From NCBI GenBank assembly GCA_024279915.1, contig JAJRRB010000084.1, positions 1 to 64,000 of the forward strand: DNA of 64,000 bases, written 5' to 3'. How positions within the stretch are numbered: position 1 is the stretch's first letter; the number at the start of each line of letters is the position of its first letter. The position numbers and the translations under genes are program-made. Source of the stretch: Deltaproteobacteria bacterium (GTDB lineage Bacteria > Desulfobacterota > Desulfuromonadia > Desulfuromonadales > BM103). The notes under the pieces were generated by a model, which was not told the DNA's origin, searched no databases, and saw only the letters and a program-made list of their open reading frames with translations. Shown here one piece after another: positions 1 to 64,000 of the stretch.

Positions 1-193
1 AACAACAGTGTCAAGGTGTTTTTAGAAAAAAATAAAATACGGCAACTTGATGTTATATGCCTGGGGAGCTGAAATGCCTTAAAATCAGGGGCTTTACGAT
101 CTGAAGAAGTAGAAATTGTTTCCAAGCCTGCCCCTGTGATAATCTTGCAGATATTGTCTCTTTGAACGTAACTGAAGTATTGAGGTGCAACAC
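1..193. other. region before the first gene
   Basis: No coding end, hairpin or clear promoter recognised in these 193 bases. Confidence 0.4.
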
Positions 194-1522
194 GTGGCAA
201 AAAATAGAACCATACTGGCAGTGGTTGCCGACGAGAGTGGTGAGGTCTTTGAGCACCCAGATCTGTTGTTAGCTGGAATGAATGGTTCCATAGCGGTGCG
301 ACCACAGTTCAAAGAGATGATCCCCATGCCTGAGGGCAGTCGTCTCTTCACTATTCCCGAGACCCCGCCAATCGGTTTCGACCGTCGCAGCGGCAAACAG
401 GTGACAGCTGACCGTCTTCCAAAACAGTGGGGCGGTGGTGCCATTCAAGCGGTCTCTGCTTTTTTGACCCCAGGCTACACACGTACCTTGTTGCCCGCTG
501 CCGATTACCAGCGTAAAGGACAGACTTTACCACTGTGGTCATATACCGCGGTCGGATGGTGTGTTGAGGAAGAACGTTTCTATGTGGCAGGTGTTCAGGT
601 TGATAGCAACAATCAGTGGCAACCAGATCATTTCGACGATCGGAAACTCGATCCCCTGGTACGTAAGTCATTACAGGCCAACCCGGATAATCGCCTGATC
701 GAGCAACTGTCGCGCTGTGCTCTTGATTACCACTGCTTTGCTGCCAAGAACTTATTCTTCCGGCGCTGGGAAGCTCCTTTGCCGAGTTCACCCACCTGTA
801 ATTCCCGCTGTGTTGGCTGTATTTCCAAGCAGGAGTCAGACTGTTGTCCTGCCAGCCAGGAGCGGCTGACTTTTGTGCCGACGGTCAAGGAACTTTGTGA
901 GGTGGCTGTGCCGCATCTCAAGGAAGCGGAGAACGCAATTGTTTCCTTTGGTCAGGGCTGTGAAGGTGATCCGATCCTGCAGGCGGATGTGATCAGTGAG
1001 GCGGTGCGTGAGATGCGGTGTCAGACCGATCGCGGTACGATTAATTTTAACAGTAACGCCTCTTTGCCAGATGCTATTGATAAATTAGCTGCCGCAGGCG
1101 TCGAATCGATTCGTGTCTCCCTCAATTCTGCCCAGGAAAAGTTTTATAATGCGTACTATCGGCCGTGCGGCTATCGTTTTGCCGATGTCGTTGAATCTCT
1201 GAAACGGGCTAAATCTGCAGGCCTTTACCTTATGCTCAACTATCTGGTCTTCCCCGGGGTGAGTGACAGAACTGATGAAATCGAAGCCATGGCAGAGTTG
1301 ATTGAACTGGTGGACGTCGACATGATCCAGATGCGCAACTTGAGTATTGATCCGGTCCTATATCTTGATTCCTTAAAAGTAACTGGGAAGGGGGTAGGTA
1401 TGTTGGAAATGCTCAAGCAGCACAAGGCGCGTTTTCCCAAGTTGCAATATGGCTATTTCAACCGGACCAAAGATACTTTTTTCCCTCCTGATTATGAATC
1501 TGAATGGCCGATTCATGCATAG
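194..1522 (+). CDS. radical SAM domain protein
   Basis: A 442-residue protein with one radical SAM signature, Cx3Cx2C at Cys202, Cys206 and Cys209 (CNSRCVGC), which would bind the [4Fe-4S] cluster that cleaves S-adenosylmethionine. The first ~190 residues precede the SAM barrel and match no domain I recognise. After the cluster motif come a glycine-rich stretch (FGQGCEGDP) and a typical barrel continuation (INFNSNASLPDAIDKLAAAG). The start is the GTG at 194, with TGAGG eight bases upstream; an in-frame GTG at 185 lies inside that ribosome-binding site. The substrate is unknown. It stands alone, with a separate promoter for the next gene. Confidence 0.85.
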   Translation: MAKNRTILAVVADESGEVFEHPDLLLAGMNGSIAVRPQFKEMIPMPEGSRLFTIPETPPIGFDRRSGKQVTADRLPKQWGGGAIQAVSAFLTPGYTRTLLPAADYQRKGQTLPLWSYTAVGWCVEEERFYVAGVQVDSNNQWQPDHFDDRKLDPLVRKSLQANPDNRLIEQLSRCALDYHCFAAKNLFFRRWEAPLPSSPTCNSRCVGCISKQESDCCPASQERLTFVPTVKELCEVAVPHLKEAENAIVSFGQGCEGDPILQADVISEAVREMRCQTDRGTINFNSNASLPDAIDKLAAAGVESIRVSLNSAQEKFYNAYYRPCGYRFADVVESLKRAKSAGLYLMLNYLVFPGVSDRTDEIEAMAELIELVDVDMIQMRNLSIDPVLYLDSLKVTGKGVGMLEMLKQHKARFPKLQYGYFNRTKDTFFPPDYESEWPIHA

Positions 1523-1599
1523 GAACTCATTGTTTACTCCGTAAAGACCTGTTTTTTGTGATGGAATGGTCGGTTAAGATGACACTCATGAATTGTGTA

Positions 1600-1629
1600 T
1601 TGACTTCTAATATATTCAGAAAGTATGAT
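1600..1629 (+). promoter_or_regulatory. sigma-70-like promoter
   Basis: TTGACT (1600-1605), an 18-base spacer and TATGAT (1624-1629) lie just before the DUF4920 gene. Transcription would begin near 1636, which argues against the in-frame TTG at 1638 and for the ATG at 1665 as the start codon. Confidence 0.5.
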
Positions 1630-1664
1630 GCGATCCGTTGAACACAAAAAATGAGGAGCGAATC

Positions 1665-2129
1665 ATGCGTATTTTTCTGATGACCATTTTACTTGTGGCT
1701 ATGCTGTCCCCGGCAACAACTTTTGCCAAAGACTTTGGCCAGGGTCTCACTCTCACAGAAGAGACAGCCATTTCATCGATTATTGATAACCCTGAGGCTT
1801 ATGTTGGCAAAAAGGTCAAGGTTTCAGGATTGGTCATTGACGTATGTAGTACGAGAGGTTGCTGGGTCTATCTGGCAGGCGACCGCGATTTTGAAAAAAT
1901 ACGCATCAAGGTGACCGATGGTGAGATCGTTTCCCCGATGGAAGCCCGTGGTAAAAAGGCGACTGTCGAGGGTGTTGTAGAAAGTATGGAGCTGACCCGC
2001 GAGGACGTAATCAAACGGCGCAAACATCATGCAGAAGAAACCGGCACATCCTTCGATCCTGCCACGGTAACTTCTGGTGAAACGGTTCTGCGTATTCGTG
2101 GTCTCGGTGCCGAAATCTCTGGACTCTAG
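1665..2129 (+). CDS. DUF4920 domain protein, exported
   Basis: A 154-residue protein with an N-terminal hydrophobic signal sequence (MRIFLMTILLVAMLSPATTFA) and then a DUF4920-type OB-like fold: YVGKKVKVSGLVIDVC, then STRGCWVYL, then IRIKVTDGEI and KKATVEGVV. Two conserved cysteines lie in the CSTRGCW motif. The family is periplasmic or membrane associated and its role is unknown. The start at ATG 1665 is preceded by GAGGAGCG and fits a signal peptide; the longer ORF from TTG 1638 would begin at the transcription start of the promoter seen at 1600. The next gene is a PepSY-type membrane protein, separated from it by an inverted-repeat element. Confidence 0.8.
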   Translation: MRIFLMTILLVAMLSPATTFAKDFGQGLTLTEETAISSIIDNPEAYVGKKVKVSGLVIDVCSTRGCWVYLAGDRDFEKIRIKVTDGEIVSPMEARGKKATVEGVVESMELTREDVIKRRKHHAEETGTSFDPATVTSGETVLRIRGLGAEISGL

Positions 2130-2130
2130 T

Positions 2131-2287
2131 AGCCTGTCGGACTATCAGGGCTGAAGCGAAAATTTGGTCATTTGAGATCAGATTTAGCTCATTTGAGAGT
2201 AATAGCCGTAGCTATTGGTAGAAAAGGAGCTGAAATATGGGCCAAACGAACGAATTTGTAGCCAGTTTATTGATAGCCCGACAGGCT
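2131..2287. repeat. MITE-like element with 17-bp terminal inverted repeats
   Basis: The ends 2131-2147 (AGCCTGTCGGACTATCA) and 2271-2287 are inverted copies of each other with one mismatch in 17. Inside is a perfect hairpin, AATAGC-CGTA-GCTATT, at 2201-2216. A ribosome-binding site (AAAGGAGC) precedes an ATG at 2237 that opens 19 codons and stops at 2296, just past the right end. No transposase is present. The size (157 bp) and the terminal repeats suit a non-autonomous miniature element or a mobile intergenic repeat. Confidence 0.55.
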
Positions 2288-2299
2288 GCCAGATAAACG

Positions 2300-2845
2300 A
2301 TGAAGTGGCGGCGCTGGAATTATGTACTGCACCGTGATATCGGTTTTCTCTGTATCGGACTGACTCTGCTCTATGCCATCTCTGGCGTTGCAGTCAATCA
2401 TATCTCGCAGTGGAATCCAAGTTATCGGGTAGAACGGGTAGAAACCAATATTGGCCCGGTTCTCGGCAACCCTTCAGACGCCGAAACCGTACGTACGATC
2501 CTTGCTCGTCTCAATGAGCAAGGCAAGCTTGAAAGCAGCTATCGACCTGATCGCCATAGTCTGCAACTCTTTGTCGAGGGTCGCTCGATCATGATTGATC
2601 TGACGAGTGGTCATGTTGTGCATGATCGCGCCATCCCCCGGCCCGGTCTGCGTGAAATGAATTTTCTGCATCTCAACCACCCAAAGAAAGCCTGGACCTG
2701 GCTTGCTGATCTCTACGCTGTAGCCCTTGCGTTTCTGGCTATCAGCGGTCTCTTCATGATTCGTCGCAAGACTTTGCGACGGGGGCTTGTTCTGACAGGT
2801 GTCGGGATTCTTCTCCCCTTGCTCTTTTTGATTGTCTACCTGTAG
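2300..2845 (+). CDS. PepSY-associated membrane protein
   Basis: A 181-residue membrane protein. An N-terminal helix follows a basic start (KWRRWNYVLHRDIGFLCIGL), matching the PepSY-associated transmembrane family with its LHRDIG motif. A periplasmic stretch of about 100 residues follows, then two C-terminal helices around LADLYAVALAFLAISGLFMI and GLVLTGVGILLPLLFLIVYL. The PHP-type motif before the second helix (NFLHLNHPKKAWTWLADLYA) is typical of the family, often linked to iron or redox metabolism. The exact function is unknown. It starts 12 bases after the right end of the repeat at 2131-2287. Confidence 0.8.
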   Translation: MKWRRWNYVLHRDIGFLCIGLTLLYAISGVAVNHISQWNPSYRVERVETNIGPVLGNPSDAETVRTILARLNEQGKLESSYRPDRHSLQLFVEGRSIMIDLTSGHVVHDRAIPRPGLREMNFLHLNHPKKAWTWLADLYAVALAFLAISGLFMIRRKTLRRGLVLTGVGILLPLLFLIVYL

Positions 2846-2952
2846 TTCCTCTGTTCGGCCATTGCATTTGACATGTTATTGCGTTTGACACCTTGGCAGG
2901 CCTGGGGTAGAAACGACCACATGACTGTCTATCAACCAAGATTGGAGCAGTG

Positions 2953-3558
2953 ATGTTCACCGACGTCTTTCTGCACGCCCTGACATCCTATTTCGTCGTT
3001 ATAGATCCCATAGGCACCGCACTTATCTTTCATGGCTTGACGACGGGTTGTGATCGGGCCTATGCGAAGCGTATGGCGTTGCGTTCAACAATGATTGCGA
3101 CAGCAATCGTGCTGGTCTCTGCTTTCTTCGGTCAAGCCTTATTGAATAAGCTAGGTATCAGTATTGAGGCATTGCGTGTGTCTGGTGGGCTGCTGCTCTT
3201 TATCACGGCGTTCAACATGGTGACAAAGGGGGAAACAGGTAGGAAGTGGGAGAGTGGCCAGGAAGTTGATATAGCGGTTTTTCCCATGTCTATTCCGCTG
3301 TTGTCTGGTCCTGGCTGTCTGACTGTGACGATTCTGCTCTTTTCCAAAGCACCAACAGTTTCAGAAAATGTTGCTTTGGTGTTCTCGGTTCTGGTTGTTT
3401 ACGGAGTCACACACCTGGCTCTTCTCTCTGCAAATCGTGTCAAAAATATCATTGGTCGGACGGGTGATGATATCCTGCGCCGTTTGCTTGGTGTGATTCT
3501 CGCCGCTCTGGCGATTCAGTTTATTGCTGACGGTGTCCGACAGATCATGATCGGTTAA
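2953..3558 (+). CDS. MarC family integral membrane protein
   Basis: A 201-residue protein with six predicted hydrophobic segments. The N-terminal FVVIDPIGTALIF and the central FPMSIPLLSGPGCLTVTI match the MarC/UPF0056 (NAAT) family. Members sit in the inner membrane; a transport role has been suggested but is not settled. ATG 2953 is preceded by GGAG five bases upstream; the overlapping GTG at 2950 would leave only two bases. The 3' end overlaps the convergent ACP phosphodiesterase gene by 14 bases. Confidence 0.85.
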   Translation: MFTDVFLHALTSYFVVIDPIGTALIFHGLTTGCDRAYAKRMALRSTMIATAIVLVSAFFGQALLNKLGISIEALRVSGGLLLFITAFNMVTKGETGRKWESGQEVDIAVFPMSIPLLSGPGCLTVTILLFSKAPTVSENVALVFSVLVVYGVTHLALLSANRVKNIIGRTGDDILRRLLGVILAALAIQFIADGVRQIMIG

Positions 3559-4081
3559 AGTCCGTAATACCAAACTCATCTCTTACAAACTCTGTTGCTT
3601 CAGTCATAAATCCTCTGAAATCATGAAGAAATAATTCCTCGTGAGCGGCAAGATCATTCACGCCTTCAGCGAGAGGCAACGGTCTGCTCAAGCGTTGGGC
3701 AATTCTCTCCAGAGCCCTGCCGACGACTTGACGCTGTCGATAAGAGACCAGCCAGTTGTACTCAATCATGCGTAGCGCTACCTGTTGCAGGCCTGACGGT
3801 AGTTGGGTGTGGTGCTCCTGGAGTAGACGGTAAATCTTGTTCGCATAGTTTTCCAGCGGTTCTGTTGCATAGTCTGACCAGTTTGCTGCGAGGAAATGAT
3901 CGTAAAAGATGTCGACGATGATGCCACGGCCATGGCCGAATTGTGGACCAAGTCGCTGGCGGCTTTGCCGGGTGTGTGAACTGATCTGGGCAAGGCTGTC
4001 GATTCGGCGGTGCAGCTGCAGGCCAAGGGTGATTTTTTCAGGATAGTCGGCTGGTAAGGGGCCTTTGACGAAGTCACCCAT
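3545..4081 (-). CDS. acpH: acyl carrier protein phosphodiesterase (DUF479)
   Basis: 178 residues from the ATG at 4081. Members of this family remove the 4'-phosphopantetheine arm from acyl carrier protein. The motifs LHRRIDSL, IIVDIFYDHFLAANW and AHEELFLHDFRGFM match E. coli AcpH (193 residues). The family normally begins MNxLxHLxLA. That segment is encoded here in frame directly upstream (SNYLVHLYLAGEDPELQLGG), but its first codon is ATT at 4147-4145, not ATG. Starting there gives 200 residues. The ATG at 4081 overlaps the upstream stop (TGATG), so translational coupling of a short form is also possible. Third gene of a minus-strand operon. Confidence 0.8.
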   Translation of the reverse strand: MGDFVKGPLPADYPEKITLGLQLHRRIDSLAQISSHTRQSRQRLGPQFGHGRGIIVDIFYDHFLAANWSDYATEPLENYANKIYRLLQEHHTQLPSGLQQVALRMIEYNWLVSYRQRQVVGRALERIAQRLSRPLPLAEGVNDLAAHEELFLHDFRGFMTEATEFVRDEFGITDFNRS

Positions 4082-5313
4082 CAGGCCGCCGAGCTGTAGC
4101 TCAGGGTCTTCTCCGGCCAGGTAGAGATGAACCAGGTAATTCGAAATCTGAGGATCTTGTTCTGCAGGATGAGAATCTCGAAGGCCATCAACGCTTTGCT
4201 GGAGAGTTGCTGCAGATCAATCACCGCTTGCGAAAGATCGACCGAAGCGTCATCAATGTAGATCAGGCCAACAACGCGTCCCATCATGCTCATGGGCAGG
4301 AGCAGGGCGGTTGTGGGCGCTGGTTTTCCCAAAAAAGTGGTCAAGGCAAGGTTTGCACCTTTCTGTGGAACCGGGCCGAGAAAGTAACTATTGCTCTCCA
4401 CCGCCGTTTTTAAAACCGATGGTTCAGATAGAGGCAGTTGAAATTGGTCAAAACCAGGGATTGGCTGGTCATTCTTTGCTGAACGCCAACCTGTAACCTG
4501 ACCAGCGACCACCATGAAGAGAGCTGCTCGGGCGTAGTTTGCGCCGAGATACTTGATGACAGCGTCGGCCACATCATTACGATCAGTAATCTTGACCAGT
4601 GCCTGTGCTGTGGTCGCTAGGGTGATCTCTTCATCTTCCAGTTCCTCAATCAGATCATCATCGGCCAGCTCTTCAATTTCCTCTTCAACAACCTCGGTTC
4701 CTGCAACCGGGTGGGACTCTGCTGGCTTAATTGTTGGCTTCTCGTAGATGTGTTCTGAACCAGGTTTGCCAAGATCTTTATTTGTATTGGATTCAACAAC
4801 CGGGCCGTCCGGTGTGGTGAAGATGTGCAGCTGGTGCAATTCATCGCGCACCTGTTTGGGTGGAGCGATGTATCGCATGGTGCGCTTGATGCCGTAGTGT
4901 TTTTCCAGGGCAAAGACCAGACGTACTTCCAGAGCCAGAATCGGTTTTACGATGTAACCGGTACGAAAGGAAATTTCATCGATCGATTTCAGATTGTGGG
5001 GCTCGGCCATGGCCAGAGTCAACTTCTTGCCACTGACCGCAATCGGCATGACTTTATGCTTTTCGGCCAATTCCAGGCTGATAATGTTGAGGATATTCTC
5101 AGGGATGTTCTGCATTTGCCCTGGTTTTGCACAGGGGATACCAAGGAGTTTCTCCAGAACTCCAGCCAGCGCATCTTCGGTAATCAGGCCCATTTCAATG
5201 ATGACTGTACCGAGCTTGCCGCCAAAAATAACCTGAGCTTGCAACGCTTCTTCGAGCTGCGCCTGAGTCAGCATATTTTTCTTGATCAGCAGCTCGCCAA
5301 GTTTGTCGGCCAT
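4081..5313 (-). CDS. MshEN (GspE N-terminal) domain protein with C-terminal GAF-like domain
   Basis: 410 residues. Residues 1-150 form a GspE/MshE N-terminal domain (KLGELLIKKNMLTQAQLEEA, then LGIPCAKPGQMQNIPENIL), the fold that binds c-di-GMP or mediates secretion-ATPase contacts in relatives. A Pro/Glu-rich linker with a strongly acidic run (EEEIEELADDDLIEELEDEE) follows at about 208-230, then a GAF-like domain from about 240 (TALLLPMSMMGRVVGLIYID). There is no ATPase domain, so this is not a complete GspE. AAGGGA precedes ATG 5313. The last ~22 residues are the out-of-frame shadow of the next gene's N-terminus, so the natural end may once have been earlier. It lies 18 bases after the M23 peptidase gene. 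Confidence 0.75.
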   Translation of the reverse strand: MADKLGELLIKKNMLTQAQLEEALQAQVIFGGKLGTVIIEMGLITEDALAGVLEKLLGIPCAKPGQMQNIPENILNIISLELAEKHKVMPIAVSGKKLTLAMAEPHNLKSIDEISFRTGYIVKPILALEVRLVFALEKHYGIKRTMRYIAPPKQVRDELHQLHIFTTPDGPVVESNTNKDLGKPGSEHIYEKPTIKPAESHPVAGTEVVEEEIEELADDDLIEELEDEEITLATTAQALVKITDRNDVADAVIKYLGANYARAALFMVVAGQVTGWRSAKNDQPIPGFDQFQLPLSEPSVLKTAVESNSYFLGPVPQKGANLALTTFLGKPAPTTALLLPMSMMGRVVGLIYIDDASVDLSQAVIDLQQLSSKALMAFEILILQNKILRFRITWFISTWPEKTLSYSSAA

Positions 5314-5331
5314 GATGTGTCCCTTGTGGTG

Positions 5332-6648
5332 TTATTTTGAAGAGTTGTTGATTGCTGGTTTTGCACTGGCAGTCTTGATGATTTTCTGATCTGTTAGCTC
5401 AGCGATGAGAGTTGTTGCTTTGCTTTTGAAATCTGCCATATTTGCTGAAGAAACCGGTTTGACAGCAGGCGCTTTCACCCTGGTAGGGTTAACCGGTGCA
5501 CCATTTTTTTTCATCCGGAAACAGAGGTGTGGGCCGGTGGCCAGGCCGGTGCTACCGACGTAACCAATCGTCTGTCCCTGTGCAACCCTTTTGCCATTAG
5601 CGATTTTTTTTGCAAAACCATTCATGTGCAGGTAGATAGTTTCGTAGCTGCTGTTATGACGGATCTTGATGTAATTACCGTTGCCCCGGGTATAACCTTT
5701 TTTGATGATGACGCCATCACCAACGCTTTTGATTGGAGTGCCGGTCGGTGCAGCGTAATCGATGGCCGGATGAGATTTCCAGGTCTTGGTGATCGGGTGA
5801 AAACGGCGAGTCGTGAAGCCGGAAGAGATACGTGAGAAGGTCAGAGGTGCTTTGAGAAAAGCCTTACGTAAACTCTGACCATCTGCATCGTAATAATCGG
5901 GCCGATGGTCACCGTCCTGATAGAGAATTGCCTGAAAACTAGTGCCCTGGTTGGTGAATTCAGCTGCAAGAATGCGGCCGTAACCAGCCGGCTGGCCTTC
6001 GCGGTAACGCTTCTCAACCAGAGCTTGGAATGCGTCTCCTTTGCGGATGTCGAGTATAAAGTCTATATCCCAGGCAAAAATATCAGCCAGATTCATTGCC
6101 AGGACATCGCTTTCACCGGTGCTGGTGACCGCTTCAAAAAGGCTGCTTTCAATGATTCCCAGTACACGCACTGCCTCTGTTGTGTACGGAATCGGAATCT
6201 TCTCGATAGAAAAATTCTCTGCATTGCGAGAAATGATCAACTGCTCGTTGCGGTCAATATCGTACTCAAAACGTTCGAAAGCATCATCACTCAAACAGAG
6301 TCGATATGCTTGGCCGGCACTGAGACGGGTGAGGGGGAAAATTGGTTTACACTGGCGATTCAGCTCATGGATTTCTGCCGCAGTAAAGAACTCGCCCAGC
6401 AGGGCTGTCATAGTATCACCTTGGGCGATGGTGCCCTTGATAATCTCTTTGCGAATCTCCGGAAGCGGTGGTGGTTGAGGAACCTCAGGCGCAGCCATTT
6501 TAGCTTCTGTACTGGTGACTGAGTGACGTAGAAAAAGAGGAACAAGCAGCAGGGTGATCAAGACCAGAAGCAGCCAGATACGAATGCGCGGGGTTGATCG
6601 CCGATGACTTGACACAGCCTTTTTGGGTGGGTGAAAATCGAAATCCAA
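5332..6648 (-). CDS. M23 family metallopeptidase, OapA/MepM-like
   Basis: About 438 residues. A basic cytoplasmic tail and one transmembrane helix (IRIWLLLVLITLLLVPLFL) are followed by an OapA/LysM-like periplasmic region and a C-terminal M23 domain that would cut peptidoglycan cross-links. The zinc site shows HPAIDYA (HxxxD), but the usual HLH motif reads GPHLCFR, with cysteine replacing the second histidine; the same H-x-C occurs in some other M23 subfamilies. No ATG suits the start; TTG 6648 has AGGAAG five bases upstream, and a longer TTG start at 6693 is also open. It heads the minus-strand operon with the MshEN-GAF and AcpH genes. Confidence 0.8.
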   Translation of the reverse strand: MDFDFHPPKKAVSSHRRSTPRIRIWLLLVLITLLLVPLFLRHSVTSTEAKMAAPEVPQPPPLPEIRKEIIKGTIAQGDTMTALLGEFFTAAEIHELNRQCKPIFPLTRLSAGQAYRLCLSDDAFERFEYDIDRNEQLIISRNAENFSIEKIPIPYTTEAVRVLGIIESSLFEAVTSTGESDVLAMNLADIFAWDIDFILDIRKGDAFQALVEKRYREGQPAGYGRILAAEFTNQGTSFQAILYQDGDHRPDYYDADGQSLRKAFLKAPLTFSRISSGFTTRRFHPITKTWKSHPAIDYAAPTGTPIKSVGDGVIIKKGYTRGNGNYIKIRHNSSYETIYLHMNGFAKKIANGKRVAQGQTIGYVGSTGLATGPHLCFRMKKNGAPVNPTRVKAPAVKPVSSANMADFKSKATTLIAELTDQKIIKTASAKPAINNSSK

Positions 6649-6842
6649 GGGTTCTTCCTGCCTGTGAAAAAGCGTTAACTTCCTGAAAAACAAAATTTAT
6701 TCATACTAGCAGGGTCATAATGAATTTGTCTAGGAGTCTGTCCTGCAGGTTTCTAGAAATCTGTCGAATTTAACAATGTTCTCTTGCCAGAATATGTGTT
6801 GGTGCGTTACTTAAAGATGTATAACATCACGAGGAGATTCGA

Positions 6843-7979
6843 ATGATCAATCAGCAGCGCCTTAACGAAGAATTTGTTCGTTTGACATCTATAAACAGCC
6901 CGCCGTTAAAAGAGAGCGCTATTGCCCGTTATCTGACCGAACGTCTGCAACGTTTCGGTGCTGAAGTCCGTTTTGATAATGCTGCGGGTGCTACTGACGG
7001 TGAGGTCGGTAATCTGGTGGCAACCCTGCCTGGAACAGGCAAAAGAACAGATCCGCTCCTTTTTTCGGTGCATATGGATACTGTTGAACCGGGAGGGCAG
7101 GTGGAGCCGGTTTTACGCGATGGAGTCTTTTATAGTGCCGGAGATACTGTTCTTGGTGCAGATGACAAGGCTGGTATCGCAGAATTATTCGAAGCTTTGG
7201 AAGTGGTGAGCGAGCAGAAAATATCTCATGGGCCCATTGAAATTGTGATCACGGTTGCTGAAGAGATTGGTCTGGTCGGTGCGAAACATTTCGACTACAG
7301 CATGGTGTCTGCAAAACGTGGCTATGCCCTCGATACCGAGGGTGTCGACTTGATGGTTCTGCGGGCCCCTGGCGCTAATCATCTGCAAATCGATATAGAG
7401 GGCCTTGCTTCACATGCCGGGATGGCCCCCGAACAGGGAGTCTCGGCGATCGAGACTGCAGCCCTGGCCATCAGCAAGATGCGTCTGGGACGGATTGATC
7501 ATGAGACAACAGCCAATATCGGTCAGATCGAAGGTGGCGTTGCCCGCAATATCGTGCCACAGCATCTCTCTCTTGTTGGTGAAGCCCGTAGCCATGATTC
7601 GCAAAAACTGCTAGAGCAGACGGATCATATGCTTGCCTGTTTCGAAGAGGCCGCCGAACAGATGTCTCGCACAATCAACGGGAATCTGGTTCGTCCTGAA
7701 ATAACAGCGAATGTCACTTCTGATTTTCCCAGTATGTCCGTGCCCGAGGATGCTTCTGTGGTAAAGTTGGCCAGGACTGCCGCAGCGGCTGTTGGCCATG
7801 ATCTTAACGTGCGTTTGGGCGGTGGCGGTAGTGATGCCAATATTTTCAATGCCAACGGCATCGAGATGATTATCCTGGCGACCGGTATGACCAAGGTTCA
7901 TACCCATGATGAGTCGGTTGCCGTTGCTGATATGGTGCACGTGGCGGAGTTGCTGGTCGAAATTATTCGGCAGGCTTGA
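6843..7979 (+). CDS. M20 family peptidase T-like metallopeptidase
   Basis: 378 residues of the M20 zinc peptidase family, peptidase T-like branch. Visible ligands and catalytic residues are FSVHMDTVEPG (His and Asp), VLGADDKAG (bridging Asp), TVAEEIGLVGA (catalytic Glu-Glu) and, near the end, TKVHTHDESV (His). The dimerisation domain lies at about 180-290. It probably releases N-terminal residues from short peptides in the cytoplasm. GAGGAG sits seven bases before ATG 6843. The rnhB start follows eight bases after its stop, so it may lead the rnhB-yraN-nadE-rsmI run. Confidence 0.85.
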   Translation: MINQQRLNEEFVRLTSINSPPLKESAIARYLTERLQRFGAEVRFDNAAGATDGEVGNLVATLPGTGKRTDPLLFSVHMDTVEPGGQVEPVLRDGVFYSAGDTVLGADDKAGIAELFEALEVVSEQKISHGPIEIVITVAEEIGLVGAKHFDYSMVSAKRGYALDTEGVDLMVLRAPGANHLQIDIEGLASHAGMAPEQGVSAIETAALAISKMRLGRIDHETTANIGQIEGGVARNIVPQHLSLVGEARSHDSQKLLEQTDHMLACFEEAAEQMSRTINGNLVRPEITANVTSDFPSMSVPEDASVVKLARTAAAAVGHDLNVRLGGGGSDANIFNANGIEMIILATGMTKVHTHDESVAVADMVHVAELLVEIIRQA

Positions 7980-7986
7980 AAACTGT

Positions 7987-8622
7987 ATGGAACTCTTCCC
8001 AGAAATAGAGCAATCCACTCTTTTTTTTGAAACCATGGCCCGTCGCCAGGGTTATCGAGCAGTTGCTGGCATCGATGAAGCCGGTCGTGGCCCACTGGCC
8101 GGACCGGTGGTTGCTGCCGCAGTGATCCTGCCTGAGGAATTCGATCTTCCTGGTTTAAACGACTCCAAGCAACTTTCGGAAAAGAAGCGCAATCAGCTTT
8201 ATCCATTAATTCATGAGCAGGCTATTGCTGTTGGTATCGGTGTCGGTCGTGCTGATGAAGTCGATGAGATTAACATTCTGCAGGCGACCTTGAAGGGGAT
8301 GTCACGTGCTGTTGGAAGGCTCTCTCTGGTCCCCGATTTTCTGCTGGTGGATGGTATTACCCCAATACCGATAAACATCGAGCAAAAGACCCTGAAAAAG
8401 GGTGATTCCCGTTCTCTCTCGATAGCTGCAGCATCGGTGATCGCCAAAGTGGTGCGTGACCGCATCATGGTCGCCTATGATCGACTCTTTCCTGAATATG
8501 GTTTTGCCGGGCACAAAGGCTACGGCAGTCAGAAGCATCGAGACGCGGTTGCCAAATATGGCCCCTGCATCTGTCATAGACGCACCTTTGCCGGAGTCAA
8601 AGAGCACTGTGAGACAACATGA
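7987..8622 (+). CDS. rnhB: ribonuclease HII
   Basis: 211 residues. RNase HII cuts the RNA strand of RNA/DNA hybrids and removes single ribonucleotides from DNA. The catalytic carboxylates are visible in GIDEAGRGPLAGPVV (Asp, Glu), LLVDGI (Asp) and the KGDSRSLSIAAASVIAKVVRD block. The ATG at 7987 gives the usual family length; the ORF extends a further 27 codons upstream into the preceding gene, where no homology is expected. It overlaps yraN by four bases (ATGA). Confidence 0.93.
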   Translation: MELFPEIEQSTLFFETMARRQGYRAVAGIDEAGRGPLAGPVVAAAVILPEEFDLPGLNDSKQLSEKKRNQLYPLIHEQAIAVGIGVGRADEVDEINILQATLKGMSRAVGRLSLVPDFLLVDGITPIPINIEQKTLKKGDSRSLSIAAASVIAKVVRDRIMVAYDRLFPEYGFAGHKGYGSQKHRDAVAKYGPCICHRRTFAGVKEHCETT

Positions 8623-8981
8623 CGCAGGATAGGTTGACGCTAGGGCGTCAGGGTGAAGATGCTGCTGCACAATATCTGCAGAGCATGGGGATGAAGATTG
8701 TCGAACGCAACCTGAGTACCCCGGTCGGTGAAATTGATCTAGTGGTACGCAACCGGAAGATTCTGGCGTTTGTCGAGGTGAAAACCAGGCGTGGCACAGC
8801 CTTTGGTTCTCCGGCTGAAGCGGTCGGTCCACGCAAACAGCGGCAGATTGTCCGAACTGCCAAGTGGTATTTGAACGATAGCCCGCACAAGGGGTTGCAG
8901 CCTCGTTTCGATGTGATTGCCATTATCGTGCAGGGTGATGATTTTCAGATCGAGCACATTCCCAATGCTTTTGAGGTCTGA
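8619..8981 (+). CDS. yraN: YraN family (UPF0102) nuclease-fold protein
   Basis: 120 residues, family length. It begins LGRQGEDAAAQYLQ and carries the endonuclease-like motif GEIDLVVRNRKILAFVEVKTR (Asp, then Glu-x-Lys), the PD-(D/E)xK signature. The biochemical role in the cell is not established. The start overlaps the rnhB stop as ATGA, which suggests coupled translation; rnhB-yraN is a common neighbour pair. Confidence 0.92.
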   Translation: MTQDRLTLGRQGEDAAAQYLQSMGMKIVERNLSTPVGEIDLVVRNRKILAFVEVKTRRGTAFGSPAEAVGPRKQRQIVRTAKWYLNDSPHKGLQPRFDVIAIIVQGDDFQIEHIPNAFEV

Positions 8982-9074
8982 TTTGCGCGTTCCAATTGCT
9001 TTTTCCCCCGCCCCCACTTAAAATGTAAATTCTTCGTGGTTCCACGACATGAAAAGCTTGTGAGGAGGTTCAAG

Positions 9075-11033
9075 GTGACAATGTTACTGCGTGAGCTGGG
9101 AATGATTCGAGTTGCAGCGGTCTCTCCGGCATTGAAGGTTGCTGATGTTGCCTTTAACCTGGCTGCTATCGAAGAAGCCACCCTGCAGGCCGCCGATCAG
9201 GGTGTGCAACTGATTGTTTTCCCCGAACTTGCCCTGACCGGCTATTCGTGTGGTGATCTGTTCTATCAGCAGAGCTTGCTGGAAAACGTTCGTGATGGTC
9301 TCAAAACGTTAACAGCCTTAAGTGAACAGACCGGGATGATTCTGATTGCCGGTGCGCCGGTGCGCCAGTCTGGTCGACTCTTCAATGCCGCAGTGGTCAT
9401 GAGTCATGGCCGTATCTGTGGTGTGGTACCAAAAACCTATCTGCCGAATACTCAGGAGTTTTATGAAGAGCGCTGGTTCTCCAGCGCGGCCGATCTGGTT
9501 GACGACCAGTTGACCTGGCTGGATGAAGCCCCACCATTCGGCACTGATCTGCTCTTTGATGTTGACGGTATGCCCGACTGTCTCTTCGGTCTTGAGATCT
9601 GCGAAGATGCCTGGGTCGCCAGCCCACCAAGTGGCGCCATGGCTGCCGCCGGAGCAACTCTTCTGATCAACCTCTCTGCCAGTCCCGAAATCCTCGGTAA
9701 ATGCCGCTATCGAAAAGCTCTGGTTGAGTCCCAATCTGCCCGTTGTCTGGCGGCCTATATTTATGCATCGGCCGGTCCGGGTGAATCGAGTACCGACCTG
9801 GTTTTTTCCGGGCACTCTCTGGTCGCAGAATATGGCCAGATCCTCGCCGAAACGCAGCGTTTCCAATTTGCAACGCAGCTTGCCATAGCCGATATTGATA
9901 TCCAGCGATTGGTGCATGAACGTCTGCGCAACAACAGTTATGCCGCCTGTCAGGCGGATCAGGACTTTCTGCTGGTGCCGGTTGAAGTGACCGAACGCCA
10001 GGCGGACAATTTGTTGCGTCCGATCGCCAGGACTCCCTTTGTCCCGGCCGGTGTTGAAGAACGACAAGAACGTTGCGAAGAAATCTTTGCTATTCAGACG
10101 ACCGGGCTGATGAAACGCCTGATGCATACCGGCAGTCAGAAAGTTGTGCTGGGAATATCAGGTGGCCTTGATTCTACCCTGGCACTGCTGGTAACGGTTA
10201 AGGCTTTTGATCGACTCAACTGGTCGCGTGACGACATTGTCGCCGTCACCATGCCCGGTTTTGGGACCACCCGCAGGACGAAAGGTAATGCCGAAACTCT
10301 CGCCGGGGAACTTGGTGTGACCTTACGGACAATCAGTATCGATGCCGCAGTTCGGCAGCATTTTGCTGATATTGGTCAAGACCCTGAAAAACACGATATT
10401 ACCTATGAGAATTCTCAGGCTCGTGAGCGTACCCAAATTCTTATGGATTTAGCCAACCAGGTCGGTGGACTTGTCGTTGGCACTGGTGATTTATCGGAAC
10501 TGGCGCTGGGTTGGACAACCTACAACGGCGACCACATGTCGATGTATGGTGTGAATGCGTCAGTCCCCAAAACTCTGGTACGTTACCTGATTGAATGGTG
10601 TGCGGAAGCCGAGTTCAGCGGCAAAGCTGCGGAGACGCTGCATGATGTTTGTGCCACGCCGGTCTCTCCCGAACTATTGCCACCAGATGAAGACGGTGAC
10701 ATCAGCCAGAAAACCGAGGAGCATGTTGGCCCCTACGAATTACACGATTTCTTTCTTTTTCATGTCGTTCGCAACCAGTTTGCACCACGCAAAATTCTTG
10801 ACCTGGCCTGCCGGGCCTTTGCTGAAGATTACTCGAAAGCAGAAATCCTGAAGTGGCTGAAGCTCTTTTACCAGCGTTTCTTTGCTCAGCAGTTCAAGCG
10901 TTCCTGCCTGCCGGACGGCCCGAAAGTCGGTAGTGTCTCCCTGTCTCCGCGTGGTGACTGGCGTATGCCGAGCGATGCCAGCGCAGCCCTTTGGCTGGCT
11001 GAATTGGACCAAGTCACCGGGAAGGACTCCTGA
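9075..11033 (+). CDS. nadE: glutamine-dependent NAD+ synthetase
   Basis: 652 residues in two domains. The N-terminal nitrilase-type glutaminase (about 1-290) shows the Glu of [10 protein letters not shown], the Lys of VPKTYLPN and the Cys of LEICEDAWV; it frees ammonia from glutamine. The C-terminal synthetase has the ATP pyrophosphatase loop [12 protein letters not shown] at about 360 and converts deamido-NAD to NAD. The start is GTG 9075 with GAGGAGG six bases upstream; a GTG at 9036 is also in frame but lies before this site. It is 93 bases downstream of yraN and followed closely by rsmI. Confidence 0.93.
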
Positions 11034-11038
11034 CCGGT

Positions 11039-11896
11039 ATGACAACAATGCAGGACAAGGAGACCACAGGCACCCTTTACGTTGTTGCAACGCCGATCGG
11101 CAATCTGGAAGATATCACCTATCGGGCGGTGAGAATTCTCAGTGAAGTTGATCTTGTGGCTGCCGAAGATACGCGTCACAGTCGAAAACTGTTTGCCCAT
11201 TTTGGTATCCAGAAACCGCTGGTTTCTTATCACGACCATAATGAGCAGAAGCGCCAGGAAGAATTGGTTAAGCGTCTACAGGCAGGCGAGAATCTTGCCT
11301 TGATCAGCGATGCCGGTACGCCCTGTATCGCTGATCCTGGTTATCGTCTGATCGCCTCCTGCCATGCTGCCGGGATTACCGTTGTGCCGATTCCCGGACC
11401 GTCGGCATTGATTACCGCTTTAAGTGCTGCTGGTGTGAGCACCGAGCGTTTTGCCTTTGAAGGGTATCTGCCGCAAAAGGCCAAAGCCCGTGCTGATTTG
11501 CTCAGAAAACTGAACGGTGAACAGCGCACTCTGGTTTTTTACGAGACACCGCATCGCCTGGCGGCAACTCTGGCCGATCTGGTTGAAATCATGGGTGCTG
11601 AACAGCCAGTGGTTGTCGCTCGTGAACTGACCAAGATGTATGAGGAGTTTTTTCGCGGGACAGCAGCGGAAGCGGTCGCTCGCTTTGCCCGGGAACCAGC
11701 AAGAGGCGAGCTGGTCCTGGTGCTCCCGCCAAGTACGCAAGGCCCGCAGATGAATGTTCGTGATGCCTTAAGGAAACTGCTCAACGAAGGTGATTTGTCG
11801 CGCCGTGAAGCTGTTAAACTGATCGCCAGGGAATATGGTCTGCCGAGCAGTGATGTTTATCGTGAGAGTCTCAGCCTGACAGAGGAAGAAGGATAA
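11039..11896 (+). CDS. rsmI: 16S rRNA 2'-O-ribose C1402 methyltransferase
   Basis: 285 residues. RsmI methylates the ribose of C1402 in 16S rRNA in the decoding centre. The signature GTLYVVATPIGNLEDITYRA, then AAEDTRHSRKL, ISDAGTPCIADPGYRL and IPGPSALITALS, is diagnostic of this tetrapyrrole-methylase-fold family. The start may be ATG 11039 or the in-frame ATG 11048. It shares one base with the start of the response-regulator gene (TAATG). Confidence 0.93.
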   Translation: MTTMQDKETTGTLYVVATPIGNLEDITYRAVRILSEVDLVAAEDTRHSRKLFAHFGIQKPLVSYHDHNEQKRQEELVKRLQAGENLALISDAGTPCIADPGYRLIASCHAAGITVVPIPGPSALITALSAAGVSTERFAFEGYLPQKAKARADLLRKLNGEQRTLVFYETPHRLAATLADLVEIMGAEQPVVVARELTKMYEEFFRGTAAEAVARFAREPARGELVLVLPPSTQGPQMNVRDALRKLLNEGDLSRREAVKLIAREYGLPSSDVYRESLSLTEEEG

Positions 11897-12273
11897 TGAG
11901 TGAAAAAGCCAGAATTCTACTGATTGACGATCACCAAACTGTTTTCCGTCTGCTTGAGGCCATTGTCCGTATCAAGGGGTACACGCTGCTCTACGCCGAA
12001 AGTGGCCAGCAGGGCATTGTCATGACCCGTCAGGAACAGCCGGATCTTGTCCTGCTCGATGTCATGATGCCGGATATAGATGGTTTCAAGGTGTGTCAGT
12101 ACCTGCAAGAGAATGACGACACCAAAGAGATTCCGATTATGTTCCTGACCGCTCGCGGTGCCGATGGCGATCTGGAAGCAGGCCGCAAGGCTGGTGCTGA
12201 TGGCTTTATGACCAAGCCGTTCCAGACGATGGAGGTCCTCAAGCAGATTGAGCGCCTGTTGGCCAATAAATAA
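11896..12273 (+). CDS. single-domain response regulator (CheY-like)
   Basis: 125 residues, one receiver domain with no output domain. The acidic pair is Asp11-Asp12 (ILLIDDH), the phospho-acceptor is Asp55 (LVLLDVMMPD), and the conserved Thr and Lys lie in FLTARG and KPFQ. It would signal by protein-protein contact. It is translationally joined to rsmI (one-base overlap); no kinase is adjacent, the nearest being the PocR/PAS kinase at 14745. Confidence 0.88.
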   Translation: MSEKARILLIDDHQTVFRLLEAIVRIKGYTLLYAESGQQGIVMTRQEQPDLVLLDVMMPDIDGFKVCQYLQENDDTKEIPIMFLTARGADGDLEAGRKAGADGFMTKPFQTMEVLKQIERLLANK

Positions 12274-12634
12274 GAGTACTGCTTTCGAATCGTGCTTTTT
12301 CTCTGCCTGAATGAAGAACAGATTCAGGCACCGTTGGTAAATTGTGTTTGCTGAGACATTGGCCTGCAACTCCCTGGCTTTAAGTGAGATTCATCGTTTG
12401 ATCTCGTCATTACACTTTGGCTCTTGCCCTACATTGTCAATGCCGAACGGGCACATCCAGAACCTCTGAAAACTTAGAAAGTTACGGACTCTCATAACCT
12501 CTTGAAATTCGTGATGGAATAAATTTTGTCGGATTGATTTGTGCAGGATGGAACGCTCTTTGCTCTTATTCTTAACTGACAACAGGTGAAACAATCTGCT
12601 GAGCAGATAGGACGATAAGAACTGGAGGTTCTGT
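12274..12634. other. 361-bp intergenic region, no gene seen
   Basis: No ORF with convincing features. An 8-bp inverted repeat (GCCTGAAT at 12305-12312, ATTCAGGC at 12322-12329) just after the response-regulator gene could form a hairpin but lacks a T-run. The rest shows no clear promoter; CTGGAGG at 12621-12627 is the ribosome-binding site of the next gene. Confidence 0.5.
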
Positions 12635-13402
12635 ATGTTTTTCATCAGACGGATTGTTACCATCACTGCACTCTTCAGCTTGCTTGCTTCCCCGGTGTCT
12701 GCCGATGAAATGTTCTCATTCAAGGCAGGCTATCTCTTTTTGAACCCTTCTGGAGATGTTGCTGTCTCGGCCGAGGGTATAACTGGTACAACCCTCGATG
12801 TTGAAGACGACCTGTCACTCGATGATAGTGAAGACTATTTCCTTGAAGCTGCTCTGCAACTGGGTTCGTTTCGCCTCTTCGCGGCTTATCTGCCGATCAG
12901 TTTCTCCGGTGATAGCGTTTTAGATAGAGATATTGATTTTAACGGTGAAACCTTTGTTCAAGGCAGTCGTGTCGAGACGGATGTGAACATTGATATCTAT
13001 GAAGCCGGTCTGGCTTGGTATCTGGTCAATGTTGATGATATGCCGGTACGGGTTCAGCTCGGCCCGGAGGTAGCCGTGAAGTATGTTGATGCTCAGATCA
13101 AGATGCAGGATGGCACTTCGGAGCTGAGCGAGTCGGATAGTTTCGGTGTGCCGGTTCCGACGGTAGGGGCACGTGCCCGGGTTGCCGTTGGTGATTCCCT
13201 GGGTGCGGTTGGACGTGTTGGCTATATGGAGTATGACGGTAACAGTTTTCTGGATGTTGATGCCCAGATTGAGTTTTCGCCGCTGCCTATGGTTGGCCTC
13301 TTTGCCGGTTACCGCTACCTGGACGTCGATTTGGATGAAAGTGGTGTGGTTATTGACGCAACCTTTTCCGGCCCTCACGCCGGTGCATTTATCCGTTTTT
13401 GA
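12635..13402 (+). CDS. outer-membrane beta-barrel protein
   Basis: 255 residues with a signal peptide (FFIRRIVTITALFSLLASPVSA). The mature part is made of alternating beta strands rich in Gly, Asp and aromatics (FKAGYLFLNPSGDVAVSAEG, then GLFAGYRYLDVDLDESG) and ends in aromatic Phe (HAGAFIRF), the pattern of an outer-membrane barrel of about eight strands. The acidic content is high. The ligand is unknown. CTGGAGG is found eight bases before ATG 12635, and a terminator follows. Confidence 0.75.
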   Translation: MFFIRRIVTITALFSLLASPVSADEMFSFKAGYLFLNPSGDVAVSAEGITGTTLDVEDDLSLDDSEDYFLEAALQLGSFRLFAAYLPISFSGDSVLDRDIDFNGETFVQGSRVETDVNIDIYEAGLAWYLVNVDDMPVRVQLGPEVAVKYVDAQIKMQDGTSELSESDSFGVPVPTVGARARVAVGDSLGAVGRVGYMEYDGNSFLDVDAQIEFSPLPMVGLFAGYRYLDVDLDESGVVIDATFSGPHAGAFIRF

Positions 13403-13431
13403 TTGTCGGGTTGTTTGCAACCAGAACGACA

Positions 13432-13463
13432 ACAGGGCAGCCTTGCGGTTACCCTGTTTTTTT
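13432..13463 (+). terminator. rho-independent terminator after the outer-membrane protein gene
   Basis: ACAGGG (13432-13437) pairs with CCCTGT (13452-13457), extended by a GCC/GGT inner stem, and is followed by a run of T (13457-13463). Confidence 0.7.
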
Positions 13464-13507
13464 ATGCCTGAAGTCAGTGAGTTCATTGCCAGCAAAGAGT
13501 TCACTGA

Positions 13508-13535
13508 TTGACAACCCTTTCGTCTTCGTTAGAGT
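13508..13535 (+). promoter_or_regulatory. possible sigma-70 promoter for the CBS gene
   Basis: A consensus TTGACA at 13508-13513, a 16-base spacer and a weaker TAGAGT at 13530-13535, 46 bases before the start codon. Confidence 0.4.
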
Positions 13536-13580
13536 TAATAAAACATCATTCTGTCCCACTACTCGGAAAGGAGGCTCGCA

Positions 13581-14015
13581 ATGTCCAAAACGATCCGTGA
13601 TGTGCTGAAAAATAAGGGTGACGCAGTAATCAGTATCAGTGCTGACGCAACCGTTTATAACGCCTTGGAATTGATGGCTTCCGAGAATGTCGGCGCTCTT
13701 CTTGTCATGGAAAGTGCGAAGGTGGTTGGCATTCTCTCCGAGCGTGATTATGCGCGGAAAGTGATTCTCGAAGGGCGTTCATCTCTCAAGACAGCCGTCC
13801 AGAAGATCATGGTCACCAAGGTTCTCTATATCACCCCCGATACAAACGTTGAAGAGGGCTTGGCACTGATGTCAGACAAACGCTGCCGCCACCTGCCTGT
13901 TTTAGAGGGCAAAAAACTGGTCGGGATGGTCTCCATAGGGGATCTGGTCAATGCACATGTCGCTGAAAAGGATTTTATGATCGATCAGTTGGAACACTAC
14001 ATTTTGGGTAGTTAA
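13581..14015 (+). CDS. CBS domain pair protein
   Basis: 144 residues made almost entirely of two CBS motifs (about 8-62 and 75-130): NALELMASENVGALLVM, then VVGILSERDYARKVI, then ALMSDKRCRHLPVLEGKKLVGMVSIGDLV. Such stand-alone pairs bind adenine nucleotides and act as energy or ligand sensors on partners. AAGGAGG lies before ATG 13581. It is transcribed alone, between two terminators. Confidence 0.88.
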   Translation: MSKTIRDVLKNKGDAVISISADATVYNALELMASENVGALLVMESAKVVGILSERDYARKVILEGRSSLKTAVQKIMVTKVLYITPDTNVEEGLALMSDKRCRHLPVLEGKKLVGMVSIGDLVNAHVAEKDFMIDQLEHYILGS

Positions 14016-14042
14016 ATGATTACGCTAATCCAACGACCTTAT

Positions 14043-14075
14043 AAAAGGGGCACTCAGATATGGGGTGCCCCTTTT
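14043..14075 (+). terminator. rho-independent terminator after the CBS gene
   Basis: AAAAGGGGCAC (14043-14053) and GTGCCCCTTTT (14065-14075) form an 11-bp stem ending in T; this symmetric A-stem-T form could terminate in both directions. Confidence 0.8.
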
Positions 14076-14119
14076 GATTTCAGAACAATATGAGAGGTTC
14101 GGTAAAAACCCCACCACCT

Positions 14120-14147
14120 TTGACTTGAATGTTAACTGGTGTAAAAT
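14120..14147 (+). promoter_or_regulatory. sigma-70-like promoter for the PilZ gene
   Basis: TTGACT (14120-14125), 16 bases, TAAAAT (14142-14147). Transcription would start near 14154, downstream of the first ATG of the open frame at 14065, which fixes the PilZ start at 14185. Confidence 0.55.
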
Positions 14148-14184
14148 CCTAATATCTTATTTATATATTCTTTGGAGGTTCTCA

Positions 14185-14571
14185 ATGGAGACAAATCCAG
14201 AAATACCGAAAACTGAAAGCCCAAGAACATGCATGAAAGCAGAACTGCGCGTCTACTATGGTCCATCTCAAAAGAGAGTGCTTTACGGCTTTAGTGTTGA
14301 CATGGGTAGCGGAGGACTTTTCCTCAAAACCGAAACGCCATTTTCTGTCAATGAACAAGTCATGCTTAGCTTCACGCTGCCGGATGTAAACAAAGTCGTT
14401 AACTGCAGCGCAAAGGTCGCTTGGGTGAACTTGGAAGATGAACCAAGTAAACCGGAGCTTCCGACCGGTATAGGGCTCCAGTTTTTAGACCTTTCTACAG
14501 AATACTTGATGTCAATTCAAAGTCTTCTGAAACATGACGGGGTAGAATCTATCAGTGAACCAGAAAAATAG
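14185..14571 (+). CDS. PilZ domain protein (TIGR02266-like)
   Basis: 128 residues, one PilZ-type domain. Seen are basic residues near the start (PRTCMKAELRVYYG), the core SVDMGSGGLFLKTETPF (D-x-G-S-x-G) and TGIGLQFLDL. PilZ domains bind c-di-GMP, although the TIGR02266 branch, common in Myxococcus and Geobacter relatives, often lacks a full RxxxR motif and binding is not certain here. The ATG at 14185 has GGAGG seven bases upstream. A diguanylate cyclase is encoded at 50490 in the same window. Confidence 0.75.
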   Translation: METNPEIPKTESPRTCMKAELRVYYGPSQKRVLYGFSVDMGSGGLFLKTETPFSVNEQVMLSFTLPDVNKVVNCSAKVAWVNLEDEPSKPELPTGIGLQFLDLSTEYLMSIQSLLKHDGVESISEPEK

Positions 14572-14599
14572 ATTTAAGAAGAAGGTTAATACAAAAAAA

Positions 14600-14634
14600 T
14601 GGTCACCAGGGGTTCATTCCTTGGTGGCCTTTCC
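14600..14634 (+). terminator. possible terminator with a tail repeated at 17248
   Basis: The CACCAGGG / CCTTGGTG arms (around 14604-14627) form an imperfect hairpin followed by CCTTTCC. The tail at 14623-14647 reappears, with three differences, at 17248-17273. Confidence 0.4.
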
Positions 14635-14744
14635 TGTTTGTCAGGGTTTCTAGTAAACACCTCAAACACGCCACTTCTTATCATCAAAACAATTCAGGAG
14701 TAATTATGGTAGAGTTTTTCTATGGAAAATAGGAGCTGGATCTC

Positions 14745-16490
14745 GTGACGACAACGGCAAGCCCTCACATTGAAAGCACAAATATTAAGTTTCAGGATTT
14801 ATTCGATCTTGAAGAAATCCAGATTGTTCAGGACGCCTTTGCCAAGGCAACATGTGTCGCTTCGATCATTACTGATACTGATGGCCGCCCAATCACGAAG
14901 CCCAGCAACTTCTGCAGACTTTGCAGAGACATTATCCGCGAAACTGAGAAAGGTCTGAATAACTGCATGTATTCCGACGCCGTCTTGGGGCGTGGCAACC
15001 CTAATGGGCCAACCATGCAACCCTGCTTAAGTGGCGGTCTTTGGGACGGTGGCGCCAGTATCATGGTGGGCGACAAACATATTGCCAACTGGCTGATCGG
15101 GCAAGTTCGCAATGAACAGCAGGATGAAGAAGGGATGCTGGCCTATGCCCGTGAAATTGGAGCGGACGAAGAGGCGTTTCGGGTTGCGCTTGCCGAAGTC
15201 AACATTATGTCTACCGAACAATTCAGCCATGTATGTCAGGCCCTTTTCGTCATGGCAAAACAAATGTCCACGTTAGCTTATCAGAATGTGCTGCAAGCAC
15301 GGACCATTCATGAACGAGACGAGGTCGAAGAAGCTCTGCGGGAGAGTGAGGAGCGTTTTCGTCAAGTCGCGATGACAAACTGGGTATGGGAAGTTGATCT
15401 AGAGGGTCGCTACACCTATTGTTCTGAAAATGTCATAGATACGTTGGGTTATTCACGAGAAGAAATTATTGGCAAGACGCCATTCGATTTTATGTCACAA
15501 GAGGAAGCTAGCCGGGTCGGCGAGATTCTCACTGAACTCATTGCCAGCAGGAAACACATAATTGATCTGGAAAATTGGAATGTTACCAAAAATGGGTCCG
15601 AAATCTGCCTGCTGACAAACGGCGTTCCCTTTTATGGTAAGACTGGCAACCTTATTGGCTACCGCGGTGGGGATAAAGACATTACTGACCGCAAGAGAGC
15701 TGAGTTGGAGCTGGTTAAACACCAAGATCAGCTGGAACTTCTGGTTGAGGATCGGACGCTCAAGCTGAAGGAAGCACAGGCGGAGTTGATTCAAGGTGAG
15801 CGTTTAGCCACCCTTGGGAGCTTGACCGCCACGGTCAGCCATGAGCTCCGCAACCCCCTCGGAACGATCCAAACAACACTGTTCTCAATCGAAGACAGTC
15901 TTGAGCGTAATGATTCTTCACAGGTGGCCCGCTCTCTCGAATTGGCCGAACGCAGCATTAACCGATGTGTCACCATCATCGAGGAATTAAACAGCTACGC
16001 ACGCGTTAAAGACCTGGATATTTCAGAGACATCTGTTGACTATTGGTTGGGGGCTGTATTCAAAGAACAGAGTATCCCCGAGGAGATATGCTGCGAGTTA
16101 GATCTCTCCTGCGGTGTCCGGGCATCGTTTGACGATGAGAAACTCCGTCAGGTGGTGATTAATCTCATTGCCAACGCGGTACACGCTCTTCAGGACAAAC
16201 TATCCAATGGAAAACATCTGAGGGTTTCCACGCACCTTCTTGACGACAAATATGAGATTCGTGTCAGTGATAACGGAATCGGCATGACTCATGACATCAA
16301 AGAGAAGGTGTTCGAGCCTTTGTTTTCTACAAAGGGGTTTGGAGTTGGACTCGGGATGGTGATCGTAAAGAATATTATCGACCAACACCACGGCGAAATA
16401 AACATCGAGAGTAAAGAAGGGGAAGGTACGACTGTCACCCTCCGTTTACCGATCAATTTCTCAAGGGGAAGTAAAAGTCAAACCATTTGA
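14745..16490 (+). CDS. PocR-PAS sensor histidine kinase
   Basis: 581 residues. Domains in order: PocR ligand-binding domain (about 18-180) with its cysteine pattern (NFCRLCRDI, GLNNCMYSD, QPCLSGGLWDGGA), PAS (about 200-320, VWEVDLEGRYTYCSENV), HisKA with phospho-acceptor His366 in VSHELRNPLGT, and an HATPase domain (NLIANAVHAL, VSDNGIGM, GVGLGMVI). There is no transmembrane segment, so it senses cytoplasmic signals; PocR domains are thought to bind small hydrocarbon derivatives. Start GTG 14745 with TAGGAG upstream. No regulator gene follows directly. Confidence 0.88.
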   Translation: MTTTASPHIESTNIKFQDLFDLEEIQIVQDAFAKATCVASIITDTDGRPITKPSNFCRLCRDIIRETEKGLNNCMYSDAVLGRGNPNGPTMQPCLSGGLWDGGASIMVGDKHIANWLIGQVRNEQQDEEGMLAYAREIGADEEAFRVALAEVNIMSTEQFSHVCQALFVMAKQMSTLAYQNVLQARTIHERDEVEEALRESEERFRQVAMTNWVWEVDLEGRYTYCSENVIDTLGYSREEIIGKTPFDFMSQEEASRVGEILTELIASRKHIIDLENWNVTKNGSEICLLTNGVPFYGKTGNLIGYRGGDKDITDRKRAELELVKHQDQLELLVEDRTLKLKEAQAELIQGERLATLGSLTATVSHELRNPLGTIQTTLFSIEDSLERNDSSQVARSLELAERSINRCVTIIEELNSYARVKDLDISETSVDYWLGAVFKEQSIPEEICCELDLSCGVRASFDDEKLRQVVINLIANAVHALQDKLSNGKHLRVSTHLLDDKYEIRVSDNGIGMTHDIKEKVFEPLFSTKGFGVGLGMVIVKNIIDQHHGEINIESKEGEGTTVTLRLPINFSRGSKSQTI

Positions 16491-16570
16491 CCTTGGCACT
16501 CCATACTATTCTTGGCGACAGAAAAATCTTCCCATTAATCCCGGGGAGGTCACCATGAGCAGGTTATCAA

Positions 16571-16927
16571 ATGAGCAACTTAACCGGTGGTACTCAAGAA
16601 TTACATTCATACCTTTTTAAGGTGAGCGATGCTATCTCTGATAACTCCACCAGCCTTGATGCAATCAAGTCCGCCCTGGTTGCGCTGCTGGTTTATTTGA
16701 CCTCATCGGAAGGTCGCACAAGCGAGAATTGCACGACAACGGATACTTTCTTCCAACTTCACGATGATTATGGGTTTAATTGGTTTCATCTGCCGGAAGA
16801 TCTTCAGTTGATCCTGGAAGATATTGGTGGGCAATTACATGACACTCTGGAGCATCCCGATATAGCATCGAACTTTGAAAGCACCCCAGAGCTGCTGCTG
16901 ACAAGAGTCCATTGTTTGAGTTTCTGA
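16571..16927 (+). CDS. hypothetical protein with out-of-frame leader
   Basis: 118 residues; I do not recognise a family. It is soluble, acidic and helical in look (LDAIKSALVALLVYLTSSEG; HLPEDLQLILEDIGGQLHDTLEH). It follows the sensor kinase by 80 bases. The strong ribosome-binding site here (GGGGAGG, 16543-16549) serves an ATG at 16555 that opens only 21 codons in another frame (stop 16618-16620). The ATG at 16571 has no site of its own, so either the short ORF is a coupled leader or a one-base change has shifted the original start. Confidence 0.5.
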   Translation: MSNLTGGTQELHSYLFKVSDAISDNSTSLDAIKSALVALLVYLTSSEGRTSENCTTTDTFFQLHDDYGFNWFHLPEDLQLILEDIGGQLHDTLEHPDIASNFESTPELLLTRVHCLSF

Positions 16928-16996
16928 GGAGCCCTATTAGCTTTCCTATAAGTCACCATTTATAAAACACGAAAGCCCTCTAGATTCCTTCCCAGG

Positions 16997-17146
16997 TCAA
17001 TAGTTGACCTCTTCCTCGGTTTCCTCCTTCGTTATGCTGGAATTTTTCTCGACCTCCTTGGCATGTTCTTCATTTTTACAGGCAGCAAGCGAAAAGGTCA
17101 CGCCTATGACCATTATGACCACGAAGATAGGTAATGATGATTTCAT
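16997..17146 (-). CDS. small lipoprotein
   Basis: 49 residues, too short for most gene finders. A signal helix (PIFVVIMVIGVTFS) ends in the lipobox LAAC, so Cys23 would be lipidated; the mature part is a 27-residue charged tail (KNEEHAKEVEKNSSITKEET). GGAAAGG lies eight bases before the ATG. Function unknown; it resembles small lipoproteins of the entericidin style only in size and layout. Confidence 0.6.
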   Translation of the reverse strand: MKSSLPIFVVIMVIGVTFSLAACKNEEHAKEVEKNSSITKEETEEEVNY

Positions 17147-17436
17147 GACCGGTTCCTTTCCTATCGAGACACGTCTTTTGCTTTGGAATTCTTACAAGTG
17201 CATTATAGCGCACCTGAAGTTCCTAATGTTATGACCACCTGGTAATGGGTGGCCTTTTCTTATTTGTCAGGGTCAGAAATAATTTCGCGTTTCGTTCAAC
17301 TTCATACATCCGAAATGATGTGATATGATTCAGAGGAGATGAGTTTTGGTCAAACTGACATACTAGAGTCGGTTGAACTGTCTTATTTGATGTGTTCCAT
17401 GGGAGTGGAAATGATCAGTAAGAGTACAGAAAAATC
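17147..17436. other. intergenic region with a terminator hairpin
   Basis: No gene seen. CCACC (17235-17239) and GGTGG (17248-17252) followed by CCTTTT form a terminator-like hairpin, and its tail repeats that found at 14623-14647. The remainder up to 17436 is AT-rich. Confidence 0.4.
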
Positions 17437-17546
17437 TTGAACGAATTTAGAACTGCTGTAGCTGGCATTGCGCTGGCTGGCGGTTTTTATGCTTTCGAAG
17501 TAGTTTTTACAATTGCGAAACAAAAAGGTTTCTGGAGGGTAGCGTT

Positions 17547-18602
17547 TTGCAAGCTAGTTACATGATGCAGAAAGTAAAAGAGTATGAATCCTTTTGCAAA
17601 AATCCTAATTTCTTGGATTTGGTTAAGGCAAAGAAAGTTTTCACCCTTCATCTTATTATTAATAATACCAATTTAGAAAAATACACACCAAACGAAGAAT
17701 ATATTGACCTTATTCCAGAATCAAATATCACCATTGCACTTATTGGATTAGAGAAAGACGGGTTTATAAAATGTGAAGATTTTTACGGAGATAGCTCTCT
17801 TGGATATATTCCAAAATTGAATGGAACAGAAATAACCATAAAGATAGACCAAAATACTGCAAGAGAGCTGGATGTATTTCTAGGTTCATGCTCGGAGGAG
17901 TTCATAAACTATTTAAAGAAAAAAAGAGAGGAGGAACGCCAAACTCGATTATTGCGACGAGCAGAGTCAAAAGAAAAACAAATGGAATTACAGAAGGAAG
18001 TGGATGAACTTGGTGGTCTCGTGAGTGATGGTTTGTATCACGGGGGACGTAGAGTTATGGCTCGGGTCGAATCGGAAGGTCGCAAATGGCAACTCAGTGA
18101 TGGTGAGAATGAGCTGATATCTGCAATAGGGAAAAATAGGATCAAAAAAGGGCTAAATAGAGTTGATTTATTAAAGCAATATGGTCTACATGAAGCAAAA
18201 GAGGTTGCCCCGGTGCGATTTAATATAGATGAAAGTGGTCATCTTAACATTGAAAGAAATGATATTTGGGGGGAAAAAGCAAAACTTTATGTCGACAAAA
18301 GAACTTTTATGCAGAGATTGACAGAGGATTGGAATTGGAATGATGTATTGACCTTTCTGTTGATGCCTCATTTATCAATGACATTTTACATCACTAAAAA
18401 TATCTCTACAAAATGGACAAGAATACTTTTCTTTTCGATATCATTTTCTTTGATATTACTTGGATCAACTTATGGTACAAATCTTCATCTTACCTATATA
18501 GAACAAACATGGTTTGCTTTAATCGTACTGTATGTACTGCTTCCGATTATGATTCTTGGAATTGGCTTACTGATAAATTACCTGTCATCAGATGACGATT
18601 GA
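17547..18602 (+). CDS. hypothetical protein with two C-terminal membrane helices
   Basis: 351 residues, no family recognised. The N-terminal ~130 residues are mixed alpha/beta. Then comes a charged probable coiled coil (KKKREEERQTRLLRRAESKE, about 130-165), a middle region, and two transmembrane segments near the C-terminus (ILFFSISFSLILLGSTYG and FALIVLYVLLPIMILGIGLL), with an acidic end SSDDD. Start TTG 17547 follows GGAGGG; ATG 17562 is an alternative. A possible 42-codon membrane ORF (17437-17565, TTG start) overlaps its beginning. Codon use is clearly AT-richer than in neighbouring genes, which suggests acquisition by transfer. Confidence 0.55.
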   Translation: MQASYMMQKVKEYESFCKNPNFLDLVKAKKVFTLHLIINNTNLEKYTPNEEYIDLIPESNITIALIGLEKDGFIKCEDFYGDSSLGYIPKLNGTEITIKIDQNTARELDVFLGSCSEEFINYLKKKREEERQTRLLRRAESKEKQMELQKEVDELGGLVSDGLYHGGRRVMARVESEGRKWQLSDGENELISAIGKNRIKKGLNRVDLLKQYGLHEAKEVAPVRFNIDESGHLNIERNDIWGEKAKLYVDKRTFMQRLTEDWNWNDVLTFLLMPHLSMTFYITKNISTKWTRILFFSISFSLILLGSTYGTNLHLTYIEQTWFALIVLYVLLPIMILGIGLLINYLSSDDD

Positions 18603-18704
18603 CTGTAAATTCCTCTTCGTGCCCATCTTCGCCCGTCCTGGGGAGCCGTGCTGGACTCGAACAAAATGTTTTTTTTGATTCTCAATTCCTGAGTTGGCAA
18701 TCGA

Positions 18705-21142
<2,438 letters not shown>

Positions 21143-21231
21143 TTAAATGCTTAGCCGATTGTGTTTCTCTTCAGGGTCAGTTAATATCCTTTAAAGATGT
21201 ATCCCCACGAAACGACAGGTAATTTAACCCA

Positions 21232-22497
21232 ATGACTACTGACCAGTGGCTGCACATCCTGGGGCTCTTTGTTCTCTTTATCCTCTCTGCTTTTTTCTCT
21301 AGTTCCGAAACGGCTCTGATGTCGATGGATCGCTTGCGGGTCAAGTATCTAGCCGAGAAGGAACGACCTGGCGCAAAAAAGCTGGAGAAGCTTCTATCAA
21401 AGCATGATGATTTGCTGAGTGCTATCCTGGTTGGCAACAATCTGGTTAATATCATGATTTCGGTCTTTGCCGCAGCGCTTTTTATTGATCTGTTCGGTCA
21501 GGGTGGCGAACTGATGACAATTTTGATCCTGACCCCATTGCTACTGATTTTTTCGGAAGTCTGTCCCAAAACCTATGCTGCGGCTTATCCGGAAAAGCAC
21601 TCTTTTCGCGTTCTGTATCCGATCAGTTTCTTTATGTGGCTACTTCGTCCTGTAACCAGAGTGGTCAGTGGTATTTCGGGCCTGCTGACCCGTTTTCTTC
21701 GTGATGAAGAGCAAGCCCCTTTGATCTCAGAAGATGAAATTCGTTCGATTATCGAGTTCGGTGAAGATGCCGGAGTGGTCGCTGAAGATAAGCGTCGTAT
21801 GCTGCACGGTATTTTTGACTTGTCGAAAATAAGGGTGCGCGACGTTATGGTGCCACGAACAGAGGTGGTTGGTATTTCTGTCGACGCAGGCTTTCAGGAA
21901 GTTGCGCAGCTGACTGCCCAGGCCAGACATTCGCGTTTCCCGGTATACGATGGTGATCTTGATAACGTGGTTGGTGTGATTCATTCGAAGGATGTATTGA
22001 AATATCTCGATAAACCGGAGCAGTTTTTGCTGCGTGAATTGGCTCGCCCACCATATTTTGTGCCGGAAGCCAAACCGATCGAGACCTTGATGCAGGCTTT
22101 TCGTCGCAAGCATCTGCATCTTGCCGTTGTCGTCGATGAGTATGGTGGGGTTGAGGGGATATGCACTTTAGAGGATATTGTCGAAGAAATTGTCGGCGAG
22201 ATTCATGATGAGTACGATGAAGAAGAAATCCTTGTCAAACAGCTTGCCTCAAACCTTTATATGATTGATGGTAGCGCAGCAATTCGTTATATCAACCGTC
22301 GCTTCGAGTTGGAGCTTTCAGAAGAGCATGTTAATACCCTGGCTGGTTTCCTCTTACACTCCTTGGGCAGCATTCCTGAAGTCGGTGATGTCTGTGAGGC
22401 GGATGGTGTCCGTTTCACCGTGTGCGAGGTTGAGGGTCGGCGTATTGAGCAGATAGAAATGCGACTTCCTGAGCTTAAGGATCAAGGATCGCTATAA
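21232..22497 (+). CDS. HlyC/CorC family transporter (CNNM, CBS pair, CorC_HlyC domains)
   Basis: 421 residues. An N-terminal CNNM/DUF21 membrane domain (about 1-190, with SAFFSSSETALMSMDRLRVK and the SEVCPKTYAA motif) is followed by a CBS pair (about 205-325, VMVPRTEVVGI, then VVDEYGGVEGICTLEDIVEE) and a C-terminal CorC_HlyC domain. Relatives are linked to magnesium or cobalt efflux and are not true hemolysins. No strong ribosome-binding site is visible before ATG 21232. A repeat-rich terminator-like region follows. Confidence 0.88.
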   Translation: MTTDQWLHILGLFVLFILSAFFSSSETALMSMDRLRVKYLAEKERPGAKKLEKLLSKHDDLLSAILVGNNLVNIMISVFAAALFIDLFGQGGELMTILILTPLLLIFSEVCPKTYAAAYPEKHSFRVLYPISFFMWLLRPVTRVVSGISGLLTRFLRDEEQAPLISEDEIRSIIEFGEDAGVVAEDKRRMLHGIFDLSKIRVRDVMVPRTEVVGISVDAGFQEVAQLTAQARHSRFPVYDGDLDNVVGVIHSKDVLKYLDKPEQFLLRELARPPYFVPEAKPIETLMQAFRRKHLHLAVVVDEYGGVEGICTLEDIVEEIVGEIHDEYDEEEILVKQLASNLYMIDGSAAIRYINRRFELELSEEHVNTLAGFLLHSLGSIPEVGDVCEADGVRFTVCEVEGRRIEQIEMRLPELKDQGSL

Positions 22498-22500
22498 TGT

Positions 22501-22577
22501 TCTAAGGCTGTAGGGCTGTAAGGTTTTAGGACTTTAGAACCTTGTGGCCTTATATTCATAAAGCCTTACAGCCTTTC
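22501..22577. repeat. hairpin-rich intergenic repeat, terminator-like
   Basis: GGGCTGTAAGGTTTT near 22513-22526 pairs with AAAGCCTTACAGCC at 22560-22573 with few mismatches, and a second nested hairpin lies at AAGGTT...AACCTT (about 22520-22543). It sits right after the CorC-like gene. Confidence 0.45.
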
Positions 22578-22746
22578 TTTGGGTTGATGCGATTCCTTAA
22601 GCCTTCTTTCTATCTGTCTGAAAAATATAACATTGTGTCTTAGTTACTTTTGTGGCGCTTCGTGACAACACTCGAAACTACCTCTTGTAAACTGTTTTGC
22701 TACATCTGCAAAGCGGTCTAACCCCTTAGAAAATTGAAATAATTTC

Positions 22747-22775
22747 TTGACAGGTTGCCATGCTCAGATTATATT
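22747..22775 (+). promoter_or_regulatory. sigma-70 promoter of the dcw cluster
   Basis: TTGACA (22747-22752), exactly 17 bases, TATATT (22770-22775): near-consensus. It is 47 bases before mraZ and is the only strong promoter seen ahead of the whole mur-fts run. Confidence 0.75.
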
Positions 22776-22822
22776 TGCCCAGAAGGTGGTGAATTGTGTA
22801 ATTTAAGGCCAAAGAGGGCCAA

Positions 22823-23278
22823 ATGGAATTCCAGGGCGTTTATTATAATTCAATCGATCCAAAGGGGCGGGCGAGTATTCCAGCCAAGTTCCGTGAGCAG
22901 TTGAAGGAATTCTGTGAGGGCGATGCCTTGGTTGTTACTCAAGACCGCTGCGGAGTCGTCGCTTATCCTGTCCCTGAATGGGAGAACTTCCTCAATAAAT
23001 TCTCACAGCTCCCGAACGACCAGTTTCGGGAAGACCTCTATTTTACAACAGTAACCCCTGCCACGCACTGTACGTTCGATAAGCAGGGCAGGATCCAGTT
23101 GCCACAATCTCTACGCGAATATTGCCGTCTCGATGCAGACGGTGTGCGCGATGTCGTTATTGTCGGTGGCGGTAAAAAAATTCAGATTTTGAACAAATCA
23201 CGATATCTCGAAATGCTCGCCGAGGCAGAACAGCGTCAGGCAGAGGATCGACAGAAGCGTTTCGACCTGGGACTTTAG
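22823..23278 (+). CDS. mraZ: MraZ transcriptional regulator
   Basis: 151 residues with two AbrB-like SpoVT half domains (MEFQGVYYNSIDPKGRASIPAKF and THCTFDKQGRIQLPQSL, the two D-x-K/Q-G-R-x-x-x-P motifs). MraZ is the first gene of most dcw clusters and, where studied, binds repeats in its own promoter to control the cluster. rsmH begins two bases after its stop. Confidence 0.95.
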   Translation: MEFQGVYYNSIDPKGRASIPAKFREQLKEFCEGDALVVTQDRCGVVAYPVPEWENFLNKFSQLPNDQFREDLYFTTVTPATHCTFDKQGRIQLPQSLREYCRLDADGVRDVVIVGGGKKIQILNKSRYLEMLAEAEQRQAEDRQKRFDLGL

Positions 23279-23280
23279 CC

Positions 23281-24249
23281 GTGGCTTCGGGGGCGTTCAG
23301 CCATGTATCAGTGATGGCGGATGAGGTCCTCCGGTTCCTCAACCCACATCGTGGTGGTATTTATCTGGACGGTACTCTGGGTGGTGCAGGCCATGCCCGA
23401 TTAATCCTTGAGGCAACGTCTCCAGATGGTGTTTTGATTGGTATGGATCATGACGCAGAAGCCCTTGCAGCGGCCAATAATAACTTGGCTGTTTTTGGCG
23501 ACAGGGCGATTCTCAGACAGGGCAATTATTCCGATATGGACGCTCATCTCGACGCTCTCGAAATTGACCGGCTCGATGGGGTCTTGCTGGACCTGGGAGT
23601 CTCATCCCACCAGCTTGACAGCCCCGAGCGTGGTCTTTCGTTCCGGGAAGATGGCCCGCTCGATATGCGCATGAATCCAGCAGAGGGCCATCCCGCTGCC
23701 ACAGTTGTTGCTGAGGCCGATGCTGGTGAATTGAAACGGATCTTTCGTGACTATGGTGAAGAGCGCTGGGCAGGCAAGATTGCCAGGGCGATTGTAGCGG
23801 ATAGAGACCAGACTCCTTTCGTGACAACTTTGCAGTTGGCCGAACTGGTCCGTCGGGTTGTTCCTGCGAGCAAAGGGCCACAACGAATTCATCCTGCAAC
23901 CCGTGTATTTCAAGCCTTGCGCATTCATGTCAATGGTGAGCTTGAAAGTCTGCATGCGGGACTGGATGCCGCGTGGCAAAGATTGAAGGACGGCGGTCGG
24001 TTGGTGGTCATCAGTTTTCACTCTCTTGAAGATCGCATAGTCAAACAAACGTTCCGTACTTTAGCAACCGGTTGCATCTGCCCGCCCAGATTTGCTGTCT
24101 GTGCTTGTGGGCACCAGCCTGCAGTTCGAGTCTTAACCCGCAAGGCTGTTCGTGCAACAGAGAATGAAAAAGAGAGTAACCCGCGTGCGCGAAGCGCTGT
24201 ATTGCGGGCGATAGAGAAACTCCCGTTGGAGGATAATCAGAATGCCTGA
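23281..24249 (+). CDS. rsmH: 16S rRNA N4-methylcytidine 1402 methyltransferase
   Basis: 322 residues. RsmH methylates N4 of C1402, the same residue whose ribose is methylated by RsmI (gene at 11039). Motifs: YLDGTLGGAGHA (SAM binding), LDLGVSSHQLDSPERGLSFR, and VISFHSLEDRIVK. GTG start at 23281 directly after mraZ. Its end overlaps ftsL by eight bases. Confidence 0.95.
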   Translation: MASGAFSHVSVMADEVLRFLNPHRGGIYLDGTLGGAGHARLILEATSPDGVLIGMDHDAEALAAANNNLAVFGDRAILRQGNYSDMDAHLDALEIDRLDGVLLDLGVSSHQLDSPERGLSFREDGPLDMRMNPAEGHPAATVVAEADAGELKRIFRDYGEERWAGKIARAIVADRDQTPFVTTLQLAELVRRVVPASKGPQRIHPATRVFQALRIHVNGELESLHAGLDAAWQRLKDGGRLVVISFHSLEDRIVKQTFRTLATGCICPPRFAVCACGHQPAVRVLTRKAVRATENEKESNPRARSAVLRAIEKLPLEDNQNA

Positions 24250-24558
24250 TGCAACGGTAAGAGCTTTACCAAAAATTAATGGCTTTGTCTTGCGTCGGCC
24301 AAATCTTGTACCGGTGCTTGGGTTCATCGCTTTGTTGCTTGCTGTCTCACTTTTTTCGTCTGGTCCCGTGTTCAGGCGACCAGACTTGATTACGAGATCT
24401 CTCATTTGGAAGGTAGATTGCGTACTGTGCGACAGGAGACTTCGAATCTTCGCTTGGAAGCAGCCAGTCTCAGCAACCCTGAGCGGATAGAACGAGTGGC
24501 ACGCAAAAAACTGAACTTACGCCTGCCTTCTGCTGATCAGGTGATAACGGTGGAATAA
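24242..24558 (+). CDS. ftsL: cell division protein FtsL, interrupted by a one-base frameshift
   Basis: FtsL is a bitopic membrane protein of the divisome that works with FtsB/FtsQ. The frame from ATG 24242 gives a cytoplasmic tail and the start of the membrane helix (LVPVLGFIALLLAVSLF). At a run of six T (24351-24356) the correct reading moves by one base: the frame starting at 24355 continues FVWSRVQATRLDYEISHLEG and then a coiled coil to a stop at 24556-24558. With seven T the gene would encode 105 residues. Without that, translation gives an 82-residue hybrid lacking the periplasmic coiled coil. The stop overlaps the ftsI start by one base. Confidence 0.8.
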
Positions 24559-26537
24559 TGCAAGAATTGGGGAGAGGTGTCCGTATTCGCATCCGCTTGA
24601 TCGGGGTCGTTTTTATCCTCGGTTTTGCACTGGTGACGATGCGCGCTTTTGATCTTCAGGTCATGCAGGAACAGCAGTGGAACGAACGTGCCGAACGGCA
24701 ACATCAGAAAGTCATCCCTTTAACACCTCAACGTGGCACGATATTCGACAGTAATGGTGAGGAGCTCGCAGTCAGTGTCGATGTCGATTCGATCTATGTT
24801 GAGCCACGCAAGCTGGAAGACCGCTCCGCCGCAGCTAAAAAACTGGCTACGGCGCTTGGTCTGTCTTTACGAACAGTCAAGGCGAAGTTGAAGAGTAACA
24901 GAAGCTTTGTCTGGTTAAAGCGTCAGGTGACTCCCAGCCAGAGTGAACAGGTTAAGGCGATGAAGCTTAAAGGCGTCGGGATGATCAAGGAGCCTCGTCG
25001 GTTCTATCCCAATTCCAATGTTGCCGCACATCTGCTCGGCTTTACCGGTCTCGATCCGAAGGGGCTGGAAGGTCTGGAGCTTGAATACGACAAAACCATT
25101 CTTGGTCGTGGTGGTTATCTGGTTATGGAGCGCGACGCCCTGGGCCGGGGCATAGGCACGGGGTTGCCGCAGGTTCAAGGTGCGACACGTGGTCACGATC
25201 TCTTTCTGACACTTGATAAAAATCTGCAATACATTGCCGAACGCGAATTAGCTGACGGTATACGCAAAACAGAGGCGAAGGCTGGCACAGTCGTCATGAT
25301 GGAACCCTCTACCGGAAAGATCTTGGCTATAGCCAACTATCCGGAATACAACCCGAATGCTTTTACCCGTCACAAGCCTTCCCAATGGCGAAATCGAGCG
25401 GTATGTGACAGTTACGAACCTGGGTCAACCTTTAAAATTTTTCCGATGGCAGCCGCCCTCAATGAGGCGGTCATAAGCATCAACCAGAAGATTGATTGTG
25501 AGAATGGTCTATTTCGGGTTGGTGGCAAGGATATCCACGATCATAAAAAATACCAGAAGCTGACACCGGCTGAGATTATTAAGTACAGCTCAAATATTGG
25601 CTCGGCAAAAATTGGTAAATTATTAGGGAAAGATACTTTTTACAAATATATCCAGGACTTTGGTTTTGGTCAGAAGAGCGGTATTGACCTGCCCGGTGAG
25701 GCCGTTGGTATACTGAATCCACCAAGCAGGTGGTTTGAAGTTGATTTGGCGGCAATCTCTTTTGGGCAGGGCATCAGCGTCACACCGATCCAGCTGGTCG
25801 CTGCGACGGCGGCGATTGCCAACGGCGGCTATCTGATGGAGCCTTACATCGTCGATCGAGTTGTTGACAGTCAGGGCCAGTTGACCAGCGAGAAACAACC
25901 GCGTGTCGTACGTAAAGTGATCGCCAAAGATGTTGCAAAGATTGTTTCCAGGATGATGGAAATGACCACAGAGGATGGCGGTACTGCAATTAATGCCAGA
26001 GTGCCAGGTTTCAAGGTTGCTGGGAAAACCGGCACGGCGCAGAAGGTGGACGCAGTGACCGGTGGTTACTCGGCTGATAAGCGGGTTGGCTCTTTTATCG
26101 GTTTTCTGCCAGCCGACGAGCCACGCCTGATTATGCTGGTTACCATAGATGAACCGAAGAAAGGCATCTATGGTGGGCTGACTGCAGCCCCGGTCTTTTC
26201 CCGGATTGCTGCCCAGGCCATGCAGTACCTCAAGATTGCTCCAAGTGAAGTAATCGCAACTGGGGAGACACTGCCATCACTTGATCAGATTATTGTTGAG
26301 GCGATGTCGACTAAACAACCCAAGCTGCAGGCAGTTGCGGCAATAGATGGGTCTGGTGGTCCGCAAATGCCTGATTTTGTTGGTTTGAGCTATCGGCAAG
26401 TTCTAGAAGTTATGGAAGAGAAGCAACTTAATGTCAGTTTCAAAGGACGAGGTCGGGTTATTGAACAATCGCCGGTTCCTGGTGTGGCGATTCCCTACGG
26501 TGCTCAAGTTTGGGTGCGCCTGACGCCGCCATCTTGA
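24558..26537 (+). CDS. ftsI: penicillin-binding protein 3 / FtsI transpeptidase with PASTA domain
   Basis: 659 residues. Septal D,D-transpeptidase. N-terminal membrane anchor (LIGVVFILGFALVTMRAF), class B PBP dimerisation domain, then the transpeptidase with Ser in PGSTFKIF (SxxK), YSSNIG (SxN) and AGKTGTAQK (KTG). A single PASTA domain at the C-terminus (about 598-659, MPDFVGLSYRQVLEVMEEK) distinguishes it from the gammaproteobacterial form. It follows ftsL with a one-base overlap. Confidence 0.95.
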   Translation: MQELGRGVRIRIRLIGVVFILGFALVTMRAFDLQVMQEQQWNERAERQHQKVIPLTPQRGTIFDSNGEELAVSVDVDSIYVEPRKLEDRSAAAKKLATALGLSLRTVKAKLKSNRSFVWLKRQVTPSQSEQVKAMKLKGVGMIKEPRRFYPNSNVAAHLLGFTGLDPKGLEGLELEYDKTILGRGGYLVMERDALGRGIGTGLPQVQGATRGHDLFLTLDKNLQYIAERELADGIRKTEAKAGTVVMMEPSTGKILAIANYPEYNPNAFTRHKPSQWRNRAVCDSYEPGSTFKIFPMAAALNEAVISINQKIDCENGLFRVGGKDIHDHKKYQKLTPAEIIKYSSNIGSAKIGKLLGKDTFYKYIQDFGFGQKSGIDLPGEAVGILNPPSRWFEVDLAAISFGQGISVTPIQLVAATAAIANGGYLMEPYIVDRVVDSQGQLTSEKQPRVVRKVIAKDVAKIVSRMMEMTTEDGGTAINARVPGFKVAGKTGTAQKVDAVTGGYSADKRVGSFIGFLPADEPRLIMLVTIDEPKKGIYGGLTAAPVFSRIAAQAMQYLKIAPSEVIATGETLPSLDQIIVEAMSTKQPKLQAVAAIDGSGGPQMPDFVGLSYRQVLEVMEEKQLNVSFKGRGRVIEQSPVPGVAIPYGAQVWVRLTPPS

Positions 26538-26580
26538 TGGGACTTTTTGACTGACGGCCCTTTATGAGACTCATACAGTT

Positions 26581-28089
26581 ATGAAACTATCACAACTCCT
26601 CAAAAGCTGTCGGCAGCAACAGATTCATGGCAGCGTGGATCTGGATGTAACAGGCATGCATTATGACTCGCGTCAGATCAGGCCTGGTGACGCTTTCTTC
26701 GCTCTGCGTGGAGTTGTCAGCGATGGTCATAACTTTATCTCCAGTGCGATTGCCAATGGTGCCCGAGTGGTGGTTTGTGAAAAACCGTTGAAGGGGATTG
26801 AGGCCGAGACCACTGTGCTGGTCGATAATTCGCGCCAGGCGATGGCGATGGCAGCGGCCGAGTTCTACGGTGACCCAACGCAGGGCATGCAGGTTGTCGG
26901 CGTAACCGGAACCAACGGCAAGACGACGATTACTTATCTGCTCGAAGCGATTCTTAATAGGGCAGGACTCTCTCCAGCTGTGGTTGGCACGATCAATTAT
27001 CGCTATGGCAAAGACCTGCGCCAGGCACCGCATACCACACCTGAATCCCTTGATCTGATGAAACAGGTCTGTGACTTTCGACATAGCGGAGCAGGTTCAC
27101 TGGTCATAGAGGTCTCCTCCCATGCTCTGGACCAGTATCGGGCTGATGGTGTGCATTTTGATGTCGGAGTTTTTACAAATCTGACCCTTGATCATCTTGA
27201 TTATCACCAGAACATGGAGCACTATTTTAAGAGCAAATATCACTTGTTTAAAGAGCTGCTTCCCCGCGATAACGGCCGCACGGTGATCAATGTTGATGAT
27301 GACTACGGCCAGCGTCTGGCAACAATGCTCCCTTGCGCTTTAACCTGTGGTCGGAAACAGAGTGCAGACATTTACCCCGAAAGTCTCCATGTCTCACTCA
27401 GCGGAATTAGTGGCCGGGTGGCAACTCCTCTTGGTCCCATAGAAATTGCCAGCTCTTTGCTCGGTGATTTCAATGTTGAGAACCTGCTTTGTACTATTGG
27501 TGCCGCGGTTGCCCTTGATCTGTCGCCACAGATAATCGCGGAGGGAATAGCAAATGCCACTGGCGTGCCGGGACGCCTTGAACAGATAGAGAATGATCGT
27601 GATGCCGTCATTCTGGTCGATTATGCGCATACTGGTGATGCTTTGCGTCGGGTTCTCGAAGCGATGCAGGCTCTTGAGCCACAGCGAATTCTGACAATTT
27701 TCGGTTGTGGCGGAGATCGTGACCGCAGTAAACGTCCGATCATGGCTGAAATTGCTGCAAGCGGTTCCGATATCGCTATTGCAACATCTGATAATCCCCG
27801 CTCAGAAGATCCTGAGCAGATTCTCAATGATGTTCGTGGCGGGCTGGTCAAAGTTCATGCATGCGAGTGGAGTCAATCAGAGGCAGAAAAAGGCGAAGGT
27901 AAGGGCTACGTTGTCATTCCGGACCGTCGTGAAGCTATTCAGTTTGCAATCAACATGCTACGGACCGGAGATCTTTTGCTCGTGGCAGGTAAAGGGCATG
28001 AGGATTACCAGATCCTGAATAGTGGGCGGATCCATTTCGATGATCGTGAAGAGTTGCGCAAGGCTCTGCAGGCAGGAGGTCAGCAATGA
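26581..28089 (+). CDS. murE: UDP-MurNAc-L-Ala-D-Glu:meso-DAP ligase
   Basis: 502 residues. Adds the third residue of the peptidoglycan stem. ATP loop GVTGTNGKTTITYLLEA near 108-124, and the motif SDNPRSEDP near 405, whose DNPR sequence marks specificity for meso-diaminopimelate. It ends in an ATGA overlap with murF. Confidence 0.95.
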   Translation: MKLSQLLKSCRQQQIHGSVDLDVTGMHYDSRQIRPGDAFFALRGVVSDGHNFISSAIANGARVVVCEKPLKGIEAETTVLVDNSRQAMAMAAAEFYGDPTQGMQVVGVTGTNGKTTITYLLEAILNRAGLSPAVVGTINYRYGKDLRQAPHTTPESLDLMKQVCDFRHSGAGSLVIEVSSHALDQYRADGVHFDVGVFTNLTLDHLDYHQNMEHYFKSKYHLFKELLPRDNGRTVINVDDDYGQRLATMLPCALTCGRKQSADIYPESLHVSLSGISGRVATPLGPIEIASSLLGDFNVENLLCTIGAAVALDLSPQIIAEGIANATGVPGRLEQIENDRDAVILVDYAHTGDALRRVLEAMQALEPQRILTIFGCGGDRDRSKRPIMAEIAASGSDIAIATSDNPRSEDPEQILNDVRGGLVKVHACEWSQSEAEKGEGKGYVVIPDRREAIQFAINMLRTGDLLLVAGKGHEDYQILNSGRIHFDDREELRKALQAGGQQ

Positions 28090-29483
28090 TTCGCATGGAT
28101 ATGCGTGAAGTCGCAGAGATTACCGGTGGGCATCTGATGCAGAACGGTGCGTCTGTCGAATTTCAGGGAATTTCCACAGATAGCCGTACATTGCAACCGG
28201 GGGATCTTTTTATCCCGTTGCGGGGTGATAATTACGATGGACACGATTACCTGACATTAGCGATACAGCGTGGTGCTGCGGGCTGTCTCAGCGAGGAGAT
28301 GATCGGTGGTTTACTGGTTCCAGTCGTCAAGGTTGCTGACACACTTAAGGCCCTGGGAGACCTGGCGGCAGCTGTACGGCGCAAATTTGCCGGCCCGGTG
28401 GTCGGTATTACCGGGACGTCGGGTAAGACAACTTGCAAGGAGATGTTGTCGGCCATTCTTGAGCATAGCGGGCCTGGTCTGAAATCGGCGGGTAATTTCA
28501 ACAATTTGATAGGTGTGCCGCTGACCCTCTTTGAACTGAAGGTTGAGCATCGTTGGGCGGTTGTTGAGATGGGCATGAGCGCTCGTGGTGAAATTGCCCG
28601 TTTGGCTGAGATAGCGACTCCGAATATCGGTCTGATTACTAATGTTGGTGCAGGACACCTGGAAAATTTTGAAGAGATTTCCGGTGTAGCAAGGGCCAAG
28701 GGAGAGCTGTTCATAAATTTGCCGGCAGATGGTGTCGCCTTGATCAACGCAGACGATCCGGAAGTATGCCTGTTGCCTGTGGCCAATGGTGTTCGAAAGG
28801 TTCTTTTCGGCACAAGCAGTGATGCTGCCATTCGGGCGGACAAGATTATGGCACAAAATGGATCGGTCGGTTTTGATCTGATGATCGATGGCGCTGTGCA
28901 ACGGGTCGTGCTGCCTTTGCCGGGTCGTCATAATGTTTCCAATGCTCTTGGCGCAGCAGCAGCAGCAACGGTTCTCGGTATCCGGTTGCAGGAAATCGCA
29001 ACCGGTCTGGAAGCTTTTAACCCCTGCCCGGGGCGCATGGAACTACTGGAGTTGCCAGGTGACATTGTTGTCCTTGAGGATAGCTACAATGCGAACCCTT
29101 TGTCAGTACACGCCGCACTTGATGCTCTGCATGACCTCGGCTCACCTGGTCGGCGAATTGCGGTTCTGGCGGACATGCTCGAACTGGGGCCTACTGCTCC
29201 AGAATTACATTACCAGATCGGTATTATTGCCGCCGAACGAACTGACTGGCTCTTTTCTTACGGGGCTCTAGCCGAAGAGATTGTTCGTGGTGCTATGGAC
29301 GCAGGGTTGCCCGCTGATAAGGTTTTTGTTGCTGACAGTCATGATGAGTTAGCTGCACAACTGCTTGAAATGCTTCAATCCGGTGACCGGGTTCTGATTA
29401 AGGGCTCACGAGGTATGCGCATGGAGAAGATAACTGCCGCTTTGCGTATATCAAAACAGAAGAGTGCCGTAAACGGCAACTGA
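28086..29483 (+). CDS. murF: UDP-MurNAc-tripeptide:D-Ala-D-Ala ligase
   Basis: 465 residues. Adds D-Ala-D-Ala to complete the stem pentapeptide. ATP loop VVGITGTSGKTTCKEML, catalytic stretch EMGMSARGEIARL, and EDSYNANPLSVHAALDAL typical of MurF. The start overlaps the murE stop (ATGA). The dipeptide would be supplied by the Ddl encoded at 35537. Confidence 0.95.
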   Translation: MIRMDMREVAEITGGHLMQNGASVEFQGISTDSRTLQPGDLFIPLRGDNYDGHDYLTLAIQRGAAGCLSEEMIGGLLVPVVKVADTLKALGDLAAAVRRKFAGPVVGITGTSGKTTCKEMLSAILEHSGPGLKSAGNFNNLIGVPLTLFELKVEHRWAVVEMGMSARGEIARLAEIATPNIGLITNVGAGHLENFEEISGVARAKGELFINLPADGVALINADDPEVCLLPVANGVRKVLFGTSSDAAIRADKIMAQNGSVGFDLMIDGAVQRVVLPLPGRHNVSNALGAAAAATVLGIRLQEIATGLEAFNPCPGRMELLELPGDIVVLEDSYNANPLSVHAALDALHDLGSPGRRIAVLADMLELGPTAPELHYQIGIIAAERTDWLFSYGALAEEIVRGAMDAGLPADKVFVADSHDELAAQLLEMLQSGDRVLIKGSRGMRMEKITAALRISKQKSAVNGN

Positions 29484-29495
29484 CGGAGAATTAAC

Positions 29496-30572
29496 GTGCT
29501 CTATCATCTGCTCTACCCTTTACATACGGAATTTTCAGTCTTATATGTTTTCCGGTTCATTACCTTCCGGACGATCTATGCGGCGATTACGGCTCTCGTT
29601 ATCAGCTTTTTACTGGGTCCATGGTTGATTGAAAAACTTTCGTCGTTGCAGTGGGAGCAAACGATTCGGCGATCGGGACCTGAATCCCATTTCAAGAAAG
29701 AGGGCACGCCGACCATGGGTGGCTCTTTGATCCTTTTTGCTATAGTACTGCCGCCCCTGCTCTGGGCTGACCTGACCAATATGTATGTCTGGTTAGTCCT
29801 TTTGGTCACTGTTAGTTACGGCATCATTGGTTTTGTCGATGACCTGTTGAAAATTCGCAAGAAAAACAGTGACGGATTGTCACCGCGGAAGAAAATGTTC
29901 TGGCAGATGTTGATTGCGTTTGGAGTCGGTATGATCCTGATGGCTTATCCCGGGTTTCAAACCACGCTGGCTTTCCCCTTTTTCAAAAGTTTGAATCCCG
30001 ATCTTGGCTGGTTCTATGTACCATTTGCCATGTTGGTGATTATCGGCGCCAGTAACGCTGTCAATCTTACTGACGGCCTCGATGGCCTGGCGATTGGTCC
30101 GGTGATTATTGCGGCAGGGGCTTACCTGCTTTTCGCATACGTAGCCGGGCATGCAACCCTGGCCAGTTATCTGCAGATCGATGGTGTTAAAGGGGCTGGT
30201 GAACTTTCGATCGTGTGTGGTTCCATGATCGGCGCTGGGCTTGGTTTCCTCTGGTTTAATACTTATCCGGCGCAGGTCTTTATGGGTGATGTCGGTAGCC
30301 TGTCACTAGGCGGAGCCATCGGCACCATTGCTGTGATTACCAAGCAGGAGATCGTGCTGGTGATTGTCGGTGGAATCTTTGTTATGGAAGCGCTCTCGGT
30401 GATTGTGCAGGTAGCTTCGTTTCGTCTCTATGGTAAACGAATTTTTCGCATGGCACCGATTCACCATCATTTTGAACTGAAAGGCTGGGCAGAGCCGAAA
30501 ATTATCGTACGGTTCTGGATTATCAGCATCATTCTGGCATTGATTGGTCTCTCTACCTTGAAGATGAGATAG
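29496..30572 (+). CDS. mraY: phospho-MurNAc-pentapeptide translocase
   Basis: 358 residues, about ten membrane helices. MraY makes lipid I from UDP-MurNAc-pentapeptide and undecaprenyl phosphate. Motifs: [28 protein letters not shown] (Asp-Asp), [13 protein letters not shown], and [21 protein letters not shown] start at 29496 with GGAG upstream. Confidence 0.95.
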
Positions 30573-30586
30573 GAATTTAAGGCTAA

Positions 30587-31957
30587 ATGCAAAGAGATTA
30601 TCGGAACAAGAGAATCGTTATTGTCGGTGCCGGTTCAACCGGATGCAGTCTGGCGCGTTTTTTTCGTGCACGGGACGCCCGGGTTACCTTGTCCGATTGT
30701 CGTTCCGCTGATTTTCTCAACAATCTGGATGAATTAAAGAAGTCCGGGGTTGAACTGGACGTGGGTGGTCACACGCAGGCACTTTTTATGGCAGCTGATC
30801 TGGTTGTGATCAGCCCAGGTGTGCCGCTTGATATCCCGATTCTGAAAGCCTGTTGTAAGAATAAAGTGCCAGTTCTCGGTGAAGTAGAAATTGCCTGGCG
30901 AGAACTGACCGGGACCATGATTGCCATTACGGGGACCAATGGTAAATCGACAGTCACCACCCTGATTGGTGAGATGTTCAAAAACTGGCGGGAGAAGGTC
31001 TTTGTCGGTGGCAATCTTGGCACACCGCTGGTCGATGCCGTCAATCAGGATTTTAACTGGTATGTGGCTGAACTTTCATCGTTCCAGTTGGAAACGATAG
31101 AGTCTTTCCACCCACGTTACGCCATGCTTCTCAACATCACTGAAGACCATCTGGATCGTTATCCGGACATGGCCAGTTATCAAGCAGCCAAGGCCCGGAT
31201 TTTTGAGAATCTGCAAGATGATGATATTGCAATTCTCAATCTTGATGATCCATTAGTCATGCAGTCTGCAGCAAAGACTCGGGCAATCAAGGTCTGTTTC
31301 AGCTGTAATAAAGTATTAGCGGATGGCATGAGTCTGGTTGACGGCAAAATCATTTGGCGCTGGCAGGGCAGTGAAGCCATTTTTACTGTCGATGAATTGC
31401 AAATCCGTGGTCGGCACAACCAGGAAAATGTTATGGCTGCCTTGATCCCGTTGCTGCTGGAAGGCTGTCCTGCTGAGGTCGCCTGGAGTGCTGCCAAAAA
31501 GTTTACCGGCCTGCCACATCGCATGGAGTTCCTCGGTGAATTACGTGGCAGCTGTTGGTATAACGATTCCAAAGGCACCAATATCGGCAGTGTTGTGAAA
31601 AGTTTGTCAGGGTTGCAAGAACCCGTCGTGCTGATCGCTGGTGGTAAGGACAAACATGGCGATCTCTCTGCTTTAGTTCCACTGATTACAGAAAAAGTAT
31701 CCCATCTGGTATTGATTGGCGTAGCAGCAGAACGCATGGCAAAGGCTTTTTCCGGACTTACCGAAATTCATCGTGCAAACAGTATGCATGACGCAGTTGG
31801 ACTTGCCGACCAATTAAGCAATTCCGGAGGGGCTGTCCTGTTGTCGCCCGGGTGTTCTAGTTTTGATATGTTCAAAAGTTTTGAAGAACGAGGCCAGGTT
31901 TTTATCCGGGAGTTCCGTGCTTTAAGTCATCACGGAGAATGTGTCAATGGAAGTTAA
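30587..31957 (+). CDS. murD: UDP-MurNAc-L-alanine:D-glutamate ligase
   Basis: 456 residues. Adds D-Glu as second stem residue. N-terminal Rossmann stretch IVIVGAGSTGCSLARFF, ATP loop AITGTNGKSTVTTLIG, then LLNITEDHLDRYPDM and LPHRMEFL. Its last 11 bases overlap the ftsW start. Confidence 0.95.
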   Translation: MQRDYRNKRIVIVGAGSTGCSLARFFRARDARVTLSDCRSADFLNNLDELKKSGVELDVGGHTQALFMAADLVVISPGVPLDIPILKACCKNKVPVLGEVEIAWRELTGTMIAITGTNGKSTVTTLIGEMFKNWREKVFVGGNLGTPLVDAVNQDFNWYVAELSSFQLETIESFHPRYAMLLNITEDHLDRYPDMASYQAAKARIFENLQDDDIAILNLDDPLVMQSAAKTRAIKVCFSCNKVLADGMSLVDGKIIWRWQGSEAIFTVDELQIRGRHNQENVMAALIPLLLEGCPAEVAWSAAKKFTGLPHRMEFLGELRGSCWYNDSKGTNIGSVVKSLSGLQEPVVLIAGGKDKHGDLSALVPLITEKVSHLVLIGVAAERMAKAFSGLTEIHRANSMHDAVGLADQLSNSGGAVLLSPGCSSFDMFKSFEERGQVFIREFRALSHHGECVNGS

Positions 31958-33053
31958 ACAGGGAACAGACAATTCCATATTGGTGCTGGCGGTCTGCTTG
32001 ACCTGTCTCGGTGTGGTTATGGTCTTTTCTTCTTCATCGATTATGGCAGTGCGAGATTACGGTGACAGTTTGTACTTTCTCAAACGTCAGGGTATTTATG
32101 CCGTGCTTGGTTTCGGTGTTATGGCCCTGTTGATGCGCATTGACCTTGAAATCCTGCGCAAGGCGGCCTGGCCGGTATTGGGCCTGTGCACCTTACTGCT
32201 GGTGGCCGTGCTGATACCAGGGGTTGGTAAAAAGATAGGTGGTGCAACACGTTGGCTCAATATCGCAGGGTTCACCTTCCAACCCGCAGAATTCGTCAAA
32301 ATTGGTTTGGTGCTCTTTATGGCACATTCGTTGGCTCGTAAACAGGAGAAGGTTAAGAGGTTCCGCTCTGGTTTCCTGTCTTACATGCTGATCCTGGCTG
32401 TACTTATTGGGCTACTGCTGGCCCAGCCTGACCTTGGCAGTGCCGTGACTGTCGCAGTCGTGGCCACTACCATGCTGATGGTAGCAGGTACTCGGCTGAG
32501 TTATCTGGCCGGTATCGGCTTAATCGCGCTACCGTTTCTTTACTTTATGGTCATGAATGTTGATTATCGTCGCCGGAGGATTCTGGCGTTTCTGAATCCA
32601 TGGGACGACCCGAGCAACACCGGTTTCCAGATTATTCAGAGTTGGATTGCCTTCGGCTCCGGCGGTGCTTTCGGCCAAGGTCTCGGTGAGAGTAAACAGA
32701 AACTCTTCTTTCTGCCCGAGGCACATACCGATTTTATCTTTTCCGTGATTGGTGAAGAGCTTGGCTTTATCGGCGTAATTGTAATCGCTGCGATGTTCAT
32801 GTTGTTGATTCTGAGAGGGTTGCGGATATCGCTCAACGCGCCGAATGAATTCAGCTGCTTTCTGGCTTTCGGTGTCACCCTGCTGGTCGGCATGCAAGCT
32901 TTTGTCAATATGGCCGTAGTCATGGGCATGGTGCCAACGAAAGGGTTGGCTTTGCCGTTCATATCGTACGGTGGAACCAGCCTGGTGACAACGCTGGCAG
33001 CAATCGGCATCTTACTGAACGTTTCACGTCATCTACCGGGGGAGCTGCGATGA
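31947..33053 (+). CDS. ftsW: lipid II polymerase / cell division protein FtsW
   Basis: 368 residues, SEDS family, about ten membrane helices. Works with FtsI as the septal glycosyltransferase. Motifs: GGATRWLNIAGFTFQPAEFVK, RRRRILAFLNPWDDP, FIFSVIGEELGFIG and LPFISYGGTSL. ATG 31947 lies nine bases after GGAG; an in-frame GTG at 31941 would leave only three. The stop overlaps murG (ATGA). Confidence 0.95.
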   Translation: MEVKQGTDNSILVLAVCLTCLGVVMVFSSSSIMAVRDYGDSLYFLKRQGIYAVLGFGVMALLMRIDLEILRKAAWPVLGLCTLLLVAVLIPGVGKKIGGATRWLNIAGFTFQPAEFVKIGLVLFMAHSLARKQEKVKRFRSGFLSYMLILAVLIGLLLAQPDLGSAVTVAVVATTMLMVAGTRLSYLAGIGLIALPFLYFMVMNVDYRRRRILAFLNPWDDPSNTGFQIIQSWIAFGSGGAFGQGLGESKQKLFFLPEAHTDFIFSVIGEELGFIGVIVIAAMFMLLILRGLRISLNAPNEFSCFLAFGVTLLVGMQAFVNMAVVMGMVPTKGLALPFISYGGTSLVTTLAAIGILLNVSRHLPGELR

Positions 33054-34129
33054 AATTGTTGCTGGCTGGTGGTGGCACCGGCGGACATCTCTTCCCGGCG
33101 ATTTCTTTGGCTGAACAGCTCAAGTATGAGGAGCCGCAAAGTGAGATTCTCTTTGTCGGTACCGAAAGAGGACTGGAAGCCCGTATGCTACCTGAACTTG
33201 GTTGGTCTTTAAAAACGATCGAGATGAGTGCCTGGGCTGGGCTTGGTTTTGTGGCCCGCCTGAAAGTCCTTGGCAAGTTGGTGAAGAGCTTTGCTCAGTC
33301 GAGAACGATTTTACGGGAATTTTCACCGGATGTTGTGGTTGGCGTCGGTGGTTATGCTTCAGTTCCCGTGTTGCTGGCAGCAAAAACTTTAGGAATTCCT
33401 TATCTGGTCCACGAACAGAATGCCTGGCCTGGCTTAGCCAACCGTCTGCTTGGTCATTGGGCGAAAAGAGTCTGTCTTTCATTTGGCGAGGCAGACCGGG
33501 CCTTTCACAGCAGCGCCACGGTACTGACTGGCAACCCGGTTCGTGTGGCCATGGAGAATTGTCCCGCCATCCCGGAAGAGCAAATTTGCCTGCTGGTGTT
33601 CGGTGGCAGTCAAGGCGCAAGGGCAATTAATCGAGCTGTCGTTGCCGCTCTGCCTGACCTGGCCGAGTGGCGGGAGAAACTGGAAATCGTACATCAGTCC
33701 GGAAAATTGGATTATGTGGAGGTTGTGCGAGGTTACGAGGAAAATGGCTGGCCAAAGGTTGATGTGCAGCCGTTTATTGTTGATATGGCACAGGCTTACG
33801 CAAATGCGACCCTGATTGTCTGCCGGGCTGGAGCACCCACTCTCGCTGAATTGACGGCTTGTGGGCGGCCAGCTGTTCTGGTGCCATATCCACATGCTGC
33901 AGCTGGTCATCAGTCAGTCAATGCCCAGGCTATGGCAATGAAGGGTGCTGCTCTGATGATGGAAGAATCTGACCTGACACCTGCACGTCTTGGTAAGTTG
34001 ATCAGCGGCCTGCTCCATGATCGGACCAGCCTCACAACTATGGCTGCTGCAGCTAAAACATTAGCACGTCGTGGTGCTGCTGCCCGGATACTGCAAGAAT
34101 GCCGAACCGTTCTCTTGGAAAGGGTTTAA
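33050..34129 (+). CDS. murG: UDP-GlcNAc:lipid I GlcNAc transferase
   Basis: 359 residues. MurG makes lipid II on the cytoplasmic membrane face. [18 protein letters not shown] at the N-terminus and [30 protein letters not shown] and [15 protein letters not shown] in the C-terminal domain are diagnostic. It overlaps ftsW by four bases and precedes murC by ten. Confidence 0.95.
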
Positions 34130-34139
34130 GGAGAAAATC

Positions 34140-35516
34140 ATGTACGGCAAGATTCAAAAAATTCATTTTGTTGGTATCGGTGGCATTGGTATGAGTGGGA
34201 TTGCTGAAGTCCTGATTAATCTTGATTATCAGGTGTCAGGGTCCGATCTCAAAGAAAGTGAAATTACCCGGCGTCTTGCCAGCCTGGGCGGAACGATTTC
34301 TTATAGACATCGTGCTGAGAATCTCGCTGACGTTGATGTTGTGGTGACGTCCACGGCAGTCAATCTTGACAATCCCGAAGTGCAGGAAGCAAATCGACGC
34401 AAAATCCCGGTCATCCCTCGGGCTGAAATGCTGGCCGAACTGATGCGTATGAAGCATGGTATCGCTATCGCAGGAACTCACGGTAAAACGACCACGACCA
34501 GTATGGTGGCAACCGTCCTTTCCCACGGCGGTATTGATCCAACCGTAGTCATTGGTGGTCGACTCGATTCAATTGGTTCCAATGCCAAGTTGGGACAGGG
34601 TGAGTATCTGGTGGCTGAAGCCGATGAGTCGGATGGTTCCTTCCTCAAATTATCACCGACCATTGCTGTTGTTACTAATGTTGATGAGGACCACCTTGAT
34701 TACTATCAAGACCTGGATGAAATCCGTTCAACGTTTATTGAATTCATCAATAAGGTGCCATTTTACGGACTTGTCATTCTTTGCCTGGATGATGAAAACC
34801 TGCAGGGTATGATTCCCCAAGTCAAAAAACGTCTGGTGACTTACGGTCTGACCAGTCAGGCGGACTTCATGGCCTCTGAAATTGAACACAATGCTGATCG
34901 AACCAGTTTTATGGTGCAGTACCGCGGTGAATCGCTCGGTCGATTGAATATCCGTATGCCGGGACGGCACAATGTCCTCAACGCATTGGCAGCCGTTGCT
35001 GTTGGCATGGAGCTCGATATGTCTTTTGCCGCGATTGCCGAAGGCTTTCATGACTTTGGCGGTGTAGGACGCAGGTTCCAGATCAAAGGCGAGGCTCAAG
35101 GAATCATGGTCGTGGATGATTATGGTCATCATCCTGTGGAAATAAAGGCCACTCTGGGCGCTGCCCGTTCCGGCTGGGATCGGCGGGTGGTCGCTGTTTT
35201 TCAGCCGCATCGCTACAGTCGTACCGAGGCTTTGTTTGATGATTTCCTGACCGCTTTTTATGAGGCTGACCATATTGCCGTTCTGGATGTTTATGCCGCA
35301 GGAGAAGATGTCCGCCCTGAGGTTACTGCTGAAAAGCTCGCCGATGGCATTAGCGAACATGGACATAAATCGTGTTGTTACTCCGGTAATATCGAATCAA
35401 CCGTCGAGCATTTGCAGGCAGTTCTACAGCCTGGTGACATTGTTATTACCCTTGGTGCCGGCAACGTCTGGCAGGTGGGTGCGGAACTGTTGAAGCTTCT
35501 GGAAAAAGATAGCTAA
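34140..35516 (+). CDS. murC: UDP-N-acetylmuramate:L-alanine ligase
   Basis: 458 residues. Adds the first stem residue. [18 protein letters not shown] at the N-terminus, ATP loop [27 protein letters not shown], and the C-terminal [18 protein letters not shown] 34140 is preceded by AAGGAG; the frame is open 23 codons upstream inside murG. The usual next gene, murB, is missing; ddl follows after 20 bases. Confidence 0.95.
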
Positions 35517-35536
35517 GCGATAGACGCAAGTTTGAG

Positions 35537-36475
35537 ATGAGAGTTATGGCAAAGCCTGATGATTTGAAAAATACAAAGATTGCGGTGCTCATGGGTGGTC
35601 TCTCCGCTGAGCGGGAGATTTCACTTAAAACCGGGCAGGCGGTTCTGAAGGCATTACTCGAGAATGGTTGCAACGCTGTTGGAATCGATGTCGGTCACGA
35701 TTTACCGGGACAATTGCGGGCAGCAGAAACTGAGGTGGCTTTTATCTGTCTGCATGGGCGTTATGGTGAAGACGGGACCGTTCAGGGAATGCTTGAGATG
35801 ATGCATATCCCTTACACCGGTAGCGGCGTAATGTCATCAAGCATGGTCATGGACAAGGTCGTTACCAAGCAGATTCTGCTTTATCACGAAATCTCGACGC
35901 CTGGATTCGTGGTTTACCGCGCTGGAGATGATAAGAATGAAATGCTGAAGCGTTGTCGACATTTTCCGTTGGTGGTCAAGCCCGCCCGGGAAGGTTCGAC
36001 AATCGGCATCAGTATTGTCCACGACAAGTCACAACTCGAAGCGGGTCTTTCAGAAGCGCTGAAGCACGATGATCTGATCCTCATCGAAGATTTTATTCAG
36101 GGTGATGAAGTGACAGTCAGCATATTGAATAACGAACCGCTACCGATTATCAAAATTGTGCCGAAAAGCGGCTTTTACGACTATGCGTCTAAATATACGC
36201 CGGGACAAACCGAGTACCTGCTGCCAGCGCCGTTGGAAGCAGTCCTCTATAACCGTCTTCAGGAAGTTTCCGTGGCTGCTTGTAAAGCCCTCGTCTGTAG
36301 GGGCGCAGCCAGGGTTGATTTCATGGTGCGGGAGCGTGAATTCTTTTGTCTTGAGATTAACACCATACCTGGGATGACTGAGACCAGTCTGTTGCCAAAG
36401 GCTGCAGCTGAGGCTGGTGTTTCCTTCAACGAGTTGGTGATGCAGATTCTTACGGATGCAGGATTGGACAAGTAA
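35537..36475 (+). CDS. ddl: D-alanine:D-alanine ligase
   Basis: 312 residues, ATP-grasp family. Motifs: VLMGGLSAEREISLKTG, FICLHGRYGEDGTVQGML, VVKPAREGSTIGISIV, and the metal-binding FCLEINTIPGMTETSLLP. It supplies D-Ala-D-Ala to MurF. ATG 35546 is an alternative start three codons in. Confidence 0.94.
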   Translation: MRVMAKPDDLKNTKIAVLMGGLSAEREISLKTGQAVLKALLENGCNAVGIDVGHDLPGQLRAAETEVAFICLHGRYGEDGTVQGMLEMMHIPYTGSGVMSSSMVMDKVVTKQILLYHEISTPGFVVYRAGDDKNEMLKRCRHFPLVVKPAREGSTIGISIVHDKSQLEAGLSEALKHDDLILIEDFIQGDEVTVSILNNEPLPIIKIVPKSGFYDYASKYTPGQTEYLLPAPLEAVLYNRLQEVSVAACKALVCRGAARVDFMVREREFFCLEINTIPGMTETSLLPKAAAEAGVSFNELVMQILTDAGLDK

Positions 36476-36492
36476 ACAAACAACCGGATTAA

Positions 36493-37338
36493 ATGATGCG
36501 TGACCTGAAAACTCACAAGCAGAAGAAAATCAAAAACAACCGGCGCAAGCAGGAAAAGCAGCTGCGAGACTGGAAAAAACTTTTCCATCGTCTGCTGCGT
36601 ATAACCATTGCGTCAGGGAGTGGTTTTCTGCTTGCGAGTGGTGCCTTGTTGACGGCTCAGATGCTTTTGGACTCAGGTTATTTTGGTGTGAAGCAAATTC
36701 GTGTATAGCAACAATTGAGAGTCAGTGAAGGCGATATCCTCGATGCTTCTGATATCAAGGTAGGCGCCAGCCTGTTCGATCTCGAGCTGTATCTGATCGG
36801 CCGCAAGATCGAAGAACATCCATGGATTGCCAGAGCTGACGTGGAGCGATCCTTCCCGGACCAGGTCGTCATCCGGGTGGTTGAACGTGAAGTAAGAGCC
36901 ATTATAGATCTTGGATATCTCTACTACGTTGATAAAGCGGGGGTGGTTTTCAAAATGCTTGATGCGGCTGATCAACTCAATTATCCGGTGATTACCGGGA
37001 TTGACCGGCAGTATCTGCTTGATAATCCGGATCAGACTCAGGACTCCCTGAATCTGGCCCTCCTGCTCATGAATGAGTTGGATAGCCGGACCATCTTTAA
37101 CTTGGAGGATGTTTCGGAAATCCATTACGACCAACAGGAGGGGATGATCCTGCATACCCGGATAGGTGGAGTTCCAGTACGTTTGGGTAAGATGGGTTTT
37201 CGCGCCAAGCTGGAGCGTCTGGAGAGAATTTACAGCGATCTGGAGCCACGCTTAATGGCTCTTAAATATATTGATTTAAACGTGTCCGACCGCGTTATCG
37301 TGAAGGTGGATGTGAAGCGTACGGTTGGCAGAAGTTAG
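36493..37338 (+). CDS. ftsQ: cell division protein FtsQ with an in-frame amber codon
   Basis: FtsQ links the early and late divisome through FtsL/FtsB. The frame encodes a basic cytoplasmic tail (KTHKQKKIKNNRRKQEKQ), one membrane helix, and the POTRA domain (RVSEGDILDASDIKVGASLF), then the FtsQ beta domain (HPWIARADVERSFPDQVVIR, YLYYVDKAGVVFK). Codon 72 (36706-36708) is TAG, between FGVKQIRV and QQLRVSEGD, exactly where the POTRA domain starts. Relatives have a sense codon here, often Glu (GAG), one base away. Reading through gives 281 codons of normal FtsQ; otherwise only a 71-residue fragment is made. Confidence 0.82.
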
Positions 37339-37358
37339 CCTGAAAGAAGGGGAGTGAC

Positions 37359-38588
37359 ATGAACAGTAAACGGGAAAACCTGGTGGTCGGGCTGGATATC
37401 GGCACAACTAAAATTTGTGCGATTGTCGGGGCGATGACCGATGAGGGCTTGGATATTGTCGGTATTGGCACCAGTCCATCGCGCGGTCTACGCAAAGGCG
37501 TGGTTATCAACATCGAAAGTACAGTCAGTGCGATTCGTAAGGCACTTCAGGAAGCTGAGTTGATGGCCGGGTGTGAAATCAAAACAGTCTTTGCAGGAAT
37601 TGCTGGTGGCCATATCAAGGGGATTAACTCTCAGGGCGTGATTGCTATCAAAAATCGCGAAGTCACCAACGATGATGTGCGCCGCGTTATTGATGCTGCC
37701 AAAGCATTGGCGATTCCGATGGACCGGGAAGTGATTCATATCCTGCCTCAAGAATTCATCATCGATGATCAGGACGGCATCAAGGAGCCTCTTGGTATGA
37801 GCGGTGTGCGCCTGGAAGCACGCGTGCATATCGTTACCGGAGCGGTAGCCAGCGCACAGAATATTATTAAAAGTTGCAACAAGGCTGGTGTTGATGTCGG
37901 GGATATAGTCCTGGAACAGTTGGCATCTTCTGAGGCCGTATTGACATCAGATGAAAAAGAGCTCGGTGTTGCGATTGTTGATATCGGTGGCGGCACAACA
38001 GATGTTGCCATCTTTGTCGACGGGGCGATCAAGCACACTTCGGTTCTAGCGCTCGGTGGCAATCATCTGACCACCGATATTGCTGTTGGTCTGCGTACGC
38101 CGACGGCCGAAGCGGAAAAAATCAAGCAGACTTCGGGGTGCTGCCTCTCCTCAATGGTCGGCAAGGATGAAACGATAGAGGTCCCGTCCGTGGGTGGTCG
38201 CGAACCACGCATTCTGTCACGTCAGTTGCTGGCAGAGATTCTTGAGCCACGGGTCGAGGAAATCTTCACTCTGGTTAACCGCGAGATTGTTAAGAGCGGT
38301 TTTGAGGACTTGATCGCATCCGGAGTGGTACTGACCGGTGGTTCGGCGATTTTGCCGGGGATGCCGGAACTGGCTGAGCAAATCTTTGACTTGCCGGTGA
38401 GAAGAGGGAAACCGACCAATATCGGCGGTCTTATCGATGTTGTTAATTCACCAATCTACGCCACTGGTGTTGGTCTGGTGAAGTATGGCAGTCGCAACCT
38501 GGAAACACGCAACTTTGTGATTGGTCAGGAGAATCTGTTCGATCGTGTATCGCGGCGTATGAAAGAGTGGTTCGGAGAATTTTTCTAA
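37359..38588 (+). CDS. ftsA: cell division protein FtsA
   Basis: 409 residues, actin-like. It anchors FtsZ to the membrane through a C-terminal amphipathic helix, here VSRRMKEWFGEFF. ATP-binding motifs: VVGLDIGTTKICAIVG, VAIVDIGGGTTDVAIF and VVLTGGSAILPGM. GGGGAG precedes ATG 37359. Confidence 0.95.
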   Translation: MNSKRENLVVGLDIGTTKICAIVGAMTDEGLDIVGIGTSPSRGLRKGVVINIESTVSAIRKALQEAELMAGCEIKTVFAGIAGGHIKGINSQGVIAIKNREVTNDDVRRVIDAAKALAIPMDREVIHILPQEFIIDDQDGIKEPLGMSGVRLEARVHIVTGAVASAQNIIKSCNKAGVDVGDIVLEQLASSEAVLTSDEKELGVAIVDIGGGTTDVAIFVDGAIKHTSVLALGGNHLTTDIAVGLRTPTAEAEKIKQTSGCCLSSMVGKDETIEVPSVGGREPRILSRQLLAEILEPRVEEIFTLVNREIVKSGFEDLIASGVVLTGGSAILPGMPELAEQIFDLPVRRGKPTNIGGLIDVVNSPIYATGVGLVKYGSRNLETRNFVIGQENLFDRVSRRMKEWFGEFF

Positions 38589-38666
38589 TAAGAAAACAAG
38601 TCTGTAACTTTAAACCGACCGGGGCAACGGAGAAGACCGGTCACAACAATGGCGGAGGGAGTCATT

Positions 38667-39815
38667 ATGTTTGAATTAGAAGAGAAAGATCAGGTAGCAA
38701 GAATCAAGGTTGTTGGGGTTGGCGGTGGTGGGAACAACGCAGTCAATACGATGATTACTGCTCAAATTGAGGGCGTAGAGTTTATGGTGGCAAACACCGA
38801 TGCCCAGGCTTTACGGGTTAATCTGGCACCAATGAAGGTGCAACTTGGTCCCAAACTGACTAAAGGACTTGGTGCTGGCGCCAATCCGGAGGTTGGTCGT
38901 GCTGCAGCCGAAGAGGATAGAGAGCGGTTGAAAGAGCTGTTGCAAGGGGCTGATATGGTTTTTATTGCCGCTGGTCTTGGTGGTGGAACCGGTACCGGTG
39001 CAGCTCCGGTGATTGCTGAAGTTGCCAAGGAAGTTGGTGCTTTGACTGTAGCCGTAGTGACCAAACCGTTCGGCTTTGAAGGTAAGCAGCGCATGGGTAA
39101 AGCTGTGGAGGGCGTTGAAGAACTTAAACAGATTGTTGACTCACTGATCTTGATTCCCAATGATCGACTCAGTGGCCTTGCTGATAAAACAATGGGTATT
39201 ATGGATGCCTTTAAGCCGGCAGATGACGTTCTGCGTCAGGCGGTGCAGGGCATCTCCGATTTAATCACCACAACTGGCGTCATGAATCTCGACTTTGCTG
39301 ATGTGAAGACGGTGATGAGTGAGCGGGGCATGGCGATGATGGGTATCGGCCATGGCGAAGGTGAAAATCGCGCAATCACAGCAGCTCAGCAGGCGATCAG
39401 CAGCCCATTGCTCGAAGAGATTGATATCTCCGGGGCCAAGGGTGTGCTCGTCAATGTTTCCGCTTCCTCCAGCATGACCATGGCAGAATTCGAAGAAGTG
39501 AATGGTCTCATAAGTGAAAAAGTACACGAAGACGCGAATATCTTTATCGGGTTAGTTGTCAATGAAGAGATGGGTGACAAAATTCAGGTGACGGCGATAG
39601 CCACCGGTTTTGGCTGTACCTTCGATACTAACAGCGGTTCTAACTCAGAGTTAGGTCGACCAAATACACCAACCCCGACCAAAATCGACCGCGATATCCC
39701 TGCCTTTATCCGTAACCAGAATCAGGACAAACCTCGCGCCAGTATGCGTATTGGCGCTTACAATGAAGATGAGGAATACGATATCCCAACGTTCCTGCGT
39801 AAACGGGTCGATTGA
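38667..39815 (+). CDS. ftsZ: cell division protein FtsZ
   Basis: 382 residues, tubulin-like GTPase that forms the Z ring. GTP loop [20 protein letters not shown] near residues 98-117; NTDAQAL and [11 protein letters not shown] are present. The C-terminal tail ends [16 protein letters not shown], the conserved peptide bound by FtsA (DIPTFLR). The ATG at 38667 follows GGAGGGAG closely; an upstream in-frame ATG (38649) lies before that site. Confidence 0.96.
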
Positions 39816-39834
39816 GAAATAACATTTCCCTGAC

Positions 39835-39853
39835 GGACTGTTCTTAACAGTCC
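39835..39853 (+). terminator. hairpin after ftsZ
   Basis: GGACTGTT (39835-39842), three-base loop, AACAGTCC (39846-39853). A perfect 8-bp stem without a T-run; it may protect the mRNA end or weakly terminate. Confidence 0.4.
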
Positions 39854-39884
39854 AGACGGCCAACTGCTGGAATTTAATTCTGTG

Positions 39885-40011
39885 CTTGTCAAAGGGTGAG
39901 TAGCCGTGCCGGTTCTCCGCCCGGCGTCTGACGGCTTGCTCGTTGCTCTGCGCTTGCCTGTGATGTGACTCCCTTAACTACTTTTGGGCCGCCTTGTGCG
40001 GCCCTTTTTTT
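39885..40011 (+). ncRNA. candidate structured RNA ending in a terminator
   Basis: No ORF is seen between ftsZ and the restriction island, but the sequence is highly folded. AGCCGT (39902-39907) pairs with ACGGCT (39931-39936), enclosing GCCGG / CCGGC (39908-39912, 39921-39925). After about 50 bases comes a strong terminator, GGGCCGC-CTTGT-GCGGCCC (39986-40004), followed by seven T. It matches no riboswitch class I recognise. It could be a small RNA or an elaborate 3' end of the dcw transcript. Confidence 0.4.
39986..40011 (+). terminator. strong rho-independent terminator
   Basis: GGGCCGC (39986-39992), loop CTTGT, GCGGCCC (39998-40004), then T7. It closes the dcw region before the accessory island. 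Confidence 0.88.
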
Positions 40012-40113
40012 GGCTTTTAGTATCATCAGCATTTTTTGTTTTCTGGAATTATGTAAGGGTTTTTAGTAGGATACAAAAAGTATTCACTTTATATGTAATG
40101 TCAGGGGGATAAG

Positions 40114-41450
40114 GTGACTCCAGCACCAGAAGCCGAAGTCAGAAAACAGATCGACGCTACACTCGCCACATGTGGATGGCTGGTGCAGGATATCTCTGCC
40201 ACCAACATTCATGGTGGTCGTGGTGTTGCAATACGTGAGTTTCCTCTCTCCTCTGGGCACGGGTTTGCCGATTATCTTCTCTATGTCGACGGCAAGGCCG
40301 CCGGGGTTATCGAAGCCAAGAAGGTCGGCAGCACCCTGACCGGTGTCGAAGTCCAATCTGCCAAATACACCACCGGCCTACCAGCAGGTCTACCTGCATG
40401 GCACAATCCGCTACCATTCTGTTACGAATCCACTGGCGTTGAGACCCGTTTCACTAACGTTCTTGATCCAGAACCTCGAAGTGTCACTCAAGGAGAACCG
40501 TCCACGCGCTCTGATCCAGATGGCGACCGGTAGCGGCAAGACCTTTACCTCGATCAACTTCATCTACCGCCTGATCAAGTTCGCCGGTGCCCGGCGGGTG
40601 TTGTTCCTGGTCGACCGGGGAAATCTGGGGCGCCAGACCCTCAAGGAGTTCCAGCAGTACGTCCCGCCGTAAAACAACTTCAAGTTCAGCGAGGAGTACA
40701 TCGTTCAGCACATGCCCCGCAACGTGCTCGACACCACCGCACGGGTCACTATCTGCACGATTCAAAGGCCACCCCCTCAAAACAGACCTTTGGCTTCTTC
40801 AACAAGAACCTGGTCATGGAGTACGGCCACCCACAAGCGGTCGCCGACGGGGTTAATGTCAATTACGAGACGCATAAGCTGGACCGCGAGGTAGTCGCCG
40901 GTGATCAGATTCGCACCGTGGTTCAGATCTATCGCGACAAGCTCTTTACCGAAATCTTTCCCAACCGCACCGAGGTACCGAAACCCTGGTTTTCGCCCAG
41001 GTTGATCAGTTGCGCATCTACCAGACCCATCCGCAGGGGTGGGAGAAGCGGGTGCCCGATGAGCTGTGGGCTGCTTAGCAGAAGTTGGAGGCGAGCAAGG
41101 TGCGTGGTGCGGCGGCCAATCATATTCTGACCGATCTGGTGTCGCTGGTGCGCTTTGCCATGCATCAGGAGAATGAACTGGTGTCGTTTCCGGAGAAGGT
41201 GCAGGTGAACTTCCGGGCGTGGTTGACGCTGCATCAGGCGAGTGGCAAGCGGTTTACTGATGAACAGCGCAAGTGGCTGGAGATGGTTCGTGACCATATT
41301 GCTGATAACCTTCAGATTGAGACGGATGATTTTGATTCTGCGCCATTTGTGCAGAAGGGTGGGATTGGGAAGGTTTATCAAATCTTCGATGATGACATGA
41401 TCACGATTTTAAATGAATTAAATGAATTAAATGAAGCATTGGTGGCGTAG
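40114..41450 (+). pseudogene. hsdR: type I restriction enzyme R subunit, decayed
   Basis: Remnant of HsdR, the translocase/nuclease subunit. GTG 40114 (after GGGGGATAAG) opens the nuclease domain (FADYLLYVDGKAAGVIEAKK, the PD-ExK site). A frameshift near 40465 moves to the helicase motif I frame (QMATGSGKTFTSINFIYRL). A TAA stops this at 40670. Then VLDTTARVTICTIQR is joined directly to residues that lie much later in the family (QTFGFFNKNLVMEYG), so a large internal segment including the DEAD-box region is deleted. A second deletion follows NVNYE. Further frameshifts and a TAG (41077-41079) precede the intact C-terminal domain (VRGAAANHILTDLVSLVRFA ... GKVYQIF). Normal length is about 900 residues; this cannot work. 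Confidence 0.9.
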
Positions 41451-41545
41451 GGGCGCTGCTTGCCGCGCCCTGTTTGTAATATGATGATGTTGTCGCACCA
41501 AGTTTCGGTGGCGGAGGGGAAAGGGCGCAGCAAGCAGCGCCCCTA
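41448..41545. repeat. REP-like inverted repeat between hsdR and hsdS remnants
   Basis: Arms 41448-41471 and 41522-41545 are inverted copies (TAGGGGCGCTGCTTGC...; one or two mismatches in 24), GC-rich, with a 50-base spacer. This GGGGCGC...GCGCCCC type is a common bacterial interspersed repeat. Directly before it a 9-base AAATGAATT unit is repeated in tandem (about 41410-41436) in the hsdR tail. Confidence 0.7.
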
Positions 41546-41559
41546 CATGCAAAACGTTT

Positions 41560-42172
41560 ATGGAAAGAGGTTTTTGCGGCGTGAGTGATATAGATATCCT
41601 TCCTGATGGATGGACAACTGAACCATTAGGTGACATTTCATCAGCTATTCAATATGGGTATACGGCTAAGTCGAGTCAGGAACCAGTTGGCCCAAAACTT
41701 TTAAGAATTACTGATATTCAAGACGATTCTGTTGAATGGACAGGGAGGCCGTTTTGCAAAATTGAGGATAAAGACAAAGGCAAATACCTTCTCGAAGAAA
41801 ATTGATTTTGTGTTTGCAAGAACAGGTGCAACCGTTGGGAAAAGTTATCTCATCCGTGGCAACTTTCCTGAGTCGGTGTTTGCCTCATATCTAATTCGTG
41901 TCCGACTTCAGAAGTCAGTTGCAGACCCGAGGTATGTGGCCTACTTTTTTAAATCTTTAAATTATTGGCAACAAATAACAGAAAACCAAGCTGGAATTGG
42001 GCAGCCAAATGTGAATGGCAAGAAGCTGGCCCAGATACAAATCCCCCTTGCTCCTCTGGAGCAACAAAAACGCATCGTCGCGGAGATCGAAAAACAATTC
42101 TCCCGCCTCGATGAAGCCGTCGCCAACCTCAAGCGCTATAAGGCCGCCATCCTCAAAGCCTGCTCGGGCTGA
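41560..42172 (+). pseudogene. hsdS: type I restriction specificity subunit, truncated and frameshifted
   Basis: Half of an HsdS protein, the DNA-recognition subunit. The first frame encodes LPDGWTTEPLGDISSAIQYG ... KGKYLLEEN; an extra T near 41802 breaks it, and the next frame continues DFVFARTGATVGKSYLIRG to the conserved helix LEQQKRIVAEIEKQFSRLDE and YKAAILKAC. Only one target-recognition domain and one central helix remain, where a full HsdS has two of each. The 3' end runs straight into a fragment of hsdM. Not functional as it stands. Confidence 0.85.
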
Positions 42173-42213
42173 TTTTCAACAAGTCTCAAAACAAGTTCCA
42201 GGACCCAGCCAAA
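42158..42213 (+). pseudogene. 56-nt fragment of a second hsdM joined to hsdS
   Basis: In the frame from 42160 this encodes LLGLIFNKSQNKFQDPAK, identical in protein to part of the intact HsdM (44876-44931). About seven of 56 bases differ, all at synonymous positions, so it comes from a separate hsdM that was itself under selection and is not a recent copy of the neighbour. The junction with hsdS falls in a GCCTGCTCGGGCTGAT stretch. Confidence 0.75.
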
Positions 42214-42251
42214 GCCAGATCGACTTCAGTGTTGGTTCATTGTTAGTGCAT

Positions 42252-42313
42252 TTGTTCGGTGAATAGGTGAACAAGTACGCAAATATTGTACTTTATGGCT
42301 TTTAGTATATAAT
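42252..42313 (+). promoter_or_regulatory. promoter with two inverted repeats upstream of the abiEi-like gene
   Basis: TTGTAC (42286-42291), 16 bases, TATAAT (42308-42313). Two inverted repeats overlap or precede the -35 box: TTGTTC-N11-GAACAA (42252-42274) and AAGTAC-N9-GTACTT (42273-42293). Studied AbiEi proteins repress their own operon by binding inverted repeats at the promoter, so these are candidate operators. Confidence 0.55.
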
Positions 42314-42362
42314 ATGCGCAACAGTTCATGTTTTAGGTGAAGTCGAGCGCAATGAATATACT

Positions 42363-43172
42363 ATGAATCAACTTGAAGGAATTGGAACACTGGATCGGGA
42401 AAGGCTGTCAGCGGTGCTGCGTGGAAGCACAGGGTCAGTCACTGTTGAACAGGCGGCACAAGCCCTTAATGCAACCAGAACCGATACGGCAAAAATGCTC
42501 TCCCGCTGGTGCAAGAAAGGCTGGCTTGCGCGAGTTAAGCGCGGGCTCTATGTCCCTGTACCACTTGAGTCCCGCTCTGCAGATGTGTCGTTAGAAGATC
42601 CGTGGGCCATCGCTGAGAAACTCTACAGCCCTTGTTATATCGGTGGCTGGAGTGCTGCTGAATATTGGGATCTGACTGAGCAGATTTTTCGGACAACAAT
42701 CGTTATCACAGAGCAAAAGCCGAGAAATCGAAACCCCACATTGAGGGGGTCACAGTATAAGCTCAAAACAATCGGGAAAGAAAAGGTCTTTGGTCTTAAG
42801 ACGGTATGGCGTGGTCAGGTGAAAGTCCAGGTGTCTGATCCGACCAGGACGATCCTCGATATGTTATCTGACCCGAAACTCGGTGGTGGCATAAGGTCGG
42901 TCGAGGATATGCTGAAGAACTATCTTCGTTCTGAGATGAGCAACCTCAATTTACTGGTTGAGTATGCCCGCAGACTTGGAAATGGCGCTGTGTTAAAGAG
43001 ATTAGGGTTTTTATTGGAACGAAATGATGTTTCGGAAAAAACTATCATCGATAAATGTTTGAGTGGGCTGACGAAGGGGAAAGCCAAGCTGGATACCTCA
43101 TTAAAGTCGAACCGGTTGATTACCCGTTGGAAATTATGGGTTCCGGGAAGTTGGAAGACGGAGGGGATGTGA
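42363..43172 (+). CDS. AbiEi-like antitoxin / transcriptional regulator
   Basis: 269 residues. The N-terminus is a winged helix (TVEQAAQALNATRTDTAKML, then WCKKGWLARVKRGLYVPVPL), the DNA-binding part of AbiEi antitoxins; the C-terminal part (ISDP-like DPTRTILDMLSDPKLGG) matches the AbiEi C-terminal domain. In type IV toxin-antitoxin systems AbiEi represses the operon and counters the AbiEii nucleotidyltransferase without direct binding. It overlaps the toxin-like gene by four bases (ATGTGA arrangement), a sign of coupled expression. Intact, in contrast with the hsd remnants before it. Confidence 0.85.
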   Translation: MNQLEGIGTLDRERLSAVLRGSTGSVTVEQAAQALNATRTDTAKMLSRWCKKGWLARVKRGLYVPVPLESRSADVSLEDPWAIAEKLYSPCYIGGWSAAEYWDLTEQIFRTTIVITEQKPRNRNPTLRGSQYKLKTIGKEKVFGLKTVWRGQVKVQVSDPTRTILDMLSDPKLGGGIRSVEDMLKNYLRSEMSNLNLLVEYARRLGNGAVLKRLGFLLERNDVSEKTIIDKCLSGLTKGKAKLDTSLKSNRLITRWKLWVPGSWKTEGM

Positions 43173-44602
43173 TTGATCGACAGGAGATAATGGATTTTGC
43201 AAGGGAGTTGACTCTTGCGCCAGAAGTCGTTGAGAAGGACTATGTTTTGGGTTGGCTGCTGGCTGGGATATCCAACCATGCGGCACTTCAGGAAGGGTGG
43301 GTTTTCAAAGGCGGCACCTGTCTCAAAAAATGTTACTTTGAGACCTATCGCTTTAGCGAGGATCTGGATTTCACCCTTACAAATCCAGATCACTTAATAG
43401 AAGAATTTTTATTAACCGTTTTTGGCGAGGTTGTCGAATGGATCTATGAGGAGTCCGGTATTGAAATTCCAGCTGATAGATTGCGCTTCGATGTTTATGA
43501 AAACAACCGTGGTGGAATTTCAGCAGAAGGTCGGGTTTACTATCGTGGCCCCATGCAGCGACGTGGAGACCCTGCACGGATAAAGCTGGATTTGACCACC
43601 GACGAAGTTTTGGTTTTGGAGCCTGCTGTACGTCCACTGCACCATCCATATACCGATAATCCTGAAGGTGGTATTAACGTTGCCTGCTATTGCTTCGAGG
43701 AAGTTTTTGCCGAAAAAGTGAGAGCTCTCGCAGAAAGGCAAAGGCCGCGTGATCTCTATGATGTTGTACATCTCTATCGACACGACGAATTGCAACCAGA
43801 TCGACCACTTGTGTTGAGCACCTTGGCAGATAAATGTGCTTTTAAGGGCATTCCTGTCCCAACTCGGGAAACAATTCATTCTGTTGAAACAAGAGATGAG
43901 CTTCTATCTGAGTGGGAAAACATGTTGGCTCATCAGTTGCCTGTGTTGCCTCCGTTTGAACAATTCTGGGACGAATTGCCATTAGTCTTCGACTGGTTGC
44001 ATCAAGTCGCAGAAAAACCTACCTTGCCTTCCTACCAGGTTAGAGAAGCTATTGATGAAAGCTGGAGCCCGCCAGCAATGGTGCAAGCGTGGCATTCATC
44101 AACCCCAATGGAAACTATTCGCTATGCAGCAGCAAACAGGCTTTGTGTCAATCTGCGCTATCAAGGGAGTACGCGCTTGATTGAACCTTACTCTCTTCGA
44201 CGTACACAGGAAGGAAACATCCTTTTGCATGCGGTGAAGCATTCAACAGGTGAACTACGATCCTATCGAATTGACCGCATTCAAGGTGCAGAAGTTACGA
44301 CAACAACATTCAACCCGAGATACAAGATAGAATTAACGCCTTCCGGATCAATTAATATCTCGTTTTCCACTAGAAACACAGTCGCGGAGAGGTCTGTCAG
44401 CTCATTTCGAAGAACCCCAATAAGAAGAACGTCGCGGAAGCTTCCCAAAAATGATTTTGGCCCGAAGTATGTTCACGAGTGCTTATACTGTGGGAAGAGG
44501 TTTACACGTAAAACGAATACTACAAAACTGAATGCACATAAAGACAAACAAGGCTATCCATGTCCTGGTCGAACGGGATTCTATGTTGACACTAAATTTT
44601 AG
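43169..44602 (+). CDS. AbiEii-like nucleotidyltransferase fused to WYL domain and C2HC zinc-finger-like tail
   Basis: 477 residues from GTG 43169, which has GGAGG upstream and overlaps the antitoxin stop. Residues 1-270 are an AbiEii/AbiGii nucleotidyltransferase: FKGGTCLKK ... YRFSEDLDFTL (motif I, hxSxDxD), ARIKLDLT (motif II) and FAEKVRALAERQRPRDLYDV (motifs III-IV). Residues about 312-390 look like a WYL domain (MRYAA-type IRYAAANRLCVNLRYQG, RLIEPYSLR, RSYRIDRIQGAEV). The last 40 residues carry C438-x2-C441-x15-H457-x7-C465, a possible zinc finger. Related toxins are usually about 300 residues and end after the transferase. The toxin would modify tRNA or another target; the added parts suggest sensing of a nucleic acid or ligand. 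Family calls for the transferase are firm; WYL is probable; the finger is inference. Confidence 0.82.
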   Translation: MIDRQEIMDFARELTLAPEVVEKDYVLGWLLAGISNHAALQEGWVFKGGTCLKKCYFETYRFSEDLDFTLTNPDHLIEEFLLTVFGEVVEWIYEESGIEIPADRLRFDVYENNRGGISAEGRVYYRGPMQRRGDPARIKLDLTTDEVLVLEPAVRPLHHPYTDNPEGGINVACYCFEEVFAEKVRALAERQRPRDLYDVVHLYRHDELQPDRPLVLSTLADKCAFKGIPVPTRETIHSVETRDELLSEWENMLAHQLPVLPPFEQFWDELPLVFDWLHQVAEKPTLPSYQVREAIDESWSPPAMVQAWHSSTPMETIRYAAANRLCVNLRYQGSTRLIEPYSLRRTQEGNILLHAVKHSTGELRSYRIDRIQGAEVTTTTFNPRYKIELTPSGSINISFSTRNTVAERSVSSFRRTPIRRTSRKLPKNDFGPKYVHECLYCGKRFTRKTNTTKLNAHKDKQGYPCPGRTGFYVDTKF

Positions 44603-44616
44603 AAAGAGATGAATAG

Positions 44617-46122
44617 ATGACCCCAGCAGCAATCGTATCCAAACTCTGGAACTTCTGTAACGTCCTCCGTGACGACGGTATGAGCTACGGTGACTACGTT
44701 GAACAGCTCACCTATCTGCTCTTCCTCAAAATGGACGATGAGCGCACCAAGCCGCCGTACAACCAGCCAAGTAACGTTCCGGCTGATTATTCGTGGCCGA
44801 CCCTAGTAAAGAGAGACGGCGACGAACTCTTCGATCACTACCGTCACACCCTGGAAAACCTCGGCAACGAGAAAGGCCTGCTCGGGCTGATCTTCAATAA
44901 GTCGCAGAATAAGTTTCAGGACCCAGCCAAGTTGCGTCGCCTGATTGTTGATCTGATTGATAATGAAAACTGGTCGGTGATGAGTGCCGACGTCAAAGGT
45001 GATGCCTACGAGGGGTTATTGGAGAAGAACGCTCAGGACACCAAGAGTGGTGCCGGACAGTATTTCACCCCGCGTCCGCTGATCCAGGCAATTGTCGATG
45101 CCATTGCTCCCAAGCCAGGTGAAACCATCTGTGACCCGGCCTGCGGCACTGGCGGCTTTTTGCTCGCTGCCCACGACTCTTTGGTCAGCAACAACCCCCA
45201 CATGACCAAACCAGAGCTTAAGGCGCTCAAGGAAGGAACTTTCAAGGGCTGGGAGCTGGTGCAGGCGACCGCACGACTCTGCGCTATGAACCTGATGCTA
45301 CACGGTATCAGTGGCCTCGAAAGTGACCTGCCGCTAACGGTAGCTGATTCACTGGCCGCCGACCCAGGAGACCGGTTCGATATCATCTTGACCAATCCTC
45401 CATTCGGTAAAAAAAGCAGCACCACCATCGTTGCCGAGGGCGGCAAGATCTCCCGCGAGACCGAAACCATCGAGCGTGATGACTTCTGGGCCACCACCTC
45501 GAACAAGCAGCTCAACTTCATGCAGCACGTCAAGACCCTGCTCAAACAGCATGGACGCGTCGCCGTGGTTGTGCCGGACAACGTGCTGTTCGAAGGCGGG
45601 GCAGGGGAGACCATACGCCGCAAGCTGCTGCACGAATGCGACGTTCACACCATTCTGCGCTTACCGACCGGCCTCTTCTATGCCCAGGGTGTCAAAGCGA
45701 ACGTGATCTTCTTCGACCGCAAACCGGCCAGCGAAACCCCGTGGACCAAGAAGCTGTGGATCTACGACCTGCGCACCAACATGCACTTCACCCTCAAAAC
45801 CAACCCGCTCAAACGCAGCGACCTTGATGAATTTGTGCAGCTCTACAACCCAAAAAACCGTAATCAGCGCACAGCAACCTGGGGTGAAGATACACAAGAT
45901 AGCCGCTGGCGCTCTTATTCGTACGATGAGCTTGTCTCTCGCGACAAAGCAAGCTTGGATATCTTCTGGCTGAAAGACGACTCTCTGGAGGACTCTGACA
46001 ACCTCCCAGAGCCAGGTGTGCTTGCGGCAGAGATCGTAGAAGACCTTCAGGCGGCGTTGGAGCAGTTCCGGGAGATTGCTGAGGATTTGGGGGAAGAGGA
46101 GGTAACGGATGACAGCCTCTGA
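44617..46122 (+). CDS. hsdM: type I restriction-modification DNA methyltransferase subunit
   Basis: 501 residues, full length. N-terminal HsdM helical domain (VSKLWNFCNVLRDDGMSYGD), then the adenine-N6 methyltransferase with DPACGTGGFLLAAHD (SAM binding, about 173-187) and TNPPFGKK (catalytic NPPF, Asn260). HsdM methylates adenine in the target recognised by HsdS. No intact hsdS or hsdR lies in the window, so this copy needs a specificity subunit from elsewhere or is an orphan. It overlaps fic by 14 bases. Confidence 0.95.
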   Translation: MTPAAIVSKLWNFCNVLRDDGMSYGDYVEQLTYLLFLKMDDERTKPPYNQPSNVPADYSWPTLVKRDGDELFDHYRHTLENLGNEKGLLGLIFNKSQNKFQDPAKLRRLIVDLIDNENWSVMSADVKGDAYEGLLEKNAQDTKSGAGQYFTPRPLIQAIVDAIAPKPGETICDPACGTGGFLLAAHDSLVSNNPHMTKPELKALKEGTFKGWELVQATARLCAMNLMLHGISGLESDLPLTVADSLAADPGDRFDIILTNPPFGKKSSTTIVAEGGKISRETETIERDDFWATTSNKQLNFMQHVKTLLKQHGRVAVVVPDNVLFEGGAGETIRRKLLHECDVHTILRLPTGLFYAQGVKANVIFFDRKPASETPWTKKLWIYDLRTNMHFTLKTNPLKRSDLDEFVQLYNPKNRNQRTATWGEDTQDSRWRSYSYDELVSRDKASLDIFWLKDDSLEDSDNLPEPGVLAAEIVEDLQAALEQFREIAEDLGEEEVTDDSL

Positions 46123-46756
46123 TCGCTACAACACCTCACATTTGCCTGAAGATCAGTTAGAACCTGGCTCAAATGGTGAGGTGCTTAAAAACCTAGAGGG
46201 AATTACAACTCGTGATGAGATGGAGGTTTTTGAAACTGGATATCTATGGAGTGCCGAAAGGGTGCTTGTTGAACAAATCAAAGAAGACCAGACGTTTACG
46301 GTTGAAGATCTCTGCTCGATGCATCAACTCTGGCTTGGGAAAGTCTATTCTTGGGCTGGGCGGTATCGTCAGGTGAACATCAGTAAAGATACTTTTGATT
46401 TTGCTATGGCACGTGTCATCCCAACCATGATGCAAGCATTTGAGCGTGACCAACTTACGAAATATACACCCTGCTTGTTTGAAGATAATGATGATGTCGC
46501 GATGGCCTTGGCGGAGGTCCACGTCGAGTTGATGTTGATTCATCCATTTAGAGAAGGCAACGGAAGATTAGGGCGTCTGTTGGCAACCTTAATGGCACTT
46601 CAAGCGGGATTGCCACCACTCAACTTCAGCGAGATGGCGGGGCATCTGAAAGAAGATTATTTTGCTGCAGTGAGGGCTGGCCTGGATAAGAATTATCAGC
46701 CGATGAAAGAAATGTTCAGCGTTGTGATTGAGATGACTTTGTGGCAGAACGAATGA
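46109..46756 (+). CDS. Fic/DOC family protein
   Basis: 215 residues. The active-site motif is HPFREGNGRLGR at residues 145-156, matching HxFx(D/E)GNGRxxR, so AMP (or other nucleotidyl) transfer to a target hydroxyl is expected. The preceding beta-flap region is KVYSWAGRYRQVNISK. I see no S/T-x-x-x-E-G/N inhibitory motif in this protein itself; the nearest string, KNLEGI, lacks the Ser/Thr. Its start lies 14 bases inside hsdM, so both are one transcript. The 3' end overlaps a convergent small ORF that does carry the inhibitory motif. Confidence 0.9.
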   Translation: MTASDRYNTSHLPEDQLEPGSNGEVLKNLEGITTRDEMEVFETGYLWSAERVLVEQIKEDQTFTVEDLCSMHQLWLGKVYSWAGRYRQVNISKDTFDFAMARVIPTMMQAFERDQLTKYTPCLFEDNDDVAMALAEVHVELMLIHPFREGNGRLGRLLATLMALQAGLPPLNFSEMAGHLKEDYFAAVRAGLDKNYQPMKEMFSVVIEMTLWQNE

Positions 46757-46925
46757 TAGTGGTTTTAGAAGAAGATGCTTTTTGAATGAAGCGCCCGGTT
46801 TGAGCGTCGCGAGTGATCCAGATGCCTTCAACTGCAGATGAGGATCTGATGTTCCTCTCTAAAGCCTTCTCGCGCTTCTTGGTATCTCGAAGGTGAATGT
46901 TTGAATGTATGAGGGCGTTACTCAT
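46716..46925 (-). CDS. small protein with Fic-inhibitor-like motif, antisense to the fic 3' end
   Basis: 69 codons on the minus strand, sharing 41 bases with the end of fic. The protein is basic (HLRDTKKREKALERNIR) and contains SSSAVEGIWITRDAQTGRF; Ser29-x-x-x-Glu33-Gly34 fits the S/T-x-x-x-E-G/N motif by which class I antitoxins and autoinhibited Fic proteins block ATP binding. Class I antitoxin genes normally sit upstream of fic on the same strand, so this arrangement is unusual. No strong ribosome-binding site is visible before ATG 46925. Its role as antitoxin is inference. Confidence 0.55.
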   Translation of the reverse strand: MSNALIHSNIHLRDTKKREKALERNIRSSSAVEGIWITRDAQTGRFIQKASSSKTTIIRSATKSSQSQR

Positions 46926-47061
46926 AACGTAACTCGTTTAAAGGGTTAGAAGTATGCTATTCATTCTAGCTTAGATGACCTTCTAATCAAAGCAATTTGT
47001 ACGAGAACGTGACTGCACATAAGGGCCGCAGATGGTGACTCGGATACTTCCCGCTTTGCGT

Positions 47062-47090
47062 TTGACTTGCTATATGGCTTACTGTAGAAG
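47062..47090 (+). promoter_or_regulatory. possible promoter for the Trm112-like gene
   Basis: TTGACT (47062-47067), 17 bases, TAGAAG (47085-47090, four of six consensus bases), 38 bases before the ATG. Confidence 0.35.
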
Positions 47091-47127
47091 AGATAAAAAC
47101 CTCTTGTTCACTCTGGAGACAACTTAA

Positions 47128-47298
47128 ATGACCCTGTCCAAAGATCTACTCGAAATTCTGGCCTGTCCGCAATGTAAGGGCGAAATCACTCCTGACGACA
47201 AGCATGACCAACTGTTCTGCCAGGCATGTAAGCTGGCTTATCCGGTTCGTGACGGAATTCCCGTCATGTTGGTCGATGAAGCCCTGCCGCTGCCATAG
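47128..47298 (+). CDS. Trm112 family protein
   Basis: 56 residues: SKDLLEILACPQCKGEI and LFCQACKLAYPVRDGIPVML, the zinc-ribbon-like Trm112/YcaR fold with CxxC pairs. In bacteria these small proteins are often encoded beside lipid A or LPS genes, and an LPS heptosyltransferase gene follows after two bases. The role is not established; some act as methyltransferase partners. GGAG lies nine bases before ATG 47128. Confidence 0.85.
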   Translation: MTLSKDLLEILACPQCKGEITPDDKHDQLFCQACKLAYPVRDGIPVMLVDEALPLP

Positions 47299-47300
47299 AC

Positions 47301-48365
47301 TTGCACTCTTTGCCTTCTCGCAATCGAATCCTTTTGAAAAATCTCGAACCAGAAAAAATCCGTCGCATCATGGTCAGAACAGCCAACTGGATTGGCGATG
47401 CCGTCATGACCCTGCCGGCGTTGATGGCTGTCAGGGAGACTTATCCCGAGGCACATATTGCCGTGGTGGCCAATCCTCTGGTTGCCCAGTTGCTGGAAAA
47501 CCATCCTGGTTGCGATGAGATCATTGTCTATAACAAACGCGGAGAACATTCAGGCATCTTCGGTATGCTGCGATTTGCATTCGCTTTGCGCCGACGGAAG
47601 TTCGATTGTGCGATTCTTTTTCAATATGCGATAGAGGCCGGTGTCATGACCTTTCTGGCTGGAATTCCGCGCCGCCTCGGTTTTACTACCGATGGCCGCA
47701 GATTTCTGCTGACTCATCCGGTACCCTTTGGCGAAACAGAAAAAACGATTCACCAGACAGACGCTTTCCTGCGTATTGTGAATCATTATGACATCATCGC
47801 TGCAGATAAGGTTCAGGCTCTGGCATTGCTTGAAGAAGAACGCATCTGGGCGAAAGAACAGTTACCAGAGGGCCCGGTTGTGGTTGTCAATCCTGGAGCG
47901 GCTTACGGTTCGGCCAAACGCTGGTACCCTGAACGTTTCGCGGCCGTTGCAGATTTCCTGGTGTCAGAATATGGCATGATCCCTGTGCTGATTGGTGGAC
48001 CGGGTGAGGTTGAAGTCGGTAACGACATTGCCGCTATCATGCAATCTCCGGTATTGAACTTTGTTGGCAAAACATCGGTACGACAGATGATGGCCTTGAT
48101 CGATTCTGCTTCACTTATGGTTACCAATGATTCCGGTCCTATGCATGTGGCGGCTGCCTTAAAGGTGCCGATTGTCGCTGTTTTTGGACCTACCAATCAC
48201 ACCACGACATCGCCTTTTACCGAGAACTATCGCATCGTCCGTCATGATGGTGGGTGCTCTCCATGCATGCTCAGGGAATGTCCGACTGATCACCGATGTA
48301 TGGATAGTGTTACAGTTGATGATGTGATTGAAGCCGCGAAGTCTCTTCTTCTCGAGATTGCTTGA
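47301..48365 (+). CDS. waaF: lipopolysaccharide heptosyltransferase II
   Basis: 354 residues, glycosyltransferase family 9. It adds the second heptose to the LPS inner core. Motifs: RTANWIGDAVMTLPALMAVRE at the N-terminus, VVNPGAAYGSAKRWYPERFA, LIGGPGEVEVG, and TNDSGPMHVAAALKVPIVAVFGPTN. The start is uncertain: TTG 47301 directly follows the Trm112 gene, while ATG 47370 would begin at the conserved core. Confidence 0.88.
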   Translation: MHSLPSRNRILLKNLEPEKIRRIMVRTANWIGDAVMTLPALMAVRETYPEAHIAVVANPLVAQLLENHPGCDEIIVYNKRGEHSGIFGMLRFAFALRRRKFDCAILFQYAIEAGVMTFLAGIPRRLGFTTDGRRFLLTHPVPFGETEKTIHQTDAFLRIVNHYDIIAADKVQALALLEEERIWAKEQLPEGPVVVVNPGAAYGSAKRWYPERFAAVADFLVSEYGMIPVLIGGPGEVEVGNDIAAIMQSPVLNFVGKTSVRQMMALIDSASLMVTNDSGPMHVAAALKVPIVAVFGPTNHTTTSPFTENYRIVRHDGGCSPCMLRECPTDHRCMDSVTVDDVIEAAKSLLLEIA

Positions 48366-48398
48366 AATCTCACTCCTATTTGCCGTAAAGTATCGTTG

Positions 48399-50126
48399 AT
48401 GTCACGTCATCTGATTGAAAAATATCGTCAACGTTTCGAGCAGGAAACAGGATTGACTGCCAACCCATGGGGGGGTCGTCTGAGCGTTGCCCTGATTTAC
48501 CCGAATACCTATCACCAGGGCATGAGCAACCTTGGTATGCAGACTGTCTACCAAATGCTCAACAGCAGGGACGATACGCTCTGTGAGCGTTTTTTTCTCC
48601 CCGATCCGGAGGACATCGACGAACATCGTCGCACCGGTTTCCCGCTGGTTTCGGTTGAATCGCAACGTTCTCTAGACGCTTTTGACCTGATTGCTTTCTC
48701 CATCTCTTTTGAAAATGACTACCTGAACCTGCCGATCATCTTTGAACTCGGTCGTCTGCCGCTCTGGCGTGAGGATCGTAATGAGGGTCATCCTCTTGTC
48801 CTTTGTGGTGGTGTTTGTGCTTTCCTCAATCCAGAGCCTCTGGCTGACATCATGGACCTTTTTGCGGTTGGCGAGGCTGAAGTGATCCTGCCTCCACTGC
48901 TGCTGGGGTTGCTCGATCCTGATGCGTCCGGCCGCAAAGAGCTCTTGAGTCAGCTCTCTCAGGTGCCTGGTATTTATCTCCCCGGGGGATACACTCCTGA
49001 TTATATGGAGAGTGGCGAGTTGCGGTCGATGGCTCCGTCTGAAGAACTCCCTGAACATGTCAAACGTCAGTGGCAAAACAATCTCGATGAGAGTCAGAGC
49101 CGCACCTGTGTGGCGACACCAGAGACGGAATTTGGCAGTATGCATCTGGTTGAAGTCTCACGTGGATGTCCGCGTGCCTGTCGCTTTTGTGCTGCCGGTT
49201 TTATCTACCGGCCATTTCGTGAACATTCACTGGACCATTTGCGACATGAGATTCTTGATGAACAGCAGGAGGTCGGCAGGATTGGCCTTGTGGCTGCTGC
49301 TGTCTCTGATTATGGCGATTTGGCTGACATCGGTCGTGCCATTCTCGACCATGGTGGTGAAGTTTCTGTTTCAAGTGTGCGTATCGACGCGATCACGACC
49401 GAGCAGATACAAGTCCTTGCTGACGCTGGTCACAAGACCCTGGCCCTGGCTCCAGAAGCTGGTAGTCAGCATATGCGTGATGTGATCAACAAGGGGATTG
49501 ATGAAGAACAGATCCTCGCAGCCGTGAAACTGCTGGCGGAGGGTGGCATCCCGAACCTCAAGCTGTATTTCATGATTGGGCTGCCGACTGAATCGGAGTC
49601 TGACATTGTTGCGATTGTCGATTTGACAGTGAAGATCCGGCAGATCTGGGAGGGGGTCGGTAAACAGCGTGGCCGTCTTGGCCGACTTCACCTTTCGGTG
49701 AATCCCTTTGTACCAAAGCCCTGGACACCACTGCAGTGGGCGCCGATGGAACGACGCGGGCAGCTTGACAAGAAATATCGTTTGTTGCAGAAACGCTTGC
49801 GCCCGCTACCGAATGTCGATCTGAACTTCGAATCGTTACGCCAGGCCGAGATTCAGGGCCTCTTTGCCCGTGGTGATCGTCGTGTCGGTCGCCTCTTGCC
49901 ATTGCTTGCTGATGGCTCCAGCCTAAAGGCCGCTTGTCGGCAGTCCGGTATCGATCCCGACTTCTATCTCCATCGTGAGCGAGGAGAGGCTGAACTCTTT
50001 CCCTGGGACATTATCGAGCAGGGTGTTCAGCGTGGGCATCTGCACAAGGAATACATAGAGGCATTGGCGGCGCGGCAAGGTTATGTCTGCCATGCGGGCT
50101 GTCGTCGTTGTGGGTTGTCATGCTGA
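48399..50126 (+). CDS. B12-binding radical SAM protein, TIGR03960-like
   Basis: 575 residues. The N-terminal part fits the B12-binding region of this family (VALIYPNTYHQGMSNLGMQT, then LVLCGGVCAFLNPEPLADI). The radical SAM motif is CPRACRFCAAG near residue 258, followed by VSSVRIDAITTEQIQ and LALAPEAGSQHMRDVINKG. The C-terminus is cysteine rich (CHAGCRRCGLSC). In many genomes this family is joined to or followed by a DUF2344 protein; none is seen here. The substrate is unknown. The start may also be TTG 48396. Confidence 0.85.
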   Translation: MSRHLIEKYRQRFEQETGLTANPWGGRLSVALIYPNTYHQGMSNLGMQTVYQMLNSRDDTLCERFFLPDPEDIDEHRRTGFPLVSVESQRSLDAFDLIAFSISFENDYLNLPIIFELGRLPLWREDRNEGHPLVLCGGVCAFLNPEPLADIMDLFAVGEAEVILPPLLLGLLDPDASGRKELLSQLSQVPGIYLPGGYTPDYMESGELRSMAPSEELPEHVKRQWQNNLDESQSRTCVATPETEFGSMHLVEVSRGCPRACRFCAAGFIYRPFREHSLDHLRHEILDEQQEVGRIGLVAAAVSDYGDLADIGRAILDHGGEVSVSSVRIDAITTEQIQVLADAGHKTLALAPEAGSQHMRDVINKGIDEEQILAAVKLLAEGGIPNLKLYFMIGLPTESESDIVAIVDLTVKIRQIWEGVGKQRGRLGRLHLSVNPFVPKPWTPLQWAPMERRGQLDKKYRLLQKRLRPLPNVDLNFESLRQAEIQGLFARGDRRVGRLLPLLADGSSLKAACRQSGIDPDFYLHRERGEAELFPWDIIEQGVQRGHLHKEYIEALAARQGYVCHAGCRRCGLSC

Positions 50127-50489
50127 CCTTGTCTGGCTTCTATACCCGAAATATATACTGCAACCATCCGGAACGGCTCTAAAACATCCGCTGTGTCTCT
50201 CATCTCTCAGCTGTTAACATATTAGCTTGACTGAATCTTCCCTTTGTAGTAGTTTTGCCTCACAAAATATATGACACTCTGTTGGCCCTTTGGGTCACAG
50301 AGCTTTAGCCCCGGCCTTCCCCTCCAGGAACCGGGGCCTTTTTTATTACTGACCGTTGGTTTTACAGGGGAAGGGATCAATACCGCTGGGGAGTTCTCCT
50401 TGACAGTGACTGGCTGGTTTTGTTAAAAAAGGTCGTTTAGAAAATTCTCATCCTCTAATTCTCTTTGCTTGCAGGAGCCAAGACCTTAA
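50127..50489. other. intergenic region with candidate small RNA
   Basis: No ORF. A hairpin CTCTGT...ACAGAG with inner GGCCC-TTT-GGGTC (about 50276-50302) is followed immediately by a strong terminator at 50308-50346. Two hairpins and a T-run without an upstream coding end close by would suit a short RNA, although readthrough from the radical SAM gene is not excluded. Confidence 0.35.
50308..50346 (+). terminator. rho-independent terminator
   Basis: GGCCCCGG-type arms (GCCCCGG 50308-50314; CCGGGGC 50331-50337) followed by a T-rich run to 50346. Confidence 0.85.
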
Positions 50490-52415
50490 ATGAAAGATTG
50501 CAATCAGTACGATCTGCCGTGCCGTTTTATCCGCTTGATCACCTTTGTTGATTTGCCGATCAAGAAGAAATTCAGGCTCTTTTCTATCGGGGTGCTTTTC
50601 TGGTTCCTGGTGATGGCGACTCTGACCGTCGTCGGTATGGTCGGCATCAATATGCGTTATGACAAGATCGTCAACCATGCTGTGCCTCAGGATAAAGTGG
50701 TGCAGAAGATCATTCGTAATTTACAATCGATGACGATCGACTCCTCCAATATGCTCAAAGCTGAGGATCGCGTCACGGTAGAGCGGTTGCAGGATCTCTC
50801 TTCCAAACGTTTGCGTGATTTGCGTGATTTCTCCTCCGCTCTGGCTCTAGGTGGGGCTGTCAATGACTACTCACATGATTCCGGACAACTACTGGAAACT
50901 CTGCATACGACATCGCTCTCCATCGATCCAGAAGGAGTCACCTACCTTAAAGCGTTGAACCTTCTCCTCGACGAGATTGATATGAGCTACGCTGATTTCT
51001 TCCAATACAAATTGCAGGTGCTTGATAAGGAAGCCCCCAATGGTGAGCACCTTGAGGGCCGTTACAAGGTTCTTGAGGGCTATTTCAGCCAGGCCAGTGC
51101 GATTTCTGTCAGTTTCTCATCGAAACTTTCTGAGCTTTACCACACCTCCTCCAGCAAGATCTCCGAGATTATTGAAGTCACCATCATGTCCATTATTGCG
51201 GTACTGTTGGTGGCTATCCTGCTACTGATTCTCTTCACCCGCTGGATTGTGCAAGCTTTGGCCAATCCGATTAAGGCGATTATTGATCAGATCCATGATG
51301 TTGGAACCGGGGATGTTGATCTCACAAACAAGATTGAAATCACTTCTCGTGACGAGATTGGTACCCTCTCGCAGGAATTCAACGGCCTGATGGATACGGT
51401 CTATTCCATGAGTACCTTCAAGCGGGTGATTGAAGAAGATGCCACTCTGGAAGATGTTTACGCCCGTATAGGTGATGTTTTCCGTCGTGAACTGGATATC
51501 GATGATTTCGTGATCTACGAAGTCGATGATAACCAGCGTGACATGGTCGTTGTCTATCCGTTGGCTCTCTCCTCGAAGGAAATGGCCTGTAACCCTGATA
51601 TCCTGACAGACTGTGATCTATGTCGGGCCAAGAAAACCAGTCATGAGATCTCGTCACTGGCTTATCCACAGGTCTGCAAGCAGTTCAAGCAGGAGACAGG
51701 TAAAACCCACATCTGTATACCGATGATCATCGGCGGTCGTACCGGCGGTGTGGTGCAGTTTCTCTTCAATGGCATAGACGGTGTGAAACTAGACATTACA
51801 GATATTCAGTCGCGGATATTCAAAGCTGAAACTTACATAAAACAGGCGTTGTCGGTTCTTGAAGCGAAACGCCTGATGAACACTCTGCGCGAATCGGCAC
51901 TCAAAGATCCGTTGACGGGACTTTACAACCGCCGTTTCCTGCAAGATCATGCCAACCATGTCATCTCCGGTGTGCTACGGCGCAAGAAGACCCTTGGTCT
52001 GATCATGGCCGATCTCGACTACTTCAAGCAGGTTAATGATCAATACGGTCACGATGTTGGTGATATGGTGCTTAAGGAAACCGCCGTTCTGATCAATAAG
52101 GGTGTGCGCGATACCGATATTGTGATCCGCTTCGGTGGCGAGGAATTCTTTATTCTGCTGGTTGATATCAACCCCGGTGACGCCATTGTGGTTGCTGAAA
52201 AAATCCGTAAGCTATTCGATGAAAACAAATTCAAGATCCCAAATGGTTCGATCCAAAAAACCCTCAGCCTTGGTGTCAGTGAATTCCCCGGGGACGGAGA
52301 GGGCTTCTGGCAGTGCATCAAATATGCGGACGTCGCTCTCTACAAGGCTAAAGATACTGGTCGAAACAAGGCTGTTCGCTTTGAAGAAGAGATGTGGTCA
52401 GGCGATGAGTTCTGA
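50490..52415 (+). CDS. diguanylate cyclase with HAMP and GAF-like domains
   Basis: 641 residues. Order: cytoplasmic tail, transmembrane helix 1 (about 32-55), helical periplasmic sensor, helix 2 (about 230-250, VTIMSIIAVLLVAILLLILF), HAMP (about 252-305), a GAF-like region (about 310-430) with a cysteine cluster (ACNPDILTDCDLCRAKK, later PQVCKQF), and GGDEF. The active site reads RFGGEEFF, and VRDTD five residues upstream is a product-inhibition I-site (RxxD). It should make c-di-GMP and be feedback controlled. Cysteines in the GAF-like part could bind metal or sense redox state (inference). Confidence 0.9.
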   Translation: MKDCNQYDLPCRFIRLITFVDLPIKKKFRLFSIGVLFWFLVMATLTVVGMVGINMRYDKIVNHAVPQDKVVQKIIRNLQSMTIDSSNMLKAEDRVTVERLQDLSSKRLRDLRDFSSALALGGAVNDYSHDSGQLLETLHTTSLSIDPEGVTYLKALNLLLDEIDMSYADFFQYKLQVLDKEAPNGEHLEGRYKVLEGYFSQASAISVSFSSKLSELYHTSSSKISEIIEVTIMSIIAVLLVAILLLILFTRWIVQALANPIKAIIDQIHDVGTGDVDLTNKIEITSRDEIGTLSQEFNGLMDTVYSMSTFKRVIEEDATLEDVYARIGDVFRRELDIDDFVIYEVDDNQRDMVVVYPLALSSKEMACNPDILTDCDLCRAKKTSHEISSLAYPQVCKQFKQETGKTHICIPMIIGGRTGGVVQFLFNGIDGVKLDITDIQSRIFKAETYIKQALSVLEAKRLMNTLRESALKDPLTGLYNRRFLQDHANHVISGVLRRKKTLGLIMADLDYFKQVNDQYGHDVGDMVLKETAVLINKGVRDTDIVIRFGGEEFFILLVDINPGDAIVVAEKIRKLFDENKFKIPNGSIQKTLSLGVSEFPGDGEGFWQCIKYADVALYKAKDTGRNKAVRFEEEMWSGDEF

Positions 52416-52437
52416 TTCTCCTCTCACAGTCCATTAC

Positions 52438-52468
52438 AAAGCCCTCGCTGTAAAGCGGGGGCTTTTTT
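52438..52468 (+). terminator. rho-independent terminator after the cyclase gene
   Basis: AAGCCCTCGC and GCGGGGGCTT arms (about 52439-52463), loop TGTAAA, then T6. Confidence 0.85.
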
Positions 52469-52581
52469 AGTTGGTGCTTATGGCGTATTGACGATTCCTC
52501 GGTTATAATGACAAATCATTTAAATGCTACTGACGTTAACCTTAACTTACTGATATCAGATGATTACATCGGAGGAAGACA

Positions 52582-53355
52582 ATGACGGATGCAAGCCTGC
52601 TGCTTGAAAAAGATGGTGCTCTGGCAACAATTACTTTCAACAACCCCAAGGCGCTCAATGTCTTAACTGTGGCGACATTCTATGAATTGGAAAAGCTGCT
52701 AGTTGAATTGGAGCAAGATGCGGATGTCCGCGTGGTGATTCTCACAGGAGCCGGTGAGAAGGCTTTTATTGCCGGTGGTGATATCAGCCACCTGGGGACC
52801 CTCGATGTTGATGGCGCTCGTGAATTCGCTCTGTTGGCCCAGCGCGTTATCGACCGCATTGAAAGCTTTCCTAAACCGGTGATCGCCGCGATTAACGGTT
52901 ATGCTCTTGGCGGTGGCTGTGAACTGGCTATGGGGTGCGATATTCGCATTGCGGCTGACTCCGCAAAGTTTGGTCAGCCTGAAGTCAAACTCGGCATTAT
53001 CCCGGGTTTTGCCGGCACCCAGCGCTTGGCTCGCTTGGTCGGCAAGGGCCGGGCCAAAGAATTGATTTTTACCGGAGAAATGATTGACGCAGAAGAGGCG
53101 TGCCGGATCGGATTGGTCAACCGTGTGGTGGCAAAGGATCGTTTGCTGGAAGAGACACGTGTTCTGGCTATGAAAATGTGTGATAAGAGCGCCTCGGCAA
53201 TCAGTATCGCCAAGGAGGCGATTGATAATGGACTCGAAATGGATTTTGCCCGCGCGTCACGTTACGAGGCGGATCTTTTTGCTCTCTGTTTTACGACGGC
53301 GGATTGCAAAGAAGGTATCAGTGCATTCATGGAGAAGCGACCAGCTAAATTTTAA
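52582..53355 (+). CDS. enoyl-CoA hydratase / crotonase
   Basis: 257 residues, family length. Oxyanion-hole segments AFIAGGDISHL and GYALGGGCELAMGCDIR, and catalytic glutamates in GGGCELAM and GQPEVKLGIIPGFAGTQRL, match short-chain enoyl-CoA hydratases such as 3-hydroxybutyryl-CoA dehydratase. It hydrates trans-2-enoyl-CoA in fatty-acid or butyrate metabolism. CGGAGGAAG precedes ATG 52582. It stands alone; no other beta-oxidation gene is near. Confidence 0.9.
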   Translation: MTDASLLLEKDGALATITFNNPKALNVLTVATFYELEKLLVELEQDADVRVVILTGAGEKAFIAGGDISHLGTLDVDGAREFALLAQRVIDRIESFPKPVIAAINGYALGGGCELAMGCDIRIAADSAKFGQPEVKLGIIPGFAGTQRLARLVGKGRAKELIFTGEMIDAEEACRIGLVNRVVAKDRLLEETRVLAMKMCDKSASAISIAKEAIDNGLEMDFARASRYEADLFALCFTTADCKEGISAFMEKRPAKF

Positions 53356-53371
53356 CTTCAGTCCTGATAGT

Positions 53372-54286
53372 CTAGAAATACTGAATCAGAAGATACAGTA
53401 GCGGCAGACTGACAAAAGCCAGCACAATGCCGAGGCCAGCTAAGGCTACTGCCAGCTCCACCCCCATACCCGCGGCGGCAGCGAGAGCACTGGCGGTTAC
53501 CATTGGCGGCATACCTGCTTCGAAGATGGCGATGTCAGCGGCGAGGCTCTGGATGCCAAAGAGACGACAGCCGAGTAAGGCGATCAATGGCGCAACCATC
53601 AGTTTGATAGCGAGGCCGGTGCCGAGCGGACCTAATGTGGTTGGTCGCAAACGCAATGTCATCTGGAAGCCAATGGCGGTCATGACCAGCGGTGTTAATG
53701 TTCCGGACAGGTTTTGCAAGACGTCAACCAGTGCTTGCGGGTAACTCCAGTTGCGTAACAGCAGGCCTGCCAGTAAAGCCAGGGTCGGTGGAAACAGCAG
53801 GGCACGTCGCACCATGGTCCGTGCACCGCTTTTCTCGCCACTATAGTATGCGAGGATTGCTGAACCGTAGGTAACAAAGATCACCATGGTGCCAAACTGG
53901 TCGTAGAGAATCAGGTGGGGGATGCCAGCTTCACCGAAGAAGGCATTGACCATCGGTACACCCATGAAAGATGTGTTGCCGAGGGGAACAACCAGCATCA
54001 GAACTCCAGTTGTGGGGCGTGACCAGTTGCAGCGTTTTGACAATAGCAGAATGAGTGCTGCGGAGAGTATCAGCATACACCAGGGTACAATAGCAGCGAC
54101 GACTGTCTCTCCTGTGAGAGTGAGTTCTGGTGCCTTGAGCAGGATCACTGCTGGCAGCGAAACATAAAGAGCAAACATGTTAAGGGTCTGCGCGGTGTCA
54201 TCTGGGAATGCTTTGATTCTCCGAAACAGGATGCCCAGAGAAACAAAAAGACCGATCAGAATGAAGTTTGCCAAGGTCTGCTCCAT
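53372..54286 (-). CDS. AEC family transporter
   Basis: 304 residues, about ten membrane helices in two five-helix halves (FILIGLFVSLGILFRRI; VPLGNTSFMGVPMVNAFFGE; MPPMVTASALAAAAGMGVEL). The auxin efflux carrier family in bacteria often moves malate or other organic acids. It lies convergent to the crotonase gene, with 16 bases between the stops. Confidence 0.87.
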   Translation of the reverse strand: MEQTLANFILIGLFVSLGILFRRIKAFPDDTAQTLNMFALYVSLPAVILLKAPELTLTGETVVAAIVPWCMLILSAALILLLSKRCNWSRPTTGVLMLVVPLGNTSFMGVPMVNAFFGEAGIPHLILYDQFGTMVIFVTYGSAILAYYSGEKSGARTMVRRALLFPPTLALLAGLLLRNWSYPQALVDVLQNLSGTLTPLVMTAIGFQMTLRLRPTTLGPLGTGLAIKLMVAPLIALLGCRLFGIQSLAADIAIFEAGMPPMVTASALAAAAGMGVELAVALAGLGIVLAFVSLPLLYLLIQYF

Positions 54287-54457
54287 GGTAGAATCAAGTT
54301 AGACGAAAGTAGCTTAAATTATGAGAGATTGCCAGCCTGAAAGATGTTTCATAGCAACCATCCTCTCCAGAGGTAAAATCAGTCAGAAGCATCTTCAAAA
54401 GTCCTACTGAACACTTACCTCTAAGCCAGTGTCATTTTTAACCAGGAGGAATTTCCC

Positions 54458-54943
54458 GTGTTAGCAAATAAGAGCATTACATCACTCGAATCAGTCCTCG
54501 ATCTTGCCGTATGGTTGGAGAAGCATGGTCAGGCCTTCTATGAAAGTGCTCGCGATGCAGCAACCGAGCCCGGTCTGAAAGAAACTTTTGCCATTCTGGC
54601 TGCTGAAGAAAAGAAACATTGCGCGATTTACACCGATCTTTATGAACTATACACCGGTAAGTCTGCTGAGGGAGAGGAGTTGCTTGGTGAATACGGTAAA
54701 TTCATCCAACTGCTGATCAAAGAGATCACTTCTGCTCTCGAATTCTCAGGTGTACTGTCTCAGGAAGAACTGATTAATCGGGCGTTGCAGTTCGAAAAGA
54801 ATACACTGCTTTACTTTTCTGAGGTCAAACCGCTCTTTCGAGGTAAGGCTGGCGCGCTTATTGAGGCTGTCTGTCGCGAGGGAAAGAGACATATCCAGCA
54901 GTTGCTGGAACGTCGGGAATTGCTGCGGGCGGGCTCGGCGTAA
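54458..54943 (+). CDS. ferritin-like / rubrerythrin-type diiron protein
   Basis: 161 residues. Two metal-binding helix pairs: WLEKHGQAFYESARD and ILAAEEKKHCAIYTDLYE (Glu, then E-x-x-H), then FEKNTLLYFSEVKPLF and EAVCREGKRHIQQLLERR (E-x-x-x-x-x-H). No C-terminal rubredoxin domain is present. Such proteins often reduce peroxide. GTG start 54458 with AGGAGGAA upstream. A selenoprotein rhodanese follows. Confidence 0.85.
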   Translation: MLANKSITSLESVLDLAVWLEKHGQAFYESARDAATEPGLKETFAILAAEEKKHCAIYTDLYELYTGKSAEGEELLGEYGKFIQLLIKEITSALEFSGVLSQEELINRALQFEKNTLLYFSEVKPLFRGKAGALIEAVCREGKRHIQQLLERRELLRAGSA

Positions 54944-54962
54944 AGTTAAAAGAAGACAAAAC

Positions 54963-54992
54963 TTGTCATTAATTGGCGAACGCTGGTAAAAT
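54963..54992 (+). promoter_or_regulatory. sigma-70-like promoter for the rhodanese gene
   Basis: TTGTCA (54963-54968), 18 bases, TAAAAT (54987-54992), 45 bases before the ATG. Confidence 0.5.
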
Positions 54993-55036
54993 CCCCAGTA
55001 GCTGTTTAAATATCAACTACGAAAGGAGTCATAGCA

Positions 55037-55447
55037 ATGCGTAATAAACGTCTTCTGCTCTATGTAACTTTTATAACAGGAATACTTCTTCTCGTCATGA
55101 GCCTTACGGTGACTGCCGCCTCGGTGCCTCGTATATCTACTGATGAGCTCAAAACAAAGCTTGGTTCTGCTGATCTAGTGGTGCTTGATGTTCGCGGTAA
55201 CTGGGACTGGGTCAAGTCTGAAGAACAGATACCCGGTTCGGATCGTGTCCCTCCTGGCGGGGCTAACCAATGGGCTGCGAATTATCCTAAGGAGAAGACA
55301 ATCGTTCTTTACTGCGCCTGAGTGAATGAAGCGACCAGTGCCAGTGTGGCACGGACATTGATAAAAATGGGATACACCAAGGTTTATGCGCTTAAAGGTG
55401 GATGGAACGAGTGGAAAAGTAAGGGTTATCCGGTGGAAGCAAAATGA
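55037..55447 (+). CDS. rhodanese-like selenoprotein (UGA read as selenocysteine)
   Basis: 136 residues if the TGA at 55319-55321 is decoded. A signal peptide (RLLLYVTFITGILLLVMSLTV) leads to a rhodanese domain: STDELKTKLGSADLVVLDVR, then VLYCA-[UGA]-VNEATSASVARTL, then VYALKGGWNEWKSKGYPVE. The UGA is codon 95, in the active-site loop, where relatives read YCACPNE or have Sec. The reading frame and homology continue without a break to the TGA at 55445. A stem-loop, GTGCCA-GTG-TGGCAC (55338-55352), follows at SECIS distance with G in its apical loop. Read as a plain stop, the protein would end before its catalytic residue. KAAGGAG-type site (AAAGGAG) upstream. leuC starts 24 bases later. Confidence 0.85.
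55338..55352 (+). promoter_or_regulatory. candidate SECIS stem-loop
   Basis: Six-base-pair perfect stem GTGCCA/TGGCAC with loop GTG; the loop begins 22 bases after the UGA. Bacterial SECIS elements lie inside the coding region just after the UGA, with a G near the tip of a small apical loop, which SelB binds. Confidence 0.6.
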
Positions 55448-55471
55448 TGGCTACCCAACAGGAATAAATCG

Positions 55472-56881
55472 ATGAGTGGAAAGACCCTGTATGACAAACT
55501 CTGGGATCGTCACGTGGTTCGTTGTGACGATGATGGCACCTGTCTGCTCTACATCGACAGACACCTGGTCCATGAAGTGACCTCACCTCAAGCCTTTGAA
55601 GGTTTGCGTCTTGCCGGGCGTGTTCCCTGGCGGGCAGAGGCAAATCTGGCTGTGCCGGATCACAATGTGCCCACGACGGACCGTAGCGAAGGGATCGCTG
55701 ACCCTCTGTCTCGACTCCAGGTTGAGCCCCTCGATGCCAACTGCTCAGAGTTCGGTATTACTGAATTTACCATGGACGATATCCGCCAGGGCATCGTCCA
55801 TATCATCGGTCCTGAACAGGGTGCGACACTCCCAGGCATGACGATTGTTTGCGGTGATTCACATACCTCAACTCACGGCGCTCTGGGTTCTCTTGCTTTT
55901 GGTATAGGCACCTCCGAGGTCGAGCATGTCCTGGCGACTCAATGCATTATACAGAAAAAGGCTCGCAACATGCTGGTCAGTGTGGATGGCCAGGTTGGAA
56001 TTGGGATTACCGCCAAGGACATCATGCTTGCCATTATCGGCAAGATCGGCACCGCCGGTGGTACAGGGTACGTGATCGAGTATGGTGGCGATGCGATCCG
56101 GGCCTTATCGATGGAAGGGCGCATGACGGTCTGTAATATGTCGATTGAGGCTGGCGCACGTGCCGGCATGATCGCCGTTGATGAGAAGACTATCGATTAC
56201 GTCAAGGGCCGTCCCTACTCTCCGAGCGGAGCACTTTGGGAGAAGGCGATTATTGACTGGCCGTTGCTACAGAGTGATGCCGATGCTCACTATGATCATG
56301 TCGTGCAGCTTGACGCCGCTACGATTCAACCCCAAGTGACCTGGGGGACTTCTCCGGAGATGGTGGTTGCTGTCAATGACTGCGTCCCGGACCCCGCAAC
56401 GGAACCAGATCTTGTCAAGCGCGAAGGCATGCAGGCGGCTCTCGCCTATATGGGGCTGACTGCGAACACTCCGATGACCGAGATTTACCCTGAAACAGTG
56501 TTCATTGGTTCCTGCACCAATGGCCGCATTGAAGATCTGCGTGCAGTGGCCAAGGTTGTTAAAGGCCACAAGGTTGCTGCAAATATCAGACGGGTTCTGG
56601 TCGTTCCCGGTTCAGGACTGGTCAAACAACAGGCCGAAGCCGAGGGATTGGATAAGATATTCAAGCAAGCCGGTTTCGAATGGCGCGAGCCGGGTTACTC
56701 CATGTGCCTCGCTATGAACGCCGACCGTCTCTCACCACAGGAACGCTGTGCCTCAACCTCAAACCGCAACTTCGAAGGTCGGCAGGGGCAGGGTGGGCGT
56801 ACTCACCTGGTCAGCCCGTCCATGGCCGCTGCTACCGCAATTGTCGGGCACTTCGTTGATGTCAGAACTCTGGAGGTTTGA
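55472..56881 (+). CDS. leuC: 3-isopropylmalate dehydratase large subunit
   Basis: 469 residues. With LeuD it isomerises 2- to 3-isopropylmalate in leucine synthesis. [4Fe-4S] cysteines are in [15 protein letters not shown] and [41 protein letters not shown] is the aconitase signature. AGGAATA precedes ATG 55472. leuD starts three bases after the stop. Confidence 0.95.
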
Positions 56882-56884
56882 CCT

Positions 56885-57526
56885 ATGCAAGCATTTTGCA
56901 AGCTGAATGGACTGGTCGCGCCTCTGGATCGCTCCAATGTTGATACGGATGCCATCATTCCCAAGCAGTTCCTCAAGTCGATTAAGCGTACCGGTTTCGG
57001 CCCGAATCTTTTTGATGAATGGCGTTATCTGGATCACGGCGAACTTGGTATGGACTGTAGCAAGCGTCCTCTTAATCCCGACTTTATTCTCAACCAGTCT
57101 CGCTACCAGGGTGCGCAAATCCTGCTGGCGCGTGACAATTTCGGTTGCGGGTCCTCTCGTGAACATGCGCCCTGGGCAATGTTCGACTACGGCTTCCGGG
57201 CGGTGATTGCTCCAAGCTTTGCCGATATTTTTGCCAACAACTGTTTCAAGAACGGGATTCTGCCAGTGGTGCTTCCTGCTGAAACGGTCGCCAGATTATT
57301 TGCTGAGATTGAGGCGACACACGGTTATTGCCTGGACGTTGATCTCGAACAGCAGCTGGTGACAACTCCGTCTGGTGAGGTGTTTGGATTTACAGTCGAC
57401 GAATTCCGCAAAAAATGTCTGCTGGGAGGGCTTGATGACATCAGCCTGACTTTGCAGCATGTCGAGGAGATAAAAACATTCGAAGCCAGACGAAAGATTG
57501 AAGAGCCCTGGTTGTTTGGCTCCTGA
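56885..57526 (+). CDS. leuD: 3-isopropylmalate dehydratase small subunit
   Basis: 213 residues, the longer E. coli type. [21 protein letters not shown] at the N-terminus and [20 protein letters not shown] (substrate loop) are diagnostic. It forms the swivelling domain of the LeuCD enzyme. No leuA or leuB is seen in the window. Confidence 0.95.
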
Positions 57527-57539
57527 TCCAGGGGTTTGG

Positions 57540-57706
57540 AAAACCTTTAAGACAAAAGATATTGGCCGCTGATAAAATCTGATGAACGCAGATGAAAGAC
57601 TATTAAAACCATAAAGCCTGGTTTTGTAACGGTGCTGAACTTTAAACTTTTTGCTTTGGGTTTATCCGCGTTCATCAGATTTTATCTGCGGCCACTTAAA
57701 GGTTTT
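57540..57706. repeat. long inverted-repeat element upstream of ilvB
   Basis: Inner arms 57564-57591 and 57666-57693 are inverted copies matching at 26 of 28 bases (GGCCGC[T/A]GATAAAATCTG...). Outer arms AAAACCTTTAAG (57540-57551) and CTTAAAGGTTTT (57695-57706) match perfectly. The whole would fold into one long cruciform or RNA hairpin. A related element lies at 60076-60207. Confidence 0.75.
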
Positions 57707-57807
57707 GGTTTTAAAAAGATATTCTTTACGCTTTTGCGTTAAATGTCTTTAGCCATAAGGCCAATATATACGAAACATCAAACAGTACTTTAATGGAAGA
57801 GGATGCA

Positions 57808-59538
57808 ATGCAAGGAACAGAACTGGTTGTACGAGCGCTTCATGCCAAGGGTGTGAAATACATTTTTGGCTACACCGGCGGAGCGATCATGCCGATCTTT
57901 GATGAGATGGAAAAGCAGCAGCTTTTCACTTTTGTTATGCCTCGTCATGAGCAGGGGGCGACGTTTATGGCTCAAGGCCTGTCACGCGCTTCACTCTCGA
58001 CAGACAATCCGCAAATCGGTGTTTGTATGGCGACGTCTGGTCCGGGAGCGATGAACCTGGTTACAGGTATTGCTGATGCGCATATGGACTCAGTCGCTAT
58101 CGTCGCAATTACCGGGCAGGTGGCAACCGGGGTCATTGCTACCGATGCTTTTCAGGAGAGTGATGTGGTTGGTGTCATGATGCCAATTTGTAAACAAACC
58201 TACATGCCTCTTACTGTCGAGGAGATTGAGAAAACTGTTCACGAGGCCTTCTACGTGGCAACCACCGGACGTTTCGGCCCGGTGGTGATTGACATCCCAA
58301 AAGACGTACAAGTGCAAAACAGCAAGGAGAATTATACTTTTGACTCCAAGAAGTTCCGGCCGAAGCTGCCTGGGTTTTACTATCATCCATCGCCAGAGCG
58401 AGAAGTCCTGCATCAAGCTATTGAGTTGATTAATCGTAGCGAACGGCCGGTAATGTTCTGCGGTCACGGGGTGATTTCCAGTAATGCCGGTGCGATGTTG
58501 CAGGAATTTGCCGAAAAGACCAATATCCCGGTGGCCTTCACCCTGCACGGTTTATCGGCGGTGCCAGCCGATCATCCTCTGAGCCTTGGCATGATGGGTA
58601 TGCACGGTACCGTTGAAGCAAACCGCGCCGTCATGAATGCTGATCTGATTATCAGTTTCGGTATGCGTTTCGATGATCGGGTGACCGGTAAGCTGAATGA
58701 ATATGCTAAAAATGCCGATGTGATCCATGTGGAGATAGATCCTTCCGAACTCGACAAAAATGTTGCGACCACTGTAGCGATTAATGCCGATGTCTCCAGG
58801 ACTCCGCATGTCATGCTCCACGATCCTGAGCTGACCTCCAAGCCAAGACGTCGCTGGCTAAAAGAGATCGAAGTGAATCGCCAGGAGACAATGGCCGAGG
58901 TTGAGGCAGAAATTGCTGCCGGGGTCGGTGACGATGGCAAGCTTTTGATGAAAACGATTATTCGTCGTTTATCAGATATTACCGAAGGCAAGGATATCGT
59001 TGTTCCAGATGTTGGTCAGCATCAGATGATGTCGGCGCGCTACTATAATTTCCAGACCAACAACAGCTGGTTCACTTCCGGGGGGGCTGGCACTATGGGT
59101 TGCTCACTGCCGATGGCAATCGGGGCTAAGCTGGCGCGTCCCGATGAAAGGGTCTGGTCGATCAGCGGCGATGGCGGTTTTCAGATGAACATCCAGGAAC
59201 TCGGCACAATCATGGAGCAGGGGACGGATGTCAAAATCATGATTTTAAACAACGGTTATCTGGGCATGGTACGTCAATGGCAGACACTCTTTTTTGATGG
59301 TCGTTACGCTGGGACGCCGATGCAAAGCCCTGATTTTGAACTGATTGCCAAGGCCTATAATATCCCGTATCAGAAAGTTACCGAACTGGATCAGGTCGAT
59401 GCGGCCATTCGTACTGCTGCTGAGTATGAGGGTGCTTACCTGCTCGAATTTATCTGCGATCCTTCTGAGGTTATCTTACCGATGATACCGTCTGGTGGTG
59501 GCTTTGGCGATATGATCGTGTCGCGGTCTAAATCCTGA
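57808..59538 (+). CDS. ilvB: acetolactate synthase large subunit
   Basis: 576 residues from ATG 57808, which has GGAAGAGG upstream (ATG 57793 is also in frame). Catalytic subunit of acetohydroxyacid synthase, first shared step of Val, Leu and Ile synthesis. Thiamine-diphosphate enzyme: [30 protein letters not shown] (catalytic Glu), and the cofactor motif [14 protein letters not shown] ... [14 protein letters not shown] (GDG to NN). Confidence 0.95.
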
Positions 59539-59566
59539 ATTCTAAAATTTTGATGGGAATATAAAA

Positions 59567-60052
59567 ATGACAGTTAAAAAAATGCAAAGACGGGCTGTCC
59601 TGGCTTTTGTGCAGAACAAACCGGGGACGCTTAACAAAATCTCCATGATGATTCGCCGAAAGATGTACAACGTCGATACTCTGACCGTCTGCAAAGCCAA
59701 AGCGCCAGGGGTCAGTCGCATGACGATTACGCTTCGTGAAGATGACGAAGCCAGGGTTACCCAGGTGATTCGGCAACTGGAAAAATTCACCGAAGTGATC
59801 CGGGCCAAAGAACTGGATCGTGACAAGAGCTATTGGCGTGAAGTGGCCATCGTCAAGTTTGAGCTGGAAAAGAAGGTCTTCGAGAAGTTACAGAAAAAGT
59901 ATCAGGTCGAAATTCTTGATACCCCGCCGCACGATATTTACATCGTCCAGATTGCTGGTCCGACAGAAAGGATCGACAGCTTTCTCGATGAGGTTGGCTC
60001 CGAACACTTTATTGAGATTGCCCGTACTGGTGTCACAGCGATGGATAAATGA
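59567..60052 (+). CDS. ilvN: acetolactate synthase small subunit
   Basis: 161 residues. Regulatory subunit with an N-terminal ACT domain (LAFVQNKPGTLNKISMMIRR) that binds valine, and the conserved C-terminal domain. It lies 28 bases after ilvB. The usual partner ilvC does not follow; a repeat element and ilvD come next. Confidence 0.92.
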   Translation: MTVKKMQRRAVLAFVQNKPGTLNKISMMIRRKMYNVDTLTVCKAKAPGVSRMTITLREDDEARVTQVIRQLEKFTEVIRAKELDRDKSYWREVAIVKFELEKKVFEKLQKKYQVEILDTPPHDIYIVQIAGPTERIDSFLDEVGSEHFIEIARTGVTAMDK

Positions 60053-60075
60053 GAGGAAAGGGACTTAGAACAATT

Positions 60076-60207
60076 GATTTAAAAGTTTTGGCTTTAAAAC
60101 CAAAGTCTGATGAGCCGCGGTGAAAATCTGTCAAGGTCTGTTGTTAGACCCAAACCCAAGATCTTAGTTTTTTGTTTCTGCAGATTTTCACAGATTCTGA
60201 TCGCGGC
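60076..60207. repeat. second inverted-repeat element, between ilvN and ilvD
   Basis: GCCGCG...TGAAAATCTG (60114-60130) pairs with CAGATTTTCA...CGCGGC (60181-60207) with a bulge. The stretch 60076-60100 (TTAAAAGTTTTGGCTTTAAAA) closely matches 57695-57716 in the first element, so the two belong to one repeat family. Confidence 0.6.
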
Positions 60208-60293
60208 TAAATAAAAGATTTTGCTATAGCTTGATCAGAGTTCCGTTGCTCAATCCCTAAAGCTTGTCTCGTAATCACGGAGTAAGGAAGACG

Positions 60294-61997
60294 ATGAAAC
60301 GTCGCAGCGAAGAAATTACCGGTCGCAAGAACTCGGAAAGATGGGTTGAGCGTACTGCCGCGCGAACCATGCTGCGGGCTGTACGTTTTACTGATGAAGA
60401 CTTCGATAAGCCGATCATCGCTTTAGCTGTGCCTTATACCAACGGAACACCATGTAACGACCACGTCAGAGTTCTTGGTGATATTGTTCAGCAGGCTATC
60501 GAAGATGCTGGCGGCAAGGCGATTGTCTTCGGCACGCCAGTGGTCTCAGATGGTATCTCCATGGGTACCGAAGCGATGAAGTATTCGCTGGTAAGCCGCG
60601 AAGTCATTGCCGACAGTATCGAATTAATGACCGAAGGTTATCGGGTTGATGCTGTCATTACTCTCTCCGGTTGCGATAAAACCATTCCCGCTGCATTAAT
60701 GCCGATTGCACGCAACAATTTGATCGGTTTGACAGTCTATGGAGGTAGCATCCTACCAGGTGAATACCATGGTAAAGCCCTTAACATTGTGAGTGCTTTC
60801 GAGGCAATCGGCGCTCATTGTGCGGGTAAGATTGATGCCCAGGAATTGCGTGCGATTGAGTGCCATGCCTGTCCGGGAGCTGGTTCTTGTGCAGGTATGT
60901 ACACCGCAAACACCATGGCTTCGGCGATAGAAGCTCTTGGTATGAGTTTGCCCGGTGCGGCTTCCAACATTGCTGTTGATGAAGACAACGAAATCTCCTT
61001 GGAAAAACGTGATGATTGTACTCGTGCCGCTCAAGCTGTCGTCGCACTACTGCAGTCTGGTCTTAAAGCCCGCGATATCATGACTCGCAAGGCTTTTGAA
61101 AATGCCCTGACCGTTGCCTGGGCCTTGGGTGGCTCGACCAACGCGGTTTTGCATCTGCTGGCTCTGGCTCACGAAGCCGAAGTCGAATTGACCCTTGCTG
61201 ATATCGAACAAGTGACGGCCAATGTGCCGTTACTGGGCAATTTCAAACCGTTTGGTCAGTATGTGATGAACGATCTGCACAAGATCGGCGGTTTACCGAT
61301 GGTGATGAGAACGTTGCTGGATGCCGGCTATCTCCATGGTGATTGTCTGACGGTGACAGGTCGGACCATCGCAGAGAATCTGTCCGATGCCCCAAAACGG
61401 CCGGAGGATCAAGATGTCTTCTACAGTCCTGATGAGCCATATGCACCGGCGAAACAGCATATCCGGGTATTGCGTGGCAATCTTGCTCCTGAAGGTTGTG
61501 TGATGAAGCTTAGTGGTAAGGAGATGACTAAGTTTGTTGGTCCAGCACGGGTCTTTGATCGAGAGGAAGATGCTCTTCAAACAATTCTGGATGGAAATAT
61601 CATTGCGGGAGACGTAGTGGTTATACGCTATGAAGGGCCCAAGGGTGGCCCTGGTATGCGTGAGATGCTTGCGCCATCGTCAGCGTTGATGGGGGCAGGG
61701 TTGGGTAAACGCGTAGCCCTGGTCACTGATGGCCGCTTCTCTGGTGGTACGCACGGCATCATGATTGGCCATGTGGCTCCGGAAGCTCAAACAGGTGGCG
61801 TGTTAGCGGTGGTAGAAGAGGGCGACGAAAGCGAGATAGACCTCGATCGTGGTGAGTTGAATCTCAAACTTGGTGAAAGTGAGATTTCCAACCGTTTGTC
61901 CAAGTGGCAGGCTCCGGAAGCACGATATGAAAGAGGGGTGCTGGCAAAATATGCCAAGCTGGTTTCGTCGGCGTCTCGGGGTGCTGTGACCAGCTAA
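60294..61997 (+). CDS. ilvD: dihydroxyacid dehydratase
   Basis: 567 residues. Third step of branched-chain amino-acid synthesis. Iron-sulfur cysteines in [11 protein letters not shown] and [39 protein letters not shown] is the C-terminal signature. ATG 60294 follows AAGGAAG; the frame opens ten codons earlier without a site. A terminator follows. Confidence 0.95.
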
Positions 61998-62046
61998 TCA
62001 TCAAGTGCCAAATACGCGAAGAATGAAATCGTGGAATGAATACAAA

Positions 62047-62081
62047 TGAGGGGGATCTCCAAAGGAGACTCCTCTTTTTTT
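62047..62081 (+). terminator. rho-independent terminator after ilvD
   Basis: GAGGGGGATCTCC and GGAGACTCCTC arms around an AAA loop, then T7 (62075-62081). Confidence 0.85.
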
Positions 62082-62199
62082 GTGTCTGCTTGTGGCTAAA
62101 TAGCAGATGTCAGTACATTTTAATAAGTAGCGCTCTGCCACACTAGTTTATGGATAGTGACTTTTAGAATATTTTTGGTACGAAAAGGAGTTGTCAATT

Positions 62200-64000
62200 A
62201 TGACCACGGATAAGCACAAAACAACTGACAACCTGAATGATATAGAAAATGCCGAATGGCGGGAATCGCTAGACTATGTCCTGCAAACGCAAGGGGAGGA
62301 GCGGGTCCGCCAGTTACTTCGTTTGTTACAGGGTAGAGCTCAGGAGCAGGGAGTCAGTATCCCATTTACCGCCAATACACCCTATATCAATACCATTCCC
62401 AAGAACCAACAGGTTGTTTTCCCAGGCAATCGTGACATCGAACGGCGTATCAAATCGATCATTCGTTGGAACGCTATGGCCATGGTGGTTCGGGCCAACC
62501 GGGAGAGCCCCGGCATCGGTGGTCACATTTCTACCTATGCCTCGGCGGCGACTCTCTGGGAGATCGGTTTCAATCACTTCTGGCGGGGCAGGACGGACGA
62601 GTTTCTTGGTGACATGGTTTATTTCCAGGGGCACGCCGCGCCCGGGGTTTATGCTCGGGCCTTTCTTGAAGGACGCCTCACCGAACAGGATCTGGCCAGG
62701 TTCCGCAACGAACTGGCCCCTGGCGGTGGCCTCTCCTCATATCCTCATCCTTTCCTGATGAAAGAATTCTGGGAGTTCCCGACTGTTTCCATGGGGTTGA
62801 CGGCCATTTCTGCTATCTACCAGGCTCGTTTTAACCATTATCTTGTTGATCGGGGTCTGCGTAAATCGAGTGGTCGCAAAGTCTGGGCTATGCTCGGTGA
62901 TGGTGAGATGGACGAGCCGGAATCTCTCGGTGCCATCACTCTGGCTTCAAGGGAGAATCTGCACAACCTGATTTTTGTCATTAACTGCAATTTGCAGCGC
63001 CTGGATGGACCAGTGCGTGGCAACGGCAAGATCATTCAGGAACTGGAGGCGGCGTTCCGTGGCGCAGGTTGGAACGTCATCAAGGTGATCTGGGGAGATG
63101 ATTGGCACACGTTGCTTGAGATGGACAATACCGGCTTGCTTGTGAAACGGATGGATGAGGTGCTTGATGGTGACATGCAGCATTTCACATTGAAAAGCGG
63201 TGCCTACGTTCGTGAACATTTCTTTGGCAAGTATCCTGAGCTGCTCAAACTGGTTGAAAATTACAGCGATGAGCAGCTCGGCAGCTTAACCCGCGGCGGG
63301 CACGACCCAGACAAGGTCTATGCTGCTTACCAGGCTGCGTACGACCATAAGGGCTCCCCAACAGTGATTATGGCTCAGACTATAAAGGGTTATGGACTGG
63401 GTGAGGCCGGTGAAGGTAAGAATATCACGCACTCACAGAAAAAACTGAATGAAGATGAGCTGAAACAGTTCCGTACCCGCTTCAATATCCCGATCAGCGA
63501 CAGTGAGATTGCCGAAGCTCCCTTCTATCGTCCAACTGACGACAGCCCCGAGATGCTTTATCTCAAGGAACGAAGAGCGGAGCTTGGAGGTTCACTACCG
63601 AAACGTTTTTCCGGTAGCCAACCGATGGCCTGTCAGACTGATGCGTTGTTCCGTGAGTATTTTGCCGGTTCTGGTGAGCGTGAACTGGCGACAACCATGG
63701 CCTATGTCCATTTGCTGGCCAAGCTGCTACGTGATCCGGAACTTGGCAAACTGATCGTGCCGATCGTCCCCGACGAGGCCCGCACTTTCGGCATGGAATC
63801 TCTTTTTCGCCAGGCCGGGATCTACAGTCATGCCGGCCAGCTCTATGACCCGATCGATAAGGGTAGTCTGCTCTACTACAACGAAAAGAAGACCGGTGCA
63901 ATTCTTGAGGAGGGTCTGAGTGAGGCGGGCTCGATGGCCAGCTTTATCGCTGCTGGAACGGCCTATTCCAATAACGGCGTCCAAACCATCCCCTTTTACA
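62200..64000 (+). CDS. aceE: pyruvate dehydrogenase E1 component (homodimeric), 5' part
   Basis: 600 codons seen; the gene runs off the window (E. coli AceE has 887 residues). It decarboxylates pyruvate in the pyruvate dehydrogenase complex. PYINTIPKNQQVVFPGN and GGHISTYASAATLWEIGFNH are AceE motifs; the thiamine-diphosphate site runs from LGDGEMDEPESLG to INCNLQRLDGPVRGN (GDG to NCN). ATG 62200 is preceded by AAAGGAG eight bases upstream. The E2 and E3 genes would be expected beyond the end. Confidence 0.95.
   Translation, partial: MTTDKHKTTDNLNDIENAEWRESLDYVLQTQGEERVRQLLRLLQGRAQEQGVSIPFTANTPYINTIPKNQQVVFPGNRDIERRIKSIIRWNAMAMVVRANRESPGIGGHISTYASAATLWEIGFNHFWRGRTDEFLGDMVYFQGHAAPGVYARAFLEGRLTEQDLARFRNELAPGGGLSSYPHPFLMKEFWEFPTVSMGLTAISAIYQARFNHYLVDRGLRKSSGRKVWAMLGDGEMDEPESLGAITLASRENLHNLIFVINCNLQRLDGPVRGNGKIIQELEAAFRGAGWNVIKVIWGDDWHTLLEMDNTGLLVKRMDEVLDGDMQHFTLKSGAYVREHFFGKYPELLKLVENYSDEQLGSLTRGGHDPDKVYAAYQAAYDHKGSPTVIMAQTIKGYGLGEAGEGKNITHSQKKLNEDELKQFRTRFNIPISDSEIAEAPFYRPTDDSPEMLYLKERRAELGGSLPKRFSGSQPMACQTDALFREYFAGSGERELATTMAYVHLLAKLLRDPELGKLIVPIVPDEARTFGMESLFRQAGIYSHAGQLYDPIDKGSLLYYNEKKTGAILEEGLSEAGSMASFIAAGTAYSNNGVQTIPFY

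Follow-up and report, generated by a model that had tools for sequence, protein, structure and literature searches.

A small rhodanese-fold protein with a predicted Cys-x-Sec motif, encoded across an in-frame UGA in a Desulfuromonadales genome

In the window, by which we mean the whole stretch of 64,000 nucleotides of Deltaproteobacteria DNA analysed here (contig JAJRRB010000084.1), the forward-strand frame at 55037-55447 runs through 94 codons, a TGA, 41 further codons and a terminal TGA. Comparison with related genes indicates that the UGA at 55319 is almost certainly decoded as selenocysteine (Sec), and that the hairpin at 55338-55352 is very likely its SECIS element, since its stem is conserved in 109 UGA-bearing genes beyond what simulations yield. 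The decisive evidence for reading the UGA as Sec is comparative, not single-sequence folding. We are confident in the reading as a whole, under which a single gene would encode a small rhodanese-fold selenoprotein, completed by SelB-dependent insertion, exported, and using Cys93 and Sec95 in redox chemistry. An earlier note on this DNA had proposed a rhodanese selenoprotein with a SECIS after the UGA; its coordinates, TGA, hairpin and 22-base loop distance agree with the sequence, and the proposal is borne out by the selenocysteine machinery of the genome, a match to the family NF041203 and a conserved hairpin with one compensatory pair. The features are as follows:

54458-54943, plus strand: upstream rubrerythrin/ferritin-like gene (25.1 bits, cut-off 22.8), present in 9 of 97 flanking loci
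55023-55028, plus strand: Shine-Dalgarno-like AAGGAG, 8 nt 5' of the ATG, read from the sequence
55037-55447, plus strand: Sec-rhodanese gene, 136 residues including U95, terminal stop TGA at 55445-55447; PF00581, NF041203
55037-55120, plus strand: hydrophobic N-terminal segment (residues 1-28), probable signal peptide or membrane anchor, pointing to export
55313-55315, plus strand: codon of Cys93 (TGC), the counterpart of the canonical rhodanese Cys (alignment, structure model)
55319-55321, plus strand: in-frame TGA read as Sec95 of a CxU motif (translation, alignment of relatives)
55338-55352, plus strand: candidate SECIS hairpin GTGCCA-GTG-TGGCAC, perfect 6-bp stem, loop 22 nt past the UGA
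55472-56881, plus strand: downstream leuC-type aconitase-family gene, followed by leuD; present in 15 of 97 flanking loci

Reading frame, UGA conservation and selenocysteine machinery

A conventional list of open reading frames contains only a 94-residue fragment of this gene (55037-55321), the truncation that the earlier note had foreseen. The catalytic residue was also expected to be lost; however, the canonical catalytic Cys93 stays in the fragment, and what is lost by truncation at the UGA is Sec95 together with the remainder of the active-site loop and the C-terminal portion of the domain. The 41 open codons past the TGA have a chance probability of ~0.13 at the composition of the window, which is weak evidence alone. 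Codon differences from six close relatives past the UGA lie mostly at third positions (4, 2 and 13 at positions 1, 2 and 3 in the case of L010), and the downstream half therefore looks translated.

The in-frame UGA is conserved among homologs. Relatives were sought in 58 genomes (its own, and those of the genus, family and order), with matches in 56, and 30 protein loci (L009-L038) were fetched from a longer list whose remaining rows include some with a TGA. An in-frame TGA was present in 23 of them (L009-L031, the window's own included), the other seven (L032-L038) being canonical paralogs. All 23 TGA-bearing loci have the TGA in one alignment column with protein aligned on both sides. In a collection-wide contig scan, UGA stood at the Sec95 codon in all of the best 80 among 226 confirmed loci, and some of these 80 come from the same genomes as loci of the relatives search. 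These best 80 of 226 are from Desulfuromonadales, Geobacteraceae, Desulfobulbaceae, Syntrophobacteraceae, Nitrospirae, Methylomirabilota and others, and the closest among them are metagenome-assembled genomes (MAGs) of Deltaproteobacteria, Desulfuromonadales and Geobacteraceae, matching the 'Geobacter relatives' named in the earlier note. In addition to the TGA of its CxU motif, one locus, L138 (Desulfacinum hydrothermale, within 5001-5399), has another in-frame TGA roughly 110 codons into the match. Across a phylum-wide sample, 46 of 297 genomes gave a match above the NF041203 cut-off, with 66 such rows among the matches listed; 61 of these carry at least one TGA and ten carry two (TGA being counted per listed row, its codon position placed in fetched rows only), and L190 also has a TAA.

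The reading had been made to depend on selenocysteine machinery, and selA, selB, selC (tRNA-Sec) and selD are all present in the genome (3.83 Mb, 99 contigs, 98.45% complete, 2.72% contamination). SelA, selB and selD score 604.8, 390.9 and 362.6 bits, each above its cut-off, and adjoin on contig C17. The tRNA-Sec lies on contig C8 (70.9 bits, cut-off 47) and is also called by ARAGORN. A second match above cut-off, on contig C41 (48.2 bits), is a tRNA-Trp according to ARAGORN, and the tRNA-Sec model gives matches in 14 of 14 control genomes, above cut-off in 5, so that the claim to a tRNA-Sec rests on the 70.9-bit match. Among the 58 genomes of the relatives search, 54 have selB above cut-off. 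The selD of this genome (C17:42572-43492, L041) has one in-frame TGA itself, so SelD is apparently a selenoprotein, within the selA-selB-selD cluster.

That the TGA is a nonsense mutation in a pseudogene, or a mis-called TGY in a former Cys rhodanese, has a negligible chance: one genome shows only a single in-frame stop with 41 open codons after it (chance ~0.13), but the same codon is TGA in 23/23 TGA-bearing loci and 80/80 of the best 80 of 226, differences past it are mostly third-position, the Sec machinery is present and the family is curated as a (seleno)protein, and this conservation of the UGA in effect refutes both pseudogene and sequencing error.

The terminal stop of the Sec-rhodanese (55445-55447) is likewise a TGA, and the frame stays open into the leuC ATG at 55472. 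One gene thus seemingly uses UGA both as Sec codon and as stop; the hairpin studied here stands only after the first UGA. Scanning for promoters and terminators gave chance-level results, with 3 promoter-like sites (2.9 in shuffles) and 2 terminator-like sites (3.2 in shuffles).

The hairpin downstream of the UGA

Bacterial SECIS elements are hairpins directly downstream of the UGA, with the loop 16-37 nt from it and a G early in the loop. The window hairpin has its loop at 22 nt, with G as the first loop base. Hairpins of comparable quality (6 or more Watson-Crick pairs in the stem, at least four of them G/C, and an early loop G) occur at SECIS spacing after 29 of 2730 TGA triplets on both strands of the window, or ~1%, and one genome alone therefore leaves only ~1% for coincidence. 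The stem is kept in relatives, whereas folding after the UGA, a check proposed in the earlier note, is energetically unremarkable: 60 nt compared with dinucleotide shuffles gave a z of -0.63, with 52 of 200 shuffles as good. Against synonymous shuffles, the folding energy of the window gene had a z of +0.52 and that of the 23 TGA-bearing genes a mean z of -0.82 (20/23 negative, only 4 below -1.6). A search of 54900-55600 against Rfam, with E values up to 1 accepted, gave no match.

We then compared the hairpin across relatives, counting each pair in each gene as one cell. Across the 23 TGA-bearing loci the six-pair stem has 137 of 138 cells paired, as compared with 90.1 +/- 4.2 (maximum 105 in 2000 runs) in simulations that redraw every codon from the synonymous codons of the same gene and treat related genes as independent, for which reason the margins of these simulations overstate significance. 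With only distinct rows retained (22), 99.2% of cells are paired, and slid registers give 20-61%. The covariation score of the 22 distinct rows is 0.211 against a shuffled mean of 0.142, with 2/500 shuffles as high. A two-sided change is seen in only one of the six pairs, a figure that 69/500 shuffles reach, and three pairs never vary among these rows.

A wider set of 117 sequences, from which eight exact duplicates were dropped, comprises 109 distinct genes (98 CxU and 11 UxU), some of them same-genome pairs with different ends. Here, with the loop-closing pair set aside, the remaining five are formed in 543 of 545 cells, the simulation giving 345.5 +/- 8.5 with a maximum of 372 in 1000 runs, again with related genes taken as independent; the loop-closing sixth pair is a standard pair in only 78/109 genes. 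At the second stem pair, U-A is found in 78 genes, C-G in 24, U-G in 6 and C-A in 1, a distribution that supports a compensatory U-A / C-G exchange with U-G intermediates. The three-base loop begins with G in 109/109 genes. The residue encoded there, at U+8, is Ser in 48 genes, Arg in 35, Gly in 21 and Trp in 5, its codon always being NGT or NGG. Because such chemically unlike residues all share this G, the G-middle codon at U+8 looks like a clear case of RNA-level constraint on the protein.

A Cys-x-Sec active site in a catalogued rhodanese family

The window gene is a new member of a family already known from bioinformatics. Its product matches the Pfam rhodanese domain PF00581 at 61.7 bits and the NCBIfam model NF041203 ('rhodanese_LYCAU, rhodanese-related (seleno)protein') at 167.3 bits over profile positions 7-126 of 126, above the curated cut-off of 115 bits, and the LYC-x-U motif of that family is present as LYCAU at residues 91-95. 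A 2026 review (PMC13188914) enters NF041203 under the name rhodanese-like domain-containing protein form 3, with the motif CxU and one Sec; a CxU rhodanese has been entered as COG0607 form 2 (PMC9312934), and a 'sulfurtransferase homologous to a rhodanese-like protein' has been tabulated with figures 24 and 25 (PMC5029168). As reviews list the family, the kind of protein was already known and only this member is new. The gene has the LYCAU motif and single Sec of form 3 and differs from it in nothing essential; its relatives add U-x-U, CxC and CxS at the Sec site. Rhodanese-like selenoprotein form 1 (WP_010941598.1, UxxS) and form 2 (UxxG) share PF00581 and one Sec with the window protein but are set apart by these motifs as listed in the review (PMC13188914), the window protein reading C-A-U-V-N-E. 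TsoB (NF045694, rhodanese/DsbD-fusion-like, UxxxxU) likewise has a rhodanese domain with Sec; however, its 572-position model describes a fusion for which two Sec are listed, and the window protein scores 44.8 bits, far below its cut-off of 805. Canonical single-domain rhodaneses of the GlpE type, including the seven paralogs, have the fold and the Cys93 position in common with it, whereas these paralogs read YCxxGxR, lack Sec and have a loop two residues shorter; on the GlpE model the window protein reaches 27.4 bits against a cut-off of 102. A second homolog in the same genome, on contig C70, is 31% identical and has no stop.

A structure model computed with Cys in place of Sec had a mean pLDDT of 93.2, and the PDB entries that it matches best, among them 6mxv (Foldseek E 7.3e-09) and 3tp9 (7.8e-09), are rhodanese domains. 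In this model Cys93 comes directly after strand 88-92 and the loop precedes helix 99-110; model and PDB matches together give the protein a predicted rhodanese fold with Cys at the end of a central strand. Alignment with the seven canonical paralogs places the canonical rhodanese Cys at Cys93, with Sec95 two residues further on. The UGA was previously put at the usual rhodanese Cys position, which does not hold: the paralogs read YC-xxGxR where this protein has YC-x-U. Replacement of the canonical Cys by Sec in the window gene is rejected, as paralog alignment and model both put Cys93 there. The 23 TGA-bearing loci read YC-(A/T/S)-U-x-x-E-x-(T/S)-S. The window loop, C-A-U-V-N-E-A-T-S, is two residues longer than the canonical one, and the six-residue C-x-x-G-x-R loop of canonical rhodaneses, with its arginine, is absent. 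Cys93 and Sec95 are invariant in a 38-row alignment whose rows were all picked from CxU loci.

Both sites carry U in 11/109 distinct UGA-bearing genes. Members with two TGAs (L078-L083, L184-L188; 11 fetched from 12 two-TGA rows among the matches listed in the phylum-wide sample) all read Y-U-x-U-x-x-E, with one hairpin downstream whose loop lies 28 nt from the first UGA and 22 nt from the second, and their genomes fall under five family labels (f24, f30, f32, f79 and f113). The second predicted Sec of these proteins stands at the canonical rhodanese Cys site. The review table lists NF041203 with one Sec and has no U-x-U entry (PMC13188914), and no U-x-U or two-Sec rhodanese selenoproteins were found in a searched library of open-licence PMC papers.

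Five above-cut-off rows among the matches listed lack TGA: L073 and L074 are CxC, and L075-L077 are C-x-S (TCA), L077 also having a TAA just before the Cys. Of the six stem pairs, L073-L077 keep 2, 1, 5, 1 and 5, respectively; with three of the five keeping only 2, 1 and 1, the hairpin would tend to decay once Sec is lost, in this small sample. TCA differs from TGA by one base, and two of the three genes with this codon retain 5/6 pairs, which would suit a recent loss of Sec. We tentatively propose that the CxU rhodaneses may constitute a redox subfamily of their own, with a lengthened loop that lacks the arginine and a Cys-Sec pair, some of which would have gone on to U-x-U with two Sec and one hairpin.

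Genomic context and candidate role

A hydrophobic N-terminal helix is predicted at residues 2-21, and lipobox-like motifs (FVGC, VAGC and LLGC) are found in three relatives (L025, L026 and L023, respectively), which makes export to the periplasm probable for the window protein. A likely role would be that of a periplasmic Cys-x-Sec redox or persulfide enzyme. SelB carrying Sec-tRNA would bind the hairpin and insert Sec95, and the N-terminus would export the product to the periplasm, where Cys93 and Sec95 could form a C-x-U redox pair in the lengthened loop. Cys93 might then accept sulfane sulfur from a persulfide or polysulfide, and the Sec95 selenolate might resolve the Cys93 persulfide, with release of sulfide and formation of a Cys-Sec selenenylsulfide that a periplasmic reductant would restore. 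The rhodanese fold would thereby be used for redox, in the manner of a persulfide reductase, and not for plain thiosulfate:cyanide sulfur transfer. This specific persulfide/redox chemistry of Cys93 and Sec95 is the likeliest of the chemistries considered, although it stops somewhat short of probable.

We consider it unlikely, while giving it real weight, that this true selenoprotein is an ordinary sulfurtransferase with thiosulfate or mercaptopyruvate as donor, Sec merely tuning the active-site loop. The PF00581 match, the fold and the placement of Cys93 at the canonical catalytic position are all as such an enzyme would have them, but the protein lacks the C-x-x-G-x-R loop of the seven paralogs and has one that is longer by two residues; furthermore, TGA is kept in 61/66 above-cut-off rows among the matches listed, which suggests a chemical step for Sec. 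Rather doubtful is a general periplasmic thiol/disulfide or peroxide oxidoreductase built on a rhodanese scaffold in place of a sulfane-sulfur enzyme, given that rhodanese folds are elsewhere associated with persulfide chemistry. Such a role would be in keeping with the recurrence of CxU in other selenoproteins listed in the review (PMC13188914) and with the redox roles expected for most uncharacterised selenoproteins (PMC9312934). Ordinary sulfur transfer, general thiol redox and the persulfide reading are not separated by the present evidence.

The neighbourhood, with its rubrerythrin/ferritin-like gene, gave no functional hint across 97 flanking loci. A link to leucine biosynthesis was considered and rejected: leuC adjoins in 15 of 97 flanking loci (among which some genomes are entered twice), all close relatives, and is not beside the Sec-rhodanese in one same-genus relative (L088/L105). 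Immediately upstream and on the same strand, 26 of the best 80 of 226 loci carry a conserved, clustered membrane protein at a median distance of 30 bases, possibly an operon partner of the Sec-rhodanese; the one such protein scanned (L113:405-1685) has a weak amino-acid-permease likeness of 19.3 bits, below the Pfam cut-off of 27.

Taken together, this analysis corrects the annotation of a gene from which a standard caller yields a 94-residue fragment lacking Sec and the C-terminal part of the domain. Within its catalogued family the window gene is unexceptional, and the U-x-U form is the most novel lead. Natural variants of a single active site, CxU, UxU, CxC and CxS, make the use of Sec in the rhodanese fold testable.
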